From: Streptomyces sp. NBC_00289
Lineage (GTDB): Bacteria; Actinomycetota; Actinomycetes; Streptomycetales; Streptomycetaceae
Direction: 5' to 3'
NCBI RefSeq assembly: GCF_041435115.1
Contig: NZ_CP108046.1
Coordinates: forward strand, 4,712,001-4,776,000
Length of the DNA stretch: 64,000 bases
In this document: positions 1-64,000 of the stretch, in pieces
Layout of the letters: every line of letters begins with the position of its first letter
How positions within the stretch are numbered: position 1 is the stretch's first letter
The notes under the pieces: generated by a model
Seen by the model: only the letters and a program-made list of their open reading frames with translations
Told to the model about the DNA's origin: nothing
The model's database searches: none
Program-made: the position numbers and the translations under genes

Positions 1-2
1 CG

Positions 3-713
3 GCCGCGCTCGGCGACGTCCTCGACCCCGGGCGGGTGACCGCGCTCGTCATCCGCGGCAACAACGAACTGCGGGACCTGAGCTGCCTGTCGGCCCTGCA
101 CCGGCTCACCTATCTGGACCTCAGCAGATGCCCGGAGGTGGACGACCTCACCGCGCCGGCCCGGCTTCCCCTGTCCTGGCTGGCGCTGGATCTGCTGCCC
201 GGGGTGGAGCGGCCGGGCGCCCTGCACGCGCTCGCCGGCTCGGCGACGCTGGACCAGCTGGACCTGGGGGTAGCCCTGCACGGCGAGTCCCTGGACGACG
301 CCCTTCCCGCCGGTCTCCCGCTGCGCTACCTGCGCTTCACCAAGGACGCGCTCCGGCACACCGGGCTGCGCGGCCTGCGCCGGTTCACCTCGCTCCGGCA
401 GCTGAGCCTGGCCACGCTGCACGAGACCCTCCGCGCCGAGGACTTCGAGGAGATCGCCCGCGTTCCCGGGCTGACGGAGCTGCGCACCAACTGGCAGGCC
501 GTCGGCTGGAACGGCCCGCCCCTGCCCGGCGTCACCGACCTTCGCCTCAACAACCTCCTGGGCACCGAGGACCTCTCGGACGTCCGGAGGATCTTCCCCG
601 GCCTGCGCGCGGTCACCCTCGCCCTCGCCCCGGAGACCGGCGAGGTCCCGGAGCACCTACTCGACCAACTCCCGGTCATTCCGGACGTCTTGAGGATTCA
701 CAGCGTTGTGTGA
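3..713 (+). CDS. Leucine-rich-repeat protein, C-terminal part (5' end outside window)
   Basis: The reading frame is open to the left edge, so only the last ~236 residues are seen. They contain irregular leucine-rich repeats such as LRDLSCLSALHRLTYLDLSRCP and later copies of the type LRYLRFTKDALRHTGLRGL, spaced about 22-25 residues. Such LRR tails in Streptomyces often close large NACHT or other STAND ATPases. That N-terminal part is not visible here, so the assignment to that family is inference. The tail probably acts as a ligand or partner surface. The repeats are seen directly; the biological role is unknown. Confidence 0.6.
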   Translation, partial: AALGDVLDPGRVTALVIRGNNELRDLSCLSALHRLTYLDLSRCPEVDDLTAPARLPLSWLALDLLPGVERPGALHALAGSATLDQLDLGVALHGESLDDALPAGLPLRYLRFTKDALRHTGLRGLRRFTSLRQLSLATLHETLRAEDFEEIARVPGLTELRTNWQAVGWNGPPLPGVTDLRLNNLLGTEDLSDVRRIFPGLRAVTLALAPETGEVPEHLLDQLPVIPDVLRIHSVV

Positions 714-830
714 CGCACGTCTCTGGCCACCTACCCCCCAGTAACCCTACGGTTCCCCTCGCGCCACCCTCGTCAAGGAACATGCACCCGTCAACGCAGG
801 TACGTCCGGACGTGAGAGGAACCCCCACAC

Positions 831-1460
831 ATGAGAAGTCGACGCCCCCTGGCGCACCGCACCGCCGTCATCGCCGCCTCCGCGGCCGCCCTGGTGGCCG
901 TCGCCGCCCCGGCGGACGCCGTCGCGGCGACGACGAGCACCTCCACCACCGCGGCCGCCGCCGAGGACGTCGACTACGCCACCTGGCAGCAGGACTGCCA
1001 GGCCCTGATGAACCAGGCGCTGCCCGCCCTGAAGCAGCGGATCGCCGCCACCAGGCCGGGCGAGAAGCAGGCGATCGTCTTCGACATCGACAACACCACC
1101 CTGGAGACCGACTTCGGCTTCTCCTACCCGGCACCGGCCAACAAGCCGGTCCTGGACGTCGCCAGGTACGCCCAGGAGCACGGCGTCTCCCTGTTCTTCG
1201 TCACCGCCCGCCCGGGCATCATCGGCCCGGTGACCGAGTACAACCTCACGTACGACGGCTACAAGGTCTCCGGCCTCTACACCCGCGGCCTGCTCGACCT
1301 CTTCAAGGACGTCGCCGCGTACAAGACCGCCCAGCGCGTCGGCATCGAGTCGAAGGGGTACACGATCATCGCGAACATCGGCAACAGCGCCACCGACCTC
1401 TCCGGCGGCCACGCCGAGACGACGTACAAGCTGCCGGACTACGACGGTCAGCTGTCGTAG
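831..1460 (+). CDS. Secreted HAD-superfamily acid phosphatase
   Basis: The 209-residue protein has an N-terminal basic stretch and an Ala-rich hydrophobic segment (residues 1-32, cleavage plausible near ADAVAA), so it is probably exported. The mature part carries the HAD nucleophile motif DIDNT (residues 85-89) and a second motif around FFVTARPG, typical of class B or plant-acid-phosphatase-like HAD enzymes that hydrolyse phosphomonoesters. The C-terminal GNSATDLSGGHA resembles the last HAD acidic motif. It is a single gene, convergent with clpC and separated from it by a perfect hairpin. The substrate cannot be told from sequence. Confidence 0.8.
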   Translation: MRSRRPLAHRTAVIAASAAALVAVAAPADAVAATTSTSTTAAAAEDVDYATWQQDCQALMNQALPALKQRIAATRPGEKQAIVFDIDNTTLETDFGFSYPAPANKPVLDVARYAQEHGVSLFFVTARPGIIGPVTEYNLTYDGYKVSGLYTRGLLDLFKDVAAYKTAQRVGIESKGYTIIANIGNSATDLSGGHAETTYKLPDYDGQLS

Positions 1461-1484
1461 TTCCCGTCACTCCTCCGGACACGC

Positions 1485-1520
1485 GGAAGGGGCCGGTGCT
1501 GATCGGCACCGGCCCCTTCC
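1485..1520. terminator. Bidirectional terminator between phosphatase and clpC
   Basis: A perfect 15-bp stem (GGAAGGGGCCGGTGC with its complement) encloses a 6-base loop, 24 bases after the phosphatase stop and 21 bases from the clpC stop on the other strand. There is no clear T-tract, as is usual in Streptomyces. Confidence 0.85.
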
Positions 1521-1541
1521 GTTCAGGCGAACCCCGAGAGG

Positions 1542-4070
<2,529 letters not shown>

Positions 4071-4500
4071 CGTTAATCGCTCCTCAGAGCGGTCAGGCAG
4101 TAAGGGGACGCTCCCCTCCCTGTCCTTCCGCAGCTTAGTCCCGCAAGCGGGGACCGCTCATTCCAACTGCCGACACCGTCCTTGGCCTCCTGACCCCGAA
4201 CGCCGACATCTGCTCCAACCCGATCGTGCGAGACGATGTTCCCGCAGGCCAGGCAGTTACCCCCGCCATCACTACGCCGATGGCGAACGTGAGACGGCCC
4301 GATCTGCGTGTCGCCCCCTCCCACTAGGGATGTCTTACCCGCCGGCACGGACACTCCATGCCGCGCGCACCGGTTCGCTCCGCTATGGGCGAACAACCTC
4401 GCTCCGTCCCACAGCCCCGCACGCCCCCGATCCCGGCACTGTGCGCGATTTACCGAACACCCAGCGTAACTCCCGGGCCTTTCCGGCGGTTGCGCTTGGC
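4071..4500 (-). promoter_or_regulatory. clpC upstream region
   Basis: This 430-bp stretch lies between clpC and the divergent SCO3374-type gene and holds no convincing gene. Reading toward clpC there is a possible -10 TAAGCT (plus-strand complement near 4133-4138). An imperfect dyad, GTCCCGC-AA-GCGGGGAC, follows at 4138-4154, and a short GGGGA/TCCCC stem lies near 4102-4117. A GAGGAG ribosome-binding site sits just before the ATG. A ClgR-like box lies further upstream. Promoter placement is by eye only. Confidence 0.45.
4272..4288 (-). promoter_or_regulatory. Probable ClgR-binding box upstream of clpC
   Basis: On the minus strand the site reads GTTCGCCATCGGCGTAG. This fits the actinobacterial ClgR consensus CGCYNANRGCG except for one central base, with the expected A/T flank on one side. 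ClgR is known to activate clp and lon genes in Streptomyces, including a clpC gene. The site is about 200 bp before the clpC start. Confidence 0.5.
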
Positions 4501-5136
4501 ATGTTCGGCATCCGGCCCCCGGTCACCCTCCCGCTCCCCCGCCGGCCTCTCGACACGGGCGATCAGGTACGCCGGTGGTACGAGAACGAACTGGGCTGGC
4601 CGACCGTGCCCGCGGACCCGGGCGGCCCGGAGACCGCCGCGACCCCGGTGCGGCTGCGCGCGGGCCTGCGCTTCGACGTGCTGGAGGTGCCGGCCGAGGC
4701 GGGCCGGGCGGCGCTGCGGCACCTCGCCCCGGGCTCTCCGGTGGCCGTACAGGGCGACCGGATGCGGCTGCTGGTGGCGGCGGGCAGCGCGGAGGAGCTG
4801 CCGGGGGTGCTGGAGTGGCTGGAGTGGGGCGATCTGGCCCTGGATCTCGCGATGACCGGCGAGGGCGGGCTCATGGACGCACCGGCTCCGTGCGAGGCGG
4901 GGCGGGCCGGTAAGCGGCCGCTTCCCCCGGTCCGGGCGGAGGTCCTGCAGGGGGCCGCCACGTGGTTGCGGCCCCCCGAGCCGGGACGCGAGGTCGAGGC
5001 CTCGCTGCCGACGCTGTCGGCTTTGGGGGGCGGTGGGGGCGCCCCCGATCTCGTACGTGTGGTGCACACCGCGGCGACGCACTGCCACCGACTGCGGCTG
5101 ACGCGCGCGTGCGCTCAGCCGTTGGCCTTCTCGTAG
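4501..5136 (+). CDS. SCO3374-family conserved hypothetical protein
   Basis: The 211-residue protein begins MFGIRPPVTLPLP and contains a segment (YENELGWPTVPADPGGPET...LRFDVLEVPAEAG) resembling the N-terminal part of the bifunctional primase/polymerase-like domain seen in many Streptomyces proteins. No catalytic acidic triad is obvious. From memory, a gene of this family sits between clpC and lsr2 in S. coelicolor (SCO3374). Several upstream in-frame starts exist, including GTG at 4441, and none has a good ribosome-binding site, so the start is uncertain. Its last 22 bases overlap the 3' end of lsr2 on the other strand. Function unknown. Confidence 0.7.
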   Translation: MFGIRPPVTLPLPRRPLDTGDQVRRWYENELGWPTVPADPGGPETAATPVRLRAGLRFDVLEVPAEAGRAALRHLAPGSPVAVQGDRMRLLVAAGSAEELPGVLEWLEWGDLALDLAMTGEGGLMDAPAPCEAGRAGKRPLPPVRAEVLQGAATWLRPPEPGREVEASLPTLSALGGGGGAPDLVRVVHTAATHCHRLRLTRACAQPLAFS

Positions 5137-5450
5137 GCCTCGCGAATGGACGCGGGAACACGGCCGCGGTCGTTGACCTCGTAGCCGTTCTCCTTCGCCC
5201 ACGCGCGGATCTGCGCGGTGTCCTGGCTGCCGCCGGAAGCGACGCGCGCCTTTCCGCGTCCGCCCGCGGCACGGCCCCCGGTACGACGGCCGCCCTTCAC
5301 GTAAGGGTCGAGAAGGCCGCGCAGCTTGTCCGCATTGGCGGTCGTGAGATCGATCTCGTAAGTCTTGCCGTCCAGTGCGAACGTGACAGTCTCGTCCGCC
5401 TCGCCGCCGTCGAGGTCGTCGACAAGAAGGACCTGAACCTTCTGTGCCAC
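5115..5450 (-). CDS. lsr2: Lsr2 nucleoid-associated xenogeneic silencer
   Basis: The 111-residue protein starts AQKVQVLLVDDLDGGEADETV after a GTG codon. The GTG is chosen over the ATG 15 bases upstream because AAAGGA lies 8 bases before it and it gives the usual Lsr2 N-terminus. The N-terminal half is the dimerisation domain. A basic Gly/Arg linker follows (about residues 52-70), then the C-terminal DNA-binding domain with the RGR minor-groove motif in NDRGRVPASI. Lsr2 binds AT-rich DNA and represses horizontally acquired genes and many biosynthetic clusters in actinobacteria. Its 3' end overlaps the convergent hypothetical gene by 22 bases. Confidence 0.97.
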   Translation of the reverse strand: MAQKVQVLLVDDLDGGEADETVTFALDGKTYEIDLTTANADKLRGLLDPYVKGGRRTGGRAAGGRGKARVASGGSQDTAQIRAWAKENGYEVNDRGRVPASIREAYEKANG

Positions 5451-5523
5451 CGGATTTCCTTTCATCCATAACCTGTGGGCCCGGGGCCCGCGGCGTCCGC
5501 CGTTTCGCCGTCCCCTGTTATAT

Positions 5524-5538
5524 GCAGTACTGCAGTAC
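5524..5538. promoter_or_regulatory. Overlapping palindromes in the lsr2 promoter region
   Basis: The sequence GCAGTACTGC overlaps GTACTGCAGTAC, each a perfect palindrome, about 75-88 bases before the lsr2 start. Reading toward lsr2 it is followed by TATAAC, a possible -10. The surrounding DNA is AT-richer than anything nearby. This could be an operator, perhaps for autoregulation. That role is inferred from position only. Confidence 0.4.
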
Positions 5539-5675
5539 GTCGGAAAGCAAACCGCTTTTGCTGGAAAAACACAAACCCCTGGGGAAGGCCGACAGGGCCG
5601 CTCCGGTCCGGAAACGTGCGCGTTTCGGACATAGGGAACCCGGGCAGGGCCGGCCGGGGTGGAATAGGTCTTGAC

Positions 5676-5725
5676 GATCCTTGTGGATCCTTGGCGATGC
5701 TTGGGGATCCCTGGCGATCACAGAT
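5676..5725. repeat. 10-bp tandem repeat (GATCCTTGGC type)
   Basis: Four consecutive 10-base units (GATCCTTGTG, GATCCTTGGC, GATGCTTGGG, GATCCCTGGC) are followed by a decayed fifth, GATCACAGAT. They run into the stop codon of the acetyltransferase gene. The period equals one DNA helical turn. Confidence 0.8.
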
Positions 5726-6251
5726 GCAGAAGCATCCGGCTGTTGCCCAAGGTGTTCGGTTTCACCCGTTCGAGACCGAGGAACTCCGCAACACCTTCGT
5801 CATAGGAACGCAGCAGCTCCGCGTAGACATCGGTGTCAACGGGTGTCTCGCCGATCTCGACGAAGCCGTGCTTGCCGAAGAAGTCCACTTCGAAGGTCAG
5901 ACAGAAAACGCGGCGAACGCCGAGCCAGCGCGCGGTGTGGAGCAACTTCTCCAGCAACTGATGACCGACGCCGGCGCCCTTCAGACCGTCCTTCACGGCG
6001 AGAGTGCGGACTTCCGCGAGGTCTTCCCACATCACGTGCAGAGCGCCGCAGCCGACGACCTCCGCGTTGTCGTCCCGTTCGGCGACCCAGAACTCCTGGA
6101 TGTCCTCGTAAAGCGTCACCGTGGCTTTGTCGAGCAGGATGCGGTCACGGACGTACGCGTCAAGGAGACGGCGCACGGCCGGGACATCGCTGGTTCGGGC
6201 CCGCCTGACGGTGATGGCTTTCGAGGTGACTTCGGGACGCTCTGCTGACAT
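5718..6251 (-). CDS. Amino-acid N-acetyltransferase (ArgA-like GNAT)
   Basis: This 177-residue GNAT protein contains AEVRTLAVKDGLKGAGVGHQLLEKLL, the acetyl-CoA-binding V/I-x-x-x-x-Q/R-x-G-x-G/A region, and the GHG-like FFGKHGFVEIGE segment. It matches the short stand-alone N-acetylglutamate synthases of actinobacteria (mycobacterial ArgA type), which use acetyl-CoA and glutamate or glutamine for the first step of arginine synthesis. No arginine genes are near. The next gene upstream on the same strand, the BlaI-type repressor, ends only 9 bases before its start, so the two may be cotranscribed. Confidence 0.8.
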   Translation of the reverse strand: MSAERPEVTSKAITVRRARTSDVPAVRRLLDAYVRDRILLDKATVTLYEDIQEFWVAERDDNAEVVGCGALHVMWEDLAEVRTLAVKDGLKGAGVGHQLLEKLLHTARWLGVRRVFCLTFEVDFFGKHGFVEIGETPVDTDVYAELLRSYDEGVAEFLGLERVKPNTLGNSRMLLHL

Positions 6252-6260
6252 GAGCGGACG

Positions 6261-6716
6261 CTATCGCCCGCCGCCCTCCGGCGCCGAGCCGGGGTTCTCG
6301 TCACGGGTATCGGCCGTGGTATCGGGTGCCGTATCCGCGGCGGCTTCGGATGTTTCCGGTCCCTGGACGATGCGTACGGCGTCCCGCAGGGCATGTCGCT
6401 GTTCCTCGCTCATCATCCCGAAGAACGCGACGAGAGCGGCGGCGGGGTTGTCACTCTGGGACCAGGCGTCGTTCATCAGCGCGGCCGCGTAGGCGGGCCG
6501 TGTGGAGACCGCCTCATATCGATAGGCCCGGCCTTCCGCCTCACGGCGCACCCAGCCCTTCTGATGGAGATTGTCCAAAACGGTCATCACCGTGGTGTAG
6601 GCGATGGACCGCTCCCGCTGAAGGTCTTCCAGGACTTCCCGAACGGTCACCGGGCGGTTCCACTTCCACACCCGCGTCATGACCGCGTCTTCGAGTTCTC
6701 CCAATGGGCGAGGCAC
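6261..6716 (-). CDS. BlaI/MecI/CopY-family transcriptional repressor
   Basis: The 151-residue protein has the family winged helix at residues 4-80, including LGELEDAVMTRVWKWNRPVTVREVLEDL and AYTTVMTVLDNLHQKGWVRRE. A helical dimer region (MMSEEQRHALRDAV) and a disordered acidic tail follow. BlaI proteins repress beta-lactamase or membrane-stress genes and are inactivated by a BlaR1/M56 protease, often encoded next door. No such partner is in this window. The start is GTG with a weak ribosome-binding site. The AT-rich stretch ACTATTGT just before it could be an operator but is not a clear BlaI box. Confidence 0.88.
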   Translation of the reverse strand: MPRPLGELEDAVMTRVWKWNRPVTVREVLEDLQRERSIAYTTVMTVLDNLHQKGWVRREAEGRAYRYEAVSTRPAYAAALMNDAWSQSDNPAAALVAFFGMMSEEQRHALRDAVRIVQGPETSEAAADTAPDTTADTRDENPGSAPEGGGR

Positions 6717-6853
6717 AGTTCAGCACAATAGTAGGAGATTCGGGTATTGGCGTGCCGGACAGGCACTTTCACCGGCAAAGACGACAAAAAGGGCGCACGA
6801 CCCGGAAGTCGTACGCCCCTGCGAGGTGTGGACCGGCCGCCGAAGCGGACGGC

Positions 6854-7033
6854 TCAGGCGTCGGTGGGCGCGGAGGCCTGGCGGGCGCCTTCCGCGCGCG
6901 CGAGGGCGGCGTCGACGGCCGCGTCCTCCTTGGCCTTGTTGGCCCCGCCCTGGGTCTTCACGATCACCCTGATGAGGCCGATGAAGAACACGGCCATGAC
7001 GACCGGAGGCACGAGCGCGGAGACGTAGTCCAT
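6854..7033 (-). CDS. Small single-pass membrane protein (59 aa)
   Basis: This short frame begins MDYVSALVPPVVMAVFFIGL. It has one transmembrane helix (about residues 6-26), then a basic turn (RVIVKTQGG) and an Ala/Glu-rich cytosolic tail ending ASAPTDA. Codon use shows the expected third-position G/C. It lies on the same strand as its neighbours and has a plausible start, so it looks real. It resembles small Streptomyces hypothetical membrane proteins. No function is known. Confidence 0.7.
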   Translation of the reverse strand: MDYVSALVPPVVMAVFFIGLIRVIVKTQGGANKAKEDAAVDAALARAEGARQASAPTDA

Positions 7034-7109
7034 GCGTCCAGGGTAGCCACGGCCCGGGGGTCGGGCGGGGCGGGGTGGGGCGAACCGGGCCCGAAGGACA
7101 GGCGGGCCC

Positions 7110-7799
7110 TCAGACCGCGGCGAGCTGGTGCGGCGGGTTCACCGGCGGCGGCGCCGGCTTGCGGCGGGGGAAGACCTCACCCGGGGTCGGGATGGGGCGG
7201 GCGGGCCGGGGGGCCTCGGGGGCGGGCTTCGGAGCCGGCCTCTCGGCGGGTTTCTTCTCGGGCCGCCTTGCGGGGTCCTGCCCGCCCGCCTCCCCGACGG
7301 GGGCGGCCCGCAGGCTGGAACGGCCGCCGGGAAGGGCCTGGAGGCGGGTACGGGAGGCGGGGACGGTCGGGGTGAGAGCGACGGCCGCGGGCACGGCCCG
7401 ACGGGCGAGACGGGCCCGTACGTCCCGCTCGGCGAGCGCCTGGCAGCGGTCCAGGAGGACGGCCGCCGCGGGGTTGCCGCGCAGGGCTCTCAGTGCGGCG
7501 AGGTCGTCGGATTCCGGGCGGTACCCGGCACCGAGGACCTCGTCGAGGAGCGTGAGATAGCCGGCGGCGGTGCCCGGCAGGGCGGCTCGGTACCGGGCGA
7601 GGTCGGCCACCAGGAAGGCCCGCAGCCGGGCACCCTCCCGCAGCGCCTCGTCGAGGGACTCGGCGAGACGGAGACAGTCCTGGACGTCCTCGGCCGAGGC
7701 GGGGCTGGGCTGAAGGGCGAGGGCGAGAGCGCGGCGGAGCACACGCAGCTCCTCCACGCCGAACGCCATGCCGCCGCGGGATCCGTATGGCGTGGGCAT
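7110..7799 (-). CDS. Conserved hypothetical protein, helical N-terminus and Pro/Ala-rich tail
   Basis: The 229-residue protein has a helical first 140 residues (for example EELRVLRRALALALQPSPASAEDVQDCLRLAESLDEAL). A basic, Pro/Ala/Lys-rich low-complexity tail with repeated PAPKPAPEAPRPARP-type stretches follows. There is no signal peptide or membrane segment. I do not recognise a family with certainty. It sits on the same strand as the cofactor operon, 106 bp after coaX, and might be a distal member of that transcript. Confidence 0.6.
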   Translation of the reverse strand: MPTPYGSRGGMAFGVEELRVLRRALALALQPSPASAEDVQDCLRLAESLDEALREGARLRAFLVADLARYRAALPGTAAGYLTLLDEVLGAGYRPESDDLAALRALRGNPAAAVLLDRCQALAERDVRARLARRAVPAAVALTPTVPASRTRLQALPGGRSSLRAAPVGEAGGQDPARRPEKKPAERPAPKPAPEAPRPARPIPTPGEVFPRRKPAPPPVNPPHQLAAV

Positions 7800-7905
7800 G
7801 CGGCGACAGTACGCGCTAATCAGACAAACTCGACATAGGGGGTGGGTGTGGCGCGGTGCGGGCCACCCGGGTGGGCGGGTGCCGTCGCCGGTTCGCGCGC
7901 CCCAC

Positions 7906-8703
7906 TCACATGCGCGCCACGTTCCGTTCGTACACCAGCCGCAGCCCCACCAGCGTCAGCCACGGTTCGTGCTCGTCGATGACCGAGGACTCCCCGAGGA
8001 CCATGGGCGCGAGCCCGCCCGTGGCGATCACCGTCACCTCCTCCGGGTCCTGGGCCAGCTCCCGTGCCATCCGCTGCACGACGCCGTCCACCTGTCCCGC
8101 GAAGCCGTAGATGATGCCCGACTGCATCGCCTCGACCGTGTTCTTGCCGATCACGCTCCGCGGCCGCGCCACCTCGATCTTCCGCAGCTGGGCGCCCTTG
8201 ACGCCGAGCGCCTCGACCGAGATCTCGATACCGGGGGCGATGACCCCGCCGACGTACTCCCCGCGCGCGCTGACCGCGTCGAACGTCGTCGCCGTGCCGA
8301 AGTCGACCACGATCGCCGGGCCGCCGAAGAGCTCGACGGCGGCGACCGCGTTGATGATCCGGTCCGCGCCGACCTCCTTCGGGTTGTCGGTGAGGATCGG
8401 CACGCCCGTCTTCACGCCCGGCTCGACCAGGACCGCGGGCACGTCGCCGTAGTAGCGGCGGGTCACCTCGCGCAGCTCGTGCAGCACGGACGGCACGGTC
8501 GCGCAGATCGCGATCCCGTCGATGCCGTCGCCCAGCTCGTCGCCCAGGAGCGGGTGCATGCCCATGAGGCCCTGCAGCAGCACGGCCAGTTCGTCGGCCG
8601 TGCGGCGCGCGTCGGTGGAGATGCGCCAGTGCTCGACGATGTCCTCGCCGTCGAACAGTCCCAGGACGGTGTGCGTGTTGCCCACATCGATCGTGAGGAG
8701 CAT
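7906..8703 (-). CDS. coaX: Type III pantothenate kinase
   Basis: This 265-residue kinase phosphorylates pantothenate, the first committed step of CoA synthesis. The N-terminus LLTIDVGNTHTVLGLFDGED is the ASKHA phosphate-1 motif with catalytic Asp6. GADRIINAVAA and VVDFGTATTFDAV are further CoaX signatures, and the length is typical. It starts 4 bases after the nadC stop as the last gene of a panC-nadB-nadC-coaX operon, placing pantothenate synthesis and its use in one transcript with NAD synthesis. Confidence 0.96.
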   Translation of the reverse strand: MLLTIDVGNTHTVLGLFDGEDIVEHWRISTDARRTADELAVLLQGLMGMHPLLGDELGDGIDGIAICATVPSVLHELREVTRRYYGDVPAVLVEPGVKTGVPILTDNPKEVGADRIINAVAAVELFGGPAIVVDFGTATTFDAVSARGEYVGGVIAPGIEISVEALGVKGAQLRKIEVARPRSVIGKNTVEAMQSGIIYGFAGQVDGVVQRMARELAQDPEEVTVIATGGLAPMVLGESSVIDEHEPWLTLVGLRLVYERNVARM

Positions 8704-8707
8704 GGCC

Positions 8708-9685
8708 TTACTCCGCCTCGCGCAGGTCCAGGCCGATGTCCAGGATCGGCGAGGAGTGGGTCAGGGCGCCGACGGCCAGGTAGTCCACGCCCGTGTCCGC
8801 GTACACCTTGGCGTTGTCGAGGGTGAGCCGGCCCGAGGCCTCCAGGGCGGCACGTCCGTGCACGACGGCCACCGCCTCCTCGCACTCGCCCGGCGTGAAG
8901 TTGTCCAGCAGGATCAGGTCGGCCCCGGCGTCCACCACCTCGCGCAGCTGGTGCAGCGTGTCGACCTCGACCTCGATCGGTACGTCCGGGAAGGCCTCCC
9001 GGACGGCTTCGAAGGCCTGGGCGACGCCGCCCGCGGCGACCACGTGGTTGTCCTTGACCAGGGCCGCGTCCGACAGCGACATGCGGTGGTTGACGCCGCC
9101 GCCGCAGCGGACCGCGTACTTCTCCAGGGAACGCAGACCGGGCGTCGTCTTGCGGGTGTCCCGCACCCGGGCGCGGGTGCCCTCCAGGGCGTCCGCCCAC
9201 GCGCGCGTGGCGGTCGCGACGCCCGACAGGCGGCACAGGAGGTTGAGCGCGCTGCGTTCGGCGGTCAGCAGGTCACGGGTGCGCGTGGTGACCGACAGAA
9301 GCCGCTGCCCGGCCTCCACGCGGTCGCCGTCCTCCACGTGCCGCTCGACCTCGAGCTCCTCGGTGCAGACCACGGAGAGCACCGCTTCGGCCACCCTGAG
9401 GCCGGCCACGACGCCCGTCTCGCGCGCGGTGAAGTCGGCGGTGGCGACGGCGTCCTCGGGGATGGTCGCGACCGTCGTCACGTCCACCCCGTGGGCGAGG
9501 TCCTCCTGGAGGGCGACGTTGGCGATGTCCTCGACCTCCACGGGGTCGAGGCCTGCGTCGGCCAGGAGCTGGGCGAGCGCGGGGTCGAGTCCGCACTCCA
9601 GGTATTCCTCGCCGGCGTCCGCGCCGCAGGCACAGCCGTCGCCGCAGCCGCCGTTCGACGCGAGGGGAAGGTCGGGGGTGCTCAC
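8708..9685 (-). CDS. nadC: Nicotinate-nucleotide pyrophosphorylase (carboxylating)
   Basis: NadC joins quinolinate and PRPP to give nicotinate mononucleotide. The ~325-residue protein contains TRKTTPGLRSLEKYAVRCGGGVNHR, DNHV, and the phosphate-binding IEVEVDTLHQL...ILLDNF barrel motifs. A short N-terminal extension has several Cys (GGCGDGCACG). The GTG at 9685 is chosen because AGGAG lies 11 bases upstream. A GTG 9 bases earlier overlaps the nadB stop and is also possible. The long open frame upstream in the same register is only an off-frame read of nadB. Confidence 0.96.
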   Translation of the reverse strand: MSTPDLPLASNGGCGDGCACGADAGEEYLECGLDPALAQLLADAGLDPVEVEDIANVALQEDLAHGVDVTTVATIPEDAVATADFTARETGVVAGLRVAEAVLSVVCTEELEVERHVEDGDRVEAGQRLLSVTTRTRDLLTAERSALNLLCRLSGVATATRAWADALEGTRARVRDTRKTTPGLRSLEKYAVRCGGGVNHRMSLSDAALVKDNHVVAAGGVAQAFEAVREAFPDVPIEVEVDTLHQLREVVDAGADLILLDNFTPGECEEAVAVVHGRAALEASGRLTLDNAKVYADTGVDYLAVGALTHSSPILDIGLDLREAE

Positions 9686-9690
9686 TGCTG

Positions 9691-11415
9691 TCACTGCTCC
9701 TGAAGGGGCTGCTGGTGCTGCCGGGTCGGGGGGAAGTCTGGGCCATCGGTGGTGTGTACGGCGAGGGTGCGGTCCGGATTCAGCCGTACGACGATGTGGC
9801 GGCGCCAGGCCGCGTCGTCCCGGTCGGGCCGGTCCTCGCGCCAGTGGCAGCCGCGGGTCTCCTCGCGCTGTTGCGCGGCGGCGACCAGGACGCGGGCCAC
9901 GCACAGGAGGTTGGTGGCCTCCCAGGTGTCGACGCCGGGCTCCGCCGTCTTGCCGTTCTCGTCGAGGGCTTCGCGCGCGTCGGTGTGCAGTCGCTGGAGC
10001 CGGCCGGCGGCGGCCTCGAGGGAGGCGGCCGAGCGCAGGACGCCGGCGCCGTCCGTCATGATCCGCTGGATCGCGAACCGGGCCTCGGGCGCGAGCAGGG
10101 GGTGCGCGGGCCTGCCGGGGTGCGGCACCGGCTCGGGCACGCGCGCGCGCAGGTCGCCCCCGGCCCGGCCGGCCGCGATGTCCGCCGCGATGCGCTCGGC
10201 GTAGACCAGGCCTTCCAGGAGGGAGTTGGAGGCGAGCCGGTTCGCGCCGTGCACACCGGTGCAGGCGACCTCCCCGCACGCGTACAGGCCGGGGACGGTG
10301 GTGCGTCCCCGGGAGTCGGTGCGCACGCCCCCGGAGGCGTAGTGGGCCGCCGGGGCGATCGGTATGGGCTCGGTGACCGGGTCGATGCCGTGCGTACGGC
10401 AGGCGGCGAGGATCGTCGGGAAGCGGTGCTCCCACATGTCGGCGCCGAAGTGCCGGGCGTCGAGGAACATGTGCTCGGCGTCCCGCTCCTGCATGCGGCG
10501 CATGATGCCCTTGGCGACGATGTCGCGGGGCGCCAGCTCGGCCAGTTCGTGCTGCCCGACCATGAAGCGCACGCCGTCGCCGTCGACCAGGTGGGCGCCC
10601 TCGCCGCGGACCGCCTCGGAGACCAGCGGCTGCTGGCCCTCCGCGTCCGCGCCCAGGAACAGCACCGTCGGGTGGAACTGCACGAACTCCAGGTCGGAGA
10701 CCTCCGCGCCCGCGCGCAGGGCGAGCGCCACACCGTCGCCGGTGGACACCGACGGGTTGGTGGTGGCCGAGAAGACCTGGCCCATGCCGCCGGTCGCCAG
10801 GACCACGGCGGGCGCGTGCACGGCGCCCACGCCGTCGTGCTGGCCCTCGCCCATGACGTGCAGGCTCACGCCCGCGGTCCGGCCGTCCGTGTCCGTGAGC
10901 AGGTCCAGGACCAGCGCGTTCTCGATGGTCCGCAGTCCACGCGCGCGGACCGCCTCGACCAGCGCGCGGGAGATCTCCGCTCCGGTCGCGTCGCCGCCCG
11001 CGTGCGCGATGCGGCGCCGGTGGTGGCCGCCCTCGCGGGTGAGCTCCAGCCGGCCCTCGGCGGACTCGTCGAAGTGGGCGCCGGTCTCGATGAGACGGCG
11101 TACGGCGTCGGGCCCCTCGGTGACCAGGAGCCGTACCGCGTCCTCGTCGCACAGGCCGGCGCCCGCGACCAGCGTGTCGTCCAGGTGCTGTTCCGGTGTG
11201 TCGCCGTCGCCCAGGGCCGCGGCGATCCCGCCCTGGGCCCAGCGGGTGGAACCGTCGTCGAGGCGGGCCTTGGTGACGACGACCGTCGTCAGGCCGGCGG
11301 CCTCGCAGCGCAGGGCGGCGGTGAGGCCGGCGACGCCGGAGCCGACGACCACCACGTCCGCGGTGATGTTCCAGCCGGGCGCCGGCGCGTGCAGTCGTAT
11401 GCCTGTGCTGGTCAC
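9691..11415 (-). CDS. nadB: L-aspartate oxidase
   Basis: NadB oxidises L-aspartate to iminoaspartate for quinolinate formation. The 574-residue flavoprotein has the FAD-binding [14 protein letters not shown] near its start, [23 protein letters not shown], the GGMGQVF segment, and the active-site region [44 protein letters not shown]. The start is GTG and overlaps the panC stop by 4 bases (GTGA), indicating translational coupling. nadA is not in this window, so quinolinate synthase must be encoded elsewhere. Confidence 0.96.
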
Positions 11416-12404
11416 GAGGCGGCTCCGAAGGTGAGGGGGATGTTGTCGATCAACCGGGTCGTCCCGACCCGGGCGGCGACGGCGAGGACGGCCTCGCCGG
11501 TGAAGTCGGCCTCGACCTCGGTGAAGTCGGACGGGTCGACGAGGGCCAGGTAGTCCAGGACCAGCGGCGGGTCGAGGCGGACCGCCTCGTCGAGGACCAG
11601 GCGGGCGGCCGCGCGGACGGCCGCCGGGCCGCCCGGGGACGCCTGCGCCACGGCGTGCGCGTCGGCCGCCGCGCGGGACTCCCCGAGGGCACTGAGCGCC
11701 TCGGCCCGTGCGTGCGTGGCGGGCACCTCGCGCGCCCGCGCGCGCAGCGCCTCCTGGGCGGCGTGCCGGTCGCCACCGGCGAACAGGGCCTGGGACAGGG
11801 CGAGCGCGGTGCGCCGCCCCTCGGGCGAGAGGTACCGGTTGCGGCTGGACAGGGCCAGGCCGTCGTCCTCCCGGACCGTGGGCACGCCGACGATCTCGAC
11901 GCCGAAGTTCAGGTCGCGGACCATCCGGCGGATCAGGGCGAGCTGCTGGGCGTCCTTCTGCCCGTACAGCGCGATGTCGGGGCGCGTGAGGTGCAGCAGC
12001 TTGCCGACGACGGTGAGCATGCCGTCGAAGTGCCCGGGCCGCGCGGCCCCCTCCAGGCGCTCGCCCATCGGTCCGGCCGTGATGCGGACCTGGGGCTCGC
12101 CGCCCGGATAGACCTCGTCCACGGAGGGGGCGAACACGGCGTCCGCGCCCGCCGCTTCGGCGATCTTGAGATCGGCGTCCAGGGTGCGCGGATAGCGGTC
12201 GAGGTCCTCGCCCGCGCCGAACTGAAGGGGGTTCACGAAGACGGTGACGACGACCTCGCCGTCCGGTCCGGCGATCTCCCGCGCGGTGCGGATCAGGGTG
12301 GCGTGGCCCTCGTGCAGTGCGCCCATGGTCATCACGACGGCCCGCCGGCCCACCCGCGCGCGTGCGTGCAGTTCGTCGGCGGTGCGCAGCAGCGTGGTGG
12401 TCAT
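11412..12404 (-). CDS. panC: Pantoate--beta-alanine ligase
   Basis: PanC condenses pantoate and beta-alanine with ATP. The 330-residue protein shows [19 protein letters not shown] (the HxGH nucleotide-binding motif), [26 protein letters not shown], and the KMSKS-equivalent SSRNRYL. Length is slightly above the family average because of an Ala-rich insertion (residues ~225-265). It overlaps the upstream DUF2520 gene by 4 bases (ATGA) and nadB by 4 bases, so the operon is tightly coupled. Confidence 0.97.
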
Positions 12405-13345
12405 CGGGCGTCTCCCTCGGCGCCGTCGGTTCCGGCGGCGCCGGCCCCCGTGGCGAGTACCCCGAGGAGGTCCTCGGCGAGTTCCGGTTTCAGCAGCCCG
12501 TGGGCGAGCGCCCGGTCGGCGGTCGCGCGGGCCATCGCCAGGTATCCGGCGACGGTCTGCGGGGCGTGCTCGCGCAGCTCCGCGACGTGCGCGGCGACCG
12601 TGCCGGCGTCCCCGCGCGCGACGGGGCCGGTCAGCGCCGCGTCGCCGGAGCGCAGGGCGTTGTCGAGGGCGGCGCCGAGCAGCGGGCCGAGCATCCGGTC
12701 GGGGGCCTCGACACCGGCCGTGCGCAGCAGCTCCATGGACTGGGCGACCAGCGTCACCAGGTGGTTGGCGCCCAGCGCGAGCGCCGCGTGGTAGAGCGGA
12801 CGGTTCTCCTCGGCGATCCACTCGGGTTCGCCGCCCATCTCGATGACCAGGGCCTCGGCGGCCAGCCGCAGCTCGTCGGGCGCGGTGACGCCGAAGGAGC
12901 AGCCGGCCAGGCGCTGGACGTCCACGGCGGTGCCGGTGAAGGTCATGGCCGGGTGCAGGGCCAGCGGCAGCGCGCCGGCGCGCAGGGCGGGGGCGAGGAC
13001 TTTCGCGCCGTACCGCCCGGAGGTGTGGACGAGCAGCTGGCCCGGCCGCACGGCCCCGGTCTCCGCGAGGCCCTCCACGAGGCCGGGCAACGCGTCGTCC
13101 GGAACGGTCAGGAGCACCAGGTCGGAACGCTGGAGGACCTCGGCCGGCGGCACGAGCGGCACGTCGGGCAGCAACTGCGCGGCGCGCCGCCTGGAGGCGT
13201 CGGAGACGCCCGAGACGGCCACCGGGCGGTGCCCGGCGAGCTGGAGCGAGGCGGCCAGCGCGGGACCCACGCGGCCGGCGCCGACGACGCCGACGGTGAG
13301 CCGCGCGGGGCGGTCCCTGGGGTCTGGCTGGTGGACTGTACTCAC
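12401..13345 (-). CDS. Rossmann-like/DUF2520 protein, probable PanG-type ketopantoate reductase
   Basis: The 314-residue protein has an N-terminal NAD(P) Rossmann fold ([24 protein letters not shown], then [14 protein letters not shown]) and a C-terminal all-helical DUF2520 domain (residues ~170-300, with [16 protein letters not shown] and [16 protein letters not shown]). Members of this family in Francisella (PanG) are known to reduce 2-dehydropantoate to pantoate in place of PanE. Overlap with panC by ATGA makes this role likely here, since PanC needs pantoate. Family and context are seen; the reductase activity is inferred. Confidence 0.8.
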
Positions 13346-13529
13346 GCGACGGCGGCCTTCCCGTTCCAGTCCGCTCTGGGTACCGGACGATTTCTCGTCA
13401 TGTTAACGCGATTGGTTCCAGGGGCGTCGAGTTGTCCACAGGCTGTGGGTTTCCGCGCACCGCGCGCGGGCTGACGGGCAAAGAGAAATACGGGTGCCCG
13501 CGGGGGCGGGTGGACGGCATGATCCGGGC

Positions 13530-14759
13530 ATGAGCGATACGGCACGGCAGGACCCGGACCAGGATCAGGACGAGGACCAGGCCGAGCATCGGCCGGGGCG
13601 TGATCCCGAAGAGGAACGGCTTCTACGGCGACGGGAGCGGCGCATCGCGGCCTACCGCGGCGCGGAGCGCGCGCTCGCGCGCCTGGGCCTCCTGGACTCG
13701 CTCCGGGACCGGCTGGCCCTGCTGGACTCGGCGGCGGACGTGTACGACCTGGACGAGACGTCGGACATCTACGGCAACGGCGTCGTCGAGGCCCTGGAGG
13801 AGAAGGTCGCCGGGCTGCTCGGCAAGGAGGCCGCCGCGTTCTTCCCCACGGGAACGATGGCCCAGCAGGTGGCCCTGCGCTGCTGGGCCGGCCGCACCGG
13901 CGACCCGACCGTCGCCCTGCACGCGCTGGCCCACCCCGAGGTGTACGAACGCAACGCGTTCAGCCAGGTCAGCGGCCTGCGCCCGGTCCATGTGACGAGC
14001 GAGCCGCGGCAGCCGACCGCCGACGAGGTGCGCGGCTTCGAGGAGCCCTTCGGGGCGTTGATGCTGGAACTGCCCCTCAGGGACGCCGGCTTCGTGCTGC
14101 CGTCCTGGGAGGAGCTGACCGAGGTCGTGGAGGCGGCACGGGAACGCGACGCGGTGGTGCACTTCGACGGGGCGCGCCTGTGGGAGACCACCGCCCACTT
14201 CGGCCGCTCCCTGGAGGAGATCGCGGACCTCGCGGACAGCGTGTACGTCTCGTTCTACAAGTCCCTCGAGGCCTTCGGCGGCGCGGCCCTGGCCGGACCC
14301 AGGACGCTCGTCGAGGAGGCGAAGACCTGGCGGCACCGCTACGGCGGCGCGCTGTTCCAGCAGTTCCCCACCGCGCTGTCGGCCCTCGTCGGCCTGGAGC
14401 GGCAGCTGCCGCGGCTGCCCGAGTACGTGGCCCAGGCGCGCGTGGTGGCCGCCGCGCTGCGCGAGGGCCTCGCGGCGGCCGGGCTGCCGTGGTCGCGCGT
14501 GCACCCCGAGGTACCGCACACGTACGACTTCCAGGTCTGGCTGCCGTACGACGTCGACGTGGTCTCGGAGGCCGCCATCCGGCAGGCCGAGGAGACGGGG
14601 ACCGTGCTGTTCGCCAACGCCTGGGACCGCAAGGGCCCGGGCCTGTGCGCGACGGAGGTCTACGTCCGCGAGGCCGCCCTGGCCTGGACGGCCGACGACG
14701 TGAAGACCGCTGCCGCGGAGTTCGCCACCCGGCTCGCCGAGGAGAACGGCAAGGGCTGA
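13530..14759 (+). CDS. Threonine-aldolase-like PLP enzyme (beta-eliminating lyase family)
   Basis: The 409-residue protein belongs to PLP fold-type I. It has EKVAGLLGKEAAAFFPTGTMAQQVAL, the cofactor-binding Asp in VVHFDGARLWETT, and the Schiff-base lysine in YVSFYKSLEAFGGAALAG. The family cleaves threonine or allo-threonine to glycine and acetaldehyde, but close relatives act on other beta-hydroxy amino acids, so the substrate is open. The first ~30 residues are a polar Asp/Gln-rich extension. The ATG at 13530 is used because 12 residues further upstream show no coding bias. It is divergent from the pantothenate/NAD operon. Confidence 0.85.
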   Translation: MSDTARQDPDQDQDEDQAEHRPGRDPEEERLLRRRERRIAAYRGAERALARLGLLDSLRDRLALLDSAADVYDLDETSDIYGNGVVEALEEKVAGLLGKEAAAFFPTGTMAQQVALRCWAGRTGDPTVALHALAHPEVYERNAFSQVSGLRPVHVTSEPRQPTADEVRGFEEPFGALMLELPLRDAGFVLPSWEELTEVVEAARERDAVVHFDGARLWETTAHFGRSLEEIADLADSVYVSFYKSLEAFGGAALAGPRTLVEEAKTWRHRYGGALFQQFPTALSALVGLERQLPRLPEYVAQARVVAAALREGLAAAGLPWSRVHPEVPHTYDFQVWLPYDVDVVSEAAIRQAEETGTVLFANAWDRKGPGLCATEVYVREAALAWTADDVKTAAAEFATRLAEENGKG

Positions 14760-14975
14760 CTCGGCCGAGGGCGGCCAGGGAACCAGCGCGCGAATCCCGG
14801 CCTCGGACGGCCACGGGGCCGTCCGCACGACCTGCGGCTCCCGGCTCGCGGCCGCCGGCTCCCGCGCCGGGGTAGCGGCGGCCCGGGGGCCCGGCGGTGG
14901 TCCGGCAGGCCGGTGGTCCCCGGCCCGGGGGCGCGGGACTCGGCTCGTGCCCGCACGGCGGCCTCGTCGGCTCGG

Positions 14976-14992
14976 TTGACGGTCGTCGTCAA
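14976..14992. promoter_or_regulatory. Palindrome before the ArsR-type regulator gene
   Basis: TTGACG-GTCGT-CGTCAA is a perfect 6+6 dyad 41 bases before the regulator start. Its left arm could also serve as a -35 box. Size and position suit autoregulation by a dimeric winged-helix protein. Confidence 0.5.
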
Positions 14993-15032
14993 TCGGGGCC
15001 GCGTTGTCAGTGGTGGCGTGCACCATGAGGGC

Positions 15033-16139
15033 ATGAGCGTGCGTATCGACATCGCGGGGTTGCGGCAGGAGCGGGTCGCCGTCGTGCCCTCTCCTCTGGC
15101 CGAGCTCGGCATGGCGCTGCACGCGCTGTCCGAGTCCGGTCACCATCCGGGGCTCCAGGGCTGGGCGACGGGCGTGACCGCACGGCTCGATCCGCACCTG
15201 GCCGACCGGATGTGCGAGGCGGACTTCCTGTGGCGGTCGACGTTCTCGGACCTCTTCCTGGCGTGCGCGGGCGTCCCGGGCCGCGCCACACTGCCCGGTG
15301 CCACGCTCGCCGAGGAGCTGGACCTGCTGGACAAGCTCACGGACGAACAGTTCGTGGACACGGCCCTGGAGTTCACCTGCGCCCTGCCCTACAGCGCGCA
15401 CGGTCCGGCCGCGCTCTCCGACGCCGGGCTGCGTCGGAGAGCGCTGGAGCTGGCCGCCGCGCGCGGTCCGCAGCAGGTGCGGTTCAGCGAGCGGCTGCTG
15501 GCCGACCCGCCACGGATCAGGGCGTGGCTCAGGCAGTTCCTGGAGGACTGCGAGGAGGCCTTCTTCGCGGAGACCTGGGCCCGGCTGCGGCACCAGCTCG
15601 CGGCGGACGCCCGTCACAAGTCGGAGCTCCTCAGGCGCAAGGGCCTGGCCGAGGCGCTGGCCGCGGTGTCCCCGGCGGTCGCCCTCGACGAGAGCGCCGC
15701 GCGGATCACCGTCGACAAACTCGGCGACGGCCGTACGGCGACGGAGGACGGCGGGCTCCTGCTCATCCCGACGAGCCTGGGCTGGCCGCACCTGATGGTC
15801 CTGCACCGGTACGGCTGGCAGCCGGTGCTGCACTATCCGGTGGGCTCGCCCGAGCTCGCCACCCCGCCCTCCGTCGAGCAGCTGACCCTGCGCCTGTCGG
15901 CCCTGTCCCACCCGGTGCGGATGCGGCTGTGCCGCAGCCTGGCCCGCAGCGCGTTCACCACGAGCGAGCTGACCCAGGTGCACGGCATGACCGCGCCGGA
16001 GATATCCCGGCACCTGAGCGTCCTGAAGAAGGCGGGACTGGTCACCACACGCAGGCGCGGGCGGTACGTCCTGCACCAGCTGGACGTGACGGTGGTGGCC
16101 CGCCTGGGCAGCGACTTCCTGGAGGGGATCCTGCGCTAG
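15033..16139 (+). CDS. ArsR-type winged-helix regulator with DUF5937-like sensor region
   Basis: The 368-residue protein has a long N-terminal region (residues ~1-270) typical of the DUF5937 group (VRIDIAGLRQERVAVVPSPLAELGMALHAL...). A C-terminal ArsR winged helix follows (residues ~285-360: LRLSALSHPVRMRLCRSLARSAFTTSELTQVHGMTAPEISRHLSVLKKAGLVTTRRRGRYVLHQLD). No Cys metal site is visible, so it is probably not a metal sensor. Such proteins are common in Streptomyces and of unknown ligand. The ATG at 15033 is chosen because the frame before it reads through the palindromic leader. Confidence 0.85.
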   Translation: MSVRIDIAGLRQERVAVVPSPLAELGMALHALSESGHHPGLQGWATGVTARLDPHLADRMCEADFLWRSTFSDLFLACAGVPGRATLPGATLAEELDLLDKLTDEQFVDTALEFTCALPYSAHGPAALSDAGLRRRALELAAARGPQQVRFSERLLADPPRIRAWLRQFLEDCEEAFFAETWARLRHQLAADARHKSELLRRKGLAEALAAVSPAVALDESAARITVDKLGDGRTATEDGGLLLIPTSLGWPHLMVLHRYGWQPVLHYPVGSPELATPPSVEQLTLRLSALSHPVRMRLCRSLARSAFTTSELTQVHGMTAPEISRHLSVLKKAGLVTTRRRGRYVLHQLDVTVVARLGSDFLEGILR

Positions 16140-16186
16140 GGCCCGTCGTACCGACCCGTGGGGCCGGGGGCGCGGCCGGCGGCCGG

Positions 16187-16819
16187 TCAGTCGAACCTGA
16201 TGTGCCGCAACCCCACGCCCGCCTGCCTGAGCCGTGTCCGGACCGCGCCCTCGTTGTTCGGCCCGAGCGTCAGCCCGGCCAGGACGGCGATCCGGTCCGC
16301 GGTCTTCGGCACGGTCGAGTGGTCCGTCCACAGCTGCTCGGCGAACTCCGGCTCGCGCAGCCGTTCCAGGCAGTGGTCGAGCCGCCGTACAGCCCAGCTC
16401 TCCGCGCGCAGGCCGGAGTTCTTCCCGGCGACGTACCGGAGGAGGCGCCCGAAGCCGCGCTCACGCAGCCGCTTCAGGACGGTCTCGCGCTGCGCGAGGA
16501 GGGTGAAGTGCCGTACGTCGTGGCCGAGTTCCCGCAGTCGGCCGACGGTCTCGGCGAAGTGGCCGGAGTCGGTGACCGTCATCGGGACGATCACCACGCC
16601 GTCGTGCTCGGTGAGAGTGAGATGCAGGATCTCGACCACGCCCTGCCGCCAGGACGCCAAGTCCTGGAAGTCACCGCGCAGTTCGGGCGGCAGCATGCGG
16701 TGCAGGCCGAATCCGACGTGCTCGGGGTCGCAGATGACGCTGCCGGGCAGGCGCCGCAGGATCTCGTGTGCGGTCTGTGTCTTGCCGCCCCCGTGAGGGC
16801 CGTTGATCCACAGGAGCAT
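16187..16819 (-). CDS. TmrB-like P-loop ATPase
   Basis: The 210-residue protein begins LLWINGPHGGGKTQTAHEIL (Walker A). It then follows Bacillus TmrB almost block for block as I recall it: DPEHVGFGLHRMLPPELRGDFQDL, VIVPMTVTDSGHF, HFTLLAQRETVLKRLRERG, and a C-terminal LRHIRFD. TmrB is an ATP-binding, membrane-associated protein that confers tunicamycin resistance, probably by binding the drug. A similar self-protection or nucleoside-type kinase role is possible here. The gene sits alone between a regulator and a two-component pair. No tunicamycin biosynthesis genes are near, so resistance is a guess. Confidence 0.8.
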   Translation of the reverse strand: MLLWINGPHGGGKTQTAHEILRRLPGSVICDPEHVGFGLHRMLPPELRGDFQDLASWRQGVVEILHLTLTEHDGVVIVPMTVTDSGHFAETVGRLRELGHDVRHFTLLAQRETVLKRLRERGFGRLLRYVAGKNSGLRAESWAVRRLDHCLERLREPEFAEQLWTDHSTVPKTADRIAVLAGLTLGPNNEGAVRTRLRQAGVGLRHIRFD

Positions 16820-16868
16820 GCGCAGACCCTAGGGGACGGCTCTCACTCACGTGTCGCGTTTGCCGCGT

Positions 16869-17540
16869 TCAGCCGTGGCCGCCGGCCCGCACCAGGCCCG
16901 TCTCGTACGCCAGGACCACGACCTGCACCCGGTCGCGCAGTCCCAGCTTGGTCAGGATGCGGCCCACATGGGTCTTGACGGTCGCCTCGGACAGCACCAG
17001 CCGGGCGGCGATCTCGCCGTTGGACAGGCCCTGTGCGACCAGCACCATCACCTCTCGCTCGCGCTCGGTGAGCCGCTCGAGACCCTCGTGCCGGTCCTGC
17101 TTTCCGGCGGTGGGCAGCATGGGCGCGAACCGGTCGAGGAGGCGTCGGGTCGTCGACGGTGCCACGACCGCGTCGCCGCTGTGCACGGACCGGATGGCGG
17201 TGAGGAGCTCGCCGGGAGGCACGTCCTTGAGCATGAAGCCGGAGGCGCCGGCCTTCAGCCCCGAGAAGGCGTACTCGTCGAGGTCGAAGGTGGTCAGGAT
17301 CAGCACCTTCGGCGGGTTGGGGTCCGAGCAGATGCGCCGGGTGGTCTCCACGCCGTCGAGCTTCGGCATGCGCACGTCCATCAGGACGACGTCGACAGCG
17401 GTCGCGCGCAGCACCTGGAGGGCCTCGACGCCGTCGCCCGCCTCCGCGACGACCTCCATGTCCGGCTGGGCGTCGAGCACCATCCGGAACCCGGTGCGCA
17501 GCAGCACCTGGTCGTCGACGAGCATCACGCGGATCGTCAT
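16869..17540 (-). CDS. NarL/LuxR-family response regulator
   Basis: The 223-residue regulator has a receiver domain (residues 3-120) with phospho-acceptor Asp55 in VVLMDVRMPKLDG, the acidic pair in VDDQ, and Lys in FMLKDVPPG. A C-terminal LuxR helix-turn-helix follows (LTEREREVMVLVAQGLSNGEIAARLVLSEATVKTHVGRILTKLGLRDR). It lies 115 bp downstream of its histidine kinase on the same strand. The signal and target genes are not shown by the sequence. Confidence 0.95.
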   Translation of the reverse strand: MTIRVMLVDDQVLLRTGFRMVLDAQPDMEVVAEAGDGVEALQVLRATAVDVVLMDVRMPKLDGVETTRRICSDPNPPKVLILTTFDLDEYAFSGLKAGASGFMLKDVPPGELLTAIRSVHSGDAVVAPSTTRRLLDRFAPMLPTAGKQDRHEGLERLTEREREVMVLVAQGLSNGEIAARLVLSEATVKTHVGRILTKLGLRDRVQVVVLAYETGLVRAGGHG

Positions 17541-17655
17541 CGGGTCTTCTTCCGTTCACGTCGGGCCGGGGCAGGTACGGGCGGGCAGGGCGGGTGTGGG
17601 GCGCGGCGGACGCCGGCGGGCCGTTACAGGTGTCAACAGTCGGCGTACGACGGCG

Positions 17656-18858
17656 TCAGTGCGCGGGTTTGAGCGGGAGCAGGGCGCTGATCCGGAATCC
17701 TCCGCCCGGACGAGGTCCCGCGTCCAGGGTGCCGCCGACCATGCCGACACGCTCGCGCATGCCGATCAGGCCGTGGCCCCGGCCGTCGGCGCCGCCCTCC
17801 TCGTACAGCTCGTGCGGGGCGCCCTTGCCGTCGTCCTCGACGAGCAGGCCCAGCCCGTCGTCGAAGTAGACCAGGCGCACGCTCGCGCCCGCGTTCGGCC
17901 CGCCGTGCTTGCGCGTGTTGGTCAGCGCCTCCTGCACGATGCGGTACGCGGTGAGCTCGACGCCGCTGGGCAGCGGGCGCGGAGTGCCCTCGATCTTGAA
18001 GTCGACGGGCAGGCCCGACCCCCGGCACTGCTGGACGAGGTCGTCGATCTGCTCCACGTCGGGCTGCGGGACGTACTCGCCGCCCTCGCGGTGCTCGCCG
18101 GTGCGCAGGACGCCGAGCAGGCGGCGCATCTCGGCGAGGGCCTGGCGGCCGGTGGAGGAGATGGTCTCCAGGGCCTTCTTCGCCTGGTCGGGCGCGGCAT
18201 CGAGGACGTAGGCGGCGCCGTCGGCCTGGACCACCATCACCGACACGTTGTGCGCGACGACGTCGTGCAGTTCGCGCGCGATGCGGGCGCGCTCGGCGGC
18301 GACGGCGACCTTCGCCTGAGCCTCGCGCTCCTTCTCGAGCCGGGCCGCCCGCTCCTCCAGTTGCGCGAAGTAGGCGCGGCGGGTGCGGATCGAGTCGCCG
18401 AGCACCCAGGCCAGGGCGAACGGCACCGTCTGGAAGATCACTATCGCGACGTTGCCCAGGGCGCTGGTGTCCTCGTTGGGCCAGCGCAGCTGCGCGAGGG
18501 GCGCGGCGCACAGGCCCGCGGTCAGCGCGAGCCGTGAGGCCCAGCGGGCCCCGGTCGCGGCCACCGTGTAGACGATCACCAGCATGGCGAAGTCGGCGGC
18601 CGTCGTCGCGGCGTCCAGCGCGAGCTGTGCCACGCCGAGGGCTATGGCCAGCAGCAGCATCTTCTCCGGCATGCGCCGGCGGAACGCGACCACCGCGCTC
18701 AGCAGCAGCGCGATCGGAACGATGACGGCGAGGGATTCCGTGCCCGCGCCCTCGTGACGGGCTGCCCCGCTGACGACGGAGATCCCGAACAGGACGGCGG
18801 CCCAGAAGCCGTCGACCCATGCCGGGTGCCTGCGGAGGAAGTCATAAAGGCGTTGCAC
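17656..18858 (-). CDS. Sensor histidine kinase (HisKA_3 type)
   Basis: The 400-residue kinase has about five membrane helices in residues 15-155 with almost no extracellular domain. A coiled linker and the HisKA_3 dimerisation helix ERARIARELHDVVAHNVSVMVV follow, with His198 as the phosphorylation site, and then an HATPase domain ending with GHGLIGMRERVGMVGGTL. The lack of a sensor loop suggests intramembrane or envelope sensing, as in LiaS/DesK-like kinases. Partner of the response regulator that follows it. Confidence 0.94.
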   Translation of the reverse strand: MQRLYDFLRRHPAWVDGFWAAVLFGISVVSGAARHEGAGTESLAVIVPIALLLSAVVAFRRRMPEKMLLLAIALGVAQLALDAATTAADFAMLVIVYTVAATGARWASRLALTAGLCAAPLAQLRWPNEDTSALGNVAIVIFQTVPFALAWVLGDSIRTRRAYFAQLEERAARLEKEREAQAKVAVAAERARIARELHDVVAHNVSVMVVQADGAAYVLDAAPDQAKKALETISSTGRQALAEMRRLLGVLRTGEHREGGEYVPQPDVEQIDDLVQQCRGSGLPVDFKIEGTPRPLPSGVELTAYRIVQEALTNTRKHGGPNAGASVRLVYFDDGLGLLVEDDGKGAPHELYEEGGADGRGHGLIGMRERVGMVGGTLDAGPRPGGGFRISALLPLKPAH

Positions 18859-18976
18859 GTAACCCAGAGTAGGGAAGCGAGATGCGTGCAGGGGTCAACC
18901 GGAGGGCCGATCCGCACCGGGCGCGTGTACTCCGCAAGGTGGAGGGAGCGCTCCCCTGTACGCCTAACCTGGGCCC

Positions 18977-19993
18977 GTGGCAGGAGAGGCGACGGGTGAG
19001 TGGCGGGGGCGGCGGGCGGCGGCCGAGGCCGCGCTGTACGGGCCGGACGGCTTCTATCGCAGGCCGGAGGGACCGGCCGGGCACTTCCGTACGTCGGTGC
19101 ACGCCTCGCCCCTGTTCGCCGGGGCCGTGGCGCGGCTGCTGTGCCGGGTGGACGAGGCCCTGGGCGGGCCCGAGGTGCTCGACTTCGTCGACATGGCGGC
19201 CGGGCGTGGGGAGCTGGTCACCGGCGTCCTCGACGCGCTCCCCGCCGGTGTGGCCGGCCGCACGCGCGCGTACGCCGTCGAGATCGCCGACCGGCCCGCG
19301 GACCTCGATCACCGCATCGAGTGGCTGACCGGGCCGCCGCGGCACATCACGGGCCTGCTGTTCGCGAACGAATGGCTGGACAACGTGCCGGTCGAGGTGG
19401 CGGAGGTGGACTCCGCGGGCGTACCCCGGCTGGTGCTGGTGCGGGCGGACGGGACCGAGCGGCTCGGGGAACCGGTCACCGGTGCGGAGGCGGAGTGGCT
19501 CGCGCGCTGGTGGCCGCTGCCGGCCGAGGAGGGGCTACGGGCCGAGATCGGCGGGCCGAGGGACCTGGCCTGGGCCGACGCGGTCGCGTCCGTGGGCCGG
19601 GGGCTCGCGGTCGCCGTCGACTACGGGCACACCGTGGACGCGCGCCCCCTCTTCGGAACGCTCACCGGCTTCCGCGAGGGCCGTGAGACGGCGCCCGTGC
19701 CCGACGGGTCGTGCGACATCACGGCGCACGTCGCGCTGGACGCGTGCGCGCTCCCCGGCGCACGCCTGCTTCCGCAACGCGAAGCCCTGCGCGCCCTGGG
19801 CGTCACTGGCGCACGCCCCCCGCTCGCGCTCGCCTCCACCCGGCCCGCCGCCTACGTCCGCGCCCTCGCGAGCGCCGGTGAGGCCGCGGAGCTCACCGCG
19901 GCGGGCGGACTCGGCGACTTCGGCTGGCTGCTCCAGCCGGTCGGCATCCCGGACCCGCTCGGTCCGCCGGAGACCGACCTGCAGCCGGACTGA
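18977..19993 (+). CDS. MidA/NDUFAF7-type SAM-dependent methyltransferase
   Basis: The 338-residue protein is a Methyltransf_28 (MidA) family member. It has [31 protein letters not shown], the SAM motif [40 protein letters not shown], and [10 protein letters not shown]. MidA/NDUFAF7 is known to dimethylate an arginine in the 49-kDa (NuoD/NDUFS2) subunit of complex I and is required for its assembly in eukaryotes. The gene is convergent with an orphan nuoD whose modified-arginine motif HRG is intact. The start is GTG. The specific target here is inferred. Confidence 0.88.
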
Positions 19994-20046
19994 TGGCCCC
20001 ACAGCTTGATCCACAGCCGGACTGATCGATCCACAGCCGCGCCGAC

Positions 20047-21198
20047 CTACTTGTCGATGTCCCCGACCACGAAGAACAGGGAGCCGAGGATCGCCACCAT
20101 GTCCGCCACCAGCGTCCCCGGCAGCAGCTCCGCGAGCGCCTGGATGTTGTTGTACGAGGCCGAGCGCAGCTTCAGCCGGTACGGGGTCTTCTCGCCCTTG
20201 CTGACCAGGTAGTAGCCGTTGATGCCGAGCGGGTTCTCGGTCCACGCGTAGGTGTGGCCCTCGGGCGCCTTGAGGACCTTGGGGAGCCGCTGGTTGATCG
20301 GCCCGGGCGGCAGCTCGGCCAGCCGGTCGAGGCAGGCGTCGGCGAGGTCGAGGGCGTTGTGGGTCTGCCGCAGGAGCACCTCGAAGCGTGCGAGGCAGTC
20401 GCCCTCCTGCCGGGTGACGACCTGGAGGGTGTCCTGCAGCTCCCCGTACGCGAGGTACGGCTCGTCCCTGCGCAGGTCGAAGTCGACGCCGGAGCCGCGC
20501 GCGATGGGCCCGCTCACGCCGTACGCGTGCACGGCCGCCGGCGTGAGCACCCCCACGCCCCGCGTGCGCCCCCTGAAGATCTCGTTGCCGAGCACCAGGT
20601 CGTCGTACACGTCCATGCGCGAGCGGACCTCGGCGACGGCGGCACGCGCGCGGGTGGCCCAGCCGGCCGGGAGGTCCTCCTTGAGGCCGCCGACGCGGTT
20701 GAACATGTAGTGCATGCGGCCGCCGGAGACCTCCTCCATGACGTTCTGGAGGGTCTCGCGCTCCCGGAACGCGTAGAAGACCGGGGTGATCCCGCCCAGT
20801 TCCAGCGGATACGAGCCGAGGAACATCAGGTGGTTCAGCACCCGGTTGAGCTCCGCGAGCAGCGTGCGCGTCCACACCGCGCGCGTGGGGACCTCCATCC
20901 CGAGCATGCGCTCCACGGCGAGGACCACGCCCAGCTCGTTGGAGAAGGCCGAGAGCCAGTCGTGGCGGTTGGCCAGCATGATGATCTGCCGGTAGTCGCG
21001 GGCCTCGAAGAGTTTCTCCGCGCCGCGGTGCATGTAGCCGATCACCGGCTCCGCGTGCATGATGCGCTCGCCGTCCAGAACGAGCCGCAGCCGCAGCACA
21101 CCGTGCGTGGACGGGTGCTGGGGCCCGATGTTGAGCACCATGTCGGTGCTCTCCGCGGCGCCGCCGATGCCGACCGTCGTCTCCGTCGTAGGAGTCAT
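20047..21198 (-). CDS. nuoD: Orphan NADH-quinone oxidoreductase subunit D
   Basis: The 383-residue protein is a 49-kDa-type subunit. It has [39 protein letters not shown] with the quinone-site His and the methylatable Arg (Arg58), [15 protein letters not shown], and the C-terminal [13 protein letters not shown]. It stands alone, with no nuoC or nuoE neighbours, so it is a second copy outside the main nuo operon, as reported for Streptomyces nuoD2. The ATG is chosen over a GTG two codons upstream because GGGGAG is 9 bases before it. A role in an alternative complex I is inferred. Confidence 0.93.
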
Positions 21199-21229
21199 GG
21201 ACACAGTCTCCCCTACGTACGCTTACGTC

Positions 21230-21751
21230 ATGGAGACGGGGAGCCCGCACGACACGGGGCCGGCGGGTACAGCGGGGGCGGCCGAGGACGAGCCCGGATG
21301 GATCGGGCTGCCGCCGGGGCTGCTACGGATGCGACGGCTGTTGCTGGTGGTGTGGCTGGGGCTGCTCGCCGTCGGCCTGGGGCTGTTGCTGGGGCTGACG
21401 GCCGGGCCCGTCTGGGCCGCCTTCGCTCTGGTGCCGCTCGTGCTGATCGCCTGGGGCTGGGTGCTCCTTGGCCGCAACTGGCGCTCCTGGCGGTACGCCG
21501 AGCGGGTCGACGACCTGCTGATCAGCCGGGGTGTGCTGTGGCGCGAGGAGACCGTCGTGCCGTACGGGCGGATGCAGTTGGTCGAGGTCACCTCCGGACC
21601 CGTCGAGCGGCACTTCGGGCTGGCCAGCGTGCAGTTGCACACGGCCGCCGCGGCGACCGACGCGACCATCCCCGGCCTCGACCCGGCCGAGGCGGAACGG
21701 CTGCGCGACCGGCTCACCGAGCTCGGCGAAGCCCGATCGGCGGGGCTGTGA
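21230..21751 (+). CDS. YdbS-like bacterial PH-domain membrane protein
   Basis: The 173-residue protein has two adjacent transmembrane helices (residues ~38-78) and then a bPH2 domain (ERVDDLLISRGVLWREETVVPYGRMQLVEVTSGPVERHFGLASVQLHTAAAATDATIPGL). It is paired with the next gene, which starts at GTG overlapping its stop (GTGA). The YdbS/YdbT pair of Bacillus gives resistance to bacteriocins or lantibiotic-like stress. The same role is only a possibility here. Confidence 0.85.
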   Translation: METGSPHDTGPAGTAGAAEDEPGWIGLPPGLLRMRRLLLVVWLGLLAVGLGLLLGLTAGPVWAAFALVPLVLIAWGWVLLGRNWRSWRYAERVDDLLISRGVLWREETVVPYGRMQLVEVTSGPVERHFGLASVQLHTAAAATDATIPGLDPAEAERLRDRLTELGEARSAGL

Positions 21752-23082
21752 CCGCGCCGGGCCTGGACGACGACATACGTGCGAAACCGCCCGTCACCGA
21801 GCGTCGGCTGCACCCCGTCACCCCGCTCCGACGGGCGTGGGCGCCGATAGCGGTGATCGCCGGATGGGCCGTCCACGACCCCGACCAGGCGCAGCGCCAG
21901 CTGACCCGGCTGACGACCACCACACTGCTGATCGCGCTCGCCACGGTCGTACCGGCCGCCGCCCTCTACGGCTTTCTGACCTGGTGGTTCACCCACTTCG
22001 CGGTGACGGACTCGGAACTGCGCATCCGTACCGGGCTGCTGTTCCGGCGCACCGCGCACATCCGGCTGGAGCGCATTCAGGCGGTCGACGTCACCCAGCC
22101 GCTGCTCGCCCGGGTCGCGGGCGTCGCCAAACTCAAACTCGATGTCGTCGGCGCGGACAAGAAGGACGAACTCGCCTTCCTGGGCGAGGACGAGGCCCGT
22201 GCGCTGCGCGCCGAACTGCTGGCGCGGGCGGCCGGGTTCGCCCCCGAGACCGCGCACGAGGTCGGCGAGGCACCGTCCCGGCAGCTGCTGCACGTGCCGC
22301 CCGGCGTCCTCGCCGTCTCGCTGCTGCTGACCGGCGCGACCTGGGGCTCGCTGGCCGCCGCGCTCGTCGTACCGCCGCTGCTGTGGCTGGCCACCCACAG
22401 CCTGTGGACAGTCCTCGCCACCGGTCTGCCGCTGCTCGGCGCGGCGGGCGCGAGCAGCGTGGGGCGGTTCGTCGCGGAGTACGACTGGTCGGTCGGCGAG
22501 TCGCCCGACGGACTGCGGATCGACCACGGACTCCTCGACCGCACCCACGAGACCGTGCCGCCCGGACGCGTGCAGACCGTACGCATCGTGGAGCCACTGC
22601 TGTGGCGGCGGCGCGGCTGGGTGCGGGTCGAGCTCGACGTGGCCGGTTCGTCCAATTCCGTACTGGTGCCGGTCGCGCCGCGGGAGATCGCCGAAGCGGT
22701 CGTCGCGCGTGTGCTCCCCGGCGTGACCGTCCCGCCGCGGGCCGCCCTGACACGGCCGCCCCGGTGCGCCCGGTGGTGCACGCCCGTGTGGTGGCGGGGA
22801 TACGGATTCACCGCCACGGACGCGGTGTTCGTCGCGCGGCACGGACTGCTGCGGCGGAGCCTGGCGCTGGTCCCGCACGCGAAGGTGCAGAGCGTACGGC
22901 TGACGCAGGGCCCCTGGAAGCGCGCCCGCGGCCTCGCCGACGTCCACGTGGACACGGGAGCGAACAAGACGGTGACGGCCCGGCTCCGCGACGCGCGCGA
23001 GGCGCAGGGCCTGCTGCGCGAGCAGGCGGAGCGGTCGCGGACGGGGCGGCGGGGGGCGCGGCCGGACCGCTGGATGGCCTGA
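21748..23082 (+). CDS. YdbT-like protein with repeated bacterial PH domains
   Basis: The 444-residue protein has membrane helices near residues 55-85 and 180-230. It carries three bPH2 segments (TDSELRIRTGLLFRRTAHIRLERIQAVDVTQPLLARVAG..., LRIDHGLLDRTHETVPPGRVQTVRIVEPLLWRRRGWVRVEL..., VFVARHGLLRRSLALVPHAKVQSVRLTQGPWKRARGLADV...). The repeated sequence of turn, basic residues and Q(S/T/A)V is diagnostic. Translation is coupled to the YdbS-like gene. Cellular role unknown; probably membrane-stress related. Confidence 0.87.
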   Translation: MTAPGLDDDIRAKPPVTERRLHPVTPLRRAWAPIAVIAGWAVHDPDQAQRQLTRLTTTTLLIALATVVPAAALYGFLTWWFTHFAVTDSELRIRTGLLFRRTAHIRLERIQAVDVTQPLLARVAGVAKLKLDVVGADKKDELAFLGEDEARALRAELLARAAGFAPETAHEVGEAPSRQLLHVPPGVLAVSLLLTGATWGSLAAALVVPPLLWLATHSLWTVLATGLPLLGAAGASSVGRFVAEYDWSVGESPDGLRIDHGLLDRTHETVPPGRVQTVRIVEPLLWRRRGWVRVELDVAGSSNSVLVPVAPREIAEAVVARVLPGVTVPPRAALTRPPRCARWCTPVWWRGYGFTATDAVFVARHGLLRRSLALVPHAKVQSVRLTQGPWKRARGLADVHVDTGANKTVTARLRDAREAQGLLREQAERSRTGRRGARPDRWMA

Positions 23083-23260
23083 CGCGGACGCCGGACGGTC
23101 TGCCCAGCTCGCGGGCCGCGGCCCGCGGCGCCGACGCCGCACGGTCGGCTCGCCTCGCGGCCGGCGCCGACGCCGTACGGTCAACTCACCTCGCGGGCGC
23201 GGCGCCGACGCCGGACACCCGACGTACTTCCCGGGCCGCGGCGCGAGCGTGGGGCGCTTG

Positions 23261-24745
23261 TCACGACGCCGCGCTGCGCAGCCCCTCCATGTCGATCTGC
23301 TCCGTCTCGTCGTGGGCCGTCAGGTCGATCACCTGGCCCACACCCCGCGCCTGGTCGGTCACCGGCTTGAACTCCGCCTCGGACTCGGCCTTGTGAAGTG
23401 CCAGGGCCTCCTGGCCCACCACGTCGGCGAGGTCCTCGTTCTGGACGGACTCCAGGGTGTCCCCCGGCGTCTCCTGCTTCGTGCCGAAGAAGTCGAACCC
23501 GCCCTCGACCATCGGGCGCCGCGCGGGCGTCGTCGGTGCGACGGCCACGGCGGTCGGCGCGATGAAGTGCCCGGAGCGCTGCTGGACGGGCTGGGCCGTG
23601 CTCCTGGCCGGGTGGGTGGCGGCCGCGCGCTCATGCTCGTCGACCGCCTCGGGCTTCCCCTGCGCCTCGTCCTCCTGCGCGGCCTCCGCCTCGGCCCCAG
23701 CGACGGCGCCCGCCTCGGCCCCGCCGACAGCGGTCGTCACCGGTTCGTCCTTCGCGGACACCCCGGCCTTGGTGGGGGGCTCGGGGTCGGGCCGGTGCTT
23801 GGCGTGGCGGCCGGTACCCGGGTCGGGTGCGCCGTCGGCGTTCGCGGACTCACTCGTCCCGGATTCGGCGTTCGCGGCATCGGAGTCCACGTCGGTGTCC
23901 GGCGCGGAGTCGTCCGCCACGGAACCCTCGGCGTCGCCGTCATCCTCGACGTCACCGGCGCTGTCGTCGGCGTCGGCGTCGGCGTCGAGCTGTCCCAGCG
24001 CCGCCTTCGCCCGCAGGAACAGCCGGGAGCCCTCCGGGGAGAAGATCGCGGGCGCCGCCTTCTCCTCGGCGGCCTCGTCCGCGTCGTCCGCCTCGGCCTG
24101 GGCACCGGTCCCGGTCTCCGCACCGGCGGTTTCCGCACCGGTCTCGTCCTCGGTGCCGGCCTCGGCCTCCGTACCGGCCTCGGTCTCCTTGCTGCCGGCC
24201 TCGGCCGAGGGCTCGGCGGTCACCGCCCCGGCGTCCTCCTCCGGTCCTGCCTCCGCCACGGGCCCCGCCGGCAGCGCACGCGCCGGAGTGATCGTCTCTA
24301 TCTCGAGCAGTCGACGGCCCTCGAGGGCGCTCGCGCGCTCGGTCTCCGCCGTGGCGTACCGACGCAGCAGCGCGGCGTGCTCGTTGCGCAGCCCGGCCAG
24401 TTCCGCGCGCTTGGCCCGCAGCCGCTGCTCCAGTTTGACGCGCAGTTCGCGCGACTCCTCGAGGTCGGTCTCCAGTTCGGCGACGCGCTCCTCGTGCCGC
24501 CACTCGTCGCTCGCCCGCGCGCGCGTGAGGTCGGCGACCTGCCGGCCGGCCTGGCTGTCCCAGTGGCGCATGACGACCGCGCCGCCGACCGCCGTCACCG
24601 CGGCGGCGGCGGCCAGCCCGCGAAGCGCCGACGGCTCCGTGAACAACCAGGGGCCGAGGGCGCAGACGAGGGACACGCCGGCGATCGCCGAGAAAGGAAG
24701 GAGCCGGTGCAGGGGCGGGGAATGGCGGTGGCGTCCACGTGGCAT
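23261..24745 (-). CDS. Membrane-anchored coiled-coil protein with long acidic low-complexity region
   Basis: The 494-residue protein has two hydrophobic helices (residues ~15-36 and 42-60). A charged coiled coil follows (about 70-150: ELETDLEESRELRVKLEQRLRAKRAELAGLRNEHAALLRRYATAE). Then comes ~200 residues of Ala/Asp/Glu/Thr-rich disordered sequence, with a conserved-looking C-terminal segment (FDFFGTKQETPGDTLESVQNEDLADVVGQEAL). I do not recognise a named family. From memory a similar gene lies next to the mprF-like gene in other Streptomyces. Its topology suggests a cell-envelope scaffold, which is inference. Confidence 0.7.
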   Translation of the reverse strand: MPRGRHRHSPPLHRLLPFSAIAGVSLVCALGPWLFTEPSALRGLAAAAAVTAVGGAVVMRHWDSQAGRQVADLTRARASDEWRHEERVAELETDLEESRELRVKLEQRLRAKRAELAGLRNEHAALLRRYATAETERASALEGRRLLEIETITPARALPAGPVAEAGPEEDAGAVTAEPSAEAGSKETEAGTEAEAGTEDETGAETAGAETGTGAQAEADDADEAAEEKAAPAIFSPEGSRLFLRAKAALGQLDADADADDSAGDVEDDGDAEGSVADDSAPDTDVDSDAANAESGTSESANADGAPDPGTGRHAKHRPDPEPPTKAGVSAKDEPVTTAVGGAEAGAVAGAEAEAAQEDEAQGKPEAVDEHERAAATHPARSTAQPVQQRSGHFIAPTAVAVAPTTPARRPMVEGGFDFFGTKQETPGDTLESVQNEDLADVVGQEALALHKAESEAEFKPVTDQARGVGQVIDLTAHDETEQIDMEGLRSAAS

Positions 24746-24866
24746 GGCCAGAAACTTACCGCGCGTAGGCGAACCTTGGTGCCCCGCCCCGTAAAAACAC
24801 GACTATCCCGCGGCCTTTACCCGACATGGGCATTCAGGCCGCCCCGGAATTCGCCGCGCGTTCCTC

Positions 24867-25994
24867 TTACCGGCCGCTCAACCGCCCGCTGATCCACTGC
24901 AGTGTCCCCGGAATCTCGCGCCTCCAGGTGTTGAAGTTGTGGCCGCCGCTGTCGAGGATGATCGAGGAGATCCGCGTGAGTCCGGTGGCCTTCACCTGGT
25001 CTATGAATCTGAGCGTGTCCTCGTAGTTGGACTCGCCGATCCTGCTGCTGCTGACGAGCAGTGAGGTGTCCGGGGCGGGGAGGTGCTTGAGGCACCACCA
25101 CAGGTCCGACCGGTCGCGCACTTCCTCGTCGCCCTGGAAGAGGTCGCCCGTGGTGGGGTCGATCGGTGCCTTGTAGTACGGCGACAGGCCGGCCCCGGCC
25201 GCGTACACGCCGGGGTGGTGCATCGCGAGCTTGAGTGCGCAGTAGCCGCCCGTGGAGTCGCCGATGATGCCCCAGCTGCCCGGCTTCTTGCCCACCCGGT
25301 AGTGGGCCACCACGGCCTCGGGCAGGTCCTCGGCGAAGAAGGACTCGGTCTGCGGGCCGCCGGGCACGTCGACGCACTCCGTGTCCCGCGGCGGCGCCAC
25401 CGTCGGCCGCAGCATCACCAGGATCATCGGCTGCACGCGCCCGTTCTTGGCGAGCTCCAGGGCCGTACGCGGGTAGTGCAGTTTGTCCACGAGCGCCTGG
25501 GCGGTGCCCGGATATCCGGTGAGTACGACGGCCGCCGGGAAGGTACGCGTGCGGTACCGCGGCTGGAAGTACTCCGGTGGGAGGTACACGTACGCCGGTG
25601 TGGCGATGTGGGTCGACCGGCCCACGATGTCGACGCGCTGCACCTGTCCGCCGGACTCCGGCCGGGAGCCGCCCCGCTCCTTGACCCGCCGGGTGTCCAC
25701 GACCTGGAGCGGGCCGCCCGAACCGGAACCGGACGCGTGGTCGACGACCACACCCTGACCGTCCTCCTGGCCGAACAGGTCCGCCCAGGTGGCGTAGAAC
25801 CCGAAGGCCTGGTTGGCGGCCAGTCCCAGCGTCGCGAACAGCGCCAGCTGGGTGGCGAAGAGGAGGCCGACGCGACCGCTGACGGCCCGCCAGTTCCGGC
25901 GCGCCAGCCGCGGCCACTGCCACACCGTGCCGGCGAACAGCAGAACGGCGAACAGGATCGCCAGCGTCAGTGCCGCGTTGCTCGTGAGACCCAT
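24867..25994 (-). CDS. Membrane-anchored esterase of the PF00756 (esterase D/antigen 85-like) fold
   Basis: The 375-residue protein has two N-terminal membrane helices (residues 6-26 and ~42-64). An alpha/beta-hydrolase domain follows with the nucleophile elbow GIIGDSTGGYCALKLA, an aspartate after the EDTLRFID region, and the terminal histidine in LDSGGHNFNTW. PVVLTGYPG-type oxyanion sequence (AAVVLTGYPGTAQALVD) is also seen. The ATG giving MGLTSNAALTL is chosen. The open frame 168 bases upstream is basic, non-hydrophobic and probably untranslated. The substrate is unknown; extracytoplasmic action is likely. An IS element now lies 186 bp upstream. Confidence 0.85.
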   Translation of the reverse strand: MGLTSNAALTLAILFAVLLFAGTVWQWPRLARRNWRAVSGRVGLLFATQLALFATLGLAANQAFGFYATWADLFGQEDGQGVVVDHASGSGSGGPLQVVDTRRVKERGGSRPESGGQVQRVDIVGRSTHIATPAYVYLPPEYFQPRYRTRTFPAAVVLTGYPGTAQALVDKLHYPRTALELAKNGRVQPMILVMLRPTVAPPRDTECVDVPGGPQTESFFAEDLPEAVVAHYRVGKKPGSWGIIGDSTGGYCALKLAMHHPGVYAAGAGLSPYYKAPIDPTTGDLFQGDEEVRDRSDLWWCLKHLPAPDTSLLVSSSRIGESNYEDTLRFIDQVKATGLTRISSIILDSGGHNFNTWRREIPGTLQWISGRLSGR

Positions 25995-26200
25995 GGGCTG
26001 CTTCCCGCCTGCGCTTTCCGCCCGGACCCTCTTCGCGAGAGCTTGTCCGGGACTTTCCTCTGCCTTTGAAAGGGCTTTGAGGAGCTGAGTGAACCTCTCT
26101 CCCCGAGACACCGTCCTAGAGGGCGCAATGTCGCCGGATGCCCGAATCGGCACCGGATCCAAAAACTCTCGCGCTAGCTAGAGATCTTCAATCGCCGAGG

Positions 26201-26803
26201 TTACGGCGGTTGGAAGTCGAGGCCGGTCTTGGCGATGAGGCCGTCGATGAGGCCAGGGCGGTACTGCATCCGTTTGAGCCGGTTCTTCACCAGCGTGGTG
26301 AGCTGGTCGAGGCTGTGTTTGGTGAGGTTGGCCAGGGACCGCTTCAGGTGCGACCACACGCCCTCGACCGGGTTGAACTCGGGCGCGTACGCGGGGAGTT
26401 GGTAAACGGTCAGCCATAATCGGGCGTCGATCAGCTCCCGCATGGTGCGGCTGACGTGCGTGTTCAGATTGTCCCAGACCAGGACGATCGGGCCGCCGAG
26501 TTGCTGGTGTGCGGCGTCGAGCAGGCGAGCGTAGTCGGTCTCGGTGAAGCCCTTGCGCCGGCCTTTGGCGGGGCCGCGGTCGAGATGAATGCGGTAGATC
26601 AGCCGGGCCCGGTGGCCGGACTTGGTGCAGATCAGTGCCGCCATGGAGATGCGCTTGGTGCCCGCCGCGGTGACGCGCACGACGGGCGTGTGGCCTCGTC
26701 GGCCCCAGGTTCGGCCTTTGGGCGGCCTCAGCCCCTGGCCAGCTTCGTCCTCGAAGCAGAGCCAGGCGCCCAGGTCCGCCGCCGTCTTTTTATGACGGGC
26801 CAC
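26201..26803 (-). CDS. IS630 transposase, catalytic part (orfB)
   Basis: The second frame encodes the DDE domain. It has [22 protein letters not shown] (first Asp), [18 protein letters not shown] (second Asp) and [15 protein letters not shown] (Glu), with 35 residues between the last two acidic residues, as in IS630. It most likely is not made alone. A -1 shift at the A5 run (26787-26791) on the transcript would join it to the upstream helix-turn-helix frame and give a transposase of about 355 residues. The GTG at 26803 is only the first in-frame start. Confidence 0.9.
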
Positions 26804-27270
26804 TGCTCGTCCTTCCAGGCGGCGACCTTCGCCTCGTCGCGCTCGGTGGCCTTGCGGGAGGGGACCTGCACGCTCCAGCCGATGCGGTGCAGCAGCAGGT
26901 CCATCCCGGCCAGGGTGTACTCCACGCCGAACCGTCGGCGCACGACCTCGGCGATCCTCGCCAGAGTCCAGCACTGGTCGCTCCAGCCGGCGGCGGCCGG
27001 CCCAGCGTCCAACACCGCTTCCAGCGCACGCAGTTGGCGCGCATCAAGCTTGCAGCGGGCACCGCCCGGGCCCTTGGAGACCAGTGCCTGCCGACCACCC
27101 GAAGCCAACCCCCGACGCCAGCGGTTCGCTGACATCCGGGTCACCCTGAACCGCCGGGCCACCTCCCGGTCACTGGCCCCCGCCTCGATCAGATCAGCGG
27201 CCGCCAACCGGACCCGCTCACGCCGAACCCGCTCCTCAGCCGTCAGCCCTCCGCCATCGGGATACCTCAT
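26728..27270 (-). CDS. IS630 transposase, DNA-binding part (orfA)
   Basis: The first frame encodes [31 protein letters not shown], then paired helix-turn-helix regions ([24 protein letters not shown] and a second winged part [34 protein letters not shown]). This is the usual N-terminal end-binding module of IS630 transposases. It overlaps orfB by about 75 bases and lies in the frame that a -1 slip would leave. The start codon is uncertain because GGAGGG abuts the ATG. Confidence 0.88.
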
Positions 27271-27349
27271 CCCTCCGGCATAGCGCGGCCTACGACAGCC
27301 GTCACGACCCCACGTAACCCACACCCTTAAAGATCTCTAGTGGGTTGCG

Positions 27350-29185
27350 ATGTCTGTCAGGACAGATGAGGAAATGTCGGTAGAGGTTCCGAAACGATCA
27401 CATTCGGTCCAGCGTGCGCTGCGTGGCCCGCGCCCCGAGGTGATTCCCGTCCTCATCGCCAGGGCCTGCGCTCTGGTCGGTCTCCTGGACATCGCCGCGG
27501 GCGTCTTCCCGCGCTTCCGGCACAGCCGTATGCACACCGTCGCCGAGGTGCTGCCCGGCGCGCTCGGCCCGTTCGCGGCCGCGCTCTCGCTCAGCAGCGG
27601 TGTGTTGTTGCTGCTGCTCGCCCACGGACTGCGGCGCCGCAAGCGCCGGGCGTGGCGCGCCGCCGTGGCCCTGCTGCCGGCGGGCGCGATGGCGCAGCTG
27701 ACGTACCGGCACTCGCTGCTCGGCGTGGTCATCTCGCTCGCGCTGCTCGCGCCCCTGCTGCGCCACCGCGACCAGTTCGCGGCGCTGCCCGATCCGCGCA
27801 GCCGGTGGCGCGCGCTCGCCAACTTCGTCCTCATGGGTGCCGGTTCCCTCGTTCTCGGACTGGTCATCGTCAGCGTCCACCCGAATCGCCTGGTCGGCGA
27901 CCCGAGCCTGGCCGATCGCATTACGCACGTCCTGTACGGCCTGTTCGGCTTCGAGGGCCCGGTCGACTACCAGGGCAACACCTCGTGGACAGTCGCCTTC
28001 TCCCTCGGCGCCCTCGGCCTGCTCACCGCCGTCACCACGATCTACCTCGCGTTCCGGCCCGAGCACCCGGCCGCGCGGCTGACGGAGGACGACGAGGCCA
28101 GGCTGCGGGTCCTGCTGGACAAGCACGGCGGCCGCGACTCGCTCGGCCACTTCGCGCTGCGCCGCGACAAGGCGGTCGTCTTCTCGCCCAGCGGCAAGGC
28201 GGCCGTCACCTACCGGGTCGTGTCCGGGGTGATGCTCGCCAGCGGCGATCCGATCGGGGACGTCGAGGCGTGGCCGGGCGCCATCGAACGCTTCATGGAC
28301 GAGGCCACGGCCCACTCCTGGACGCCCGCCGTCATGGGCTGCTCCGAGACCGGCGGCGAGGTCTGGACCCGCGAGACGGGCCTGGACGCCCTCGAACTGG
28401 GCGACGAGGCGGTGGTGGACGTCGCGGATTTCTCGCTCGCCGGCCGCGCGATGCGCAACGTACGCCAGATGGTCAAGCGCATCGAGCGGGCCGGTTACGA
28501 GACCCGGGTCCGACGCGTCCGTGACCTCGGCGAGGCCGAACTGGAGCGGATCCGCCGCGCCGCCGAGGACTGGCGCGGCACCGACACCGAGCGCGGCTTC
28601 TCCATGGCGCTGGGCCGCATCGGCGACCCGGCCGACGGGGACTGCCTGATCGCCACCGCCCACAAGGCGGACGAGCGGCCGGGCCCCTACGGCGACCTCA
28701 AGGCCGTCCTGCACTTCGTGCCCTGGGGCACCGACGGCGCCTCCCTGGACCTGATGCGCCGTGACCGCGCTGCCGACCCCGGCATGAACGAACTCCTCAT
28801 CGTGGCGGCCCTCCAGGCGGCGCCGAAGCTCGGCATCGCGCGCGTGTCGCTCAACTTCGCGATGTTCCGCGCGGCGCTCGCCCGCGGCGAGAAGATCGGC
28901 GCGGGCCCGGTGCTGCGCGCCTGGCGTGGACTGCTGGTCTTCCTCTCCCGCTGGTTCCAGATCGAGTCCCTGTACAAGTTCAACGCGAAGTTCCAGCCCC
29001 GCTGGGAGCCCCGCTTCGTCGTCTACCGCGCCTCGGGAGACCTGCCCCGCATCGGCTTCGCCGCCATGCAGGCGGAGGGCTTCGTCGACCTCGCCCTCCC
29101 GCTGCCCCGCTTCCTGCGCCGCCGTACGGCCACCCCGCGCGTGTGCACCCACGGCACGGCGGAACGCGACGTCCGCGCGGCGTGA
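27350..29185 (+). CDS. MprF-like aminoacyl-phosphatidylglycerol synthase (DUF2156)
   Basis: The 611-residue protein has about five N-terminal membrane helices (residues 30-240) and a cytosolic DUF2156 tandem-GNAT domain (ARLTEDDEARLRVLLDKHGGRDSLGHFALRRDKAVVFSPSGKAAVTYRVVSGVMLASGDPIGD...). Near its end are GADPGMNELLI-like PGMNELLIVAAL and FNAKFQPRWEPRFVVY, as in MprF. The family transfers lysine or alanine from tRNA to phosphatidylglycerol and lowers sensitivity to cationic peptides. The membrane part is shorter than the 14-helix flippase of Staphylococcus MprF. The start has no clear ribosome-binding site, and an IS end is 12 bases upstream, so native expression signals are probably lost or displaced. 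Confidence 0.88.
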   Translation: MSVRTDEEMSVEVPKRSHSVQRALRGPRPEVIPVLIARACALVGLLDIAAGVFPRFRHSRMHTVAEVLPGALGPFAAALSLSSGVLLLLLAHGLRRRKRRAWRAAVALLPAGAMAQLTYRHSLLGVVISLALLAPLLRHRDQFAALPDPRSRWRALANFVLMGAGSLVLGLVIVSVHPNRLVGDPSLADRITHVLYGLFGFEGPVDYQGNTSWTVAFSLGALGLLTAVTTIYLAFRPEHPAARLTEDDEARLRVLLDKHGGRDSLGHFALRRDKAVVFSPSGKAAVTYRVVSGVMLASGDPIGDVEAWPGAIERFMDEATAHSWTPAVMGCSETGGEVWTRETGLDALELGDEAVVDVADFSLAGRAMRNVRQMVKRIERAGYETRVRRVRDLGEAELERIRRAAEDWRGTDTERGFSMALGRIGDPADGDCLIATAHKADERPGPYGDLKAVLHFVPWGTDGASLDLMRRDRAADPGMNELLIVAALQAAPKLGIARVSLNFAMFRAALARGEKIGAGPVLRAWRGLLVFLSRWFQIESLYKFNAKFQPRWEPRFVVYRASGDLPRIGFAAMQAEGFVDLALPLPRFLRRRTATPRVCTHGTAERDVRAA

Positions 29186-29343
29186 CGGGAGAAGGCCTGC
29201 ACCGGGCCTCGTCCCGAACGGCCTCCGCCCTCCCGAATGGCCCACGCCCCGCGCCCGACCCCGGGTGCGCGCCGCCCGCGCACTTCTCCGTGCGCGGCCG
29301 GGCGGACGTCGGCCCCCGGCCCTGGGCCCGGCCCGGTACGAGG

Positions 29344-29416
29344 CCTATGGGCTCTCGTTCGGATCAGGCCCGGCCCCGCTCCCCGGTCCGGCCTGATCCA
29401 AACGAGAGGCCATAGG
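29344..29416. repeat. 27-bp inverted repeat in front of folP
   Basis: Arms 29344-29370 and 29390-29416 match at 25 of 27 positions with a 19-base loop (cores CTCTCGTT and GGATCAGGCC). The hairpin would include GAGAGG (29404-29409), a candidate ribosome-binding element, and ends 8 bases before the folP ATG. It could be a terminator for the upstream MprF-like gene, an attenuator for the folate operon, or an operator. Confidence 0.85.
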
Positions 29417-29424
29417 CTGAACGC

Positions 29425-30330
29425 ATGAGCAAGCAGAGCGGACGCGGGCACGTCGCGGGCCTACCGGAATGGGACCGTTGCGCGGTCATGGGAGTCGTGA
29501 ACGTCACCCCCGACTCCTTCTCCGACGGCGGCCGCTGGTTCGACACGACGGCCGCCGTCAAACACGGCCTCGCCCTGGTCGGCGAGGGTGCCGACCTGGT
29601 CGACGTCGGCGGCGAGTCCACCCGCCCCGGCGCCACCCGCGTCGACGAGGCCGAAGAGCTCAGGCGCGTGGTCCCGGTCGTCCGCGGGCTGGCCTCCGAG
29701 GGCGTGACGGTGTCCGTCGACACCATGCGCGCCTCGGTCGCCGCCCAGGCCCTCGCCGCCGGTGCCGCCCTCGTCAACGACGTGAGCGGCGGCCTCGCCG
29801 ACCCCGCGATGATCCCGGTGGTGGCGGAGGCGGGCGCCCCGTTCGTCGTCATGCACTGGCGCGGCTTCCTGGAGGGCGGCAACGTCAGGGGCGTCTATGA
29901 GGACGTCGTCCGGGAGGTCGTCGACGAACTGCACGCGCGCGTGGAGGCCGTCCTGGCCGGCGGTGTCACCCCCGACCGCGTCGTCGTCGACCCCGGCCTC
30001 GGCTTCTCCAAGGACGCCGAGCACGACCTCGTCCTGCTGGCCCACCTCGACCGCCTGCTCGCCTTGGGCCACCCGGTTCTCGTCGCCGCCTCCCGCAAGC
30101 GCTTCCTCGGCCGTGTCCTGGCCGGCCCCGAGGGTGCGCCGCCGCCCGCGCGCGAGCGCGACGCGGCGACGGCGGCCGTGTCCGCGCTCGCCGCGCACGC
30201 GGGCGCGTGGGCGGCGCGTGTGCACGAGGTGCGCGCGACAGCGGACGCGGTACGGGTCGCGCGCGCCGTCGAGGGAGCGCGCACGGAGAACAACGCGCCG
30301 GGCGCGGCCGGCCGTGAAGGAGCCCGGTGA
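29425..30330 (+). CDS. folP: Dihydropteroate synthase
   Basis: FolP joins 6-hydroxymethyl-dihydropterin pyrophosphate with p-aminobenzoate and is the sulfonamide target. The 301-residue protein carries MGVVNVTPDSFSDGGRW, DVGGESTRPGA, NDVSGGL, VVMHWRG, DPGLGFSKDAEHDL and the C-terminal AASRKRFLGRVL motif. It is the first gene of folP-NTF2-folB-folK, and its stop overlaps the next start by GTGA. Pro/Ala-rich sequence near residue 240 and a ~20-residue disordered tail are extra. Confidence 0.96.
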   Translation: MSKQSGRGHVAGLPEWDRCAVMGVVNVTPDSFSDGGRWFDTTAAVKHGLALVGEGADLVDVGGESTRPGATRVDEAEELRRVVPVVRGLASEGVTVSVDTMRASVAAQALAAGAALVNDVSGGLADPAMIPVVAEAGAPFVVMHWRGFLEGGNVRGVYEDVVREVVDELHARVEAVLAGGVTPDRVVVDPGLGFSKDAEHDLVLLAHLDRLLALGHPVLVAASRKRFLGRVLAGPEGAPPPARERDAATAAVSALAAHAGAWAARVHEVRATADAVRVARAVEGARTENNAPGAAGREGAR

Positions 30331-30833
30331 GCGCCCCCCACACCGACGTGGAACAGGTCGGACTCGCCAACACCGCCTTCTACGAGGCACTGGAGCGGGG
30401 CGACTTCGAACAACTCTCCACGCTCTGGCTCACCCCGTCCGACCTGGGAGTGGACGAGGAGTACCACGATCCGGCGGACGTCGGCGTGATCTCCTGCGTG
30501 CACCCCGGCTGGCCCGTGCTCACCGGCCGCGGCGACGTGCTCAGGTCGTACGCGTTGATCATGGCGAACACGGACTACATCCAGTTCTTCCTCACCGACG
30601 TGCATGTCTCCGTCACCGGCGACACCGCCCTGGTCACCTGCACGGAGAACATCCTCAGCGGCGGCCCCGCCCCGGAGGGCGGCGAGGAACTCGGCCCCCT
30701 CGTGGGCCAGCTGGTGGTCGCCACGAACGTCTTCCGCCGCACCTCCGACGGCTGGAAAATCTGGTCGCACCACGCCTCACCGGTGCTGGCCGAGAGCGAC
30801 GAGGACGAAGCCGAGGACACCCCCTCCGCCTGA
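30327..30833 (+). CDS. NTF2/SnoaL-like protein in the folate operon
   Basis: The 168-residue protein has the SnoaL/NTF2 cone fold signature: an N-terminal helix pair (LANTAFYEALERGDFEQLSTLW), a central helix-strand region (VHPGWPVLTGRGDVLRSYALIM) and a C-terminal sheet (ALVTCTENIL...VVATNVFRRTSDGWKIWSHHASPV). It overlaps folP by 4 bases, so it is made in step with dihydropteroate synthase. NTF2-like genes recur at this place in actinobacterial fol operons. No function is assigned. A role in handling a pterin is possible. Confidence 0.85.
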   Translation: MSAPHTDVEQVGLANTAFYEALERGDFEQLSTLWLTPSDLGVDEEYHDPADVGVISCVHPGWPVLTGRGDVLRSYALIMANTDYIQFFLTDVHVSVTGDTALVTCTENILSGGPAPEGGEELGPLVGQLVVATNVFRRTSDGWKIWSHHASPVLAESDEDEAEDTPSA

Positions 30834-31108
30834 GCGCGGAGGTGCACCGCGCGCCCGGGAACCGCCGGGAATCGCCCGCCGGGACCAAGAAGTGGTTGGA
30901 ATCACGAGACGGGGGTAGGGGCGGCTACCAGCCCGTGAGCCGCCGGGTTTCCAGGGCAGACGCACCGTGAGGGTTCCTGGCCCCGGCTCGGACGCGCGCC
31001 CTCGTGGCCCGGTCCTGTCAGTGCCCGCGGGTAGATTCACTTGAGGCCGGTGTGCCGCCCGCACACGGTACGAACCGGCCCTCACCGACGACTGCAGGAG
31101 TGATTCGC

Positions 31109-31468
31109 GTGGATCGTGTCGCGCTGCGCGGCCTCAAGGCCCGTGGACACCACGGTGTGTTCCCCAAGGAACGCGAGGAGGGCCAGACCTTCATCGTGGA
31201 CCTCGCCCTCGGCCTGGACACCCGGCCGGCCGCCGCCGACGACGACCTGACGAAGACCGTGCACTACGGCGTCGTGGCGGAGGAGGTCGTGGCCGTCGTC
31301 GAGGGCGAGCCCGTCAACCTCGTCGAGACACTCGCCGAACGCATCGCCCAGACCTGTCTGAAGCACGAAGCGGTCCAGGAGGTCGAGGTCCGCGTCCACA
31401 AACCGGACGCCCCGATCACGGTCCCCTTCGACGACGTCACCGTCACCATCACCCGGAGCCGAGTATGA
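31109..31468 (+). CDS. folB: Dihydroneopterin aldolase
   Basis: FolB cleaves dihydroneopterin to 6-hydroxymethyl-dihydropterin and glycolaldehyde. The 119-residue protein has VALRGLKARGHHGVFPKEREEGQTFIVDLAL, TVHYGVVAEEV, the catalytic region NLVETLAERIAQTCL, and VEVRVHKPDAPI. The GTG at 31109 is chosen because GCAGGAG lies 8 bases upstream. A 275-bp gap after the NTF2-like gene may hold a second promoter, though no clear -35/-10 pair stood out. It overlaps folK by ATGA. Confidence 0.96.
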   Translation: MDRVALRGLKARGHHGVFPKEREEGQTFIVDLALGLDTRPAAADDDLTKTVHYGVVAEEVVAVVEGEPVNLVETLAERIAQTCLKHEAVQEVEVRVHKPDAPITVPFDDVTVTITRSRV

Positions 31469-32073
31469 CCGCGTTCACCGAGGGCCACAGCGACCCGACC
31501 GTTCAGCCGGTGCCCGCCTCCGTCGTCGAGAAGGTCGACGCCGCCGACACCACCCTCCACAACCCGCAGCGGGCCGTGCTCTCCCTCGGCTCCAACCTCG
31601 GCAACCGCCTGGAAACCCTCCAGGGGGCCGTCGACGCCCTCGAGGACACCCCGGGCGTGCGCGTCAAGGCGGTCTCCCCGGTCTACGAGACCGAGCCGTG
31701 GGGTGTCGAGCCGGGCAGCCAGCCCTCCTACTTCAACGCGGTCGTGCTGCTGAAGACCACCCTGCCCCCGTCCTCCCTGCTGGAGCGGGCGCACGCCGTG
31801 GAGGAGGCCTTCAACCGGGTACGGGACGAGCGCTGGGGCCCGCGCACCCTGGACGTCGACATCGTGGCGTACGCCGACGTCGTCTCCGAGGACCCGCACC
31901 TCACGCTCCCCCACCCGCGCGCCCACGAACGCGCCTTCGTCCTCGCCCCCTGGCGCGACGTCGAACCCGAGGCCCAACTGCCCGGCCGCGGCCCGGTCGC
32001 CGGTCTCCTGGACACCCTCACCAGCGAAGGCGTGGATGCCCGCAAGGACCTGGAACTCCGGCTGCCCGAGTAG
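31465..32073 (+). CDS. folK: 2-amino-4-hydroxy-6-hydroxymethyldihydropteridine pyrophosphokinase
   Basis: FolK transfers pyrophosphate from ATP to the hydroxymethyl pterin. The 202-residue protein shows LSLGSNLGNRLETLQGAVDAL, SPVYETEPWG, YFNAVVLLKT, RDERWGPRTLDVDIVAYADVV and LPHPRAHERAFVLAPW, all HPPK signatures. The ~35-residue N-terminal extension (TAFTEGHSDPTVQPV...) is polar and unusual compared with E. coli FolK but common in Streptomyces. It is translationally coupled to folB. Confidence 0.96.
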   Translation: MTAFTEGHSDPTVQPVPASVVEKVDAADTTLHNPQRAVLSLGSNLGNRLETLQGAVDALEDTPGVRVKAVSPVYETEPWGVEPGSQPSYFNAVVLLKTTLPPSSLLERAHAVEEAFNRVRDERWGPRTLDVDIVAYADVVSEDPHLTLPHPRAHERAFVLAPWRDVEPEAQLPGRGPVAGLLDTLTSEGVDARKDLELRLPE

Positions 32074-32176
32074 TCGTTAAGGTCGAGACGACCACAGGAC
32101 GGCCCGACGGGGCGGCACGACCCGATGGGTCACCACGACCACCGGGCCGGCTGATCCGGGGAACTGAAGGGACACC

Positions 32177-32665
32177 GTGAGAGAGCTTCGCATCAGGCTG
32201 CTGGCCGGCGTTTTCGTCGTGGCCGGAATCCTGTCCTGGGCGGGCGCCCGCCTCTGGAACTCGATCGGGACCCTCCCCAGCGTTCCGCTGGCCGCCCCCA
32301 TCGTCCTCGCGGTGATCGCGGTGGTCCTGCTGGCCACGGCGCTCTCGATCCGCGCCCGCCTCAAGGCGCAGCGCGAACGGCGGCCCGGAGCCAAGGGCGT
32401 CGACCCGCTGATGGCGGCCCGCGCGGTCGTCTTCGGTCAGGCCAGCGCCCTGGTCGCCGCTCTCGTCGCCGGTATGTACGGCGGCACGGGCGTCTTCCTG
32501 CTGGAGTCCCTCGACATCCCCGCCCGCCGCGACCAGGCCATCTACGCCGGCTTCTCCGTCCTGGCGGGCATCGGCGTCATAGCGGCGGCCATCTTCCTGG
32601 AGCATGTCTGCAAACTCCCGGAGGACGACGACGACCACAGCACGGGAGCGGCGTCGGCGGCGTGA
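32177..32665 (+). CDS. DUF3180 membrane protein
   Basis: The 162-residue protein has four predicted membrane helices (residues ~7-26, 36-58, 83-106, 121-144) and the basic loop RLKAQRERRPGAKGVDPLMAARAVVFGQASALVAALVAGMYGG typical of DUF3180. The family is actinobacterial and usually found next to folK. It is probably cotranscribed with the fol genes (103-bp gap). Function unknown. Confidence 0.9.
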   Translation: MRELRIRLLAGVFVVAGILSWAGARLWNSIGTLPSVPLAAPIVLAVIAVVLLATALSIRARLKAQRERRPGAKGVDPLMAARAVVFGQASALVAALVAGMYGGTGVFLLESLDIPARRDQAIYAGFSVLAGIGVIAAAIFLEHVCKLPEDDDDHSTGAASAA

Positions 32666-32677
32666 CCCGCCGGAGCG

Positions 32678-33283
32678 TCAGCGGGCCATGATGAGGCTCA
32701 TCGCCTCGTTGCGGGTGGCGGGGTCACGCAGCTGGCCACGGACCGCCGAGGTGATGGTCTTCGCGCCGGGCTTGCGGACTCCCCGCATCGACATGCACAT
32801 GTGCTCGCACTCGACGACGACGATCACACCACGCGGCTCCAGGATCTCCATGAGCGAGTCCGCGACCTGCGTGGTGAGCCGCTCCTGCACCTGAGGCCGG
32901 CGGGCGTACACATCCACGAGCCGGGCCAGCTTCGAGAGCCCCGTGATCTTGCCGTCGGCGGACGGGATGTACCCGACGTGGGCCACCCCGACGAACGGCA
33001 CCAGATGGTGTTCGCAGGAGCTGAGGACCTCGATGTCCTTCACCAGCACCATCTCGTCGTGGCCCAGGTCGAACGTCGTCGTCAGCACGTCCTCGGGCTT
33101 CTGCCACAGCCCCGCGAATATCTCCTTGTACGCGCGCGCCACCCGGCCAGGCGTCTCCCGCAGCCCCTCACGGTCGGGGTCCTCGCCCACCGCGATCAGC
33201 AGTTCGCGTACGGCGCTCTCGGCGCGCTTCTCGTCGAACTCGCCGATGATTCCGTCGCCGTCCAGCGCCACGGGGTCGGTCAT
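32678..33283 (-). CDS. folE: GTP cyclohydrolase I
   Basis: FolE converts GTP to 7,8-dihydroneopterin triphosphate, the first step of folate synthesis. The 201-residue protein contains the zinc-binding and active-site segments [49 protein letters not shown] and [32 protein letters not shown]. Its 3' end faces the DUF3180 gene with a 12-base gap, so folE closes the fol cluster from the other strand. Confidence 0.97.
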
Positions 33284-33325
33284 CTCGTGCCTCGTTCCTG
33301 TGCGTCTCGCCTGCTGGCATCGAAA

Positions 33326-33365
33326 ATGCCGCGCCCCCCAGGCTAGAACCAGGGGGGCGCGGCAT
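33326..33365. terminator. Hairpin between ftsH and folE
   Basis: A perfect 14-bp stem (ATGCCGCGCCCCCC with its complement) surrounds a 12-base loop, part of which pairs further (AGG/CC). It lies 38 bases after the ftsH stop on the minus strand and just before folE, so it probably ends ftsH transcription. Confidence 0.8.
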
Positions 33366-33403
33366 CCATTCCGGACCTGGTGAGGTCGCGGTGCCGTGAG
33401 GCG

Positions 33404-35443
33404 TCAGCTCTCCGAGCGGTCCTCCGGGGCCGGCTCCGTCACCGGGGCGTGCTCCGCCGCGGTGGACTTCGCGGTGGAGATCGCCGCCGTGGCGCCATTG
33501 GCGCCGTTCGTCAGTGCGAGTTCCCTGGGGGACAGCACCGGCGGACGGGTGGAGGGCGTACGGCGGGAGGAGCCGGTCCAGGCCGGCCGCGGCGGACGCT
33601 TCACGATCGGAGCGAAGACCTCGGCGATCTGCTCCTTGTTCAGCGTCTCCTTCTCCAGCAGCTGAAGCACCAGCTGGTCGAGGACGTCGCGGTTCTCGAC
33701 CAGGATCTCCCAGGCCTCGTTGTGCGCCGTCTCGATGAGCTTCTTGACCTCTTCGTCGACGAGCGCGGCCACCTCTTCCGAGTAGTCACGCGGGTGCGAC
33801 ATCTCCCGGCCCAGGAAGGGCTCGGTGTTGTCGCCGCCGAACTTGATGGCACCGAGGCGCTCGGTCATGCCGTACTGCGTGACCATCGCGCGGGCCGTTG
33901 CCGTGGCCTTCTCGATGTCGTTCGCGGCACCCGTGGTGGGGTCGTGGAAGACGAGTTCCTCCGCGGCGCGGCCGCCCAGCATGTACGCGAGCTGGTCCAG
34001 CATCTCGTTGCGCGTGGTGGAGTACTTGTCCTCCTCCGGCAGAACCATCGTGTAGCCCAGAGCACGGCCTCGGGAGAGGATCGTGATCTTGTGGACCGGG
34101 TCGGAGTTCGGAGACGCCGCCGCGACCAGGGCGTGACCGCCCTCGTGGTACGCGGTGATCTTCTTCTCCTTGTCCGACATGATCCGGGTCCGCTTCTGCG
34201 GGCCCGCGACCACACGGTCGATCGCCTCGTCCAGCATCTGGTTGTCGATCAGCTTGCGGTCGCTGCGCGCCGTGAGGAGCGCCGCTTCGTTCAGCACGTT
34301 CGCCAGGTCGGCACCCGTGAAGCCCGGTGTACGGCGGGCGACCGCCGACAGGTCGACGTCGGAGGCGACCGGCTTGCCCTTCTGGTGGACCTTGAGGATC
34401 TCCAGACGGCCCAGCATGTCCGGACGGTCGACCGCGATCTGGCGGTCGAAGCGGCCGGGGCGCAGCAGCGCCGGGTCGAGGATGTCGGGCCGGTTCGTGG
34501 CGGCGATGAGAATCACACCGCCCTTCACGTCGAAGCCGTCCATCTCGACGAGCAGCTGGTTCAGGGTCTGCTCGCGCTCGTCGTGACCGCCGCCGAGGCC
34601 GGCGCCGCGATGGCGGCCGACCGCGTCGATCTCGTCGACGAAGACGATCGCCGGGGCGTTCGTCTTGGCCTGCTCGAACAGGTCACGGACCCGGGAGGCA
34701 CCGACACCGACGAACATCTCGACGAAGTCGGAACCGGAGATCGAGTAGAAGGGAACCCCGGCCTCGCCCGCGACGGCACGCGCCAGCAGCGTCTTGCCGG
34801 TGCCGGGAGGGCCGTACAGGAGTACGCCCTTGGGAATCTTGGCGCCGACGGCCTGGAACTTCGCCGGTTCCTGGAGGAACTCCTTGATCTCATGGAGTTC
34901 CTCGACCGCTTCGTCCGAGCCCGCGACGTCGGAGAACGTCGTCTTCGGGGTGTCCTTGGTGATGAGCTTCGCCTTGGACTTGCCGAAGTTCATGACCCGG
35001 GAGCCGCCACCCTGCATCTGATTCATCAGGAACAGGAAGACGACCACGATGAGGACGAAGGGGAGCAGGGACAGCAGGATCCCGACGAAAGCGTTCTGCT
35101 TCGTCGGCGAAACCGTGTAGCCGTCGGGGATCTGCTTGTCCTGGAATTTGGTCTGCAGCGTGTTGGCGATGGTCACGCCCTGGTCGCCGATGTAGCTCGC
35201 CTGGATCTTCGAGCTGCCCTTGACCTTTACGCCGTCCTTGAGCTGGACCTTGACGGTCTGCTCGTCGCCAGTGGTGATTTTGGCTGACTCGACCTTGTTG
35301 TCATTGATCGCCTGGACGACCTGGCCGGTGTCCACCGTCTTGTAGCCGCCGGACGAGCCGACGACCTGCATCAACACGACCACGGCAAGGACGGCCAGCA
35401 CGATCCACATGACCGGCCCACGGAAGTATCGCTTCACGTCCAT
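33404..35443 (-). CDS. ftsH: ATP-dependent zinc metalloprotease FtsH
   Basis: FtsH is a hexameric membrane AAA+ protease that degrades misassembled membrane and some cytosolic proteins. The 679-residue form starts [24 protein letters not shown] (first helix). A periplasmic-side domain and a second helix ([17 protein letters not shown]) follow, then Walker A GPPGTGKT, Walker [35 protein letters not shown] and zinc motif HEGGH. The C-terminal ~70 residues are disordered. A start 12 codons upstream ([11 protein letters not shown]) is possible. hpt and tilS precede it on the same strand, a common actinobacterial order. Confidence 0.97.
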
Positions 35444-35638
35444 CCATACGGAGCGGTGTCGCCCCGTCCCTCCTGCCATAGTGAGTTTGATAAGACAGTT
35501 CTTCTGACGGTACCCCAGCATTGTGGCCCGAAGCCGCACGGGACGGCTGACGAACGCGTCTGCATGCTCCAACGGTGGGCGACCCGCTGGGGTTCCCGGT
35601 CGCCCCACGAGCGGCTCAGGGCTTTGCGCCCTTCGGGT

Positions 35639-36199
35639 TCAGCCGCCGTAGACGTGGGGCGCGAGCGTACCGACGAACGGGAGGTTGCGGTACGTCTCGG
35701 CGTAGTCGAGGCCGTAGCCGACGACGAACTCGTTGGGGATGTCGAAGCCGGCCCACTCCACCTCGATGGCGACCTTGGCGGCCTCCGGCTTGCGCAGCAG
35801 CGTGCACACCTTGAGGGAGGCGGGCTCGCGCGAGCCGAGGTTGGAGATCAGCCAGGACAGGGTCAGCCCGGAGTCGATGATGTCCTCGACGATCAGGACG
35901 TGCTTGCCCTTGATGTCGGTGTCGAGGTCCTTGAGGATCCTGACGACCCCGGAGGACTGGGTGCCCGCGCCGTAGGACGACACGGCCATCCAGTCCATCG
36001 TGACGGGGGTGGACAGCGCTCGGGCGAGGTCCGCCATCACCATCACCGCGCCCTTGAGCACGCCGACGAGGAGCAGGTCCTTGCCCGCGTACTCCGCGTC
36101 GATCTTCGCGGCCAGCTCGGCCAGCTTCGCGTCGATCTCTTCCTTGGTGATGAGCACCTCTTTGAGGTCGGCACCCATGTCTTTCGCGTCCACCCGCAT
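35639..36199 (-). CDS. hpt: Hypoxanthine phosphoribosyltransferase
   Basis: This ~186-residue purine salvage enzyme makes IMP from hypoxanthine and PRPP. It has [30 protein letters not shown], the PRPP-binding loop [17 protein letters not shown], and a C-terminal [25 protein letters not shown]. The start giving MRVDAKDMG is preferred from similarity. Starts 6 codons earlier or 7 codons later are possible. It follows tilS by about 140 bp on the same strand, as is usual in actinobacteria. Confidence 0.95.
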
Positions 36200-36335
36200 C
36201 ACTTTCGGTCGTCCCACGTCTGATGGCCCGTTGAGGGCCCGGTCACCTCAGGGACGCACATCCCTTCGGCGCACTCGCCCGGCCGCTGGAACCGCCCACG
36301 ACCCGTGGTGACGTTCCGATGTGGCGGGTCCGGAT

Positions 36336-37358
36336 TCAGCCTTGCCGAATCACCAGTCTGCCACCCTGACGCTGGGCGACGACCTTGCCCGGGAGATTGA
36401 TCACTCCCTGGCCTCGCCAGCCGGTGATCAGCCGGTCCACTTCCTCGATGTGCCGGGCGAAGAGAGAACCGGCGGGCGCGCCCGCCTCGATGGCGGCGCG
36501 GCGCAGGATGCGGCGGCGCACGGCGGGCGGCAGGGCGTACAGCTTGGCGCACTCCAGCAGGCCGGTGGCGTCGCGGACGGAGGCCTCGGCCTGGCCGGCC
36601 CAGGTGTCCAGGGCGTCGGCGTCGTCGCGGGAGAGCTGGGCCGTACGGGCGAGAGCCTCCACGACTCCCTTCCCGAGCGCCTTCTCCAGGGCGGGCAGGC
36701 CCTCGTGACGCAGCCGCGAGCGCGTGTACGCGGGGTCCGCGTTGTGCGGGTCGTCCCAGACGGGCAGGGACTGGACCATGCAGGCCTTGCGGGCGGTCTG
36801 ACGGTCGAGTTGGAGGAAGGGGCGGCGGTAACGGCCGTCGGCCCCCGAGACCGCGGCCATGCCGGACAGGGAGCGGGTGCCGGAGCCGCGGGCGAGGCCG
36901 AGCAGGACGGTTTCGGCCTGATCGTCGCGGGTGTGGCCGAGCAGGACGGCGCCGGCCCCGTGACGGACGGCGGCGGCGTCGAGGGCGGCGTAGCGGGCGT
37001 CCCGGGCGGCTGCCTCGGGGCCGCCGGCGCGGCCGACGGTCACGGCGACGGACTCGACCGGTTCGAGGCCGAGTTCGCGAAGGCGCAGCACGACCTCCTC
37101 GGCACGCAGGTCGGAACCCGGCTGCAGACCGTGGTCGACAGTGATGCCGCCGGCGCGGATGCCGAGCCGGGGGGCCTCGAACGCGAGAGCGGAGGCGAGG
37201 GCCATGGAGTCGGCGCCGCCGGAGCAGGCCACGAGCACGAGTGGCGCCGGGGGGCGTTCGTGCGGGGTGTCGGGGGAGGTGGGGATGTCGGTGAGGAGGT
37301 CGTGGAGGACGCGGCGGACCGCCAGGCGTATCGCCGCGACCGCAGGATGGGGACCCAT
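36336..37358 (-). CDS. tilS: tRNA(Ile)-lysidine synthetase
   Basis: TilS modifies C34 of the CAU anticodon of one tRNA-Ile with lysine so that it reads AUA. The 340-residue protein has the PP-loop motif [17 protein letters not shown], followed by [13 protein letters not shown] and [32 protein letters not shown]-terminal substrate-binding region is shorter than in E. coli, typical of actinobacteria. The gene is essential and usually next to hpt. Confidence 0.95.
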
Positions 37359-37549
37359 GTCCGGTTCCCTTCATGAAATTGTCGGGGGGTGAGCCCGAGC
37401 CCGGTCACTCAGAGTGTGTAGATGGTGACAGAGCCGGGGCGTTCCCCGAGCATTGCACGCCTACCCGTGCCTCACGGTCCCTCGGACGGGTGATTGAAGG
37501 GGCGTTCGCCTGCCGTCGGCCGGATTCGTTTCACGACCCCGGCGCCGGT

Positions 37550-38683
37550 TCACGACTCGGCCTTGCGGTGCACCCGGGCGACCCAGTCCGCCGGTTCGGC
37601 GATCTCCGACTTGGTCGGCAGGGTGTTCGGGGACGTCCAGACCCGGTTGAAGCCGTCCATGCCGACCTGGTCGACGACGGCGCGCACGAAGCGTTCGCCG
37701 TCGCGGTACTGCCGGAGTTTGGCGTCCAGTCCCAGCAGCCTGCGCAGGGTCATGTCCAGCCGGGAGGCGCCCTTGGCGCGACGCTGCTGGAACTTCTCGC
37801 GGATCTCGGCGACGGTCGGCACGACCTGGGGCCCGACGCCGTCCATCACGAAGTCGGCGTGTCCCTCCAGGAGGGACATCACGGCGGTGAGGCGGCCGAG
37901 GATCTCGCGCTGGGCCGGGGTCTGCACGATCTCGACGAGGGACCGTCCGCCGTCGTCCTCCTCGCTCTCGGGGCGGCCGCCGGCCAGGGACTGGGCGGCG
38001 TCCCGGATGCGCTCCAGCACGGTCATCGGGTCGACGTCGGTCTCCGCCAGGAAAGACTGGATTTCGCCCTCGAGGTGATCACGCAGCCAGGGCACGGCGG
38101 TGAACTGGGTGCGGTGCGTCTCCTCGTGCAGGCACACCCACAGGCGGAAGTCGTGGGGCTGGACGTCGAGTTCACGCTCGAGGTGCACGATGTTCGGGGC
38201 GACGAGCAGGAGTCGGCCGCCGCCGTTCTGACCTGCGGGCAGGTCGCGGGTGTCGGGGGCGAAGGTCTCGTACTGGCCGAGGACCCGGGAGGCCAGGAAG
38301 GACAGCAGCATGCCGAGTTCGACGCCGGTGACCTTGCCGCCGAGGGTGCCGAGGACCGCGCCGCCCGGTGTGTTGCCGCGCCGCTCCTGCATCTTGTCGA
38401 GCAGCGGCTTGAGGATCTCCCGGAACCCGGCGACGTTGGCCCGGACCCAGCCGGGGCGGTCGACCACCAGGACGGGGGTGTCGTGGGTGTCCTCCGTGCC
38501 CATACGAGTGAAACCGCGGACGTGTCCCTCCGCGGCCTTGGCGTGTCGGCGCAGTTCCGCGACGACGGCCCGGGCCTCCTCGCGGCTGACCTCGGGGCCC
38601 GGCCGCACGAGCCGGGTCGCGGTCGCCACCGCGAGATTCCAGTCGACCATCCCGGAAGAAGCGGCACCACCGATGCTCGTCAT
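37550..38683 (-). CDS. Zinc-dependent metalloprotease, DUF2342 family
   Basis: The 377-residue protein belongs to the actinobacterial family that precedes tilS. It has the metal motif HEETH in WVCLHEETHRTQFTAVPWL, a second region LEGHADFVMDGVG, and the N-terminal GMVDWNLAVATATRLVRPGPEVS. Family members are annotated as putative zinc metalloproteases. The activity is predicted only. No signal peptide is seen, so it acts in the cytosol. Gene order dacB-DUF2342-tilS-hpt-ftsH is well conserved in actinobacteria. Confidence 0.9.
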   Translation of the reverse strand: MTSIGGAASSGMVDWNLAVATATRLVRPGPEVSREEARAVVAELRRHAKAAEGHVRGFTRMGTEDTHDTPVLVVDRPGWVRANVAGFREILKPLLDKMQERRGNTPGGAVLGTLGGKVTGVELGMLLSFLASRVLGQYETFAPDTRDLPAGQNGGGRLLLVAPNIVHLERELDVQPHDFRLWVCLHEETHRTQFTAVPWLRDHLEGEIQSFLAETDVDPMTVLERIRDAAQSLAGGRPESEEDDGGRSLVEIVQTPAQREILGRLTAVMSLLEGHADFVMDGVGPQVVPTVAEIREKFQQRRAKGASRLDMTLRRLLGLDAKLRQYRDGERFVRAVVDQVGMDGFNRVWTSPNTLPTKSEIAEPADWVARVHRKAES

Positions 38684-38770
38684 GCGTCAACCGTACGTGA
38701 GCGCCGCCGCTTGGGGCAGGGCGACGAGGGGCCGGCCGGGCGACCGCGCGGGCGCTGTGCGCCGGCCGGG

Positions 38771-40387
38771 TCAGCCGCAGCCGCATCCCGCCAGCGCCGT
38801 CGCCGCCGTGTCCAGCGCCGACTGGGCCGCGGCCGGATCCGTCGTGCCGGAGGCGAGGAACGCGAAGGCCAGCAGGTGGCCGTCCTGGTCGACGACCGTT
38901 CCGGCCAGGGTGTTGACGCCGGTCAGGGTGCCGGTCTTGGCGCGTACGACACCGGCCGCGCCCTGCGTGTAGCGGCTGCTGAGCGTGCCCGTGAAGCCGG
39001 CCACCGGGAGGCCGGTGAGGACCGCGCGGAGCTCGGGGTGGGCCGGGTCGGCCGCCTTGACCAGCAGTCCCGTGAGCAGGTTCGCGGTGAGCCGGTCGTC
39101 GCGGTCCAGCCCGCTGCCGTCGTGAAACTCGGCGCCGGACAGGGGCAGTTCGAGCTTCTTCAGCCGGGCGCCGACCGCGGCCGCGCCGCCGGCGAAGTCG
39201 GCCCGGCCGCCCGCCGCCACCGCCGTGTGCCGGGCGAGGGCCTCCGCGATGTCGTTGTCGCTGTTGGTCAGCATGCGTTCGACGAGGGCCGACAGCGGGG
39301 GCGAGGAGACCGCCGCGAGGGGCTCGGCGCGGCCGGTGGCCTTGGAGGGTCCCGGGGCCGTCGTCCTGATGCCGTCGGTCCGCAGGAGGGCGGCGAACGT
39401 GCGGGCCGCGACCGCGGCAGGGTCCGTCACCCGAAGCACCGGGCCACTGGCGGAGTCGTCCGTGCGGCCCTCGTCGACCATCAGGGCGCTGACCGGGGCG
39501 AGGTTCTCGTTGACTCCGATCGGGTGCTGCGGGGAGCCCGCGTAGAGGGTGGTGTCGTACGACAGCGTCACCTCGCGTACGCCGCGCTTCTTCAGGCCGG
39601 CGGCCGTCCGGTCGGCGAGGGTGCGCAGGCTCGCCCAGCCCCCGGCGTCGCGGTGGGCCGTGAGGGTGGGGTCGCCGGCGCCGACGAGGACGAGTTCGCC
39701 GGTGTCGGGTTCGAAGGCGGCGCGGGTGGTGAGGCGGTGGTCGGCACCCAGGGCGGACAGGGCGGCGACGGCGGTGGCGATCTTCGTGGTGGAGGCGGGG
39801 GTGAGCGTGGCGCGGGCGCCGGTGCCGTAGAGGCTCCTGCCGCTGGTGACGTCCACGACCGCGGCGGCCTGGCGCGTGCCGAGCGCCGGGTCCCCGAGGA
39901 GGGGGGCCAGGACGCCGGTGAGGGCCTTCGTGTCGGGCGCCGGCCGGACGGTGCCGGCGGAGCCGCCGAGGCCGGTGAGGACGGACACGGCGCTGGGAGC
40001 GGGGCGCGGCCCGCCCGCCGTACCGGAGCCGGAATCACCGCCGTGATCTGCGCCACCCACACCCTCCCGGGCGGCGGCCCAGTCCCGCTCCGCCGTACGC
40101 TGACCGGAGGAGTCCCAGGGACCGGCGGCGGTCACCACCGTGGCGGCCAGTGCCAGTCCGGCGGTGGCGGCGCCGGCGGTGTACTGCCAGGTCTTCGGCC
40201 TCATGATCCGCGCGACCTGCGGTTCCGCGGCCCGTACGATCCGCGCGACCCGCGGTTTCGTCGCCTGTGAGATCCGTGTGACCTGCGGTTTCGCCGCTGC
40301 GGTAGCCCGTGCCAGACGCGGTCGTACGGCGTTCGCGGCCCGCACCACGTGCGGTCTCGCGGTCTGCCAAAACCTCAGCTCTGGCAC
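38771..40387 (-). CDS. dacB: D-alanyl-D-alanine carboxypeptidase/endopeptidase (PBP4 type) with N-terminal 11-residue repeats
   Basis: The 538-residue protein is a class C penicillin-binding protein acting on peptidoglycan outside the membrane. The serine motif ASTTK (SxxK), the SDN motif in NSDNDIAEAL, and KTG in VVRAKTGTLTGVNTL are all present, with a PBP4-like insertion between them. A cytosolic N-terminal extension of five 11-residue repeats (residues 11-65) precedes a single membrane anchor (about 66-90). The start is GTG. It is divergent from ppa across an 85-bp AT-rich gap. Confidence 0.93.
   Translation of the reverse strand: MPELRFWQTARPHVVRAANAVRPRLARATAAAKPQVTRISQATKPRVARIVRAAEPQVARIMRPKTWQYTAGAATAGLALAATVVTAAGPWDSSGQRTAERDWAAAREGVGGADHGGDSGSGTAGGPRPAPSAVSVLTGLGGSAGTVRPAPDTKALTGVLAPLLGDPALGTRQAAAVVDVTSGRSLYGTGARATLTPASTTKIATAVAALSALGADHRLTTRAAFEPDTGELVLVGAGDPTLTAHRDAGGWASLRTLADRTAAGLKKRGVREVTLSYDTTLYAGSPQHPIGVNENLAPVSALMVDEGRTDDSASGPVLRVTDPAAVAARTFAALLRTDGIRTTAPGPSKATGRAEPLAAVSSPPLSALVERMLTNSDNDIAEALARHTAVAAGGRADFAGGAAAVGARLKKLELPLSGAEFHDGSGLDRDDRLTANLLTGLLVKAADPAHPELRAVLTGLPVAGFTGTLSSRYTQGAAGVVRAKTGTLTGVNTLAGTVVDQDGHLLAFAFLASGTTDPAAAQSALDTAATALAGCGCG
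40193..40357 (-). repeat. Five 33-bp in-gene repeats encoding 11-residue units of DacB
   Basis: The encoded units are RPHVVRAANAV, RPRLARATAAA, KPQVTRISQAT, KPRVARIVRAA and EPQVARIMRPK, each exactly 11 residues with basic residue-Pro at the start and Arg at position 6. DNA copies share GATCCGCGCGACC-type stretches. Confidence 0.85.
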
Positions 40388-40472
40388 GACGACCAGCCCC
40401 TTTCGCGATCACACACCTGCGTGAGGGACACTTAACCACCAGAACTATGTGTTGATCATGGAGGAGCCACCG

Positions 40473-40964
40473 GTGGAGTTCGACGTCACGATCGAGATTC
40501 CGAAGGGTTCGCGGAACAAGTACGAGGTGGACCACGAGACCGGTCGGATCCGCCTGGACCGTCGCCTCTTCACCTCGACCAGCTACCCGGCCGACTACGG
40601 CTTCGTCGAGAACACCCTCGGCGAGGACGGCGACCCGCTGGACGCGCTGGTCATCCTGGACGAGCCGACCTTCCCCGGCTGCCTCATCCAGTGCCGCGCG
40701 ATCGGCATGTTCCGGATGACGGACGAGGCCGGCGGCGACGACAAGCTGCTGTGCGTGCCCGCGCACGACCCGCGGGTGGAGCACCTGCGCGACATCCACC
40801 ACGTGTCGGAGTTCGACCGCCTGGAGATCCAGCACTTCTTCGAGGTCTACAAGGACCTGGAGCCCGGCAAGTCGGTCGAGGGCGCCAACTGGGTGGGCCG
40901 CACGGACGCCGAGGCCGAGATCGAGCGGTCGTACAAGCGCCTCAAGGAGCAGGGCGGTCACTGA
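40473..40964 (+). CDS. ppa: Inorganic pyrophosphatase (family I)
   Basis: This soluble enzyme hydrolyses pyrophosphate and drives biosynthetic reactions. The 163-residue protein has [52 protein letters not shown] (the metal-binding DGDPLD) and a C-terminal [16 protein letters not shown]. The GTG giving VEFDVTIEI is chosen because GGAGGAG lies 7 bases upstream, and the longer open frame starting MLIMEEPP is the leader. A perfect hairpin follows the gene. Confidence 0.96.
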
Positions 40965-40978
40965 GCCCCGTGTCGTGT

Positions 40979-41010
40979 AACGGGCCGCACGCCTGCGCGT
41001 GCGGCCCGTT
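40979..41010 (+). terminator. Terminator after ppa
   Basis: A perfect 14-bp stem (AACGGGCCGCACGC with its complement) with a 4-base loop lies 14 bases after the ppa stop. It ends in GTT with no long T-run. Confidence 0.85.
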
Positions 41011-41066
41011 CGCGTATCTGTGCGCATACTGAGGCTGCAGAGGTGTCGTACAGGGAGCGTTACGGA

Positions 41067-42755
41067 GTGACGGAGGCTCAGGACCGCAAGCCGCGGTCGG
41101 ACGAGGCGAGGAGCGGGTTCGCGGCTCCCGCGGCGGACGGCGAGTCGCAGACGACGTCCGAGTTCGCGATCCCGCGGGGGCTCGCCGTGGCCAAGCCCGG
41201 CGCGGAGTCGGAGACGACCTCCGAGTTCGCCCTACCCGACGGCCTCGACGTCCCGCAGGCGCCCGCGGGCGACGCCGAGGGGTCGGCTTTCAGCCTGCCG
41301 CGTACCTACAGCGCCAAGCACGCCCCGCCCGCGTTCACGCCGCCGGGCGGCGTGCCCACGGTCAGTCTGACCAAGGACCTGCCCTGGCAGGACCGGATGC
41401 GCACGATGCTGCGGATGCCGGTGGCCGAGCGGCCCGCGCCGGAGCCGGTGCAGAAGGCCGAGGAGGAGGGTCCGGCCGTTCCGCGTGTGCTGGACCTGAC
41501 CCTGCGAATCGGCGAGTTGCTGCTGGCGGGCGGCGAGGGCGCGGAGGACGTCGAGGCGGCGATGTTCGCGGTCTGCCGGTCCTACGGCCTCGACCGCTGC
41601 GAGCCGACCGTCACCTTCACCCTGCTGTCGATCTCCTACCAGCCGTCCCTGGTGGAGGACCCGGTGACGGCGTCGCGGACCGTGCGCCGCCGGGTCACCG
41701 ACTACACGCGCCTCGCGGCCGTCTTCCAGCTGGTGGACGACCTCAGCGACCCGGAGAGCCACACCTCCCTGGAGGAGGCCTACCGGCGACTCGCGGAGAT
41801 CCGCCGCAACCGGCATCCGTACCCCACCTGGGTGCTGACCGCGGCGAGCGGGCTGCTCGCGGGCGCGGCCTCCGTACTCGTCGGCGGTGATCTGGTCGTG
41901 TTCGTCGCTGCCGCGCTCGGCGCGATGCTCGGCGACCGCCTGGCGTGGCTGTGCGCGGGGCGCGGGCTGCCGGAGTTCTACCAGTTCACGGTGGCCGCGA
42001 TGCCTCCGGCCGCGATCGGCATCGCGCTGACGCTGGCCCACGCCGACGTGAAGGCGTCCGCGGTGGTCACCGGTGGGCTGTTCGCGCTGCTGCCCGGGCG
42101 GGCGCTGGTGGCGGGCGTGCAGGACGGCCTGACCGGCTTCTACATCACGGCCGCCGCACGGCTCCTGGAGGTCATGTACTTCTTCGTCGGCATCGTCATC
42201 GGGGTGCTGGTGATGCTCTACGTCGGTGTCCAGCTGGGCGCCCACCTCAACCCGGACGCGGCCCTGGGCAGCGTCGACCGGCCGCTGTGGCAGATCGGCG
42301 CGTCGATGCTGCTGTCGCTGACCTTCGCGGTGCTGTTGCAGCAGGAACGGTCCACCGTGCTGGCGGTGACGCTGAACGGGGGCGTCGCCTGGACGGTGTA
42401 CGGCGCGATGCACTACACCGGCGGCATCTCACCGGTCGCCTCCACGGCCGTCGCCGCGGGTCTGGTCGGACTGTTCGGGCAGCTGCTGTCCCGGTACCGG
42501 TTCGCGTCCGCGCTGCCGTACACCACCGCCGCGATCGGGCCCCTGCTGCCGGGGTCCGCGACCTACTTCGGGCTGTTGGCGATCGCGCAGAACGAGGTCG
42601 ACAAGGGGCTGGTGTCGCTGTCCAAGGCGGCGGCCCTGGCGATGGCCATCGCCATCGGGGTGAACCTCGGGTCGGAGATCTCGCGCCTGTTCCTGCGCCT
42701 GCCGGGCGCGTCCACCGCGGGGCGGCGGGCCGCCAAGCGGACGCGAGGGTTCTGA
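41067..42755 (+). CDS. ThrE-type threonine/serine exporter (DUF1212/DUF3815 fusion)
   Basis: The ~562-residue membrane protein has the cytosolic ThrE domain (LDLTLRIGELLLAGGEGAEDVEAAMFAVCRSYGLDRCEPTVTFTLLSISY). About ten membrane helices follow from residue ~250 in two halves (DUF1212 then DUF3815), as in Corynebacterium ThrE, which exports threonine and serine. The ~130-residue N-terminus is disordered and contains the repeated motif TTSEFA(I/L)P(R/D)GL. The GTG at 41067 is preferred (GGGAG 9 bases upstream) over GTG at 41043. The substrate is predicted from the family. Confidence 0.85.
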   Translation: MTEAQDRKPRSDEARSGFAAPAADGESQTTSEFAIPRGLAVAKPGAESETTSEFALPDGLDVPQAPAGDAEGSAFSLPRTYSAKHAPPAFTPPGGVPTVSLTKDLPWQDRMRTMLRMPVAERPAPEPVQKAEEEGPAVPRVLDLTLRIGELLLAGGEGAEDVEAAMFAVCRSYGLDRCEPTVTFTLLSISYQPSLVEDPVTASRTVRRRVTDYTRLAAVFQLVDDLSDPESHTSLEEAYRRLAEIRRNRHPYPTWVLTAASGLLAGAASVLVGGDLVVFVAAALGAMLGDRLAWLCAGRGLPEFYQFTVAAMPPAAIGIALTLAHADVKASAVVTGGLFALLPGRALVAGVQDGLTGFYITAAARLLEVMYFFVGIVIGVLVMLYVGVQLGAHLNPDAALGSVDRPLWQIGASMLLSLTFAVLLQQERSTVLAVTLNGGVAWTVYGAMHYTGGISPVASTAVAAGLVGLFGQLLSRYRFASALPYTTAAIGPLLPGSATYFGLLAIAQNEVDKGLVSLSKAAALAMAIAIGVNLGSEISRLFLRLPGASTAGRRAAKRTRGF

Positions 42756-42873
42756 GGGGCTCACGCCCGCCGACCCGGAGGGCTGCGGCGGACCGCGGGT
42801 GGCTCACCGGGCGGTTTCCCGCGCCGCCAGGCCGAACGCCGGCCGTGGCGGCCGATCACGCCTTCGGAGCGCT

Positions 42874-43890
42874 TCAGTAGCCCTCGTTGTACGGGTACGG
42901 CTGCTGGTTCTGGTTCTGGTTCTGGTTCTGCTGGTTCTGGTCCTGGCTCTGCTGGGAGCCGTACGGCTGTTGCTGGTAGCCCTGGGGGTAGTGCTGCGGG
43001 GCCGGCTGCTGCTGGTAGCCCTGGGGGTAGTGCTGCGGGGCCTGGTCGTAGTGCTGCGGGGCCTGGTCGTAGCCGTACTGCTGTCGGCCGTGGTCGCCCT
43101 GGTTGCCGTACTGCTGTCGGCCGTGGTCGCCCTGCTGGTCGCCCTGGTGGCCGTACTGCTCCTGGGGCTGGTCGGTCGGCGGGATGCGGCGCAGCTGGGT
43201 CGTCGCGTCGTCCATGGCCTGCTGCTGCCACTCGGGCTGCTGGGCGGGGGCGGCCTGCGGCGGGTTCTTCCTGTTCTTCGAGCGCGCGCGCAGGAACTCG
43301 ATGGCGATCGGGACCACCGAGACGAGGACGATCAGGATCAGGATCGCCTCGATGTTCTTGTTGACGAAGTCGATCTTGCCGAGCCACGAGCCGAGCAGGG
43401 TGACACCCGCACCCCACAGGACGCCGCCGATGACGTTGAAGGTGAGGAACGAGCGGTACTTCATGCCGCTGACGCCGGCGATGATCGGCGTGAAGGTGCG
43501 GACGATCGGCACGAAGCGGGCCAGGACCAGGGACTTCGGGCCGTACTTCTCGAAGAACTCGTGCGCCTTGACCACGTTCTCCTGCTTGAACAGCCGGGAG
43601 TCGGGTCGGTTGAACAGCGAGGGGCCGACCTTCTTGCCGAACATGTAACCCGCCTGGTCGCCGAGGATCGCGGCGACGCAGATGAGGCCGATCGCCGCCC
43701 ACAGCGGGAAGTCCAGCTGCTTCGACGTGATCAGCAGACCGCAGGTGAACAGGAGCGAGTCACCGGGCAGAAAGAACCCGATGAGCAGGCCCGACTCCGC
43801 GAAGACGATGAGGAGCAGACCCCAGATGCCGAAGTTGTCCAGCAGGGTGTTGGGGTCCAGCCAGCTCGGTCCGAGGGCAAGCGTCGTCAC
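42874..43890 (-). CDS. DedA-family membrane protein with Gln/Tyr-rich C-terminal tail
   Basis: The 338-residue protein has a DedA (SNARE-associated) core in residues 1-215: GIWGLLLIVFAESGLLIGFFLPGDSLLFTCGLL, EFFEKYGPKSLVLARFVPIVRTFTPIIAGVSGM and FNVIGGVLWGAGVTLLG. The family works as proton-linked lipid carriers (undecaprenyl phosphate or phospholipid flippases). The last ~100 residues are Gln, Tyr, Pro and Asn-rich with internal duplications (GDHGRQQYG twice, DQAPQHY twice, APQHYPQGYQQQP twice). GTG at 43890 has AGGAG 10 bases upstream. The much longer open frame upstream is off-frame read of other genes. Confidence 0.9.
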   Translation of the reverse strand: MTTLALGPSWLDPNTLLDNFGIWGLLLIVFAESGLLIGFFLPGDSLLFTCGLLITSKQLDFPLWAAIGLICVAAILGDQAGYMFGKKVGPSLFNRPDSRLFKQENVVKAHEFFEKYGPKSLVLARFVPIVRTFTPIIAGVSGMKYRSFLTFNVIGGVLWGAGVTLLGSWLGKIDFVNKNIEAILILIVLVSVVPIAIEFLRARSKNRKNPPQAAPAQQPEWQQQAMDDATTQLRRIPPTDQPQEQYGHQGDQQGDHGRQQYGNQGDHGRQQYGYDQAPQHYDQAPQHYPQGYQQQPAPQHYPQGYQQQPYGSQQSQDQNQQNQNQNQNQQPYPYNEGY

Positions 43891-44031
43891 GGTTCCGGGC
43901 TCCTGAGGGGTGGAGGGAGGTACGGCGGCCGGTTGCGGCTCCATCAAAGCTATCAACGCGGTGTGTCCGCCCCAGGTTCCACCGGTGTCTCCGGGATGCA
44001 CTGTGAGCCGACTGGGACAAAGCTGTGAACC

Positions 44032-44397
44032 ATGGGCATCGAAGATTACGGCGGCGGTCAGGGCCCTCAGCCCGACGTGCTCGTCGTCACCACGAACGAC
44101 GTACCCGGCCATCGTGTGCAGGAGGTGATCGGCGAGGTCTTCGGACTGACCGTGCGCTCCCGCCACCTGGGGAGCCAGATCGGCGCGGGTCTGAAGTCGA
44201 TGGTCGGCGGTGAGCTCAAGGGCCTCACCAAGACGCTCGTGCAGACCCGCAACCAGGCCATGGAGCGTCTCGTCGAGCAGGCACGCACGCGTGGGGCCAA
44301 CGCCGTGCTGATGTTCCGCTTCGACGTGACCGAGGCGGCCGACGTGGGCACGGAGGTGTGCGCGTACGGCACGGCGGTGGTCCTGGCCCGGGAGTGA
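44032..44397 (+). CDS. UPF0145 (YbjQ-like) protein
   Basis: The 121-residue protein matches the heavy-metal-binding/YbjQ family. It has VLVVTTNDVPGHRVQEVIGEVFGLTVRSRHLGSQIGAGLKSMVGGELKGLTKTLVQTRNQAMERLVEQARTRGANAVLMFRFDVTEAADVGTEVCAYGTAVVL. The fold forms pentameric rings. The function is not known, and the old metal-binding label is not supported by conserved Cys or His. The gene is convergent with tipA and shares a hairpin with it. Confidence 0.92.
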   Translation: MGIEDYGGGQGPQPDVLVVTTNDVPGHRVQEVIGEVFGLTVRSRHLGSQIGAGLKSMVGGELKGLTKTLVQTRNQAMERLVEQARTRGANAVLMFRFDVTEAADVGTEVCAYGTAVVLARE

Positions 44398-44413
44398 GTC
44401 TCCCCGGGCCAGG
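44382..44413. terminator. Shared terminator between UPF0145 gene and tipA
   Basis: An 11-bp perfect stem (CCTGGCCCGGG with its complement) with a 10-base loop spans the UPF0145 stop codon and ends 4 bases before the tipA stop on the other strand. Confidence 0.75.
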
Positions 44414-44416
44414 TGA

Positions 44417-44854
44417 CTACGCGCCCGTGCGGCGGACCGCGTTCGCCGTGATCGCGTCCCGGAGGTGCTCCGCGAGACCCGGCCGCACGGAGTCGTAGAA
44501 CGCCTTGAAGCGCTCGTCGGAGACGTACATCCCGCCGAGGCCCTGGTGGAACTCGGGGGAGCACTCGTAGAACCACGTGCTGATGTGCAGCCGGTGCTCC
44601 TCGGCCAGGTCCATGGCCGCCTCGCCGGTCGGCGGCTCACCGGCGGCCATCAACGCGTCGTAGCGCGCGCTCCAGTCCTCGACCTCGGACCGCATGCGCT
44701 TCCAGTCCTCCTTGGTGTAATGGGCGGCGCGGCGCCGCGACTCGGCGTACACCTCCGTGCCGCCCCAGCGCTGTTCGGCCTCCTCGGCGTACTGATCGGG
44801 GTCCTTGTCCCCGAAGACCTCGAACCTTTCCTCGGGCGTGAGGTTGATGCCCAT
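44417..44854 (-). CDS. tipA: Internal in-frame product TipAS (drug-binding domain alone)
   Basis: Met110 (MGINLTPEERFEVFGD) is preceded by GGAGG at 8 bases. In S. lividans the same internal start produces abundant TipAS, which sequesters thiopeptides. Conservation of the start and its ribosome-binding site suggests that the short form is also made here (145 residues). Confidence 0.7.
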   Translation of the reverse strand: MGINLTPEERFEVFGDKDPDQYAEEAEQRWGGTEVYAESRRRAAHYTKEDWKRMRSEVEDWSARYDALMAAGEPPTGEAAMDLAEEHRLHISTWFYECSPEFHQGLGGMYVSDERFKAFYDSVRPGLAEHLRDAITANAVRRTGA

Positions 44855-45181
44855 CCTGCGTGCCTCCATGGCCTGCTCCACGGCCGCCGCCATCTTCCGC
44901 AGTCTCTCGATCCGGGCGGTCAGCAGTTCGTGCTGCCGGCGCAGGTGCGCGCGCGGGTCCGCGTCCGCGTCGTCGAGCAGCTCGGCGACCTCCTCGAGCG
45001 GGAAGCCGAGTTCCCGGTAGAACAGGATCCGCTGCAGCCGGTCGAGGTCGGCGTCGTTGTAGCGCCGGTGGCCCGCGTGGCTGCGCTCGCCCGGGGCGAG
45101 CAGGCCGATGTCGTCGTAGTGGTGCAGCGTGCGCACCGTGACTCCGGCGAAGCCGGCCACCTGTCCCACGGAGTAGCTCAC
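44417..45181 (-). CDS. tipA: TipA-type MerR-family regulator lacking the thiopeptide-reactive Cys214
   Basis: The 254-residue protein aligns without gaps to TipAL of S. lividans as I recall it. It has an N-terminal MerR winged helix (MSYSVGQVAGFAGVTVRTLHHYDDIGLLAP), a long dimer helix and a C-terminal TipAS drug-binding domain (from Met110). TipAL binds thiopeptides such as thiostrepton covalently and then activates its own promoter. In the loop around residues 205-225 (WFYECSPEFHQGLGGMYV) Cys207 is kept, but the position of the reactive Cys214 is Gly. GTG start with GGGAG upstream. The promoter architecture is preserved. Confidence 0.92.
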   Translation of the reverse strand: MSYSVGQVAGFAGVTVRTLHHYDDIGLLAPGERSHAGHRRYNDADLDRLQRILFYRELGFPLEEVAELLDDADADPRAHLRRQHELLTARIERLRKMAAAVEQAMEARRMGINLTPEERFEVFGDKDPDQYAEEAEQRWGGTEVYAESRRRAAHYTKEDWKRMRSEVEDWSARYDALMAAGEPPTGEAAMDLAEEHRLHISTWFYECSPEFHQGLGGMYVSDERFKAFYDSVRPGLAEHLRDAITANAVRRTGA

Positions 45182-45207
45182 TTCCGCTCCCTTCTCGGTA
45201 CGACTCC

Positions 45208-45238
45208 ACGCTGAGGCCTCACGCCACGTGAGGTGCAA
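45208..45238 (-). promoter_or_regulatory. tip promoter: MerR-type promoter with 19-bp spacer and dyad
   Basis: Read toward tipA: -35 TTGCAC, a 19-base spacer CTCACGTGGCGTGAGGCCT, then -10 CAGCGT. The stretched spacer and the CCTCAC/GTGAGG dyad within it are the hallmark of MerR-activated promoters. They agree with the S. lividans tipA promoter as remembered (same -35, same -10, near-identical spacer). Confidence 0.85.
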
Positions 45239-45289
45239 GCCGCCCACGCTCGAGATGTTGTGTCCGTTTGATCCGCTTATGGTGAGCGC

Positions 45290-46573
45290 GTGGCCCAGGA
45301 CAGCGCGCAGCCGGCACCCGCAGCCCCGGCGACTCCGGCACGCACTCTGCTGCTGCTGATCATCCCCGCGCTCCTCGTGGGAGTGGGAGCCAGTCTGGTG
45401 CTGCTCGCGGTCAGCGCGCTGGGCGAGCAGTTGCAGGACGTGCTCTGGCAGGACCTGCCCGACGCACTGGGGATCGGCCGGTACTCCGTCTTCTGGATGC
45501 TCGTCGTGCTCACGGCCACGGGCCTGGCGGTCGGGCTGGTGGTCTGGAAGGTGCCGGGACACGCCGGGCCCGACCCGGCCACCACCGGACTCGACGCTCC
45601 CGTGCTGCCGCCGGGCGTGCTGCCGGGGCTGGCGCTGGCGACCGTCCTGATGCTCGCGGGCGGGCCGAGTCTCGGCCCCGAGAACCCGACCATCGCGGTG
45701 AACGTCGCACTCGCCTTCTGGCTGGGCAATCGACTGATTCCGCGGATGCCGGGGCCCCTGTGGGTGATGCTGGCCGAGGCGGCGACGATCGGCTCGCTGT
45801 TCGGCACGCCGGTGGCGGCGGCTCTGGTGCTCTCCGAGGCGCTGGCCGGCCAACAGGTCAGAGGAGCGCTGTGGGACGCCGTCTTCGCCCCGCTGGCCGC
45901 GGCCGCGGCGGGCGCCATGACGACCAGCCTGGTGGCCGAGCCGTCCTTCGACCTGCACCTGCCCCCGATCGGCACGCCCGGCTGGAGCGACCTGCTGGCC
46001 GCGCTGGTGATCTCGTCCGTGGCGGCGGTGCTCGGCATGTGCGCCGTGTACGCCTTCCCGTACACCCACCGCCTCTTCTCCCTTCTCCGGCACCCGATGG
46101 TGGCGCTTCCGGTCGGCGGCGTCGTGCTGGGGCTGCTGGGGGCCCTGGGTGGCCATCTGACGCTCTTCAAGGGCCTGGACGAGGTCTCGGAGCTGGCGCG
46201 CGATCCCGACGGCTGGTCGGCCGGACAGTTCGTCACGATGTCGGTGGTGAAGCTGGCCGCGCTGCTCATCGCCGCGTCCTGCGGCTTCCGGGGCGGACGG
46301 ATCTTCCCGTCCGTCTTCGTGGGCGTGGCCCTCGGGCTGGGCGCCCACGCCCTGGTGCCCGCCGTGCATCCGGCGGTCGGTGTCTCCGCGGCGGTGCTGG
46401 GCACGCTCCTCGCCATCACCAGGCTGGGCTGGGTGAGCCTGTTCACGGCCGCCGTCCTGGTGGCCTCGCCGACGATCCTCGCCCTGCTGTGCATCGCCTC
46501 GCTGCCCGCCTGGCTGCTGGTCACCGGCCGTCCCCAGATGCAGTTGCACGCGGACGGGACAGCGGTCCGCTGA
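45290..46573 (+). CDS. ClC-family chloride channel/antiporter (YfeO-like)
   Basis: The 427-residue protein has about ten membrane helices. LAGGPSLGPENPTIAV carries the ClC gating-glutamate motif (GPE), and SCGFRGGRIFPSVFVGVALG the GxFxP anion-binding motif. It resembles the YfeO clade, in which the first Ser motif is not canonical. ClC H+/Cl- antiporters relieve the charge built up during glutamate-decarboxylase acid resistance. Here the next gene on the same strand is gadB, 200 bp downstream. It is divergent from tipA, and the 108-bp gap holds the tip promoter. Start GTG. Confidence 0.85.
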   Translation: MAQDSAQPAPAAPATPARTLLLLIIPALLVGVGASLVLLAVSALGEQLQDVLWQDLPDALGIGRYSVFWMLVVLTATGLAVGLVVWKVPGHAGPDPATTGLDAPVLPPGVLPGLALATVLMLAGGPSLGPENPTIAVNVALAFWLGNRLIPRMPGPLWVMLAEAATIGSLFGTPVAAALVLSEALAGQQVRGALWDAVFAPLAAAAAGAMTTSLVAEPSFDLHLPPIGTPGWSDLLAALVISSVAAVLGMCAVYAFPYTHRLFSLLRHPMVALPVGGVVLGLLGALGGHLTLFKGLDEVSELARDPDGWSAGQFVTMSVVKLAALLIAASCGFRGGRIFPSVFVGVALGLGAHALVPAVHPAVGVSAAVLGTLLAITRLGWVSLFTAAVLVASPTILALLCIASLPAWLLVTGRPQMQLHADGTAVR

Positions 46574-46710
46574 TCCGCGCGCCGGTTCCGTCAGCCGGCG
46601 TCGGCGCGGTCGGCGACGGTCGGCGACGGCCAGCGGCGGTCGACCACCGCCGAACACCGCCGTCCGCTCCGATCCGTTCGCGTCCGACCCGTTCGCCATC
46701 GTCCGATCCG

Positions 46711-46748
46711 TCCGTCTTCGTCCGACCAGTCCGTCTTCGTCCGACCCG
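46711..46748. repeat. 19-bp tandem repeat between the ClC gene and gadB
   Basis: Two adjacent copies of TCCGTCTTCGTCCGACC(A/C)G differ by one base. Shorter GTCCGACC(C)GT pieces continue on both sides (about 46680-46759), reaching the gadB ribosome-binding site. Confidence 0.8.
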
Positions 46749-46773
46749 TCCGACCCGTCGAGGAGTCACCTTC

Positions 46774-48186
46774 ATGCCGCTTCACCAGGGGCCCGAGAAG
46801 CCCGACGAGCGTCCGATGTCCGTCAACCCCTTCTACGGTGACGCCAATCCGGTCGGCGGTATGACCGAGGCCCCACCACGGCACCGGCTGCCGGACGCGC
46901 CGCTGCCGCCCACGACGGCGTACCAGCTGGTGCACGACGAGCTGATGCTCGACGGCAACTCCCGCCTCAACCTCGCCACCTTCGTCACCACCTGGATGGA
47001 ACCGCAGGCCGGGGTCCTGATGGGCGAGTGCCGGGACAAGAACATGATCGACAAGGACGAGTACCCGCGCACGGCCGAGCTGGAGCGGCGCTGCGTGGCG
47101 ATGCTCGCGGACCTGTGGAACGCGCCCGACCCGGCCGCGGCCGTGGGCTGTTCGACGACCGGGTCGAGCGAGGCCTGCATGCTCGCGGGCCTGGCGCTCA
47201 AGCGCAGGTGGGCGCAGCGCAACGCCGACCGCTATCCCGGACGGGACGCCCGCCCGAACCTCGTCATGGGCGTCAACGTCCAGGTCTGCTGGGACAAGTT
47301 CTGCAACTTCTGGGAGGTCGAGGCGCGCCAGGTCCCCATGGAGGGCGACCGGTTCCACCTCGACCCGGAGGCCGCGGCGGCGCTGTGCGACGAGAACACC
47401 ATCGGGGTCGTGGGCATTCTCGGCTCGACCTTCGACGGTTCGTACGAGCCGATCCTGCAACTGTGCGCCGAGCTCGACCGGTTGCAGGAGACGACCGGCC
47501 TCGACGTTCCCGTGCACGTCGACGGCGCGTCCGGCGCGATGGTCGCGCCCTTCCTCGACGAGGACCTGGTCTGGGACTTCCGCCTCCCGCGCGTGGCGTC
47601 GATCAACACCTCGGGGCACAAGTACGGGCTGGTGTACCCGGGCGTCGGCTGGGCGCTGTGGCGGGACACGGAGTCGCTGCCCGAGGAGCTCGTGTTCCGC
47701 GTCAACTATCTGGGCGGCGACATGCCGACGTTCGCGCTGAACTTCTCGCGTCCCGGCGCCCAGGTGGTCGCGCAGTACTACACGTTCCTGCGGCTGGGTC
47801 GTGAGGGCTTCCGGGCCGTGCAGCAGACCACGCGGGACGTGGCCCGCAGCGTCGCCGAACACGTGGAGGCGCTCGGGGACTTCCGGCTCCTGACCCGGGG
47901 CGACGAGCTGCCCGTGTTCGCCTTCACGACCGCGCCGGGCGTGGAGGCGTACGACGTGTTCGACGTCTCCCGGCGGCTGCGCGAGCACGGCTGGCTGGTG
48001 CCCGCGTACACCTTCCCGCCCAACCGGGAGGACCTGTCCGTCCTTCGGGTCGTGTGCCGCAACGGTTTCTCCAGCGACCTGGCCGAACTGTTCGTCGAGG
48101 ACCTGGGCCGACTGCTTCCGGAACTGCGCCGGCAGTCGCGTCCGGTGACGCGGGACCGGGGGGCGGCGACCGGGTTCCATCACTGA
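46774..48186 (+). CDS. gadB: Glutamate decarboxylase
   Basis: The 470-residue PLP enzyme converts glutamate to GABA and consumes a proton. Signatures are NLATFVTTWMEPQAGVLMGECRDKNMIDKDEYPRTAELE, VGCSTTGSSEACMLAGLALKRRW, VHVDGASGAMVAPF and the Schiff-base lysine in SINTSGHKYGLVYPGVGW. The ATG is set by GAGGAG 8-13 bases upstream. No glutamate/GABA antiporter (gadC) is adjacent. The ClC antiporter directly upstream suggests a role in acid tolerance or internal pH control. Confidence 0.96.
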   Translation: MPLHQGPEKPDERPMSVNPFYGDANPVGGMTEAPPRHRLPDAPLPPTTAYQLVHDELMLDGNSRLNLATFVTTWMEPQAGVLMGECRDKNMIDKDEYPRTAELERRCVAMLADLWNAPDPAAAVGCSTTGSSEACMLAGLALKRRWAQRNADRYPGRDARPNLVMGVNVQVCWDKFCNFWEVEARQVPMEGDRFHLDPEAAAALCDENTIGVVGILGSTFDGSYEPILQLCAELDRLQETTGLDVPVHVDGASGAMVAPFLDEDLVWDFRLPRVASINTSGHKYGLVYPGVGWALWRDTESLPEELVFRVNYLGGDMPTFALNFSRPGAQVVAQYYTFLRLGREGFRAVQQTTRDVARSVAEHVEALGDFRLLTRGDELPVFAFTTAPGVEAYDVFDVSRRLREHGWLVPAYTFPPNREDLSVLRVVCRNGFSSDLAELFVEDLGRLLPELRRQSRPVTRDRGAATGFHH

Positions 48187-48409
48187 GCGCTCCGCCGGAC
48201 GTCCCGGCCCGGTACGCCACGGCGACCGCCTCTGCGCCACCACCCGCGAACGCGTCGTGCACGCCGCCCGCGGGTGGATCGTGGCCGGCCGCGCGGTTCC
48301 CGCGGCCGGTGGACGCTGCCGCACCGGGCCTGCTCCACGACGTCCGTCCGGTCCGCTCCCTGCGGCCACCCCCCGGCCCGGCCACGGCAGCCGGACCAGC
48401 CCCGGCGCC

Positions 48410-49171
48410 CTACCGGCTCAGGCGGCCGAACCGCCGTACCGCCAGCGGGAAGAAGAGCGCCAGCAGGGCGAGCGGCCATATGACGGCCGGCCACACGTGT
48501 CCCGGCTCCCCACCGGGGCCGCCGAGCAGGTGCCGTACGGCGGTCGCTGTCTGGGACATCGGGTTCCAGGCGACCACCGTGCCCAGCAGGCCGGGCATGG
48601 AGTCCGGGGCCGCGAAGGCGTTGGACAGGAAGCCGACCGGCCACACCAGGATCTGCACGGCCTGCACCAACTCCGGTTTGCCGGCCACCAGGGCCAGGTG
48701 GATGCCGATCCAGAGCATGGCGAAACGGAAGAGCAGCAGGAGGCCCACGGCGGCCAGGAACGCGGCCGGGCCGGCGTGGACGCGCCAGCCCAGCGCGTGT
48801 CCGACGCCGACGAGGATGCCCAGCCCCACCGCGGACTGAAGCATGTCGGCGGCCGAACGGCCCACCAGAACCGCCCCGTTGGCCATCGGCAGCGAGCGGA
48901 AGCGGTCGATCACCCCCTTGTCGAGGTCCTGGGTGACGGCGAGCATCGTCCCCTCCAGGCCGAAGGCCATGGTGAGCGCGAGCATGCCCGGGACCAGGTA
49001 GTCGAGGTAGTCGCCGCGCACGTCCCGGCCGCCGCCGACCAGGTAGCCGAACATCAGCAGCAGCATCACCGGGAAGACCAGGGCGACCAGGACCCGCACC
49101 GGCTGCCGTGCCCAGTGGGCGAGTTCGCGCCGGGTCATGGTCCAGGAATCCGTCAGCGCGTAGCCGGTCAC
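48410..49171 (-). CDS. ABC-2 type transporter permease (DrrB-like)
   Basis: The 253-residue permease has six membrane helices and the ABC-2 motif [43 protein letters not shown], as in the daunorubicin exporter DrrB. It overlaps the upstream ATPase gene by 4 bases (GTGA). With that ATPase it forms a drug or lipid exporter. The substrate is unknown. Expression is probably under the PadR regulator encoded just upstream. Confidence 0.93.
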
Positions 49172-50229
49172 GCGGTCTCCTTCGTACGGTCGTCGGCGGA
49201 ACCTTCAGTCGTGCGGCCGTCCGGGCTTCGAGTCGTACGGCCGTCCGCGCCGCTTCGAGTCGTACGGCCGTCCGCGGGGCCGCCGTGCGTACGGTCGTCG
49301 CGTCCCGTCAGGTGCAGGAAGACCTCGTCCAGGGTGGGGCGGCGCAGGGCGACGTCCGCCGCCTCGATACCGGCCTCCTCCAGCGCCCGTACGACACCGG
49401 AGAGTGCCGCCATGCGGTCGGTGACCGGGGCGCTGAGCAGCCGTCGGTCGGGGTCCACCGAGACCTCGTCCTTCGCCAGGGGCAACAGGGCGACGGCCGC
49501 GCCCAGTTGGCCCGCGTCGCGCAGGACCACGTCGATCCGGTCGCCGCCCGTCGTCGCCTTGAGTTCGTCCGCCGTGCCGTCGGCGATGACGCGGCCCCGG
49601 TCGACGACCGAGATGCGGTCGGCGAGCTGGTCGGCCTCCTCCAGGTACTGAGTGGTGAGCAGGACCGTGGTGCCGCCGCCGACCAGGGAGCGGACGGCGG
49701 CCCACACCTCGGTGCGGCCGCGCGGGTCGAGACCGGTCGTCGGTTCGTCCAGGAACAGCACCTCCGGTTCCCTGATCAGCGACGCGGCGAGATCCAGGCG
49801 GCGCCGCATGCCGCCGCTGTAGGCACTGACCGGCTTGCGGCCGGTGTCGGCCAGGCCGAAGCGCTCGAGGAGCTCACCGGCACGCACGCGCGCGTGGCGG
49901 GAGCCCAGATGGTGGAGGCGGCCGAACATCTCCAGGTTCTGGCGCCCGTCGAGCGCCTCGTCCAGGGCCGCGTGCTGGCCGAGCAGGCCGATGCGGAAGC
50001 GGACCTCCTGGGCCCGGCTCACCACGTCGTGCCCGGCGACCTCGATCCGGCCCGCGTCGGGACGCAACAGCGTGGACAGGATCCGCACCAGGGTCGTCTT
50101 GCCCGCGCCGTTGGGCCCGAGCATCCCGTGCACCGTGCCCCGGGTGACCCGGAGGTCGAGCCGGTCCAGTGCCTTCTTCTCGCCGTACTCCTTGACCGCA
50201 CCCTCGACGGTGATCGCCGCTTCGGCCAC
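49168..50229 (-). CDS. ABC transporter ATP-binding protein (DrrA-like)
   Basis: The 353-residue protein has Walker [18 protein letters not shown]-loop [12 protein letters not shown], signature [15 protein letters not shown], Walker [16 protein letters not shown] and H-loop [10 protein letters not shown] DrrA-type C-terminal domain ([17 protein letters not shown]) is followed by a disordered tail with DGRTTRS-type repeats (about residues 320-350). The GTG at 50229 is chosen because AGGGAG lies 7 bases upstream. It is the first gene of the exporter operon behind a promoter with twin operators. Confidence 0.95.
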
Positions 50230-50261
50230 TGGCCACTCCCTCACCCTGATCGATCACATTC

Positions 50262-50328
50262 GGCTAATCAAACTTGACTACTCGGCGAAGGTAACGCGCC
50301 TGGATGGATTGGTCAAACTTGATTAGCC
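50262..50328 (-). promoter_or_regulatory. Exporter promoter with paired PadR-type operators
   Basis: Two 17-bp copies lie at 50262-50278 (GGCTAATCAAACTTGAC) and 50312-50328. The second is the reverse complement of the first at 15 of 17 positions, and each holds the small dyad TCAA-N2-TTGA. Reading toward the exporter, -35 TTGACC (50311-50316) and -10 TACCTT (50288-50293) have a 17-base spacer. One operator therefore covers the -35 and the other lies just after the start of transcription. Binding by the neighbouring PadR protein is inferred. Confidence 0.75.
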
Positions 50329-50366
50329 TGGACGGACGTGCCGTGCCCGGCGCGCCTCAGCGACGG

Positions 50367-51008
50367 TCAGCGCGCGTCTCCCGGATGCGACTCCCCCGTG
50401 GCGTACGGGTTCTGCTGGTCCTCGGCCAGCACACCGACGAAGGGATCGCCCTCACCCGCGAAGGTGTACGCCCCGCCCTCGATCCGCGCGATCAGCCCCC
50501 GGGTCCACTCGCCTTCCGCGTCGGCCGTGTGGATCCACAGGTTCATGACCTCGCCGATGTGTCCGAGCTGTTCGGGCCCTTCCTCGGGCACGTAGTGCTC
50601 GGTGACGGCGGAGCGCCAGTCGTCGATGCGGCGGGTGCGCTCCTTCAGCAGGGTCACCGCCTCGCCGCGCGGAAGGTCGACGACGAAGCCGATGGCCGCC
50701 GACTTGATGTCCATCTTCTGGTCGTACGAGGTCAGCGCCTCACGCAGCAGCGTGAAGTACTCCTCGGTGCCCGCGTCGGTGATCTCGTACTCCGTGCGCG
50801 GCGGGCCGCCGGCGGTGGACGGCGCGATCTCGTGCGCGTGCAGCAGCCCCTGCTTCGCCATCTGCTTGAGCGCGTGGTAGATCGAGCCGGGCTTGGCGTT
50901 GGACCACTCGTGCGCGCCCCAGTACTCCAGGTCGTTGCGCACCTGGTAGCCGTGGGCCCGCCCGTGCTGACGGACCGCGCCGAGCACGAGGAGACGGATC
51001 GCTGACAT
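50367..51008 (-). CDS. PadR-family transcriptional regulator
   Basis: The 213-residue protein has the PadR winged helix in residues 3-85 (IRLLVLGAVRQHGRAHGYQVRNDLEYWGAHEWSNAKPGSIYHALKQMAKQGLLHAHEI...) and a C-terminal helical dimer domain. PadR proteins usually repress a nearby efflux pump and are released by the pump's substrate. The gene is followed by the twin-operator promoter and the DrrAB-like exporter, fitting that scheme. Confidence 0.94.
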   Translation of the reverse strand: MSAIRLLVLGAVRQHGRAHGYQVRNDLEYWGAHEWSNAKPGSIYHALKQMAKQGLLHAHEIAPSTAGGPPRTEYEITDAGTEEYFTLLREALTSYDQKMDIKSAAIGFVVDLPRGEAVTLLKERTRRIDDWRSAVTEHYVPEEGPEQLGHIGEVMNLWIHTADAEGEWTRGLIARIEGGAYTFAGEGDPFVGVLAEDQQNPYATGESHPGDAR

Positions 51009-51095
51009 GCGGTCCAGGTTATGGCCCGGCGCTCGACCGGCTTGACCTCGACCTCACCATCTGCCCTCGGACCTCACCCGGCCCGCGCCCGGGAC

Positions 51096-51635
51096 TCAGC
51101 CGGCCTGCGCCTGGGCCACCAGCTCGAACGCGGTCCTTCCGTCCAGCGACTCCCGGACGATGTCGGCGTGGCCGGCGTGCCGGGCCGTCTCGCGGATCAG
51201 GTGCAGCACCAGCCAGCGCACCGAGACGGCCTCGTCCGGCGGGAACCAGGGGTCGTTCGGCAGCGGGAAGGTGTCGTCGAGGCTGGGGACCGAGCGGACG
51301 TACGACTCCGTCTCGGCGGCGACCCGCTCCCAGTACGCGAGCTGCTGCTCGACACTCTCGCCCGCCACGAGGAGAAAGCACTCGTGCCAGTTCGACTCGT
51401 CCCGCTTCACGGCCGGCGGCTCGCCCTTGGCCCGCGCGACCCAGCCCTGCTCGACCTCCGCCACGTGCTTGAGCAGGCCGCCGAGGGACAGTTCGCTCGC
51501 GCTGGGGCGGGAGGCGGCCTGCTCCGGCGTCAGCCCGAGCAGCGCCCGGCGGATGCCGCCCCGCTGCTCGGCCAGGAACGACAGCAGCGCTCCCCGCTCG
51601 TCGCCCTGAGCCTCCGCGCGCACGTGAGTGACCAT
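51096..51635 (-). CDS. DinB-fold protein (DUF664)
   Basis: The 179-residue protein has a four-helix DinB-like bundle with metal-type histidines in LSLGGLLKHVAEVEQGW and LVLHLIRETARHAGHADIVRE. DUF664/DinB proteins include mycothiol-dependent transferases in actinobacteria, so a thiol-transferase role is possible. Alone on the minus strand, 87 bp after PadR's start in the opposite sense of flow. Reaction unknown. Confidence 0.85.
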   Translation of the reverse strand: MVTHVRAEAQGDERGALLSFLAEQRGGIRRALLGLTPEQAASRPSASELSLGGLLKHVAEVEQGWVARAKGEPPAVKRDESNWHECFLLVAGESVEQQLAYWERVAAETESYVRSVPSLDDTFPLPNDPWFPPDEAVSVRWLVLHLIRETARHAGHADIVRESLDGRTAFELVAQAQAG

Positions 51636-51693
51636 GTCCTGCCGCCTTTCGTCGGGTTCGGAAGAGCCGCGCTCTCCGACACCGACGAAGCTA

Positions 51694-51730
51694 CGGGCCC
51701 TTGCGGACAGCTTCTGTCCGCAAGGGCCCG
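51694..51730 (-). terminator. Terminator after the aldehyde dehydrogenase gene
   Basis: A perfect 17-bp stem (CGGGCCCTTGCGGACAG with its complement) and a 3-base loop begin 23 bases after the dehydrogenase stop. Confidence 0.88.
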
Positions 51731-51753
51731 CGCGGTCTCAGACAGAGGGAGAA

Positions 51754-53217
51754 CTAGAACGGGAAGCCGCTGCGCCCGTGCTGCACCGAGATCCACTTCA
51801 GCGTGGTGAACGAGTCCAGCATGGTGTCGCCGTTCAGGCGGCCGATGCCGGAGCTCTTCTCGCCGCCGAAGGGGACGATCGGCTCGTCGTGGACGGTGCC
51901 GTCGTTGACGTGGAACATGCCCGTGTCGATCTGCTTGGCGAAGGTCACGCCACGCTCGATGTCGGCGGTGTGGACGGCGCCGCTCAGGCCGTAGGGGGTG
52001 TCGTTGACGAGGCGTACGGCCTCCTCCTCGCCGTCGAACGGGATGAGGAAGGCGACCGGGCCGAAGAGCTCCTGCCGAAGCAGTGCGGAGTCGGCGGGCA
52101 GGCCGGTGAGGACGGAGGGCTCGACCAGGGTGTCCGTGGTCGAGCCGTGCAGCAGCGCCGTGGCGCCTTCGGCGATCGCCTGCTCGACGGCGGCCGAGAC
52201 GGCGTCCGCCTGCGAGGAGTTGATCAGCGGGCCGATGACGGTCTCGGGATCCGCCGGGTCACCGACCTTGAGGGTCTTGACCTTGGCGACGAACTTCTCG
52301 GTGAACTCGTCCGCGACCGAGCGGTCGACCAGGACGCGGTTCGCGGCCATGCAGACCTGACCCTGGTGGACGTACCGGCTGAAGACGGCCGCGTCGACGG
52401 CGTAGTCGATGTCGGCGTCCTCGAGGACCACCAGGGCGCTGTTGCCGCCGAGTTCGAGGACCGAGCGCTTGAAGTGCGAGGCGCAGACGGTGGCGACGTG
52501 ACGGCCGACCTTGTCGGAACCGGTGAAGGAGATGACCTTCGCGAGCGGGTGCTCGATGAAGGCGTCGCCGATCTCCGCGATGTCGGTGATGACGACGTTC
52601 AGCAGACCGCCGGGCAGACCGGCTTCCTCGAAGATCTTCGCGACCAGGGAGCCGCCGACGATCGGGGTGTTCTGGTGCGGCTTCAGCACCACGCCGTTGC
52701 CGAGAGCCAGCGCCGGCGCCACGGACTTGATCGACAGCAGGAACGGGAAGTTGAAGGGGCTGATCACACCGACGACGCCGACCGGGACGCGGTAGACGCG
52801 GTTCTCCTTGCCGTCGGTCGGCGAGGGGATGATCCGGCCCTCGGGACGCAGCGCCAGGTGGACCGCCTCGCGCAGGAACTCCTTGGCGAGGTGCAGCTCG
52901 AAGGCGGCCTTCAGCCGGGTGCCGCCGAGCTCGGCGACGATCGCGTCGGAGATCTCCCCCTCGCGCTCCTCGATCACCCTGAGGGCCTTCTCGAAGACCG
53001 CGCGGCGCGCGTAGGCGTTCGTCGCGGCCCACTTCTTCTGGGCGCGGGCGGCCGCCTGGTACGCGTCGTCGACCTCGTCCACCGTGGCTATGGTGATCGA
53101 CGCCAGCTTCTCGCCGTCGTACGGATTGAAGTCGATGATGTCCCAGGAGCCTGTGCCCGGGCGCCACTCACCGTCGATGTACTGCTGAGCCAAGTCGGTG
53201 AAGTAGGTCGACGACAT
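51754..53217 (-). CDS. NAD(P)-dependent aldehyde dehydrogenase
   Basis: The 487-residue enzyme oxidises aldehydes to acids. It has VGVISPFNFPFLLSIKSVAPALALGNGVVLKPH, ISFTGSDKVGRHV, the catalytic Glu in VLELGGNSALVVLED, the nucleophile Cys in GQVCMAANRVLVDRS, and QELFGPVAFLIPF. It is closest in feel to benzaldehyde/vanillin-type dehydrogenases (YfmT group). The exact substrate is not shown. The ATG of MSSTYFTDLAQQY is chosen because GAGGGA lies 5-6 bases upstream. Confidence 0.93.
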   Translation of the reverse strand: MSSTYFTDLAQQYIDGEWRPGTGSWDIIDFNPYDGEKLASITIATVDEVDDAYQAAARAQKKWAATNAYARRAVFEKALRVIEEREGEISDAIVAELGGTRLKAAFELHLAKEFLREAVHLALRPEGRIIPSPTDGKENRVYRVPVGVVGVISPFNFPFLLSIKSVAPALALGNGVVLKPHQNTPIVGGSLVAKIFEEAGLPGGLLNVVITDIAEIGDAFIEHPLAKVISFTGSDKVGRHVATVCASHFKRSVLELGGNSALVVLEDADIDYAVDAAVFSRYVHQGQVCMAANRVLVDRSVADEFTEKFVAKVKTLKVGDPADPETVIGPLINSSQADAVSAAVEQAIAEGATALLHGSTTDTLVEPSVLTGLPADSALLRQELFGPVAFLIPFDGEEEAVRLVNDTPYGLSGAVHTADIERGVTFAKQIDTGMFHVNDGTVHDEPIVPFGGEKSSGIGRLNGDTMLDSFTTLKWISVQHGRSGFPF

Positions 53218-53336
53218 GTGATCCCTCAATCCCCTGCTGCGATCGACGTCACGATCTGATCACACGTCATCGTACGTGTGTTTCAGGGGAGTTGGCGGAC
53301 ACTTGGGGGCAGTCCCGGGCGGTCCGAGGGGAAACC

Positions 53337-54197
53337 CTAGGACAGCTGGATCAGGCCCCGGAGCAGGTCCCGGCTCTCGTCCGGACCCGGGCTGTCCTGC
53401 TGGAGCTCCTTCAGCGCCTTCTCGTACTGGGCGACGTCCTCGTGCTTGTCCAGGTACAGCGCGCTGGTGAGTTGCTCCAGGTACACGACGTCCGAGAGGT
53501 CGGACTCCGGGAAGCTGAGGAGCGTGAACGCCCCGGACTCGCCGGAGTGGCCGCCGAAGCCGAACGGCATGACCTGGAGCCGCACGTTGGGCCGCGCGGA
53601 GATCTCGATCAGGTGCTGGAGCTGACCGCGCATCACCTCGCGGTCGCCGTAAGGCCGGCGCAGGGCGGCCTCGTCCAGGATGACGTGGAACTCGGGGCCG
53701 TTGTCGGACAGCAGGTACTTCTGCCGCTCCAGACGCAGCGCGACGCGCCGTTGTACGTCCGCCTCGCTCGCGCCCTTCATGCCGCGCCGCACGACCGCGC
53801 GGGCGTACGCCTCGGTCTGCAGCAGCCCGTGCACGAACTGCACCTCGTAGGCGCGGATGAGGGAGGCGGCGCCCTCCAGACCCACGTAGGTGGGGAACCA
53901 GCTGGGCAGCACGTCCGAGTAACTGTGCCACCAGCCCGCGACGTTGGCCTCCTTGGCGAGGGAGAGGAGTGACAGGCGCTCCGCCTCGTCCGTGATGCCG
54001 TACAACGTCAGCAGGTCCTCGACATCCCTTGTCTTGAAGCTCACCCGGCCCAGCTCCATCCGGCTGATCTTCGACTCCGAGGCGCGGATCGAGTAACCCG
54101 CCGCCTCACGCGTGATACCGCGCGCCTCACGCAGCCGCCTGAGTTGCGAGCCGAGCAGCATCCGCCGCACCACCGATCCGGGCTCTCCCGCGCTCAC
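53337..54197 (-). CDS. XRE helix-turn-helix regulator with DUF5753 (WhiJ/Scr1-like)
   Basis: The 286-residue protein has an N-terminal HTH (LLGSQLRRLREARGITREAAGYSIRASESKISRMELGRVSFKTRDVEDLLTLYGI). The DUF5753 domain follows (VPLE-type LEGAASLIRAYEVQFVHGLLQTEAYARAVVR...LDEAALRRPYGDREVMRGQLQHL...VMPFGFGGHSGESGAFTLLSF). The family includes WhiJ of S. coelicolor, which pairs with a DUF397 protein to control development. Start GTG with GGGGAGG 9 bases upstream. It belongs to a trio with the ATPase and DUF397 genes that follow. Confidence 0.93.
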   Translation of the reverse strand: MSAGEPGSVVRRMLLGSQLRRLREARGITREAAGYSIRASESKISRMELGRVSFKTRDVEDLLTLYGITDEAERLSLLSLAKEANVAGWWHSYSDVLPSWFPTYVGLEGAASLIRAYEVQFVHGLLQTEAYARAVVRRGMKGASEADVQRRVALRLERQKYLLSDNGPEFHVILDEAALRRPYGDREVMRGQLQHLIEISARPNVRLQVMPFGFGGHSGESGAFTLLSFPESDLSDVVYLEQLTSALYLDKHEDVAQYEKALKELQQDSPGPDESRDLLRGLIQLS

Positions 54198-54503
54198 GTT
54201 CGCCAGCCTCCCCAACCGTCTTCAGGGGCCGAAGTCTGCCACTAAAACACTCCGAGCAGTACTCGTCCGATTACAGAGATGGAAATAAGTCAAGGATTCC
54301 GCACAGGACCGGAACAGGATCTGCGAAGAAGTGACCACCGCAGGGCGAGAATATGGCGGAAAAAATGGCCAACAAGCGGTACGGGAGGGCCCAATTCGGT
54401 CGCGTGCACGTGCATCTGCCCTTGCATCTGCTGTACGCATCCGAAACCATGGTCTCGCGCAACCGCTGCATCGCAACGACCGCGAACCCCGGGAGTGCCT
54501 CGC
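54198..54503. promoter_or_regulatory. Intergenic region with first copy of the 31-bp element
   Basis: This 306-bp gap separates the XRE gene from the ATPase gene and is AT-richer than its neighbours (for example AATATGGCGGAAAAAATGG). At 54401-54431 it holds an element with core GTGCACGTGCATCTGCCC followed by TTGCATCTGC, ending 72 bases before the ATPase start. The same element, in the same orientation relative to transcription, is found before the DUF397 gene. ATCCGAAAC follows 7 bases after it. No gene is seen. Confidence 0.75.
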
Positions 54504-55010
54504 ATGGGGACGAATGGATCGACCATGCTCGAGCCGTTACGGCAGGGCCTTCCGCCGCTGGATCCCGCGGCCGTGTCCAGCGCCGCCTCCTGCGCTCTGC
54601 CCGCCCGCTACGAAGCGGTGCGCGAGGCACGGCAGTTCACCCGCAGAACGCTCGACCAGTGGGACATGGGCGACCGCTTCGACGACGTCTGTCTCGTGGT
54701 CTCCGAACTGGTCACCAACGCCCTGCGGCACGCGCTGCCCGCCAACACCCCGCGCGTACCCGAGCAGAACCCGCCCGTGCGGCTGCACCTGATGCGCTGG
54801 ACGGAACGACTGGTGTGCGCGGTGCGGGATCCCAGCCACGACAGCCCGATCGCGCGTGAGGCGGAGGACGACTTCTCGGCGGAGTCCGGTCGCGGCCTGT
54901 TCCTCGTCGACTCCTTCGCCGACAGCTGGGGCTGGCACCCGCTCGCCGGCACACTGGGCGGCAAGGTCGTCTGGGCGCTGTTCCGGCTCCAGCCGCAGAT
55001 CGCGGAATGA
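54504..55010 (+). CDS. RsbW-like ATP-binding protein (anti-sigma-factor type)
   Basis: The 168-residue protein is an HATPase_c domain of the GHKL anti-sigma kinase type: VREARQFTRRTLDQW, VCLVVSELVTNALRHALP (N-box), and SGRGLFLVDSFADSWGWHPL (G1/G2 boxes). Such proteins are abundant in Streptomyces, often next to XRE and DUF397 genes (AbaA-like clusters), where they may affect sporulation or antibiotic production. Whether it phosphorylates an anti-anti-sigma factor is unknown. ATG at 54504 is preferred (GGGAG upstream). ATG at 54525 is possible. Confidence 0.9.
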   Translation: MGTNGSTMLEPLRQGLPPLDPAAVSSAASCALPARYEAVREARQFTRRTLDQWDMGDRFDDVCLVVSELVTNALRHALPANTPRVPEQNPPVRLHLMRWTERLVCAVRDPSHDSPIAREAEDDFSAESGRGLFLVDSFADSWGWHPLAGTLGGKVVWALFRLQPQIAE

Positions 55011-55011
55011 C

Positions 55012-55041
55012 GAACCGCGGCGCCTTCTGACGCCGCGGTTC
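55012..55041. terminator. Hairpin between the ATPase and DUF397 genes
   Basis: A perfect 11-bp stem (GAACCGCGGCG with its complement) with an 8-base loop starts 1 base after the ATPase stop, before the convergent DUF397 gene. Confidence 0.75.
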
Positions 55042-55102
55042 TACGCGCGTTACTCAGCGCGATGCGCCGATTGCCCTCGGTTGTCCCCGACTCGGGCCCG
55101 GA

Positions 55103-55381
55103 TCAGCCCGCGATCAGGTGGTCGAACTCGCCGTCCTTGATGCCCAGGAGCATCGCCTCGATCTCGGCGCGCGTGTAGACGAGCGCCGGCCCGTCGGGAA
55201 AGCGCGAGTTGCGTACGGCCACATCTCCGCCGGGCAGTCGGGCGAACTCCACGCAGGAACCCTGCGAGTTGCTGTGCCGACTCTTCTGCCAGGCCACCCC
55301 GTCCAGGTGTGTGGCCGCCATACCGTTGTGCACGTCGAACACGTCGTACCCCCCGTACACGCCGTCAACGTCGTGGTCCAC
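55103..55381 (-). CDS. DUF397 protein
   Basis: The 92-residue protein contains the DUF397 core WQKSRHSNSQGSCVEFARLPGGDVAVRNSRFPDGPALVYTRAEIEAMLLGIKDGEFDHL. DUF397 proteins act as partners or inhibitors of WhiJ-type XRE regulators in Streptomyces. The ~30-residue N-terminal extension rich in Asp, Val and Tyr is unusual. GTG start with GGGGAG 7 bases upstream. The shared 31-bp element lies upstream, so the XRE protein two genes away may control it. Confidence 0.92.
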   Translation of the reverse strand: MDHDVDGVYGGYDVFDVHNGMAATHLDGVAWQKSRHSNSQGSCVEFARLPGGDVAVRNSRFPDGPALVYTRAEIEAMLLGIKDGEFDHLIAG

Positions 55382-55914
55382 AGGTCGCTCCCCGGTGGTG
55401 CACTGGCTGATGTGGCCATTGATGCAGTGGTCAACTGTTTCGGATCATAGCCCTGTTCACGTGCAGATGCATGGGCAGATGCACGTGCACGCGCGGTGTT
55501 CCCGCGGTTACAGCTCTGGAGCCCGTTCACAGCTCTGGCGCCCGGTCCACCGAGGTCGGTCCCAGTGTCCGCTCCCGCGTCCGTCCCGGAACCCACAGAA
55601 TCCTTCGTGTACTAGAGACAGACGCATACCGGGGCCTTCCTGTTCCAACGTGCACGTGATGGTCCGGTGAATGGCGCGACGACGGCGTCAGCGGCTGCCG
55701 CCCCGTGGCTGCTTCCGCGCCTTCGGGCCGCCCCGGGTCGGCCCGCGTGCGCAGGCGGACCCGGGTATCCGCCGGGAGTCCGCACGTCGTCCTGGTAGAC
55801 GCCCCCTACAGACCGGCCTGGTAGCTTGCTGCATCGTTTCGGCCAACCGGGCCGACCGGCCCGCAGGCAGGACCACTGCGGACGGCCTCGACCGGCTACA
55901 GCTTGGGAGCTCCA
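55382..55914. other. Long intergenic region between DUF397 gene and lipoprotein gene
   Basis: This 533-bp stretch holds no convincing gene. It contains the second copy of the 31-bp element (55463-55493). It also has two adjacent ~18-bp copies of GTT(C)ACAGCTCTGG(A/C)GCCC (55507-55543) and a GC-rich 300-bp remainder leading to the lipoprotein ribosome-binding site. Open frames here lack start signals and consistent codon bias. Confidence 0.6.
55463..55493 (-). promoter_or_regulatory. Second copy of the 31-bp element, before the DUF397 gene
   Basis: Its reverse complement matches the copy at 54401-54431 at 30 of 31 positions. It ends 81 bases before the DUF397 start. Reading onward, a TATGAT-like -10 and ATCCGAAAC follow 17 bases after it, against 7 bases at the other copy. 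It is probably an operator or activator site shared by the two promoters. Confidence 0.8.
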
Positions 55915-56460
55915 GTGACGACGGCGAACACGGCGACTACGGCCACTTCGGCGACGGTCTCGCGTCGGCGGCTGCGGATCGCCGCGGCGGCCGTGGCGCT
56001 GGCGGGCGCGCTGACGCTGACGGCGTGCAGCGGCGACAGCGACGGCGACTCCGACGACACCTCCTCCACCGTTCCCAGTGCCTCCGCCGGCGCGAGCACC
56101 GAGACGGACGGCACGTCCGGCGGCTCGGCGTCCGCGTCGTCCGCCGGCAAGCTCGAGGGCAGCTGGCTGGCGACGACCGACGGCAAGGCCGTGGCACTGG
56201 TGATCACCGGCACGCAGGCCGGCCTCTTCACGACCGGCGGGTCCGTGTGCAGCGGCACCGCGAAGGAGGAGGCGGGCATGCGGATGATCCGCCTCAAGTG
56301 CACGGACGGCAACAAGGACCGGGGCACGGGGATGGTCGACTCCGTCGGCAAGGCGTCGCTGAAGGTCACCTGGGAGAACGGCCTCGGCACGGAGACGTAC
56401 ACCAAGGCGGAAGGCGGCACACTGCCGTCGGGGCTGCCTACGGCTGGTTCGGGGTCGTAG
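55915..56460 (+). CDS. Putative lipoprotein
   Basis: The 181-residue protein has a basic N-terminus (SRRRLRIAAAAVALAGALTLTAC) with lipobox LTAC, so it should be lipid-anchored outside the cell. A Ser/Asp/Thr-rich linker follows, then an ~85-residue beta-rich domain (GKLEGSWLATTDGKAVALVITGTQAGLFTTGGSVCSGTAKEEAGMRMIRLKCTDGNKDRGTGMVD) with two Cys that may pair. GTG with GGGAG 6 bases upstream is the chosen start. No known function. Confidence 0.82.
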   Translation: MTTANTATTATSATVSRRRLRIAAAAVALAGALTLTACSGDSDGDSDDTSSTVPSASAGASTETDGTSGGSASASSAGKLEGSWLATTDGKAVALVITGTQAGLFTTGGSVCSGTAKEEAGMRMIRLKCTDGNKDRGTGMVDSVGKASLKVTWENGLGTETYTKAEGGTLPSGLPTAGSGS

Positions 56461-56480
56461 GGACGCGACGTGGGCGACGG

Positions 56481-56562
56481 GGGTTCGGAGCGGGGCGGTT
56501 CGGAGGCGAGCGTTCGGAGCCCGGCGGTTCGGAGCCCGGTGGGCCGGAGCCGAGCGTTCGAT
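56481..56562. repeat. Imperfect GTTCGGAGCCCGG-type tandem repeats
   Basis: Five to six units of 14-15 bases beginning GTTCGGAG (variants GCGGGGCG, GCGAGC, CCCGGCG, CCCGGTG) run between the two lipoprotein genes. They generate spurious reverse frames but no gene. Confidence 0.7.
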
Positions 56563-56716
56563 GGGGTTTCGGTAGGGGCCGGCCTTGCGGCCGGGGCTTC
56601 GGTGGGGCTCTTTCGGCTGAGGTTCGACGGGGCGGGCAACCGACGTGAGGGTTCGTGCGTGATGATCCATGCACGCCATCACCGACGTACCGACGTCCCG
56701 CCCCCAGAGGACCCAC

Positions 56717-57262
56717 ATGCGCGCCATCCCCATCACCGTGACCGCTCTGGCCGCGGCCCTGCTCCTGACCGCCTGCAACGGCGGTGACAGCGCGGACGAC
56801 TCGGCCGCGACCCAGGACAGCAAACCCGCGGGCCAGGGCGGCTCGGCCTGCGCGATCGACGGGGTCGCGGTGCAGGTCGGCCCTGCCAACGCGGCCCCCG
56901 CCGCCGGAGACACCGGCAACGTCCCGGTGACGCTGACCAACCGCGGCGCCGCCTGCACCCTGAATGGCCTTCCCGCCGTCACCCTGCACGCGGGCTCGAC
57001 CTCGGCCGCCGTCGCGCCGGACCAGGCCGCCAAGGTCCAGAAGCTGACCCTCGCCAAGGACGCCGCGGTGTCCTTCACCCTCACCTACGTACGGGGCGAG
57101 GCGGGCGGGGAGAAGAGCCTCGCCGTGCAGACGGGGACGTTCAGCCTGCCGGGCGCCACGGCCACCCACAGCTTCGCGTGGTCGTACGGCGATGTGGCGC
57201 TGAAGGGTGCGAAGGGCGAGCCGGACGCGTCGGTGAGCGCCTTTCAGCAGGCCGGCGACTGA
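56717..57262 (+). CDS. DUF4232 lipoprotein
   Basis: The 181-residue protein has a signal peptide with lipobox LLTAC (RAIPITVTALAAALLLTACNGG), a short acidic linker, and a DUF4232 domain (AIDGVAVQVGPANAAPAAGDTGNVPVTLTNRGAACTLNGLPAVTLHAG...). DUF4232 is a secreted actinobacterial beta-sandwich of unknown role. AGAGGA lies 6 bases before the ATG. It follows another lipoprotein gene and may share its transcript. Confidence 0.9.
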   Translation: MRAIPITVTALAAALLLTACNGGDSADDSAATQDSKPAGQGGSACAIDGVAVQVGPANAAPAAGDTGNVPVTLTNRGAACTLNGLPAVTLHAGSTSAAVAPDQAAKVQKLTLAKDAAVSFTLTYVRGEAGGEKSLAVQTGTFSLPGATATHSFAWSYGDVALKGAKGEPDASVSAFQQAGD

Positions 57263-57321
57263 GTAGCTGGAGGGCCCGGCTCGGCTGAGGATCGGCCCGG
57301 CCGGGCTCGGCGTCGCTCGGT

Positions 57322-58545
57322 TCAGTGGAGCGGTCGGCGGGACCTGACCTGTGCCCGGTCGGCCGCTTCGGCGCCTTCCGTCCAGCCGGCCTCGTCGCTG
57401 ACACCGCGCAGGCGGGTCGTGGTCGTCTGCGGGAAGAGGTGGTCCAGGCGGTCGTTGACGGCTATGTCGCGAGTGGCGAGGACCGGCAGCAGGTCCTGGG
57501 CCACCTGGGTCTCGGCGGCCGCGGCGAGCCGGGTGCCGACGCGGTGGGCGTAGGCCGCGAGGAAGGACTGCCGGAAGGACTTGGTCCGCTTCCGGCCGCC
57601 CGCGCGCTGGGCGGCCTCCGCCTTCGTCATCGCGGTCTGCGCCTGCACGAGCAGCGAGGTGTAGAGGAGTTCGACCGCCTCCAGGTCGGCTTCGAAACCG
57701 ACGACGGTGGAGAAACCGAGGGCCTCGTTCCACACCGCGCGGCAGTGGTTCGCGGTGGCGACGGCGTCCAGCAGAATCGCCTTGGCCTGCTCGTACGGCG
57801 CCTCGACCCCGACGCGGCAGGCGCTGGGCGCGTCCCCGGCAGGCGCCTGGGCGGCGAGCAGCGCCTCGTCGACACTGTGCCGGGCCATCAGCTCCTGTGC
57901 CTTCGCGCTGAGCGCCTCCGCCTCCTCCGGGTAGCCCGTGGCCTCCGCCTTGGCGAGCAGGGCGCGGATGCGGGAGAGCATGCGCGACTCGGGCCGCCGC
58001 TCCCGCCGCGGCCCGGCCGACGGCTCCAGCGGCTCGAGTGGCTCCAGCGCCGGCAGGCTCAGCAGCAGGCGGTACAGCTCCAGCACGGTGGTGGCGTGCG
58101 TGAAGCGGTCGGGGTGTTGGGGGCGCCGGGTGCCTTGCGCTGTCGCGGAACCGGACTCCTCCGACTGCGCGAGGCGGGCGATGTGGGCGAGCTGCGCGGC
58201 CCAACGGGGGCCGCGGGGGTGGTTCGGCGGGTCGGTCGGCCGCCCGTGGTGAGGGCGAGTGTGCGCGCGGGCGTGCGGGTGGTCGTGCGAAGACTCGGTC
58301 GTGATCAGCGCCGCGACCAGGCGTACGTGTACTTCGTCCAGTTCTCGTCGGACGAACCGCACGAGGTCGGCGGGCTGCCAGCCGCGCCGCCAGGCCGTCG
58401 CCACGAACTCCTCGCCCCGTCGGCCGAGTTCGGCGTCCGCACCGGGGTCGGCGGCGAGCAGCGAGGCGCCCGTGTCGAGGGCGGTGTCGGTGTCGGCGTA
58501 GAGCGCGGCCCGGAAGGCGCGTTCGACGGTGCTGGTCGTACTCAC
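57322..58545 (-). CDS. DUF2786 protein
   Basis: The 407-residue protein has a central DUF2786 motif (SRMLSRIRALLAKAEATGYPEEAEALSAKAQELMARHSVDEALL). It is followed by the usual C-terminal region with EAPYEQAKAILLDAVATANHCRAVW and RRTKSFRQSFLAAYAHRVGTRL-type sequence. The domain occurs in phage and chromosomal proteins and has no proven function. Start GTG. It is divergent from the Clp-N regulator. The 100-bp gap between them holds the twin operators, so both genes may respond to the same protein. Confidence 0.88.
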   Translation of the reverse strand: MSTTSTVERAFRAALYADTDTALDTGASLLAADPGADAELGRRGEEFVATAWRRGWQPADLVRFVRRELDEVHVRLVAALITTESSHDHPHARAHTRPHHGRPTDPPNHPRGPRWAAQLAHIARLAQSEESGSATAQGTRRPQHPDRFTHATTVLELYRLLLSLPALEPLEPLEPSAGPRRERRPESRMLSRIRALLAKAEATGYPEEAEALSAKAQELMARHSVDEALLAAQAPAGDAPSACRVGVEAPYEQAKAILLDAVATANHCRAVWNEALGFSTVVGFEADLEAVELLYTSLLVQAQTAMTKAEAAQRAGGRKRTKSFRQSFLAAYAHRVGTRLAAAAETQVAQDLLPVLATRDIAVNDRLDHLFPQTTTTRLRGVSDEAGWTEGAEAADRAQVRSRRPLH

Positions 58546-58597
58546 CCGGCGATCGTCTCACCGTCGTTCCCCGCTTCCGAAAGGCGGCCGCCGAGCA

Positions 58598-58644
58598 TGT
58601 CAACCCAGGGTTGACAGTCCTACCCTGTCAACCTACGGTTGACA
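58598..58644. promoter_or_regulatory. Twin perfect palindromic operators before the Clp-N regulator
   Basis: TGTCAACC-N3-GGTTGACA occurs twice as a perfect 8+8 palindrome, at 58598-58616 (N3 = CAG) and 58626-58644 (N3 = TAC). The starts are 28 bases apart, and the second ends one base before the regulator's ATG. They overlap the -35 and the -10 of the inferred promoter respectively. Direct binding by the downstream HTH protein is inferred. Confidence 0.85.
58611..58639 (+). promoter_or_regulatory. Probable leaderless promoter of the Clp-N regulator gene
   Basis: A consensus -35 TTGACA (58611-58616), a 17-base spacer and -10 TACGGT (58634-58639) place the expected transcription start on or next to the ATG at 58646. 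No ribosome-binding site lies between them. A leaderless transcript is therefore likely. Confidence 0.7.
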
Positions 58645-58645
58645 C

Positions 58646-59392
58646 ATGACGACGAAGCCGACCATCACGTCCTCCGTACGCCTCGACGACCTCATCGCGG
58701 CCATCAAGAACGTTCACCCGCACGCCCTCGACCAGCTCGAGGACGCGGTGATCGCTGCGGAACACCTCGGAGACGTGGCCGACCACCTGATCGGTCACTT
58801 CGTGGACCAGGCCCGCCGCTCGGGCGCGTCCTGGACCGACATCGGGAAGAGCATGGGAGTCACCCGGCAGGCCGCGCAGAAGCGGTTCGTGCCGAAGGAG
58901 TCGACCGACCTCGACCCCAACCAGGGCTTCGGCCGGTACACCCCGCGCGCCCGCAACGTGGTGATGGCCGCCCACAACGAGGCCATCGCCGCCCGCAACG
59001 CCGAGGGCCGCCCCGAGCACCTGGTGCTCGGTCTGCTGGCCGAACCGGAAGGGCTGGCCGCGAAGGCCATCACCGGGCAGGGCATCCTCCTCGACTCCGT
59101 ACGTCAGGCCGCCTCCGCGGCACTGCCGCCCGCGGCGGAGGAGGTCCCGGAACTCGTCCCCTACGGCTCCGACGCGAAGAAGGTTCTGGAGCTCACCTTC
59201 CGTGAGGCCCTCCGCCTGGGCCACAACTACGTCGGCACCGAACACATCCTGCTGGCCCTGCTGGAGTTCGAGCACGGCGAGGGAGTCCTGTCGGACCTCG
59301 GCCTCACCAAGCCGACGGCGGAACACCACATCGCCGAGGCACTCGCCGCGTTCGCCCAGGAGCGCGGGGCCAGGACTGAGCCGGACAACTGA
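58646..59392 (+). CDS. Helix-turn-helix protein with Clp N-terminal domain repeats
   Basis: The 248-residue protein joins a helical N-terminus with an HTH-like segment (SGASWTDIGKSMGVTRQAAQKRF, about residues 59-81) to two Clp-N repeats. The second, LRLGHNYVGTEHILLALLEFEHGEGVL, is close to the ClpC repeat [16 protein letters not shown] encoded in the same window. There is no ATPase domain. It could act as a transcription factor whose Clp-N part senses adaptor proteins, or damaged or arginine-phosphorylated substrates. Twin palindromes abut its start, pointing to autorepression. Confidence 0.87.
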   Translation: MTTKPTITSSVRLDDLIAAIKNVHPHALDQLEDAVIAAEHLGDVADHLIGHFVDQARRSGASWTDIGKSMGVTRQAAQKRFVPKESTDLDPNQGFGRYTPRARNVVMAAHNEAIAARNAEGRPEHLVLGLLAEPEGLAAKAITGQGILLDSVRQAASAALPPAAEEVPELVPYGSDAKKVLELTFREALRLGHNYVGTEHILLALLEFEHGEGVLSDLGLTKPTAEHHIAEALAAFAQERGARTEPDN

Positions 59393-59413
59393 GCCGGACA
59401 ACTGAGCCGGACA
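59375..59413. repeat. 13-bp tandem repeat x3 over a stop codon
   Basis: ACTGAGCCGGACA occurs three times without gap. The stop codon of the Clp-N gene lies in the second and third units. Because 13 is not a multiple of three, changes in copy number would alter the C-terminus. Confidence 0.85.
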
Positions 59414-59523
59414 CCCGGTCCGCGCCCCGCCCGGGCTCGCGCCCAGGCCTCCGTCCGGTCCCGCGTCCACCCCCGCTGAACAGGGTCGAGGGCGTTGTCA
59501 GAGGCTGGTGGCACACTCGCAGC

Positions 59524-61260
59524 ATGGTCGACCGATGGGTGCTCGCCCCGGCCGAGGACGGCGGTGTGGAGATCGCCCCCCTCGGTCCGGAAGGGCTGCC
59601 CGCCGGGCCCGTCCTGCGGGAGGCGGACCTCGCCGCGGCCGTACGCGGGCGGCCGGAGGTCACACGCTGGGTGTGGCGCTCGACGCCCGAGGTCTACCCG
59701 CGCCTGCTCGCCGCGGGGGTGCGAGTGGAGCGGTGCTACGACATCGAGGACGCGGAGACGCTTCTGCTCGGTCACGAGGGCCGGTCCGGCGAACCCCGCT
59801 CGGCCGCCGCCGCCCTGGCCCGGCTGCGCGGCGGTCCCGTACCGCCCGATCCGCCGCAGCGGGCCGCCGAGCCCGGCTCGCAGTCCTCGCTCTTCGAGCC
59901 GCAGACGGTGCCCCTGCCGCTGACCGACCTCGCCGAGGTGTACGCCGACCAGCAGCACAGGCACGACCGGGCAGCCCACCCGGAGCGCATGCGGCTCCTG
60001 ACGGCCGCCGAGTCGGCGGGGATGCTGGTCGCCGCCGAGATGAACCGGTCCGGACTGCCGTGGAGCGCCGACGTGCACCGTCAGCTGCTGCACGACATGC
60101 TCGGCGAGCGGTACACGGGCGGTGGCGAGCCCCGTCGCCTGGCCGAGCTCGCCGACGAGGTGTCCGCCGCCTTCGGCCGCCGGGTCAGGCCCGATCTGCC
60201 CGCCGACGTCATCAGGGCGTTCGCGCAGGCGGGGATCAGGATCAGATCGACGCGGCGCTGGGAGATCGAGTCCCTCGACCACCCCGCGGTGCAGCCTCTG
60301 GTCGAGTACAAGAAGCTGTACCGCATCTGGGTCGCCCACGGCTGGTCCTGGCTTCAGGACTGGGTGCGCGACGGCCGGTTCCGGCCCGAGTTCCTCGCCG
60401 GTGGCACGGTCACCGGCCGCTGGGTCACCAACGGCGGGGGCGCCCTCCAGATCCCCAAGGTGATCCGGCGGGCCGTCGTCGCCGACCCCGGCTGGCGGCT
60501 CGTGGTCGCCGACGCCGACCAGATGGAGCCGCGGGTACTCGCCGCCATCTCCCGCGACCCCGGCCTGATGGAGGTGGCCGGCCGGTCGAGCGACCTCTAC
60601 CAGTCCGTCTCCGACCGCGCCTTCTCCGGCGACCGCGCCCAGGCCAAGCTCGCCGTGCTCGGCGCGGTCTACGGCCAGACCTCCGGCGACGGCCTCAAGA
60701 ACCTCGCCGCCCTCCGCCGCCGCTTCCCCAAGGCGGTGGCGTACGTCGACGACGCCGCCCGCGCGGGCGAGGAGGGCCGACTCGTACGGACCTGGCTCGG
60801 GCGGACCTGCCCACCGGCGGCGGGCGCGGGCGACGCGGCGGAGGAGGCGGGCATCCCCGACTCCGAGGACGAGACCGAGGCAGGGGGAAAGGCCGGGACC
60901 TGGGCCGGGAGCGGGCCCGAGGGGCAGCCCGGCGGACAGGACTGGACACCCGGGTACGCCTCCAGCAACGCCCGGGCCCGCGGCCGCTTCGCCCGCAACT
61001 TCGTCGTCCAGGGCAGCGCCGCCGACTGGGCGCTGCTGCTGCTCGCCGCGCTGCGGCAGTCCTGCGCGGCGATGGCGGCCGAACTGGTGTTCTTCCAGCA
61101 CGACGAGGTGATCGTGCACTGTCCCGAGGAGGAGGCCGAAGCCGTCGTGGCGGCGATCCGGGAGGCGGCCGACCTCGCCGGACGCCTGACGTTCGGCGAG
61201 ACACCGGTGCGGTTCCCGTTCACCACGGCGGTGGTGGAGTGTTATGCGGACGCGAAGTGA
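59524..61260 (+). CDS. Family-A DNA polymerase paralogue (second PolA-type enzyme)
   Basis: The 578-residue protein has the three polymerase motifs of the Pol I family: A (VVADADQMEPRVLAA), B (DRAQAKLAVLGAVYGQTSGDG) and C (QHDEVIVHC). N-terminal ~130 residues occupy the exonuclease position, but the acidic DEDD residues are not evident. An ~60-residue disordered insertion lies between motifs B and C (about 425-485). RefSeq-style naming would be bifunctional 3'-5' exonuclease/DNA polymerase. The proofreading part is doubtful here. It is shorter than true PolA and probably acts in repair. Confidence 0.9.
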   Translation: MVDRWVLAPAEDGGVEIAPLGPEGLPAGPVLREADLAAAVRGRPEVTRWVWRSTPEVYPRLLAAGVRVERCYDIEDAETLLLGHEGRSGEPRSAAAALARLRGGPVPPDPPQRAAEPGSQSSLFEPQTVPLPLTDLAEVYADQQHRHDRAAHPERMRLLTAAESAGMLVAAEMNRSGLPWSADVHRQLLHDMLGERYTGGGEPRRLAELADEVSAAFGRRVRPDLPADVIRAFAQAGIRIRSTRRWEIESLDHPAVQPLVEYKKLYRIWVAHGWSWLQDWVRDGRFRPEFLAGGTVTGRWVTNGGGALQIPKVIRRAVVADPGWRLVVADADQMEPRVLAAISRDPGLMEVAGRSSDLYQSVSDRAFSGDRAQAKLAVLGAVYGQTSGDGLKNLAALRRRFPKAVAYVDDAARAGEEGRLVRTWLGRTCPPAAGAGDAAEEAGIPDSEDETEAGGKAGTWAGSGPEGQPGGQDWTPGYASSNARARGRFARNFVVQGSAADWALLLLAALRQSCAAMAAELVFFQHDEVIVHCPEEEAEAVVAAIREAADLAGRLTFGETPVRFPFTTAVVECYADAK

Positions 61261-61273
61261 GGAGGATCCGCCC

Positions 61274-61329
61274 GGCACCACAGGCACTACTGGCACTACT
61301 GGCACCACGCGGTACCACGCGGTACCACT
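61274..61329. repeat. Tandem GGCACYACN and CGGTACCACG repeats after the polymerase gene
   Basis: Four 9-base units (GGCACCACA, GGCACTACT twice, GGCACCACG) are followed by two 10-base units (CGGTACCACG, CGGTACCACT), 13 bases after the polymerase stop. No gene lies in this 172-bp gap. Confidence 0.85.
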
Positions 61330-61432
61330 GACACCACACGCCGAGCGGGCGAGCCTTCCCCACCCCTGGCGGGCGAGCCCTGGTCTCTCCGAGCGGGCGT
61401 GCTCTTGGCCTCGCCTGGTGGGCGCCGGGCGG

Positions 61433-63985
61433 TCAGCCGCCGTCCGCGAGCAGCTCCCGCAGCTCCGCCGCCACCGCTTTCTCGTCCGTCCCGTCCAGCG
61501 CGTCGAGTGCGGTCCGCCACTCCTCGTACGCCTCCTCCTCCCGCCCCGACTCCCGCAGCAGAAGGCCGTACTGGTGGCGGCCGAGACCGCCCATGTAGCG
61601 GTCGGCGCGGGCGTCGGCCCGGCGCAGCAGTTCCACGCACTCGCCACCGGCCCGCCCGGCACGGCCGAGCAGGCGCAGCGCGCGCACCAGGCCGAGCCGG
61701 GTCTGGGACTCGCCGTGCCAGTCGCCGTGGCCGTCGAGGATGCGCAGGCTCTGCTCGAAGTGGGGCAGGGCGGCGGCGGGTTCGCCGAGGCTGAGGTGGG
61801 CGTAGCCGATGTTGCAGTGCGCGGAGTGCTGCACGATGACGTTGCCGATCTCGTCGCCGATGGCGAGGGAGCGCCGGTGCTGACCGATGGCGGCCCGCGG
61901 ATCGGTGTGCTCGTACAGGTTGCCGAGGTGGCTGTAGGTCACGGCCTCACCGTGCGGATCGTCCAACTGCCGCGAGTACTCCAGGCTTTGACGCAGCGCC
62001 TGCTCGGACTCGGCGTAACGGCCGAGCCCTTCGAGCAGCAGCCCGCGGTTGTTGAGGCAGCGGCGCATCCGGGAGACCGCTCCGAGTCGCCGCCAGATCG
62101 CCAGCGCCCCGTCGTTGAGGGTGAGGGCCTCGCTCTGCCGGCCGGTCAGGAAGTGCACGCCCGCGAGATCACCCAGCGCGTACGCTTCGGCCGCCTCGTC
62201 ACCGAGCCGCCGCGCCACCCCGAGGGCGGCCCGGCCGAGCACCTCCATCTCGGCGACGCGCCCGCTGCGCTGGACGTACGGCAGGAGCAGCCGCAGCAGG
62301 GTCGAGACGCGGGCCGCCGTACGGGCGTCCGGGGCTTCGACGTACCGCTCCACGAGCGCCACGATGTTCGCCAGCTCCAGGTCACCCCAGCCGAAGGCCT
62401 CTCGGGGACTGCCGAAGGGCCGGGCGGCGGCGACGTGCACCGCGTGTTCGGGCAGCTGCGCCGAGGTGGGCCTGCGGCGGTCGTCCTGGTCGGGGCCCGG
62501 CTCGACGATCGCGGTGAGGGTGCGTTCGGCGACGGCGGCGTACCAGGCGAGGGCGTCCTGAGCGGGGTCCCGACTCCAGGCGTCCTCGTCGGCCCGGTCG
62601 CCGTCGGGATCGGTTCCGGCCAGTTCGCGGGCGAAGTCGCGGACCAGGTCGTGGGGTGCGTAGCGGCCGTACGCCGTCTCCTCCAGGAGGGCCACGTCGA
62701 CGAGCCGGTCGAGGGCGGCCTCGGCGCGTGCCTCGCCGGTACCGGTCAGGCGGGCGAGGAGGGGAGCGCCGTACACCGGGAGGTCGAGGCCGCCGATGCG
62801 GCGCAGGGCGAGGGCCGCGTCGCGGTCGGCCCGGCGGTCCGAGGCGGCGAGCGCGTCATGGGCGACGGCGAGAGAGCGCCGGACGCTGAGGTCGTCGTAC
62901 TCCAGATGGTGCAACCGGCTTTCGCTGGCGGCCAGTTGCCCGGCCAGCGCGTCCGCGGTGAGGGCGCGGCGCGCGGCCAGCCGGGCGGCCACGATCCGCA
63001 GGGCGAGCGGGAGACGGCCGGTGAGCTCGACGAGCGGGTGGGCCGCGTCGAGGGCGTCCCGGCCGGAGACCGCCCGCAACAGCGCCGCGCTGTCCTCGTC
63101 GCTCAGCGGGGCGAGGGGAAAGCGGCGGGCCCCGTCGAGTGCCGTCAGCGGCGAACGGCTGGTGACGATCACCGCGCATCCGGCGCCGGCCGGCAGCAAC
63201 GGCCGTACCTGGGCGGCGTTCGCGGCGTCGTCCAGCACCATCAGCGTCCGGGTCGGCGCGAGCAGCGACCGCAGCAGGGCGGCCGCCGCGTCCGGATGTT
63301 CGGGGATACGGCGGGGTCCGGTGCCGAGGTCGCGGAGCAGCGCGGTGAGCGCCTGAGCGGGCGTGAGGGGGGCCATGCCCGGGGTGGCGCCGTGCAGGTT
63401 GACGTAGAGCTGGCCGTCAGAGAAACGTTCCCGCAGCCCGTGTGCCACGTGCAGCGCCAGCGCGCTCTTGCCGACGCCGGCCATCCCGCTGATGACGGCG
63501 ACGGACGGATGACCGCGGGGAGCGAGTGCGCGCCGCAGACCGTCGAGTACGGCCGTACGGCCGGTGAAGTGCCCTACGGGCGGCGGTAGTTGAGCGGGGC
63601 GCGGCGACGGCGGGGTGGAGGCGGGGGAAGGGGAGGAGGTGTCCGCGGGGGCGACGGGGGTGGTGGCCATGCCGGTAGGGGCGTTGTCTTCGCGCGTAGG
63701 CGTGGAGGTGTGGGTGGGCGTCGGCGGCAGGTGTGCCAGGTTGGCCAGGTGGTCGGACGCTTCGGTCGGGTCACCGTCCGGGGTGGTGACGGCGTTCGGG
63801 TCACCGCTGTTGCCTGCAGTGCTGCCTGTGCTGCTGTCGGGCTCGGGGGTGCCGGTGAATTCGGCGGCGTCCACGGCGTCCACGGTGCCTGCGGTGCCTG
63901 CGGCCATCGGCACATCCGCTGCGCCTGCCACACCTGTTACGCCCCCTGAGCCTGCCGCGTCCGCGATGCCCCGGAGCACCTCCAT
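61433..63985 (-). CDS. NB-ARC/TPR STAND regulator-like protein
   Basis: The ~850-residue protein has a 130-residue Thr/Pro/Ala-rich disordered N-terminus. An NB-ARC ATPase follows (Walker A VISGMAGVGKSALALHVAHGL, Walker B TLMVLDDAANAAQVRPLLP, GLPLAL-like TGRLPLALRIVAARL), then a winged region and at least five TPR units (for example LGDLAGVHFLTGRQSEALTLNDGALAIWRRLG). This is the AfsR/NB-ARC-TPR architecture without the N-terminal SARP DNA-binding domain. ATG at 63985 has GGGAGG 5 bases upstream. The frame stays open to the window edge, so a longer protein cannot be excluded. Confidence 0.85.
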   Translation of the reverse strand: MEVLRGIADAAGSGGVTGVAGAADVPMAAGTAGTVDAVDAAEFTGTPEPDSSTGSTAGNSGDPNAVTTPDGDPTEASDHLANLAHLPPTPTHTSTPTREDNAPTGMATTPVAPADTSSPSPASTPPSPRPAQLPPPVGHFTGRTAVLDGLRRALAPRGHPSVAVISGMAGVGKSALALHVAHGLRERFSDGQLYVNLHGATPGMAPLTPAQALTALLRDLGTGPRRIPEHPDAAAALLRSLLAPTRTLMVLDDAANAAQVRPLLPAGAGCAVIVTSRSPLTALDGARRFPLAPLSDEDSAALLRAVSGRDALDAAHPLVELTGRLPLALRIVAARLAARRALTADALAGQLAASESRLHHLEYDDLSVRRSLAVAHDALAASDRRADRDAALALRRIGGLDLPVYGAPLLARLTGTGEARAEAALDRLVDVALLEETAYGRYAPHDLVRDFARELAGTDPDGDRADEDAWSRDPAQDALAWYAAVAERTLTAIVEPGPDQDDRRRPTSAQLPEHAVHVAAARPFGSPREAFGWGDLELANIVALVERYVEAPDARTAARVSTLLRLLLPYVQRSGRVAEMEVLGRAALGVARRLGDEAAEAYALGDLAGVHFLTGRQSEALTLNDGALAIWRRLGAVSRMRRCLNNRGLLLEGLGRYAESEQALRQSLEYSRQLDDPHGEAVTYSHLGNLYEHTDPRAAIGQHRRSLAIGDEIGNVIVQHSAHCNIGYAHLSLGEPAAALPHFEQSLRILDGHGDWHGESQTRLGLVRALRLLGRAGRAGGECVELLRRADARADRYMGGLGRHQYGLLLRESGREEEAYEEWRTALDALDGTDEKAVAAELRELLADGG

Positions 63986-64000
63986 GTGTGCCTCCCGCAC

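What the first reader, a model, noticed from the sequence alone, without database searches (positions are those of the whole stretch)
44417..45238. TipA homologue with intact tip promoter but Gly in place of the thiostrepton-reactive Cys214
The protein aligns without gaps to S. lividans TipAL as I recall it. Met110, the TipAS start, and its GGAGG site are kept. The promoter keeps TTGCAC-19-CAGCGT with the dyad. Cys207 is present, but position 214, known as the covalent attachment site for thiopeptides, is Gly (loop YECSPEFHQGLGGMYV). The regulator may bind thiopeptides non-covalently, use Cys207, or sense a different ligand while keeping the same amplification circuit.
Basis: partly seen in the sequence, partly recalled or inferred. 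Interest (0 to 1): 0.82.

Follow-up and report, generated by a model that had tools for sequence, protein, structure and literature searches.

The report
TipA drug sensor lacking reactive cysteine
This is an ordinary, intact Streptomyces gene for a sensor of thiopeptide antibiotics; it has glycine where the textbook protein has a cysteine thought to bond permanently to the drug, and that cysteine turns out to be absent from about a third of the Streptomyces relatives sampled and from most outside relatives sampled, so the permanent bond looks like an optional add-on.

Summary
The gene at complement(44417..45181) is the positional orthologue of S. lividans tipA. It aligns without gaps to the solved TipAN and TipAS sequences, has an exact TTGCAC-19-CAGCGT promoter with a perfect dyad, and keeps the internal TipAS start with its GGAGG site. 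Cys207 is present and position 214 is Gly.

The oddity largely dissolves on comparison. Of 303 distinct Streptomyces tipA genes sampled, 110 lack Cys214 (83 Gly). Of 20 homologues from other Streptomycetaceae genera, 17 lack it (15 Gly); of 16 deeper homologues, 15 (10 Gly). On the tree the root is inferred non-Cys (P 0.90), with at least 52 changes at this site. Cys214 is best read as a recurrently gained and lost feature, not a family hallmark. Dyad and TipAS start are kept in both forms, and the protein is under purifying selection.

Best explanation: a working autoregulated thiopeptide sensor and sequestering protein that holds its ligand non-covalently in the conserved cleft. Takeover by Cys207 or a different ligand remain possible. 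Two published contact residues (Phe126, Val135) also differ here (Lys, Ala), but these too are common in the genus. That Cys214 is the reactive residue is recalled; no passage I read named the position.

The parts
44417..45181 (-). tipA (TipAL), GTG start, 254 aa: MerR-type DNA-binding domain plus TipAS drug-binding domain
   Evidence: Pfam MerR_1 E 1.1e-18, TipAS PF07739 E 1.4e-41; PDB 2vz4 and 2mbz ungapped
44417..44854 (-). TipAS, predicted separate product from internal ATG (Met110, 44854-44852)
   Evidence: sequence; ATG at codon 110 in 300 of 303 Streptomyces genes (192 of 193 with Cys214, 108 of 110 without)
44863..44867 (-). GGAGG ribosome-binding site of TipAS, 8 nt before the ATG
44540..44542 (-). 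codon 214, GGC (Gly), where S. lividans has Cys214
44561..44563 (-). codon 207, TGC (Cys207), conserved in 268 of 303 Streptomyces genes
44804..44806 (-). codon 126: Lys in place of thiopeptide-contact Phe126
44777..44779 (-). codon 135: Ala in place of thiopeptide-contact Val135
45208..45238 (-). tip promoter: -35 TTGCAC (45238-45233), 19-bp spacer, -10 CAGCGT (45213-45208)
   Evidence: 12/12 match
45217..45233 (-). operator dyad CCTCACG-TGG-CGTGAGG in the spacer, sharing its first base with the -35 hexamer
   Evidence: 14/14 match; the -35 plus dyad pattern has this one exact match in the whole genome
45187..45191 (-). GGGAG, likely ribosome-binding site of TipAL
   Evidence: sequence

Best explanation
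The gene is the orthologue of S. lividans tipA and works as the same minimal loop: a long form (TipAL) that activates its own promoter when drug-bound, and a short form (TipAS) made in excess that soaks the drug up. In this protein, and in a large fraction of the genus, position 214 carries no thiol. Thiopeptides (or close relatives) are therefore held in the cleft by non-covalent contacts, with Phe123, Tyr131 and Trp139 kept and Cys207 as a conserved core residue, rather than by a permanent thioether at 214. Cys214 is best seen as an often gained and lost addition that turns a reversible sensor into an irreversible trap. Shown here: orthology, intact circuit in sequence, absence of Cys214, its distribution and lability, purifying selection. 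Inferred: non-covalent binding, ligand class, and the sensor-versus-trap reading.
For: Ungapped match to 2vz4 and 2mbz. Positional orthology: 2.2 kb at 77% DNA identity with the locus whose TipAS is 100% identical to S. lividans (L032). Position 214 in 303 Streptomyces genes: C193 G83 S13 N5 R4 A3 D1 H1; in 20 from other genera: G15 C3 A1 S1; in 16 readable deeper homologues: G10, C1, five others. At least 52 C/non-C changes on a 323-tip tree built without columns 200-217 (shuffled labels: mean 100.6), and root P(non-Cys) 0.90. Site 214 ranks 28th most changeable of 250 sites, while Phe123 and Trp139 never change. Glycine is encoded by all four codons (GGC50 GGG21 GGT14 GGA13), as expected of an old state. 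The circuit is kept in non-Cys214 genes: dyad at 13/14 or better 110 of 110, promoter at 10/12 or better 103 of 110, ATG110 108 of 110. dN/dS of TipAS 0.25-0.41 against five near orthologues. Titration of S. lividans TipAL gave micromolar affinities, and loss of the Phe123 or Phe123/Phe126 side chains cost only 1.4- to 2.5-fold in drug binding (PMC7762955 section 7). A relative, AlbA, binds its drug non-covalently (PMC6078987 passages).
Against: No binding data exist here for a Gly214 protein. A review reports that tip-promoter induction apparently depends on a dehydroalanine-containing tail (PMC3917276 passages), which suggests that covalent chemistry matters at least in S. lividans. Lys126 and Ala135 also alter the published contact surface, and the double Phe123/Phe126 mutant, though it bound drug, lost most activation of DNA binding. 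Inside Streptomyces, loss of Cys207 is almost never combined with lack of Cys214 (1 of 303), which hints that some thiol on this segment matters. Perfect promoter and dyad matches are rarer without Cys214 (promoter 3 of 110 against 31 of 193; dyad 82 of 110 against 176 of 193, not corrected for relatedness).
Confidence: 0.66

Rival explanations
1. Cys207 takes over as the nucleophile: the drug still becomes covalently bound, seven residues earlier on the same segment.
For: Cys207 is kept in 268 of 303 Streptomyces and 19 of 20 other-genus genes. Only 1 of 303 Streptomyces genes lacks both cysteines, where 12.7 would be expected if the two were independent (35 x 110 / 303; counts). On the 323-gene tree a dependent-evolution model fits better (LRT 13.7, 4 df, p 0.008), and simulated independent evolution gives so few double losses in 3.1% of runs.
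Against: Where Cys207 is absent in Streptomyces it is Val, Ala or Ile, as at a buried core site. The non-Cys207 genes mostly carry a linked block Phe205-Val207-Cys214-Phe215 (32 of 36), so the association may be block inheritance rather than many events. Two deeper homologues lack both cysteines (L384, L385), and in the PDB relatives 3qao and 7cla neither aligned position is Cys (read by eye). The test was made after seeing the pattern, on one tree.
Confidence: 0.12
2. The sensor keeps the circuit but has shifted to a different ligand class, for example thiopeptides without a dehydroalanine tail or other hydrophobic compounds.
For: Lys126 and Ala135 replace two published contact residues, and Pro209 (6 of 302 other Streptomyces genes) and Phe211 (2 of 302) are rare. 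Distant family members sense other drugs.
Against: Lys126 (168 of 303) and Ala135 (190 of 303) are the commonest states in the sample and occur with and without Cys214. Phe123 and Trp139 are invariant in 303 of 303.
Confidence: 0.17
3. The gene is decaying and the Gly is a neutral loss.
For: Position 214 is among the more changeable sites (rank 28 of 250).
Against: dN/dS 0.25-0.41 in TipAS, intact promoter, dyad and both starts, intact reading frame.
Confidence: 0.03

Closest known systems
S. lividans TipA (TipAL/TipAS; PDB 2vz4, 1ny9, 2mbz, 2mc0)
   Same: ungapped alignment, domain order, promoter spacing and dyad and internal TipAS start (the S. lividans dyad probe is quoted in PMC7762955), genomic neighbourhood
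   Different: Gly for Cys at 214, Lys for Phe at 126, Ala for Val at 135; 71% protein identity to the locus with the identical TipAS (L032)
Other Gly214 TipA orthologues of Streptomyces: L251 (S. fumigatiscleroticus), L003, L010, L016
   Same: 83-86% identity, Cys207 kept, Gly214, Lys126, Ala135
   Different: three of these four have Ala216 where the window has Gly216; all four have Tyr209, the window Pro209
SkgA of Caulobacter crescentus (7cla) and the MerR-like regulator 3qao
   Same: MerR DNA-binding domain plus TipAS-like domain; SkgA also has Gly at the aligned position 214 (read by eye)
   Different: neither has Cys at aligned 207 or 214; 107 and 127 bits over the full length against 174-199 bits for each TipA half
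AlbA of Klebsiella oxytoca
   Same: TipAS-like drug-sequestering protein, with long and short forms assumed by its authors, non-covalent (passages of PMC6078987)
   Different: two tandem TipAS-like domains, albicidin ligand

Membership tests
TipA class (MerR HTH + TipAS domain) | N-terminal MerR-type HTH followed by PF07739 TipAS domain | tested here: met
   PF13411 E 1.1e-18, PF07739 E 1.4e-41, both over the curated cut-offs
TipA orthologue (S. lividans type) | positional orthology | tested here: met
   L032 and the window align over 2.2 kb at 77%; of 125 distinct genes whose locus holds some flank, 96 show a YbjQ-like or CLC-like neighbour (61 of 79 with Cys214, 35 of 46 without); flanks of 700-1500 bases may miss neighbours
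TipA orthologue (S. lividans type) | self-binding promoter with dyad in a 19-bp spacer | tested here: met
   12/12 and 14/14; activation itself not testable
TipA orthologue (S. lividans type) | internal translation start giving TipAS | tested here: met
   ATG110 with GGAGG 8 nt upstream; translation itself not tested
Covalent thiopeptide trap | Cys at position 214 | tested here: not met
   Gly214. That 214 is the covalent site is recalled, not read in any held paper
Covalent thiopeptide trap | adduct formation with thiostrepton | not testable with these tools
   needs mass spectrometry
Thiopeptide-binding TipAS | published contact residues Phe123, Phe126, Tyr131, Val135, Trp139 | tested here: inconclusive
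   three of five kept; Phe126 is Lys and Val135 is Ala; the paper speaks of eight contact residues in this region, the others were not checked
Any curated NCBIfam family | score over the curated cut-off | tested here: not met
   17 matches, all to the HTH part (ending at residue 107 or before) and all below cut-off

The most novel reading that the evidence does not exclude
TipA exists in nature as two interchangeable modes. One is a reversible sensor (Gly214, ancestral) and the other an irreversible suicide trap (Cys214), switched back and forth dozens of times, often a single base apart (GGC/TGC), while the amplification loop and the TipAS short form stay fixed. Within Streptomycetaceae at least one thiol, at 207 or 214, is almost always retained on that segment, so the nucleophile may even migrate between the two positions.
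Probability: 0.25. Interest if true: 0.62.

Novelty: new member of a known kind. Interest (0 to 1): 0.4.

Why it matters
S. lividans TipA is the basis of a standard inducible promoter of Streptomyces genetics (recalled) and a model of drug sequestration, and held papers describe covalent or denaturant-resistant capture as part of how it works (passages). If about a third of natural orthologues lack the thiol, that covalent bond is not needed for the circuit to be kept by selection. Close Gly214/Cys214 orthologue pairs (for example the window and L004, 85% identical) then give a ready natural experiment on reversible sensing against irreversible trapping. The individual gene is otherwise ordinary.

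Tried and rejected
Loss of a conserved residue in one lineage: rejected, since Cys214 is absent in 110 of 303 sampled Streptomyces genes.

Compensation by Ala216: Gly214 goes with Ala216 in 27 of 58 genes and Cys214 with Ala216 in 24 of 144, but on 12 phylogenetically independent pairs it is not significant (on average 1.9 same way, 0.1 opposite, 10 no difference).

Linkage of 214 with contact sites 126, 135 or 131: no significant association on the same 12 pairs. The rest of that output (a scan of further positions) was cut and is not used.

Paralogy (a Cys214 copy elsewhere in the genome): rejected, one PF07739 match only at E <= 0.001.

Thiostrepton ribosomal methylase in the same genome making the trap redundant: none found (PF04705).

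A wider regulon in this genome: one exact operator and two further places with 3 mismatches each, against one match for the reversed control pattern, so no evidence for other targets.

A fold model to place 207 and 214 in space: the machine was busy at all five attempts. Three original TipA papers looked up by DOI are not held, so the adduct position could not be checked in print. Two paper searches used the residue as a term: all 20 papers listed (of 91) have no 'Cys214', and the two listed papers (of 6 shown, 18 found) with 'C214' concern other proteins. Searches searched TipA without the residue number. I make no claim that variation at 214 is undescribed.

Dropped rows: L001 and L002 (the window itself), L191 (reads only 41 aa), and identical coding sequences counted once (370 loci to 322 plus the window). 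L388 was unreadable. In the genus-draw subset alone, 76 of 219 lack Cys214. The trees are quick or FastTree trees with many weak branches, so numbers of changes are approximate. The neighbour count (133 of 169) included the window's own locus and duplicates; one search replaces it.

Full report
WHAT IS THERE. The finding lies on the minus strand. An ORF of 254 codons with a GTG start runs from 45181 to 44417. Pfam finds MerR_1 and TipAS domains over their cut-offs. Against the sequences of all solved structures the best matches are S. lividans TipAN (2vz4, residues 2-108) and TipAS (2mbz, residues 110-252), each in one ungapped stretch. The loop reads YECSPEFHQGLGGMYV against YDCGYEMHTCLGEMYV in S. 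lividans: Cys207 is kept and Cys214 is Gly, codon GGC at 44542-44540. The promoter matches TTGCAC-19-CAGCGT at 12 of 12 and contains a perfect dyad CCTCACG-TGG-CGTGAGG; the TipAS start ATG110 has GGAGG eight bases upstream.

Of five thiopeptide-contact residues listed in PMC7762955 (section 7 read), Phe126 and Val135 are Lys126 and Ala135 in the window, while Phe123, Tyr131 and Trp139 are kept. Lys126 and Ala135 are the commonest states in the sample (168 and 190 of 303); the S. lividans states Phe126 and Val135 are found in 78 and 100 of 303.

IS IT THE ORTHOLOGUE? The window genome holds one TipAS-domain gene at E <= 0.001. A locus whose TipAS is 100% identical to S. lividans (L032) aligns with the window over 2.2 kb at 77%, flanks included. 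The window neighbours are a YbjQ_1 gene and a CLC-type channel gene. Of 125 distinct genes whose loci hold some flank, 96 show at least one of these neighbours (61 of 79 with Cys214, 35 of 46 without); flanks of 700-1500 bases can miss them. This is the positional orthologue, not a paralogue.

HOW ODD IS GLY214? I searched 392 Streptomyces genomes, 297 genomes of the family Streptomycetaceae and the named genome collection (best 80 kept), and fetched part of what was listed: 370 loci, which gave 322 distinct coding sequences plus the window. Position 214 in the 303 Streptomyces genes is Cys 193, Gly 83, Ser 13, Asn 5, Arg 4, Ala 3, Asp 1, His 1; so 110 of 303 lack Cys. In 20 genes from other genera of the family it is Gly 15, Cys 3, Ala 1, Ser 1. 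In 16 readable homologues from a search of 89 genomes of the class it is Gly 10, Cys 1, and Ala, Arg, Asp, Asn, Ser once each (one of these 16 is a second Streptomyces gene and one a second gene of its genome; a seventeenth, L388, was unreadable). SkgA of Caulobacter also aligns a Gly there (by eye). Gly is therefore the usual state among the outside homologues seen and common inside Streptomyces. All four Gly codons are used.

HOW LABILE IS IT? On a tree of 323 genes built without columns 200-217, Cys/non-Cys at 214 needs at least 52 changes (labels shuffled: mean 100.6), and a two-state model puts the midpoint root at non-Cys with P 0.90; most-probable states along that tree give 38 gains and 16 losses (37 and 17 with another rooting). 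On the earlier 220-row tree the minimum was 40; site 214 ranks 28th of 250 sites in number of changes, while Phe123 and Trp139 have none and Cys207 has 5. Only 12 independent contrasts lie on well-supported branches of that tree, so the large numbers are approximate. In the window's own lineage the model infers a Cys gained early and then a return to non-Cys in the ancestor of a 111-gene clade; this rests on a FastTree topology. Among the window's 14 nearest relatives on the tree, 10 have Gly, 3 Cys and 1 Ser.

IS THE CIRCUIT KEPT WITHOUT CYS214? Yes in the main. In the 110 Streptomyces genes without Cys214 the dyad is present at 13/14 or better in 110, the promoter at 10/12 or better in 103, and ATG110 in 108. 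In the 193 with Cys214 the counts are 192, 182 and 192. Perfect matches are fewer without Cys214: dyad 82 of 110 against 176 of 193, promoter 3 of 110 (the window is one) against 31 of 193; I have not corrected that for relatedness. dN/dS of the TipAS part against five near orthologues is 0.25-0.41. The -35 plus dyad pattern has one exact copy in the whole genome.

CYS207. Cys207 is present in 268 of 303 Streptomyces genes; the rest have Val 33, Ala 1, Ile 1. Both cysteines are present in 159, only Cys207 in 109, only Cys214 in 34, neither in 1 (L254). Independence would predict about 12.7 with neither. With relatedness taken into account the support is moderate: simulated independent evolution gives one or none in 3.1% of runs, and a dependent model beats an independent one by 13.7 in twice the log-likelihood (4 df, p 0.008). 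Against a strict rule: two deeper homologues have neither (L384, L385), the non-Cys207 genes carry a linked block Phe205-Val207-Cys214-Phe215 in 32 of 36, the test was chosen after seeing the table, and Val/Ala/Ile are what one expects at a buried position. I therefore treat Cys207 mainly as a core residue and keep takeover by Cys207 as a rival.

MECHANISM. [quoted passage not shown]). The adduct raises the mass of a cysteine peptide by 1664 Da (PMC3382597 passages). A review says that tip-promoter activity apparently depends more on a dehydroalanine-containing tail (PMC3917276 passages). None of the passages I read numbers the cysteine; Cys214 is recalled. Most likely, then, the window protein binds thiopeptides in the same cleft, reversibly, and drives the same loop. 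What it would lose is permanent capture. This is inference; no binding data exist here.

VERDICT. An ordinary, intact tipA orthologue carrying the widespread and probably ancestral non-Cys state.

Noticed in passing
392 Streptomyces genomes: Genomes with a thiostrepton-resistance methylase (PF04705 over cut-off, 9 of 392) nearly always lack a close tipA (best E <= 1e-90, list read by eye): 8 of 9 lack it, against 95 of 383 of the rest (Fisher p 1.3e-4). On a ThrE tree of 30 chosen genomes (these 9 plus 21) the methylase needs at least 6 changes, but some carriers sit in lineages without tipA, so relatedness may explain part of it.
   Followed up: partly
L099, L102, L103, L110, L114, L115 and others; L346 in another genus: An alternative core block Phe205-Val207-Cys214-Phe215 is found in 32 genes, with three one-residue variants (one of them, L346, in another genus); most others have Tyr205-Cys207-Leu215. 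The 36 non-Cys207 genes fall in 16 clusters of a tree built without these columns, as if the block were exchanged or evolved repeatedly, or the tree is too weak.
   Followed up: partly
window 45182-45289: tipA and a CLC-type channel gene (45290-46573, +) are transcribed away from each other with 108 bp between their start codons, and the tip dyad lies in that gap, so TipA might also affect the channel gene.
   Followed up: no
window codons 209 and 211 (44557-44555, 44551-44549): Pro209 (6 of 302 other Streptomyces genes) and Phe211 (2 of 302) beside Gly214 are rare; Glu67, Ala72, Val144, His154 and Ser165 are found in none of the other 302.
   Followed up: no
L191 (G119): A tipA gene that reads only 41 aa from its start as taken from the assembly; possible frameshift or assembly error.
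   Followed up: no
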